A stretch of DNA of 10,026 nucleotides from Thermoflexales bacterium. Its GTDB lineage: Bacteria; Chloroflexota; Anaerolineae; Fen-1058. A program made the translations under genes and the position numbers. The notes under the pieces were generated by a model that saw only the letters and a list, made by a program, of their open reading frames with translations, searched no databases and had not been told where the DNA came from. Shown here one piece after another: positions 1-10,026 of this stretch (within the stretch, counting starts at the first letter, position 1; each line of letters begins with the position of its first letter). The stretch spans positions 1 through 10,026 of the forward strand of contig JAUQXD010001012.1 of the NCBI GenBank assembly GCA_030834835.1, written 5' to 3'.

Positions 1-1
1 G

Positions 2-1342
2 GCGCTGACCGCTGCATTGGTGACGTGGAGTGTAACGGCCCCAATCCCCAGCCCTTCTCCCGTCGATAAACAGCCATTGACGGGGGAAGGGAGCAAACAC
101 CCTCCCCTGTTCGAGGTAGTTTTCGAACGGGGGAGGGCCGGGGTGGGGGTCTTAGCCGGACTGTCATTCGCCGCCGCGCCGATGGTGTGGGGGCAGGCCA
201 TCATCGCCGAAGTGCATGCGTTGAACGCGCTGTTGGTGGCAGCCATTCTCGCGCTGCTCAACCCGATCATCTTTCGCGGTGAACCCGTCCCGACGCGCCG
301 ACTGTCCTTCGCCTTTTTCGTCTGGGGCCTCAGCCTCACCCATCAACTCACCGCGCTCGCTCTCGCGCCCCTCTTCTTTGTCGCCGTCCGCCGATCGTTT
401 ATCGCTTCTCACGCACCACGCACCACGCACCACGCAGTGCGCATTACGCAGTATGCTCTTCCCTTCCTCCTCGCCCTCACGCCCTATCTGGTGCTTCTGC
501 CCCGCGCCGCCGCCCAACCGCCGATCAACTGGCTGGGCGAAGCGACAGCGGCGAACTTCTGGTCACTCATCACCGCCGAGTTGTATCGTGGCTATGCCTT
601 TGCCCTGCCGCCGAGTGACTATCCCGCGCGATTGATCGCCTTCGCACAGCTGCTCGTGGCGCAGTTCGGTTGGATCGGTCTGGGCCTGATCGGATTAGGA
701 ATCTATCGGGCGCGGCGCAACGTCATCGCGCCATTGATTTCAGTCGCCCTTTACGTGATCTTTGCGCTGAGTTACAACACCGCCGATTCGCATCTCTACC
801 TCATTCCGGTCTGGCTCTTCTGTGCCTGCGCCATCGCCGCCGGCGCAGAAGCCCTCACGCATCACGCACCACACCTTACTCATTACTCATCATCGCGCAG
901 CATCCCTGTGGGACTCGTCACGCTATCACTCATCGCATTGATTCCCGGCCTGTCTGTCCTCAACAACTTTGCCGCGCAGGACTTGCACACCGATCGATCT
1001 CCTGAGCACTTCGCGCAAACGATTCTGACTTCCGCTCCCGCCGACGCGATCGTCATCACGCATCTCGACGCGCACACCTTCACGCTGTGGTATTATCGGC
1101 AGGTCGAGGCGCAGCGGCCCGATGTGGCCGTAATCGACGCGCGGTTGGCCGGTTATCCGTGGTATGATCCGATGCTGCGCGCACAACACGCGCGGCGTGC
1201 GCAGGATGATTCATTGATTAGAGTTGAATTTGATCCCGAAGAGACGTGGCTTGATCGATTGCGCGCGGCCAACCCGATGAGATCGGTGTGCGATGTTGAT
1301 CCGGCAACGACGCGACTTTACTGTAGCAACGCTGGCGACTAA
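2..1342 (+). CDS. DUF2723 (TMEM260-like) membrane protein, 5' partial
   Basis: The reading frame is open to the window edge, so the gene starts upstream; 446 codons are visible. DUF2723 proteins are polytopic membrane proteins related to protein O-mannosyltransferases and are thought to move sugars onto envelope acceptors. Supporting sequence: the family-like segment WGQAIIAEVHALNALL near the start, several hydrophobic helices, and a soluble C-terminal part with ADAIVITHLDAHTFTLWYYRQVEAQRPDV, which matches the family's pattern of a D-x-x-T-F-x-LWY run followed by V-E-x-x-RPDV. Three stretches look foreign: about 38 residues encoded by a palindromic element (bases 38-150), and two 14-residue stretches encoded by heptamer arrays (411-452 and 854-895). 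All are in frame and lie between hydrophobic helices. The stop codon sits inside a further hairpin. The next gene begins 25 bases downstream, so co-transcription is likely. The family call is good; the substrate is unknown. Confidence 0.8.
   Translation, partial: ALTAALVTWSVTAPIPSPSPVDKQPLTGEGSKHPPLFEVVFERGRAGVGVLAGLSFAAAPMVWGQAIIAEVHALNALLVAAILALLNPIIFRGEPVPTRRLSFAFFVWGLSLTHQLTALALAPLFFVAVRRSFIASHAPRTTHHAVRITQYALPFLLALTPYLVLLPRAAAQPPINWLGEATAANFWSLITAELYRGYAFALPPSDYPARLIAFAQLLVAQFGWIGLGLIGLGIYRARRNVIAPLISVALYVIFALSYNTADSHLYLIPVWLFCACAIAAGAEALTHHAPHLTHYSSSRSIPVGLVTLSLIALIPGLSVLNNFAAQDLHTDRSPEHFAQTILTSAPADAIVITHLDAHTFTLWYYRQVEAQRPDVAVIDARLAGYPWYDPMLRAQHARRAQDDSLIRVEFDPEETWLDRLRAANPMRSVCDVDPATTRLYCSNAGD
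38..150. repeat. Palindromic element inserted in frame in the DUF2723 gene
   Basis: Two internal hairpins lie inside imperfect outer inverted ends. Hairpin 1 pairs bases 52-64 with 79-91 (12 of 13 match). Hairpin 2 pairs bases 100-114 with 123-137 (14 of 15 match). The outer C-rich left end (about 39-61) resembles the reverse complement of the right end (about 129-150). The element is translated in frame as a Pro/Gly-rich stretch containing no hydrophobic helix, between two hydrophobic segments. The hairpin core CCCTTCTCC recurs in the hairpin at 3324-3365. It looks like a dispersed, MITE- or REP-like palindrome; only a genome-wide search can prove that. Confidence 0.75.
411..452. repeat. Heptamer array (six 7-bp units) inside the DUF2723 gene
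   Basis: Six consecutive 7-base units: ACGCACC three times, then ACGCAGT, GCGCATT, ACGCAGT. Six units make 42 bases, so the reading frame is kept although the unit length is not a multiple of three. The encoded stretch (HAPRTTHHAVRITQ) is polar and basic and separates two hydrophobic segments. Confidence 0.85.
854..895. repeat. Second heptamer array (six degenerate 7-bp units) inside the DUF2723 gene
   Basis: Units are CTCACGC, ATCACGC, ACCACAC, CTTACTC, ATTACTC, ATCATCG. The length is again 42 bases and in frame. It encodes a polar His/Ser/Thr-rich stretch (LTHHAPHLTHYSSS) between two hydrophobic helices. The early units resemble the array at 411-452; the later ones drift to a different word while keeping the 7-base period. 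Confidence 0.75.
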
Positions 1343-1355
1343 AAGTCGCGGCTAC
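1323..1355. repeat. REP-like hairpin spanning the stop codon of the DUF2723 gene
   Basis: The outer pair GTAGC (1323-1327) and GCTAC (1351-1355) encloses the inner pair CGACT (1336-1340) and AGTCG (1344-1348) with a three-base loop. The TAA stop (1340-1342) lies in the loop region, so the last few residues of the DUF2723 protein are encoded by this element. There is no T-run after the stem, so it is a poor intrinsic terminator. It ends 12 bases before the DUF4012 start. Confidence 0.6.
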
Positions 1356-1367
1356 GATTCATTTATC

Positions 1368-3314
1368 ATGAAACGACCCATCCGCTGGAAACGCCTTATT
1401 CTTGGCCTCATTCTCATCGCATTGATCGTCTGGCTGGGCCTGCTGGCCTATGTCGGCCTGAGCCTGCGCGCCGATGTGTTGGCGCTGCAAGACATCGCCG
1501 CCAATCTGCCCCACCCGCTGAAGCCGGATCAGATCGATCTGCCGCGGATTCAGTCGCACGTCACGTCGATTCATCAGAACCTGACGTCGTTGCGATCACT
1601 CGCCTCGCCAGTGTTAGCCATCACGCCTGCCTTGGGCTGGCTGCCCGAAGTGGGCGGAGACGTGCGCGCGGCACCTGCATTGTTAGACATGACGCTGGAG
1701 TTCACCGACGTGGGCGATCGCGCCCTGCGCCTGCTCGTGCCTTTCTGGCCGCCGCCCTCTTCCGATGGGCGTTTCTCGCTGCCCGGCATGACGCGCCTGC
1801 TGCACGTGCTGCAACCGGCCATGACCTCGTTTGCCGTGAATGTCGATCGGGCGGGCACCAGCCGCCAGACAATTGACACGCCTTCGCTGTCGCCGCGTTT
1901 GCGCTCCATCATGGATCGTTTCGATGCGGCCTATCCGCTGATGACTAACGGCCTATCGCTGGCGCGCATCGCGCCGCAACTGCTGGGTGCCGATCGGCCG
2001 CGCACCTATCTCATCATCCTGCAAAACGAGGACGAACTGCGACCCACCGGCGGCTTCATCAGCGCGGCCGGTCGCGTGACGCTGGACGCGGGCAAGATCG
2101 TGACGCTGACGGTCAACGATGCTTATCAGGTGGACGACTTCACCAAGCCGTATGGCGATCCGCCCGCGCCCTTGTGGGACATCATGGGCAGCCAGTTGTG
2201 GCTGTTCCGCGACAGCAACTGGTCGCCGGACTTTCCGACCAGCGCGCACAAGATGATCGAGTTGTACACCTATACGCAAGGCGGCAACTTCGACGGCGTG
2301 ATCGCGCTGAATCAAAACGTCGTCGAGGCGCTGGCGGTCGGGCTGGGTTCGCTCACCATCGATGCCGCGCAACCGCCGCTGACGGCGCAGACGATTCGTG
2401 CCTACATGCGCAACGCTTGGGCGCCGTCCGGTCAGAAAGATGTGGGCGCGTGGTACAACCAGCGCAAAGATTTCATCGGGCGCGTGATGCAGGCTATGCT
2501 CGATCGGGTGTTGAACCAGACCGGCGACATCAACTGGGGTGAATTGACCCGCGCCCTCAACGCCGTTCTCAACAGCCACGATCTGCTGATCATGCTGATT
2601 GATCCCGTGCTGAATGAGCCGCTGCGCGAGACCGGCTGGGATGGCTCACTGCCCGATGTAAGCAGCGACTTCCTGATGATCGTCGATGCCAACCTGGGCT
2701 TCAACAAAGCCAACTCGTTGATCGATGAGGCGTACACCTACACGGTTCAACTCAACCCCGATCGATCCGCGGCGGCTCAATTGGCCGTGAACTACACGCA
2801 TCGCGGCGCGCCTGCCGCCGAGTGTCCGCACAAGGTCACGCCTTACACGTTAACGACCACCTACGATCTACTGGCGCAGCAATGCTACTGGAATTATCGG
2901 CGTATACTTGTACCTGCTGACGCGACCTTGATCGACGCCACGCGCCATCCGATTGGGCTGGGCGAATTGCTCACTGGCGTGACTAGCGACGGTGTGACGA
3001 CGACTTCGCTCGAAGGGAACAAAACGGCCTTCAGCACACTCGTACTTGTGAGGCGCGGCCAATCGATTGAGAGCCGCGTAAGTTACGCTCTCCCGATCGG
3101 CACGGTGCAGCCCGACGGCGCGCAGAGCGCGTATCACCTTCACGTGCAGAAGCAAGCGGGCGCCGGTCACTGGCCGCTGACGATCACCGTCAACGCGCCG
3201 CCCGGCCAGCGCATCGTCGAAGCGCAGCCCAAACCAATCGAGTTGAGCGAGACGCGGGCCGTGTTTCAGTTGACGTTGGATCGGGATCAGGCCATCAGCG
3301 TAATCGTTCATTGA
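1368..3314 (+). CDS. DUF4012 domain-containing membrane-anchored protein
   Basis: A 648-residue protein of unknown molecular function. The frame is open upstream to an ATG at 1293, but those 25 codons overlap the preceding gene and the hairpin. The ATG at 1368 is followed by KRPIRWKR and a membrane helix at about residues 10-32, a normal N-terminal anchor, so I chose it; no clear ribosome-binding site precedes it. The rest is predicted to be outside the cytoplasm. The DUF4012 signature is QNEDELRPTGGF at residues 219-230, followed by an Asp-rich stretch and a segment ending in NWSPDFPTSA. DUF4012 proteins often occur near polysaccharide-synthesis or envelope genes, which fits the DUF2723 gene just upstream (25-base gap) and the surface proteins downstream. 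The C-terminal part is rich in beta-strand-like sequence and may form a surface domain. A strong hairpin follows the stop codon. Confidence 0.85.
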   Translation: MKRPIRWKRLILGLILIALIVWLGLLAYVGLSLRADVLALQDIAANLPHPLKPDQIDLPRIQSHVTSIHQNLTSLRSLASPVLAITPALGWLPEVGGDVRAAPALLDMTLEFTDVGDRALRLLVPFWPPPSSDGRFSLPGMTRLLHVLQPAMTSFAVNVDRAGTSRQTIDTPSLSPRLRSIMDRFDAAYPLMTNGLSLARIAPQLLGADRPRTYLIILQNEDELRPTGGFISAAGRVTLDAGKIVTLTVNDAYQVDDFTKPYGDPPAPLWDIMGSQLWLFRDSNWSPDFPTSAHKMIELYTYTQGGNFDGVIALNQNVVEALAVGLGSLTIDAAQPPLTAQTIRAYMRNAWAPSGQKDVGAWYNQRKDFIGRVMQAMLDRVLNQTGDINWGELTRALNAVLNSHDLLIMLIDPVLNEPLRETGWDGSLPDVSSDFLMIVDANLGFNKANSLIDEAYTYTVQLNPDRSAAAQLAVNYTHRGAPAAECPHKVTPYTLTTTYDLLAQQCYWNYRRILVPADATLIDATRHPIGLGELLTGVTSDGVTTTSLEGNKTAFSTLVLVRRGQSIESRVSYALPIGTVQPDGAQSAYHLHVQKQAGAGHWPLTITVNAPPGQRIVEAQPKPIELSETRAVFQLTLDRDQAISVIVH

Positions 3315-3323
3315 CCACTCCTC

Positions 3324-3365
3324 CCCCTTCTCCTGAGTTGGGCTGCTTCAACTCAGGAGAAGGGG
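3324..3365. repeat. Perfect 17-bp hairpin downstream of the DUF4012 gene
   Basis: Bases 3324-3340 pair with 3349-3365 at 17 of 17 positions around an 8-base loop (GGCTGCTT). The stem begins 10 bases after the DUF4012 stop. No T-run follows on either strand, so it is not a canonical intrinsic terminator, though it could slow polymerase or protect an mRNA 3' end. The CCCTTCTCC core matches hairpin 1 of the element at 38-150, so this may be a shorter member of the same family. Confidence 0.75.
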
Positions 3366-3410
3366 TCATGGGTGAGGCACAGCCAGGCGGGCATCGGGCA
3401 TACCCGCTCA

Positions 3411-3420
3411 ATTAGCTAAT
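3411..3420. promoter_or_regulatory. Small palindrome ATTAGCTAAT upstream of the surface-protein pair
   Basis: A perfect 10-base palindrome in the most A+T-rich part of the 142-base spacer between the DUF4012 gene and the next gene. Just upstream are two tandem CGGGCAT words (3388-3401). It could be an operator or overlap a promoter, but I see no convincing -35/-10 pair. Confidence 0.25.
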
Positions 3421-3445
3421 AGTCAAAGTCGGCTAGAAGACGACT

Positions 3446-3450
3446 GGAGG
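3446..3450 (+). promoter_or_regulatory. Ribosome-binding site GGAGG
   Basis: A perfect GGAGG lies six bases before the ATG at 3457. It is the best Shine-Dalgarno sequence in the window and fixes the start of the secreted Thr/Pro-rich protein. Confidence 0.85.
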
Positions 3451-3456
3451 AACATC

Positions 3457-4113
3457 ATGCGAATCAATCATTGGGCTTTGTGGTGTAGCCTACTTTTGGT
3501 GGCGCTGGTCGCGTCTGCCAATCTGACCGGGCCGATTGCCTGGGCATCGCACTTGGAGCAGCCGAAGTTGCAGGCGACACCATGCTTTCCAGGCACAGTG
3601 CCCTGTCCCAAGACTAGGACACCTACCCCGCCGCCGCCTGCGCCCACCGACACGCGCGAGCCGAACCCACCCAAAGAACCGACGGCGACGCCTGTGCCGG
3701 TTACACCGCCGACCGGATCAACAGTCACACCTGTGCCATCGCGAACCGCCACCGTCATTACAACGACCCTGAAGCCCAGCGTCACACCCACAGCTAAGAC
3801 GCCGACGCCCACATCAACGCTGGCCGCAGTAACGCTTACCGCAACGGCGAGTGTCACGCCTGAAACCACACCCACGGCCACGCAGACAGTCGCGCCGCCC
3901 ACGCCGACGAGTGAGACTGCGTCCGTTGCGCCCGGCAACTCGACCACGCCCTCTACCGTTGCGATTCCCATAGTGACCGGCGGTGGAAACGAGCAGGCTG
4001 CGGACGCCAACGCCGACAACTCCGCGCCGACCCTGCTGCTGATCGGCAGCGCCGGCCTGATCATTGTCGGCGGCTGGCTGTTGTTTGGCCGGCGTTCCAG
4101 GAAATCAGCATGA
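3457..4113 (+). CDS. Secreted Thr/Pro-rich stalk protein with C-terminal membrane anchor
   Basis: A 218-residue protein with no recognised catalytic domain. Residues 1-30 form a signal peptide with a likely cleavage site after AWA (residues 28-30). Residues 40-50 hold the only two cysteines of the mature chain (C43 and C50), possibly a disulfide. Residues 52-170 are a low-complexity Thr/Pro/Ala/Val stalk with TPT, TAT and PVTP runs, typical of an extended, possibly O-glycosylated cell-wall spacer. Residues 191-210 form a hydrophobic helix followed by the basic tail RRSRKSA. The architecture resembles a sortase substrate, but no LPxTG is visible, so I infer a simple transmembrane anchor. The stop codon overlaps the next start by 4 bp (ATGA), so it is translated together with the glycoside hydrolase. 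It may tether or display that enzyme or act as a structural surface protein; this is inference. Confidence 0.8.
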   Translation: MRINHWALWCSLLLVALVASANLTGPIAWASHLEQPKLQATPCFPGTVPCPKTRTPTPPPPAPTDTREPNPPKEPTATPVPVTPPTGSTVTPVPSRTATVITTTLKPSVTPTAKTPTPTSTLAAVTLTATASVTPETTPTATQTVAPPTPTSETASVAPGNSTTPSTVAIPIVTGGGNEQAADANADNSAPTLLLIGSAGLIIVGGWLLFGRRSRKSA

Positions 4114-5504
4114 CCCATCGGTTCGATGTGCGGCGCGGGCTGGGCCTGATCCTGCTGATCATCGGCTTGGCCCTGCCCGTCGTTTACTTTGCCAATCAAG
4201 CGATCCGGCCCGCGCCCCGATCGACGCTCGCGCCAACCGCCACGCCCATCGTCGAGCGGTTGATTCCCACCGTCGGGCCGACTGTCGCAGTGACAGACAG
4301 CCCGGCTCCAACTCGACTAACTCGCACTATCGTGGTTATAGCCGCAGCCACGGCTACGGCTTCTTCAACACCGCGCGCCACCAAAACTGCTACCAGGCAA
4401 ATCGCCACAGTTGCGACCCGCGCCGTAACCCGCATCACAAGCCAGGCTGCGACACTCACCGCGACCCGCGCCGCAACTCGCACCGCGACCCGCACCGCAA
4501 CACAGACGCTCGCACCGACGGCGACGCCTGATCGATCGCCTTCGTTCAGCCCGACGCCAGCCCAGGCTACCGCCACTTCACGCCCTGTCGTTATCAGCGG
4601 CTCGCGCTGGCGCTTTGGCGTCGGCGTCAGTTTGCCCGCCCCGCACATTGCGCGCCTGGCTGACCTGGGCGCCGGCTGGTTCCTGGACTGGAGCAGCCTG
4701 GCGCCGGCTGGCCGGCCCGCTGGCCCGGCCTACATGCGCATGGTGCGGCTGTCCCAGGGCCAACCCAGACCCGCACTAACCGAACTGGCCGACATCGCAC
4801 AGCGCAGCCCTGGCTCACTGTGGCTGATCGGCAATGAGCCGGACGTGATCTGGCAAGACAACACCACGCCGGATCAGTACGTGCAAGCCTATCACGACGC
4901 ATACTCGGCGCTGAAACAGGCTGATCCAACCAGCCGCATCGCGATTGCGGGTGTCAGCCAGCCCACGCCGCTGCGCCTGCAATATCTCGATCGCATCCTG
5001 GCGCTCTATCGCGAACGCTTTGGCGAAGACATGCCCATCGACGTGTGGAACGTGCATAACTTCATCCTGCCGGAGAAGCGCGGCGATTGGGGCGTGGATA
5101 TTCCGCCCGGCTTGACGGCCAGCAGCGGCCTGATCGTAGACATCGAAGATCACGACAACCTGGCGCGCTTCAAACAGCAAATCGTGGACTTTCGCCGGTG
5201 GATGGCCGAGCGGGGCTTCCGCGATAAGGAACTGATCGTGTCTGAGTACGGAGTGTTGATGTACGAGGACTTCGGCTTTGGTTACGAGCGCGTGCGCACC
5301 TTTATGCTGGGCACGTTCGACTACTTCCTTTCGGCCACCGATGGCGCGATCGGATTGCCGTCGGACGGCAATCGACTGGTGCAGCGCTGGTGCTGGTATA
5401 GCCTGTCGGACACGCAATATCCTACGGGCAATCTGGTTGATCGGGCGACGGGGCAACTCTCGGCGCTGGGGCAAGACTTTGTGGAGTATGTCAATTCGCA
5501 CTGA
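4110..5504 (+). CDS. Membrane-anchored clan-A-type glycoside hydrolase with Thr/Arg-rich stalk
   Basis: A 464-residue protein. Residues 11-31 form an N-terminal membrane helix. Residues 35-163 are a low-complexity linker rich in Thr, Ala and Arg, with ATRT-like repeats at about residues 92-133. Residues 165-464 resemble a (beta/alpha)8 glycosidase of the Asl1/GH-A type. The motif LWLIGNEPD gives a candidate acid/base Glu243, and ELIVSEYGVL gives a candidate nucleophile Glu379; both fall at strand ends as the clan expects. The motif VWNVHNF between them carries a conserved-looking His. The enzyme probably cleaves a beta-linked glycan outside the cell, but the substrate cannot be read from sequence. 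Its start overlaps the stop of the stalk protein (ATGA). The stop codon lies beside the left arm of the inverted repeat around the four-helix-bundle gene, 16 bases from that convergent gene's end. Confidence 0.8.
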   Translation: MTHRFDVRRGLGLILLIIGLALPVVYFANQAIRPAPRSTLAPTATPIVERLIPTVGPTVAVTDSPAPTRLTRTIVVIAAATATASSTPRATKTATRQIATVATRAVTRITSQAATLTATRAATRTATRTATQTLAPTATPDRSPSFSPTPAQATATSRPVVISGSRWRFGVGVSLPAPHIARLADLGAGWFLDWSSLAPAGRPAGPAYMRMVRLSQGQPRPALTELADIAQRSPGSLWLIGNEPDVIWQDNTTPDQYVQAYHDAYSALKQADPTSRIAIAGVSQPTPLRLQYLDRILALYRERFGEDMPIDVWNVHNFILPEKRGDWGVDIPPGLTASSGLIVDIEDHDNLARFKQQIVDFRRWMAERGFRDKELIVSEYGVLMYEDFGFGYERVRTFMLGTFDYFLSATDGAIGLPSDGNRLVQRWCWYSLSDTQYPTGNLVDRATGQLSALGQDFVEYVNSH

Positions 5505-5508
5505 ATCA

Positions 5509-5531
5509 GCGAATAGCGGGTCAGCGAGGGG
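5509..5531. repeat. Left arm of 23-bp inverted repeat around the four-helix-bundle gene
   Basis: This arm is the inverted partner of bases 5932-5954, matching at 20 of 23 positions. It contains the stop codon (5521-5523) of the minus-strand four-helix-bundle gene and begins four bases after the glycoside hydrolase stop. Internally it is made of 7-8-base units of the AGCGAAT type. Confidence 0.75.
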
Positions 5532-5925
5532 TGTTGCGCTGAAGATTGAGTTCCGTGATCAATAGTGCGATGACTTCGTCCAACAGAGCCAGGCGGTGCT
5601 CAAGCACTTCAGGCGACAACAATTGGCGGCCGCGCTGATACCAGCCTTTCGACTCGCGCGCCGAACCCAGGGCAATCCGCAGAAAATATTGGCGCTCTTT
5701 GCCAAAACCACGGCCATGTCCCTCTTCCATGTTGGCGCTGATTGAGCCAACGCTGTCGATCATTTGCCCGGCAACCTTGCGGCCACGAGCATCTTTCAAC
5801 AATTTTCCGCAGTCTTCCCAACAAAGATCGTATAGGAAGAGGGCCTTCTGGTACATCACCGATTTCCAGATCGGCTCAGCCTTGATGCGCGGATGCACGC
5901 TCGTTAACCAGTCGTCATACTTCAT
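5521..5925 (-). CDS. Four-helix-bundle protein (S23/IVP, Avd-like family)
   Basis: A 134-residue protein of the 23S-rRNA-intervening-sequence (IVP) four-helix-bundle family, to which the accessory Avd proteins of diversity-generating retroelements are structurally related. The hallmark is residues 60-92, GSISANMEEGHGRG followed by ERQYFLRIALGSARE, matching the usual SI-x-ANI-EG and FLRIALGS-x-E pattern. Length is typical. Family members form oligomers and are basic; their cellular role is generally unknown. The start ATG overlaps the stop of receiver 2 by 4 bp. A GAGAGG Shine-Dalgarno six or seven bases upstream lies at the edge of the right inverted-repeat arm; the stop lies in the left arm. 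No reverse transcriptase or variable repeat is nearby, so there is no support for a retroelement. It is the last gene of the signalling operon and may be a recent addition. Confidence 0.85.
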   Translation of the reverse strand: MKYDDWLTSVHPRIKAEPIWKSVMYQKALFLYDLCWEDCGKLLKDARGRKVAGQMIDSVGSISANMEEGHGRGFGKERQYFLRIALGSARESKGWYQRGRQLLSPEVLEHRLALLDEVIALLITELNLQRNTPR

Positions 5926-6338
5926 GCCAGACCTCTCGCTGATTCGCTATTCGCGGATTTGTTGATTCGCTGACTGGTGCGCGCCAGCACGGTCTTTAAC
6001 TGTCTGGTGAGGTTGCTGGGGGTGATGGGTTTGGCCAGATATTCGTCGGCGCCCACCTCCATGCCGCGCGCCACACTCTCCGGGTCGGCCTTGCCGGACA
6101 GCATCACCACCGCCACGTGTCGGATGGCCGGGTTCGATCGGACCCAGCGGCAGACCTCATAGCCGTCCATGCCCGGCATCATCACATCCAGCAGAATCAC
6201 GTCCGGCACGACCTCGGTCAACACCGTCAGCGCTTCCTGCCCGCCCGGCGCCGAATGTATTTGATAGCCATCGAGTTTGAGAATGAGACTGAGCACTTTG
6301 CGGGCGTCAGGATCATCCTCGACAATCAATGCTTTCAT
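5922..6338 (-). CDS. Receiver-only response regulator 2 (CheY-like)
   Basis: A 138-residue single receiver domain with no output domain. The acidic pocket is E7, D8, D9; the phosphoacceptor is D51 in ILLDVMMPGMDGYE; the switch residue is S81 in VVMLSGKA; the conserved Lys is K103 in YLAKPI. All residues needed for phosphorylation are present. The receiver fold ends near residue 120. Residues 121-138 (TSQRINKSANSESARGLA) are encoded by the 7-8-base repeat at the right side of the four-helix-bundle cassette, so the natural end of the gene seems to have been replaced. Its start overlaps the stop of receiver 1 by 4 bp and its stop overlaps the four-helix-bundle start by 4 bp. It probably takes phosphate from the adjacent kinase and acts by protein contact. 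Confidence 0.92.
   Translation of the reverse strand: MKALIVEDDPDARKVLSLILKLDGYQIHSAPGGQEALTVLTEVVPDVILLDVMMPGMDGYEVCRWVRSNPAIRHVAVVMLSGKADPESVARGMEVGADEYLAKPITPSNLTRQLKTVLARTSQRINKSANSESARGLA
5932..5954. repeat. Right arm of 23-bp inverted repeat around the four-helix-bundle gene
   Basis: This arm is the inverted partner of bases 5509-5531, with mismatches at only three positions. On the minus strand its last bases supply GAGAGG, the ribosome-binding site of the four-helix-bundle gene. Related 7-8-base units (GATTCGCT, ATTCGCG, GATTTGTT) continue from the arm to about base 5973, inside the 3' end of receiver 2. Confidence 0.75.
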
Positions 6339-6733
6339 GCCGACTTGCCCTCTGCCTGCCGATGTTCCGCGATCAGCGTATCGGCCAGACCGGTTAGAAT
6401 CGAAATACCGACGGGTTTGATCAAGAACTGATCGGCCCCGGCTTCCAACCCCAGGGTCTGATCGACCAGCGAACTGCGGGCGGTCAGAATCACGATCGGG
6501 ATGCTGGCGGTCTGCGGATCGGCGCGCAGCCGCCGGCAGATTTCATAGCCGTCAATGTCGGGCATCATCACGTCAACCAGGATCAGATCGAACCGGCGCT
6601 CGCGCGCCAGGCGCAAGCCGTCCATGCCGGTGGATGCGCCCGTCAACTCGCGGCCTCGCACCGTGAACACGATGCGCAGAAACTCGATAGTGTCAGGGTC
6701 GTCGTCAATGATGAGTATGCTGTCTTTAGCCAT
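6335..6733 (-). CDS. Receiver-only response regulator 1 (CheY-like)
   Basis: A 132-residue single receiver domain. The acidic residues are D10-D12, the phosphoacceptor is D54 in LILVDVMMPDIDGYE, the switch residue is T84 in VILTAR, and the conserved Lys is K106 in FLIKPVG. There is no DNA-binding or enzymatic output domain. The ATG at 6733 is chosen although the frame is open further upstream: the receiver fold starts immediately there, GGAG lies about eight bases before it, and it overlaps the kinase stop by 8 bp. The upstream in-frame sequence is only kinase-coding DNA read in another frame. It probably acts as a phosphate shuttle or protein-binding output for the kinase encoded just before it, together with receiver 2. 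Confidence 0.92.
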   Translation of the reverse strand: MAKDSILIIDDDPDTIEFLRIVFTVRGRELTGASTGMDGLRLARERRFDLILVDVMMPDIDGYEICRRLRADPQTASIPIVILTARSSLVDQTLGLEAGADQFLIKPVGISILTGLADTLIAEHRQAEGKSA

Positions 6734-8459
6734 GTTCCTGTTCTCCTGCCACCGCTCGTGTGCGCTGCAACGCCACATAGAATTGACTGCCCTGCCCGGT
6801 TTGACTTTCGGCCCAGACCTGGCCGCCGTGCGCCTCGACAATTTGCTTGACCAGGGCCAGGCCAACACCGGTACCGCCAAAGCGGCGCGTCGTCGAAGCG
6901 TCGGACTGATAAAAGCGATTCCAGATGCGCGGCAGTTGATCGGCCGGAATGCCGATCCCGTGATCGGACACTTTCAGGTAGACCACGTCGCCGCCTTCGC
7001 GCACCGTGACTTGCACTTCACCGCCATTGGGGCTGAATTTGACGGCGTTTTCAAGCAGTTCGTCGACGACCTGCTCCAACCGGCGATAGTCGGCCACCAG
7101 CGGCGTCGTCTCGGCAGCAATGTCGTCGATGAGCGTGACGTTGTTTTGATCGGCCCGGGCCCGCGCCCGGTCGATGGCGCTGCGCGCCAGTTCCGCGACC
7201 GAGATCGGGCTGAGCTGTAGATCGGTCTGATGCAGGCCGCGCAGCAGCATGATGTCGTCCACGCGCTTGCCCAGCAGCAAGGTCTTGTCGCTGATCACCT
7301 CGACGGCCTGCCGCAGTTCGCCGTCCAGTTCGCCCAGCGCGCCGTCGCGCAGCAGGTCGGCGTAGCCTTGAATGACCATCAGCGGCAGACGCAGCTCGTG
7401 CGAGACGTTTTGAATCAGGTTGTCCTTCAGCCGGTCAAGTTCTTGAATCTCGTCCAGCGCGGCGCTGAGCTTATCGGCGCGATCTTCCAGCGCCGCAACC
7501 AACAGGTTCGCATCGATGGCCGCCGATACCAGGCCGGCAAACGTCGCCAGCAAGCGGCCTTCGTCGTCGTTGAATTTGTTGGCCGCGTCGGCCAGGACCA
7601 GCTGGCCCAGCAGCCGGCCATGATTACGCAGCGGCGCGCTGAGCAGGCTGCCAATGCCCCAACGATCGGCAAAGACCCGGCAGTCACCCACCGTCCGATC
7701 GAGATTGTTATAGAGCGCGTACGACGGCGCCGTCAGGGCTGGCATGGGCACACTGACATCGGAAAACAGGGAGGGCGGCAGTTGAAACTCGGCCAGATCG
7801 CCGGGACGCAGACCGTGCGCCGGGGCGCGCGCAACCAGCTGCCTGGTGGTCTCGTCGCGCAGCACCACCGCGCAAATCCGCCCGCCAAACAGGTAGCCCA
7901 GATGGCCGGTGACCCGGCGGAAAAGTTCGACCTCATCGCTGACCAGGCCCACGCTCTGTGCCACTTCAAACAGGCCGCGCAGTTCAACGCGGTGCCGTGC
8001 CATCTCCGCATCCAGCCGTTTGCGATCGGTGATGTCGGCCAGCGTAAATGACAGTCCGGTGGTCTCGCCGTCGGCGTCGAACAGGGTGCGCGCGGTCAGC
8101 GCCAGCCAGCGGCGAGCACCGTGCACCGGCCAGGCCAGCTCGGCCCAGTAGCTGACTTCCTCACCGTCGAGCAGGCGCGCGCAAATGCCCGCCCAGCGCG
8201 GCCGATCAGCATCGTCGAGCGTCTCAAGGAACGATCGGCCCAGCAGCTGATCGGATCGCAGGTCGGGCCGCTGCGTGGCGTGCGCCAGCACGTCCCAGGT
8301 TCGATTGCACAGGATCACGCGCAGATCGCGATCGACGGCGCACACGGCCAGATCGAGGCTGTCTAACGCATCATGCCAGATGTCCATTCGCATAACGGCC
8401 TTGCCATTGGCGGCGGGTGATGCCAGCGGCGCTGTCAGGCTGATACCGCCGGTGATCAA
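6726..8459 (-). CDS. Soluble PAS-GAF sensor histidine kinase
   Basis: A 577-residue kinase with no membrane helix, so it senses an internal signal. Domain order: PAS at about residues 28-150 with a following ADITDRKRLDAE segment; GAF at about 160-325; a coiled-coil linker; HisKA with NVSHELR and phosphoacceptor His354; HATPase_c with the N-box ENAVKF (Asn471), DHGIGIP and GGTGVGLALVK. It should autophosphorylate and pass phosphate to the two receivers encoded directly downstream. The start is uncertain. TTG at 8459 overlaps the HTH gene stop (TTGA) and fits the overlapping style of the operon, but ATG at 8393, just before the PAS domain and with AAGG upstream, is also plausible and would remove 22 low-complexity residues. 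The PAS/GAF ligand cannot be told from sequence. Confidence 0.92.
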   Translation of the reverse strand: MITGGISLTAPLASPAANGKAVMRMDIWHDALDSLDLAVCAVDRDLRVILCNRTWDVLAHATQRPDLRSDQLLGRSFLETLDDADRPRWAGICARLLDGEEVSYWAELAWPVHGARRWLALTARTLFDADGETTGLSFTLADITDRKRLDAEMARHRVELRGLFEVAQSVGLVSDEVELFRRVTGHLGYLFGGRICAVVLRDETTRQLVARAPAHGLRPGDLAEFQLPPSLFSDVSVPMPALTAPSYALYNNLDRTVGDCRVFADRWGIGSLLSAPLRNHGRLLGQLVLADAANKFNDDEGRLLATFAGLVSAAIDANLLVAALEDRADKLSAALDEIQELDRLKDNLIQNVSHELRLPLMVIQGYADLLRDGALGELDGELRQAVEVISDKTLLLGKRVDDIMLLRGLHQTDLQLSPISVAELARSAIDRARARADQNNVTLIDDIAAETTPLVADYRRLEQVVDELLENAVKFSPNGGEVQVTVREGGDVVYLKVSDHGIGIPADQLPRIWNRFYQSDASTTRRFGGTGVGLALVKQIVEAHGGQVWAESQTGQGSQFYVALQRTRAVAGEQEHG

Positions 8460-8677
8460 GATTGCACGCGCGTGCCTTCCAGATAGCTGCGCAGCATCGC
8501 GATAGTATAGCGGCGGTGACCGCCCGGCGTGCGGTACGGCACGATTAGCCCGCGCTGCTCCATGCGGCCCAGCGTATTGACGCTAACCCGCAAGAACGCT
8601 GCGGCCTCTTTGGCCGTTAACAACGCATCGAAGTGGGACGTGGTATCTGTTGGCTGAGCAAATGCTGAATTATTCAT
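8456..8677 (-). CDS. BldC/MerR-like helix-turn-helix DNA-binding protein
   Basis: A 73-residue small regulator. Residues from about 22 onward read LTAKEAAAFLRVSVNTLGRMEQRGLI and then YRTPGGHRRY, the winged-HTH pattern of the excisionase/MerR/BldC group, with no effector domain. ATG at 8677 is chosen because GAGGT lies about five bases upstream and the preceding codons of the open frame are not conserved-looking. It is the first gene of the signalling operon, and its stop overlaps the possible kinase start. Since neither receiver has a DNA-binding domain, this protein may be the transcriptional arm of the system, an inference from context. BldC proteins are known to bind direct repeats as head-to-tail oligomers, and its upstream region holds three phased GTTGG repeats. 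An excisionase role is unlikely because no integrase or attachment site is seen. Confidence 0.88.
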   Translation of the reverse strand: MNNSAFAQPTDTTSHFDALLTAKEAAAFLRVSVNTLGRMEQRGLIVPYRTPGGHRRYTIAMLRSYLEGTRVQS

Positions 8678-8729
8678 GTCTGACCTCAATTGGTTGTGCC
8701 TGGACTGAACCTGCGATCCTGTTGGTTTG

Positions 8730-8738
8730 ATTATGGCA
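8730..8738 (-). promoter_or_regulatory. Possible extended -10 promoter of the signalling operon
   Basis: Read on the minus strand this is TGCCATAAT, one mismatch from an extended -10 (TGnTATAAT), about 53 bases before the HTH start codon. No good -35 box is present at 17 bases, which extended -10 promoters can tolerate. Confidence 0.35.
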
Positions 8739-8768
8739 CATGAGGCGGCCTGGTAACATTTGATATTC

Positions 8769-8795
8769 GTTGGCAGAGTGTTGGGATTTTGTTGG
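8769..8795. promoter_or_regulatory. Three GTTGG direct repeats at 11-bp spacing (candidate operator)
   Basis: GTTGG occurs at 8769-8773, 8780-8784 and 8791-8795, exactly 11 bases apart, so all lie on one face of the helix. A fourth copy is at 8721-8725, out of phase. They lie upstream of the HTH gene and its putative -10, a natural place for autoregulation by a BldC-like protein. Confidence 0.4.
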
Positions 8796-8858
8796 TGAGA
8801 CAGCACATAACACTAACCGCCTGCTAGAATCATAGCCCATGAGCCAGCCAGAAGCAAA

Positions 8859-8887
8859 TCGACAGCCGAGCGCCCAGCGGGTATAAT
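8859..8887 (+). promoter_or_regulatory. Sigma-70-type promoter of the HAD gene
   Basis: TCGACA at 8859-8864 (5 of 6 to the consensus -35) and a perfect TATAAT at 8882-8887, with an optimal 17-base spacer. Transcription should start near 8894 and give a leader of roughly 38 bases. This is the clearest promoter in the window. An AGGAG at 8916-8920 serves as the ribosome-binding site, 11 bases from the ATG. Confidence 0.75.
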
Positions 8888-8931
8888 CGGCTGACGGCTG
8901 GACAGCCCAATCAACAGGAGTCGAGCACACA

Positions 8932-9798
8932 ATGACACTCACTTCGTCGGCGCTCACCGCGCCCCGCTACCTCATCACCGACATGGATGGCGTCTTATGG
9001 CGCGGCCAGGAACCGATGCCGGGCCTGGTCGAGTTCTTCCGCTTCTTGCGAGCGGAAAACGTCCGATTTGTCTGCGCTACGAACAATGCCTCGACGCTGG
9101 CGGAGAAGTTGGCCGAGCGCCTGCAGGGCTGGGGGGCAGATGTCACGCCCGATGAGATCGTCACGTCCTCGACGGCCACCGCCGATTATCTGGCGACGAT
9201 TTTGCCCCAGGGTTCACGCCTGTACGTCGTCGGCATGGAGGGGCTGCGCGCGCCGCTGCGCGATCGAGGATTTAAGATCGCCGAGCAGGATGTGGCTGCC
9301 GCGGCGAATGTGGCTGCCGCGGCAGATGTTGCCGCCGTTGTCGTCGGCATCGATTGGAACGTCACGTATAATCAACTCAAGCAGGCGGCGCTGCTCATTC
9401 GCCGGGGAGCGAAGTTCATCGGCACGAACAGTGATCGCACCTTTCCTTCGCCGGAGGGAATTATCCCCGGCGCTGGTGCGTTGCTCGCCCTGATCGAAAC
9501 CGCGACCGATGTGAAGCCGATCGTGATTGGCAAACCCGAGCCGGTATTGTACGAGATGTCGTTGAAACGCATGAACGCTGTGCCCGGACAGACGCTAGTG
9601 CTGGGTGATCGCCTGGAGACCGACATCCTGGGCGCGGTGCGGCTGAATCTTAAATCAGCGCTGGTGCTCAGCGGCGTCACCACGCGTGAGGAATTGACCC
9701 ACAGCGACTATCAACCCGACTGGGTGTTTGATGACATTTCAGATTTGATAAAGAATTGGGCAATGATCAATGCACAATTCACAATGCATAATTCATAG
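8932..9798 (+). CDS. HAD-IIA family hydrolase (NagD / nitrophenylphosphatase-like)
   Basis: A 288-residue phosphatase of the haloacid dehalogenase superfamily, subclass IIA. Motif I is TDMDGVLW with nucleophile Asp17 and acid/base Asp19; motif II is ATNNAS with Thr50; motif III is GKPEP with Lys201; motif IV is GDRLETDI with Asp226 and Asp231 for Mg2+. The cap domain lies between motifs II and III. It probably dephosphorylates small sugar or nucleotide phosphates in the cytosol; the exact substrate is not readable. ATG at 8932 follows AGGAG and a near-consensus promoter. Residues about 120-137 (DVAAAANVAAAADVAA) come from an 18-bp tandem duplication in the cap region. The final residues NAQFTMHNS and the stop codon lie in a heptamer array, so the natural C-terminus has probably been changed. 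Confidence 0.9.
   Translation: MTLTSSALTAPRYLITDMDGVLWRGQEPMPGLVEFFRFLRAENVRFVCATNNASTLAEKLAERLQGWGADVTPDEIVTSSTATADYLATILPQGSRLYVVGMEGLRAPLRDRGFKIAEQDVAAAANVAAAADVAAVVVGIDWNVTYNQLKQAALLIRRGAKFIGTNSDRTFPSPEGIIPGAGALLALIETATDVKPIVIGKPEPVLYEMSLKRMNAVPGQTLVLGDRLETDILGAVRLNLKSALVLSGVTTREELTHSDYQPDWVFDDISDLIKNWAMINAQFTMHNS
9289..9342. repeat. 18-bp tandem repeat in the HAD gene
   Basis: Units at 9289-9306 and 9307-9324 differ at only two positions; a degenerate third follows at 9325-9342. Each unit encodes six residues of the DVAAAA/NVAAAA/DVAAVV type, so copy-number change keeps the reading frame. It lies in the cap domain before the strand VVVGIDWN. Confidence 0.8.
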
Positions 9799-9886
9799 TT
9801 CATAATGCCAATCACCAGTTGACCGATTACCAATCGACCGATTGACCAATCACCAATTTACCAATCTACCAATCTCCCAACTTACC
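9769..9886. repeat. Heptamer/octamer array from the HAD 3' end to the rlmN start codon
   Basis: The first part (9769-9809) is 7-base units such as AATGCAC, AATTCAC, AATGCAT, AATTCAT, AGTTCAT. The second part (9810-9886) is ten 7-8-base units ending in ACC or CCC, such as AATCACC, GATTGACC, AATTTACC, AATCTACC. The last unit, AACTTACC, abuts the ATG of rlmN exactly. The HAD stop codon (9796-9798) lies inside the array. No ribosome-binding site, terminator or promoter is evident in it. Confidence 0.85.
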
Positions 9887-10026
9887 ATGCCCACTCCTCA
9901 ATCTTCTCTCTATGATCTCTCGTTCGATCAACTCCAGGCCCGTTTGACGGAGTGGGGGCAGCCAGCCTTTCGCGCCAGACAAATCTGGGACTGGCTGTAC
10001 GTCCGATTGTCCGATCGCTACAACGG
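9887..10026 (+). CDS. rlmN: 23S rRNA (adenine-2503-C2)-methyltransferase RlmN, 3' partial
   Basis: Only the first 46 codons are in the window. The N-terminal pattern YDLSFDQLQARLTEWGQPAFRARQIWDWLYVR matches the RlmN accessory domain (L-x-x-W-G-x-P-x-FRA-x-QI-x-x-WLY), which binds rRNA or tRNA ahead of the radical-SAM barrel. RlmN methylates A2503 of 23S rRNA, and in many bacteria A37 of some tRNAs, using two SAM molecules. The CxxxCxxC cluster motif lies beyond the window, so Cfr, a paralogue, cannot be fully excluded, but RlmN is far more likely. No Shine-Dalgarno precedes the ATG; the leader is a repeat array. A possible downstream start is not obvious. Confidence 0.85.
   Translation, partial: MPTPQSSLYDLSFDQLQARLTEWGQPAFRARQIWDWLYVRLSDRYN

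Follow-up and report, generated by a model that had tools for sequence, protein, structure and literature searches.

S23-family genes framed by inverted arrays of 7-8-nt units: a candidate family of mobile repeat cassettes

To our knowledge, S23/IVP proteins have had no agreed function since their discovery, and an S23 gene that is almost exactly enclosed by an inverted repeat raises the question of what such an arrangement represents. The gene lies in a window of 10,026 nucleotides, which is the whole of contig C604 in a fragmented Anaerolineae MAG (G000; 6.48 Mb in 1452 contigs, 90.7% complete). The initial annotation read gene and repeat as a possible minimal, non-autonomous mobile cassette. 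Comparisons include the congener G001 (assembly 73% complete) and a same-family relative, G004. Genes were called with a home-made dicodon scorer, and the gene names coxM, coxS, argS, dcd, fadB, fadA, polA, rpiB, tal and carbamoyltransferase were read from the sequences, without a family search. The locus comprises the following features:

4110..5504, + strand: glycoside-hydrolase-like (GH) gene; PF11790 at 19.4 bits, below the cut-off of 21
5504..5531, + strand: arm 1, array of the octamer AATCAGCGAATAGCGGGTCAGCGAGGGG, sense to the GH gene and antisense to S23
5521..5925, - strand: S23 / 23S_rRNA_IVP four-helix-bundle ORF, 134 aa (PF05635, TIGR02436, AF2, Foldseek)
5926..5975, - strand: arm 2, array of the octamer, in sense orientation relative to both S23 and the receiver gene before it
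5932..5937, - strand: GAGAGG, resembling a Shine-Dalgarno sequence for S23, where arm 2 ends on its inner side (read from sequence)
5922..6338, - strand: response-regulator receiver gene, upstream of S23; PF00072, E 1.2e-29

The inverted repeat is real. Its arms match at 20 of 23 positions over 23 nt (5509-5531 and 5932-5954), as first described, and can be extended to 34 nt (5504-5537 and 5926-5959; 28 of 34 matching). None of 5000 mononucleotide shuffles reached the local-alignment score of the two window flanks, which is 17. There is indeed no other gene between the arms, and they do provide a stop codon on one side and a ribosome-binding site on the other. Arm 1 overlaps the 3' end and stop codon of the S23 gene, whereas arm 2 ends where AGAGG (5936-5932, read from sequence) precedes the S23 ATG. 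The TGA of the GH gene (5502-5504) abuts the array of arm 1, and the receiver TGA overlaps the S23 ATG. The last receiver codons are array sequence, unlike those of the congener: arm 2 encodes a C-terminal tail without which the G001 receiver gene ends, and the two proteins are 87.9% identical over residues 1-124.

The assignment to a four-helix-bundle gene of the S23/IVP family also holds. The product matches PF05635 (E 5e-12; 46.4 bits against a cut-off of 33.8) and TIGR02436 (E 3.2e-14; 53.1 bits against a cut-off of 24), and its AF2 monomer model (pLDDT 95.3) has the predicted four-helix-bundle fold of XCC0516 and BT_0352. In a Foldseek search with this model, chains of 2gsc and 2rld fill the first ten places (best E 7e-4), and the DGR Avd chains 8ube and 4dwl are weaker matches (E 0.14-0.32, TM about 0.67-0.8). 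Homopentamer formation is a further criterion of the S23 / 23S_rRNA_IVP family. This family is large, because 7383 of the 8000 candidates scored in a protein search have E <= 0.001. Among Pfam families, PF05635 is the only match of the window protein at E <= 0.001, and no nuclease, transposase or reverse-transcriptase family matched. RVT_1 has no match in G000 (90.7% complete); among 60 relatives it occurs in 21, and PF05635 in 42. A reverse-transcriptase partner was considered for S23 and is unsupported, given the lack of RVT_1 in G000 and of any recurrent neighbour: no neighbouring ORF is shared by more than nine of 93 S23 loci.

Both arms are built as arrays from a degenerate octamer, GCGAATCA, whose variants include the heptamer GCGAATA, and this unit is dispersed in the genome. 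Allowing two mismatches, AATCAGCGAATAGCG has 18 matches in G000, some of them within coding sequence, versus 6 for the reversed control. With one mismatch allowed, AGCGAATCAGCGAAT has 34 matches in G000 and 25 in G001, versus none for the reversed control in either genome, and 6, 4 and 3 matches in G002, G003 and G004, respectively. Counts of GCGTGGTGCGTGGTGC are given without a control, because the reversed heptamer reads identically and is therefore uninformative: 69 in G000, 86 in G001, 94 in G004 and at most 12 in the others.

In the fetched loci of G000 and G001, we delimited 45 GCGAATCA arrays, three of which have no callable upstream gene. Among the other 42, 36 are sense to the upstream gene and 6 are antisense (binomial p 2.8e-6, relatedness ignored), and in 18 of the 36 sense arrays the upstream stop codon ends at most 12 nt from the array start. 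The initial annotation would have given up the cassette if the arms were just two of many randomly oriented copies of a common repeat. The repeat is common, with copies in dozens of places, but their orientation is not random. Three of the six antisense arrays (L128, L143 and L144) are the far members of inverted array pairs, and such pairs occur without S23 at L128, L143, L144 and L148. The ideal octamer has no stop codon in any sense frame and a TGA in all antisense frames. Seven GCGAATCA arrays (L123, L126, L129, L133, L135, L158 and L161) are deep within long ORFs, in the sense of the ORF and at least 478 nt from its stop, and are possibly in-frame insertions into coding sequence.

Framing by inverted repeats recurs at other S23 genes. 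A locus was called framed if the inverted match of its flanks scored at least 12. This was so for 20 of 26 S23 loci in a first set from G000 and relatives, which carry on either side arrays of a unit particular to the locus; the control spans of this set partly overlapped cassettes, and we rely on later controls. A named set consists of the best 80 of 240 relatives, mostly from Chloroflexota/Anaerolineae, with MAGs of KSB1, Calditrichaceae, Poribacteria, Latescibacterota and Armatimonadetes, and at least eight of these loci are the same places as loci of the first set. After L180, L201 and L241 were dropped for short flanks, 77 loci were scored. A score of at least 12 was found at 68 of the 77, versus 20 of 2740 spans drawn at random from these loci; 59 reach 14, and 49 reach 16, versus 3 of the 2740 spans. 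Because direct repeats between flanks also exceed the control at a score of 12, though less (22/77 versus 37/2740), the arms are not always purely inverted. Divergent PF05635 loci from across the phylum were framed in 16 of 28 cases, versus 7 of 327 controls (L321 dropped), and paralogues from six genomes in 28 of 36 cases tested, versus 3 of 316 controls (without L348; L033, L216 and L343 are one and the same place). All these random-span and shuffle comparisons ignore relatedness, and the loci are phylogenetically non-independent.

In G042, which has 19 PF05635 matches, 15 of the 17 S23 genes tested are framed, mostly by different units; in the other five genomes of the paralogue set, part of the PF05635 matches was tested. 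The framing threshold was not reached by 9 of 77 named, 12 of 28 divergent and 8 of 36 paralogue loci, the last including all four tested in G004. The S23 gene on contig C208 of G004 (L361) has no recognisable arrays. By its upstream sequence, this locus is apparently the same site as L347 (contig C202 of G003), and arrays are present only in G003, which suggests that arrays can be lost while S23 stays.

The architecture of these loci was compared among 93 of them (the 77 named loci and 16 others; L032 and L217 are on the same contig and are counted twice), of which 83 are framed. The frame arrays typically have 7-8-nt units. In the orientation of S23, the upstream array is purine-rich in 77 of the 83 framed loci and, judged by eye, often reads GC(A/G)A(A/G)T with one or two additional bases. 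Where a neighbour was called, it is codirectional with S23 upstream in 70 of 73 framed loci and downstream in 70 of 76, and 58 of the 83 have codirectional called neighbours on both sides. The matched arm, which often covers part of the array, starts at most 3 nt from the upstream stop codon in 19 of 69 loci and at most 10 nt from it in 35 of 69. A common order at the junctions is stop codon, array, ribosome-binding site, S23, inverted array, ribosome-binding site and the next ATG. The window S23 is less typical among framed loci, in that the gene beyond its downstream arm is convergent. S23 genes beside coxM-like genes were seen in several genomes (L019, L037, L171, L174, L181, L182 and L221), and coxM-like operons may be a preferred or tolerant site.

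Occupation of a given site varies between relatives. The initial annotation proposed a search for an empty site, and one is present in the congener: the convergent GH and receiver genes of G001 are 6 nt apart, with no S23 gene and no arms. In G003 the gap is ~100 nt and contains no S23 gene and no array-like inverted repeat. Relatives of the GH gene are present in G001, G002, G003 and G004. The flanks of empty sites are too diverged for a target-site duplication, as would be expected of a TIR transposon or MITE, to be read by eye.

Between coxM and coxS, an S23 gene is present in G000, and none of 15 compared relatives with an adjoining coxS has a match to three S23 queries (17 of 30 fetched coxM loci were compared; coxS is beside coxM in 15 of 16 relatives). 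Inverted array pairs without S23, built of other units, lie in this gap in G003, G004 and G010, and were matched by none of 500 shuffles in each case. A further pair seen by eye in G001 is weak (inverted-repeat score 6, reached by 45 of 300 shuffles); with the gap redrawn, its score of 8 was reached by 13 of 500 shuffles, and the pair is doubtful. The corresponding gap of G002 (L251:2400-2560) has a different sequence, GTCATTGCGAGCGCC...GCAATCC, which is not array-like.

Between argS and dcd, for which 17 of 20 fetched argS loci were compared using the three S23 proteins as the only queries, G000 and G003 have S23 genes whose products are 78% identical. G002 has a truncated S23, a remnant of residues 55-107, and no S23 was found there in G004 or G013. 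The G004 gap carries an S23-less inverted array pair (0/500 shuffles). Nothing array-like was found in G002 or G013 at the gaps tested.

One S23 type was found at different places in two congeners. The coxM|coxS S23 of G000 has an 81%-identical relative in G001 that lies between two carbamoyltransferase-like genes, and ATAGTGCG-type arrays are common to both copies; in G000, all six S23 genes that were found lie in contexts other than this carbamoyltransferase-like one. This two-site case could reflect duplication and reciprocal loss. Some S23 copies look stable, because an S23 gene just upstream of a polA-like gene was found in G000, G001 and G003. Among the 80 named S23 genes, seven have a stop codon inside the match, four in the body and three within the last five codons. 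A tblastn search of a plasmid collection with the window S23 protein alone gave no match at E <= 0.01.

The association of S23 genes with arrays, and their co-movement, are well supported. On balance, we favour the explanation that the window feature is one copy of a REP/RAYT-like mobile cassette whose S23 protein recognises its own array. Binding of the arrays by S23, its driving of movement and the chemistry of that movement are what we infer beyond these observations. In such a cassette, two arrays of a degenerate 7-8-nt unit, inverted relative to each other, would enclose a PF05635/S23 gene. The cassette would settle in transcribed gaps, typically after one stop codon and before the next ribosome-binding site, and would probably be transcribed from the upstream gene. 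Each S23 lineage may be specific for one unit of its own, which it would probably recognise in single-stranded form, as RNA or DNA; the S23/Avd-like fold suggests that a pentamer would bind it. S23 together with host enzymes could then spread both cassettes and arrays that lack S23, in the way proposed for RAYT proteins and REPs. The label "non-autonomous" is therefore doubtful for the window copy: S23 is likelier to be the trans-acting part, with S23-less array pairs as the non-autonomous form.

The location of cassettes after a stop codon and ahead of the following ribosome-binding site, codirectional with their neighbours, is also what might be expected of a regulatory RNA, in which operon-internal hairpins for RNA processing or stability are bound by S23 and provide autoregulation, and movement is passive, through recombination between arrays. 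The predominantly sense orientation of solo arrays (36 versus 6) fits this explanation as well, as does the resemblance of the S23 fold to Avd, albeit at the weak Foldseek values given above. Similar heptamer arrays are mostly transcribed according to transcriptome data for Xanthomonas in part of one study (PMC4692102). However, the positions of a conserved regulon should be stable, whereas any given site has a cassette or array pair in some relatives and not in others, and a single genome can have many S23 genes with mostly different units. We consider a purely regulatory role unlikely.

Several results speak for specificity between S23 and unit. Array similarity correlates with S23 identity (Spearman 0.37, p 0.001 with 999 permutations), and does so after removal of 129 pairs with any homologous neighbour (0.34, p 0.001). 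In the pairs that are left, an array score of at least 16 is found for 0.8% of those with less than 40% S23 identity, 54% of those at 70-80% and four of the five above 80%. Among all 93 right arms, the best match to the left arm is the locus's own in 39 of 93 loci, ties included. The idea that one unit corresponds to one S23 lineage is nonetheless only partly true, since GCGARTCA arrays abound without a close relative of the window S23. They are numerous in G013, G022, G034 and G035, and there are 31 matches in G001 (73% complete), all genomes in which no such relative was found. The flanks of the PF05635 genes L035 (G013) and L037 (G022), the two loci viewed, carry units other than GCGARTCA.

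Loci at a fadB|fadA-like site show units changing at one place. Seven loci have both neighbours in common and an eighth, L207, the upstream one only; their units are of GCGAGTT, GAATTGC, GCGAGGG and TTCAAAA types, which differ between species, while within each copy the arms agree in type (own mean 19.0, cross mean 13.4), although the own arm is the single best match in only two of the eight loci, which counts against the favoured reading. One unit class per copy, with different classes between species, is as predicted by template switching, and thus by neutral dynamics, in which tandem slippage and hairpin template switching generate and homogenise inverted arrays in the gaps of operons, and the S23 genes are carried along as passengers. 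The existence of S23-less inverted array pairs is likewise compatible with a neutral origin. Such dynamics do not predict that unit similarity tracks S23 identity at unrelated sites, or that framing is more frequent at S23 genes: a score of at least 14 was found at 59 of 77 S23 loci versus 28 of 203 other gaps of 40-350 nt, with measures that are similar rather than identical. None of these 203 gaps reaches 14 after shuffling; about eight of the 28 have array-like arms, and of these eight one adjoins an S23 gene. We regard neutral dynamics as an improbable account of the whole pattern. A divergent gap at L079:8650-8973 (the same as L196:648-971) has a 26-nt inverted repeat, GTCATTCCCGCGAAGGCGGGAATCCA, that is unlike S23 arrays.

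The tight fit of repeat to gene and the empty site of the congener would also suit an independent element of 446 bp that is bounded by terminal inverted repeats of a fixed 23 bp, and a search for the same arms at other four-helix-bundle genes had been proposed. The five other S23 genes found in G000 have units other than the window's, and the exact words of the window arms are absent from the sequence compared around them, up to ~1.5 kb on each side; fixed terminal repeats are thus rejected. Moreover, it is a dispersed octamer that makes up the arrays of the window arms, and G000 yielded no second gene of the window S23 type. An element with fixed ends is very improbable. What survives of the cassette in the initial annotation is that S23 plus arms behaves as one, with an empty site and with frames elsewhere, but without element-specific 23-bp ends.

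Least credible is a chance meeting of two solo arrays after the 3' ends of convergent genes, with S23 between them by accident: both window arms do fit the solo-array rule (sense, at the 3' ends of the GH and receiver genes) and inverted pairs exist without S23, as at the four loci named above, but S23 loci are framed more often than other gaps, and the frame goes with S23, because elsewhere the downstream arm is inverted even where the downstream gene is codirectional (58 of 83 loci being codirectional on both sides).

RNase III excises the RNA of 23S rRNA IVSs. These elements occur in Leptospira, Coxiella, Brucella and others and carry the S23p ORF, and their mobility was suggested earlier, in a paper whose sections on IVSs also describe tandem heptamers preceding S23p in Coxiella (PMC4990558). 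They share the protein family with the mobile cassette that we favour, and the ORF is in a hairpin-forming transcribed insert for which inverted repeats are discussed in the same sections (PMC4990558). The window ORF is likewise within inverted repeats and, to judge from its codirectional overlap with the receiver gene, in a transcribed unit. It differs from the IVSs in its location, which is not a 23S rRNA gene but a site between GH-like and receiver genes, and the arms of cassettes differ in usually being locus-specific 7-8-nt arrays whose unit is dispersed in the genome.

RAYT genes lie between inverted copies of a repeat with abundant further copies in the genome, and gene-less inverted doublets are described in the same account (PMC2817692). 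As in REP/RAYT systems (BIMEs, REPINs), the window gene is flanked by two inverted copies of a dispersed repeat, and S23-less array pairs resemble the doublets. S23, however, matches no transposase family, unlike the Y1 HUH transposases (PF01797), and its arms are tandem arrays of a non-palindromic octamer instead of single imperfect palindromes. Because location sets the cassette apart from 23S IVSs and the protein sets it apart from REP/RAYT elements, we class it as a variant of S23/IVS-type elements and not as a member of either group. Repeat-framed S23 cassettes look like a previously unrecognised family of mobile repeat elements.

Other systems share single features with these cassettes. 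DGR Avd proteins have a fold similar to that modelled for the window S23; the difference is that S23 has no recurrent neighbour ORF and that G000 has no RVT_1 match that could be a cognate reverse transcriptase. Cyanobacterial STRRs are grouped with the heptamer arrays of Xanthomonas and Nostoc. The sections on these arrays, GGGAATC / GGGGA(C/T)T, describe a placement and orientation rule in Xanthomonas like that of S23 arrays, whereas Nostoc has few inverted pairs and a preference for the non-coding strand (PMC4692102). The terms "S23" and "four helix" have no occurrence in that paper, and X. campestris encodes the S23 protein XCC0516 (2gsc). Abundant 7-nt direct repeats, TAACTGA, are also present between genes of Beggiatoaceae, by a mechanism given as unknown in the relevant part of the source; unlike S23 arrays, they are mostly just upstream of start codons (PMC4679880, with no occurrence of "S23" or "helix bundle"). 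Passages elsewhere place S23 genes in cas loci, for example between cmr3 and cmr2 (PMC3936711), and at scattered rRNA sites of CPR bacteria (PMC11270868), and S23 was the commonest Pfam in a search for DGR-linked immunity, where it was read as Avd-like (PMC10053308). In the accessible portions of the open-access literature, we found no link of PF05635/S23 genes to flanking tandem arrays besides the Coxiella heptamers, and no description of S23 joined to dispersed arrays.

Tentatively, S23/IVP proteins in general could be trans-acting specificity factors of widespread bacterial mobile elements, each paralogue with its own 7-8-nt unit, framing itself and seeding operons with S23-less hairpins and solo arrays. 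rRNA IVSs would then be one niche of these elements, and many orphan arrays, such as those in Xanthomonas, Nostoc and Chloroflexota, would be their footprints. If true, the favoured reading offers a testable answer both to the role of S23/IVP proteins outside rRNA and to the origin of dispersed 7-8-nt tandem arrays. On this reading, every S23 protein should bind the unit of its own arrays, orphan arrays should derive from an S23 gene that still exists or once existed, and the S23 copies in cas loci may be insertions and not pathway components. For annotation, it is a warning that S23 genes and arrays can alter C-termini and operon gaps.

The window also contains arrays away from its S23 gene. 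CACGCAC and ACTCATT-type arrays are at positions 410-461 and 854-896, within the ORF at 2-1342, and the CACGCAC unit corresponds, in reverse complement, to TGCGTGG, which is the unit of the S23 gene on contig C658 of G000. Where the HAD gene ends (9761-9890), its C-terminus is overlapped by a CAATGCACA-type array, and a CCAATCNA-type array follows; CAATGCACA is the unit of the S23 gene on contig C1197 of G000.
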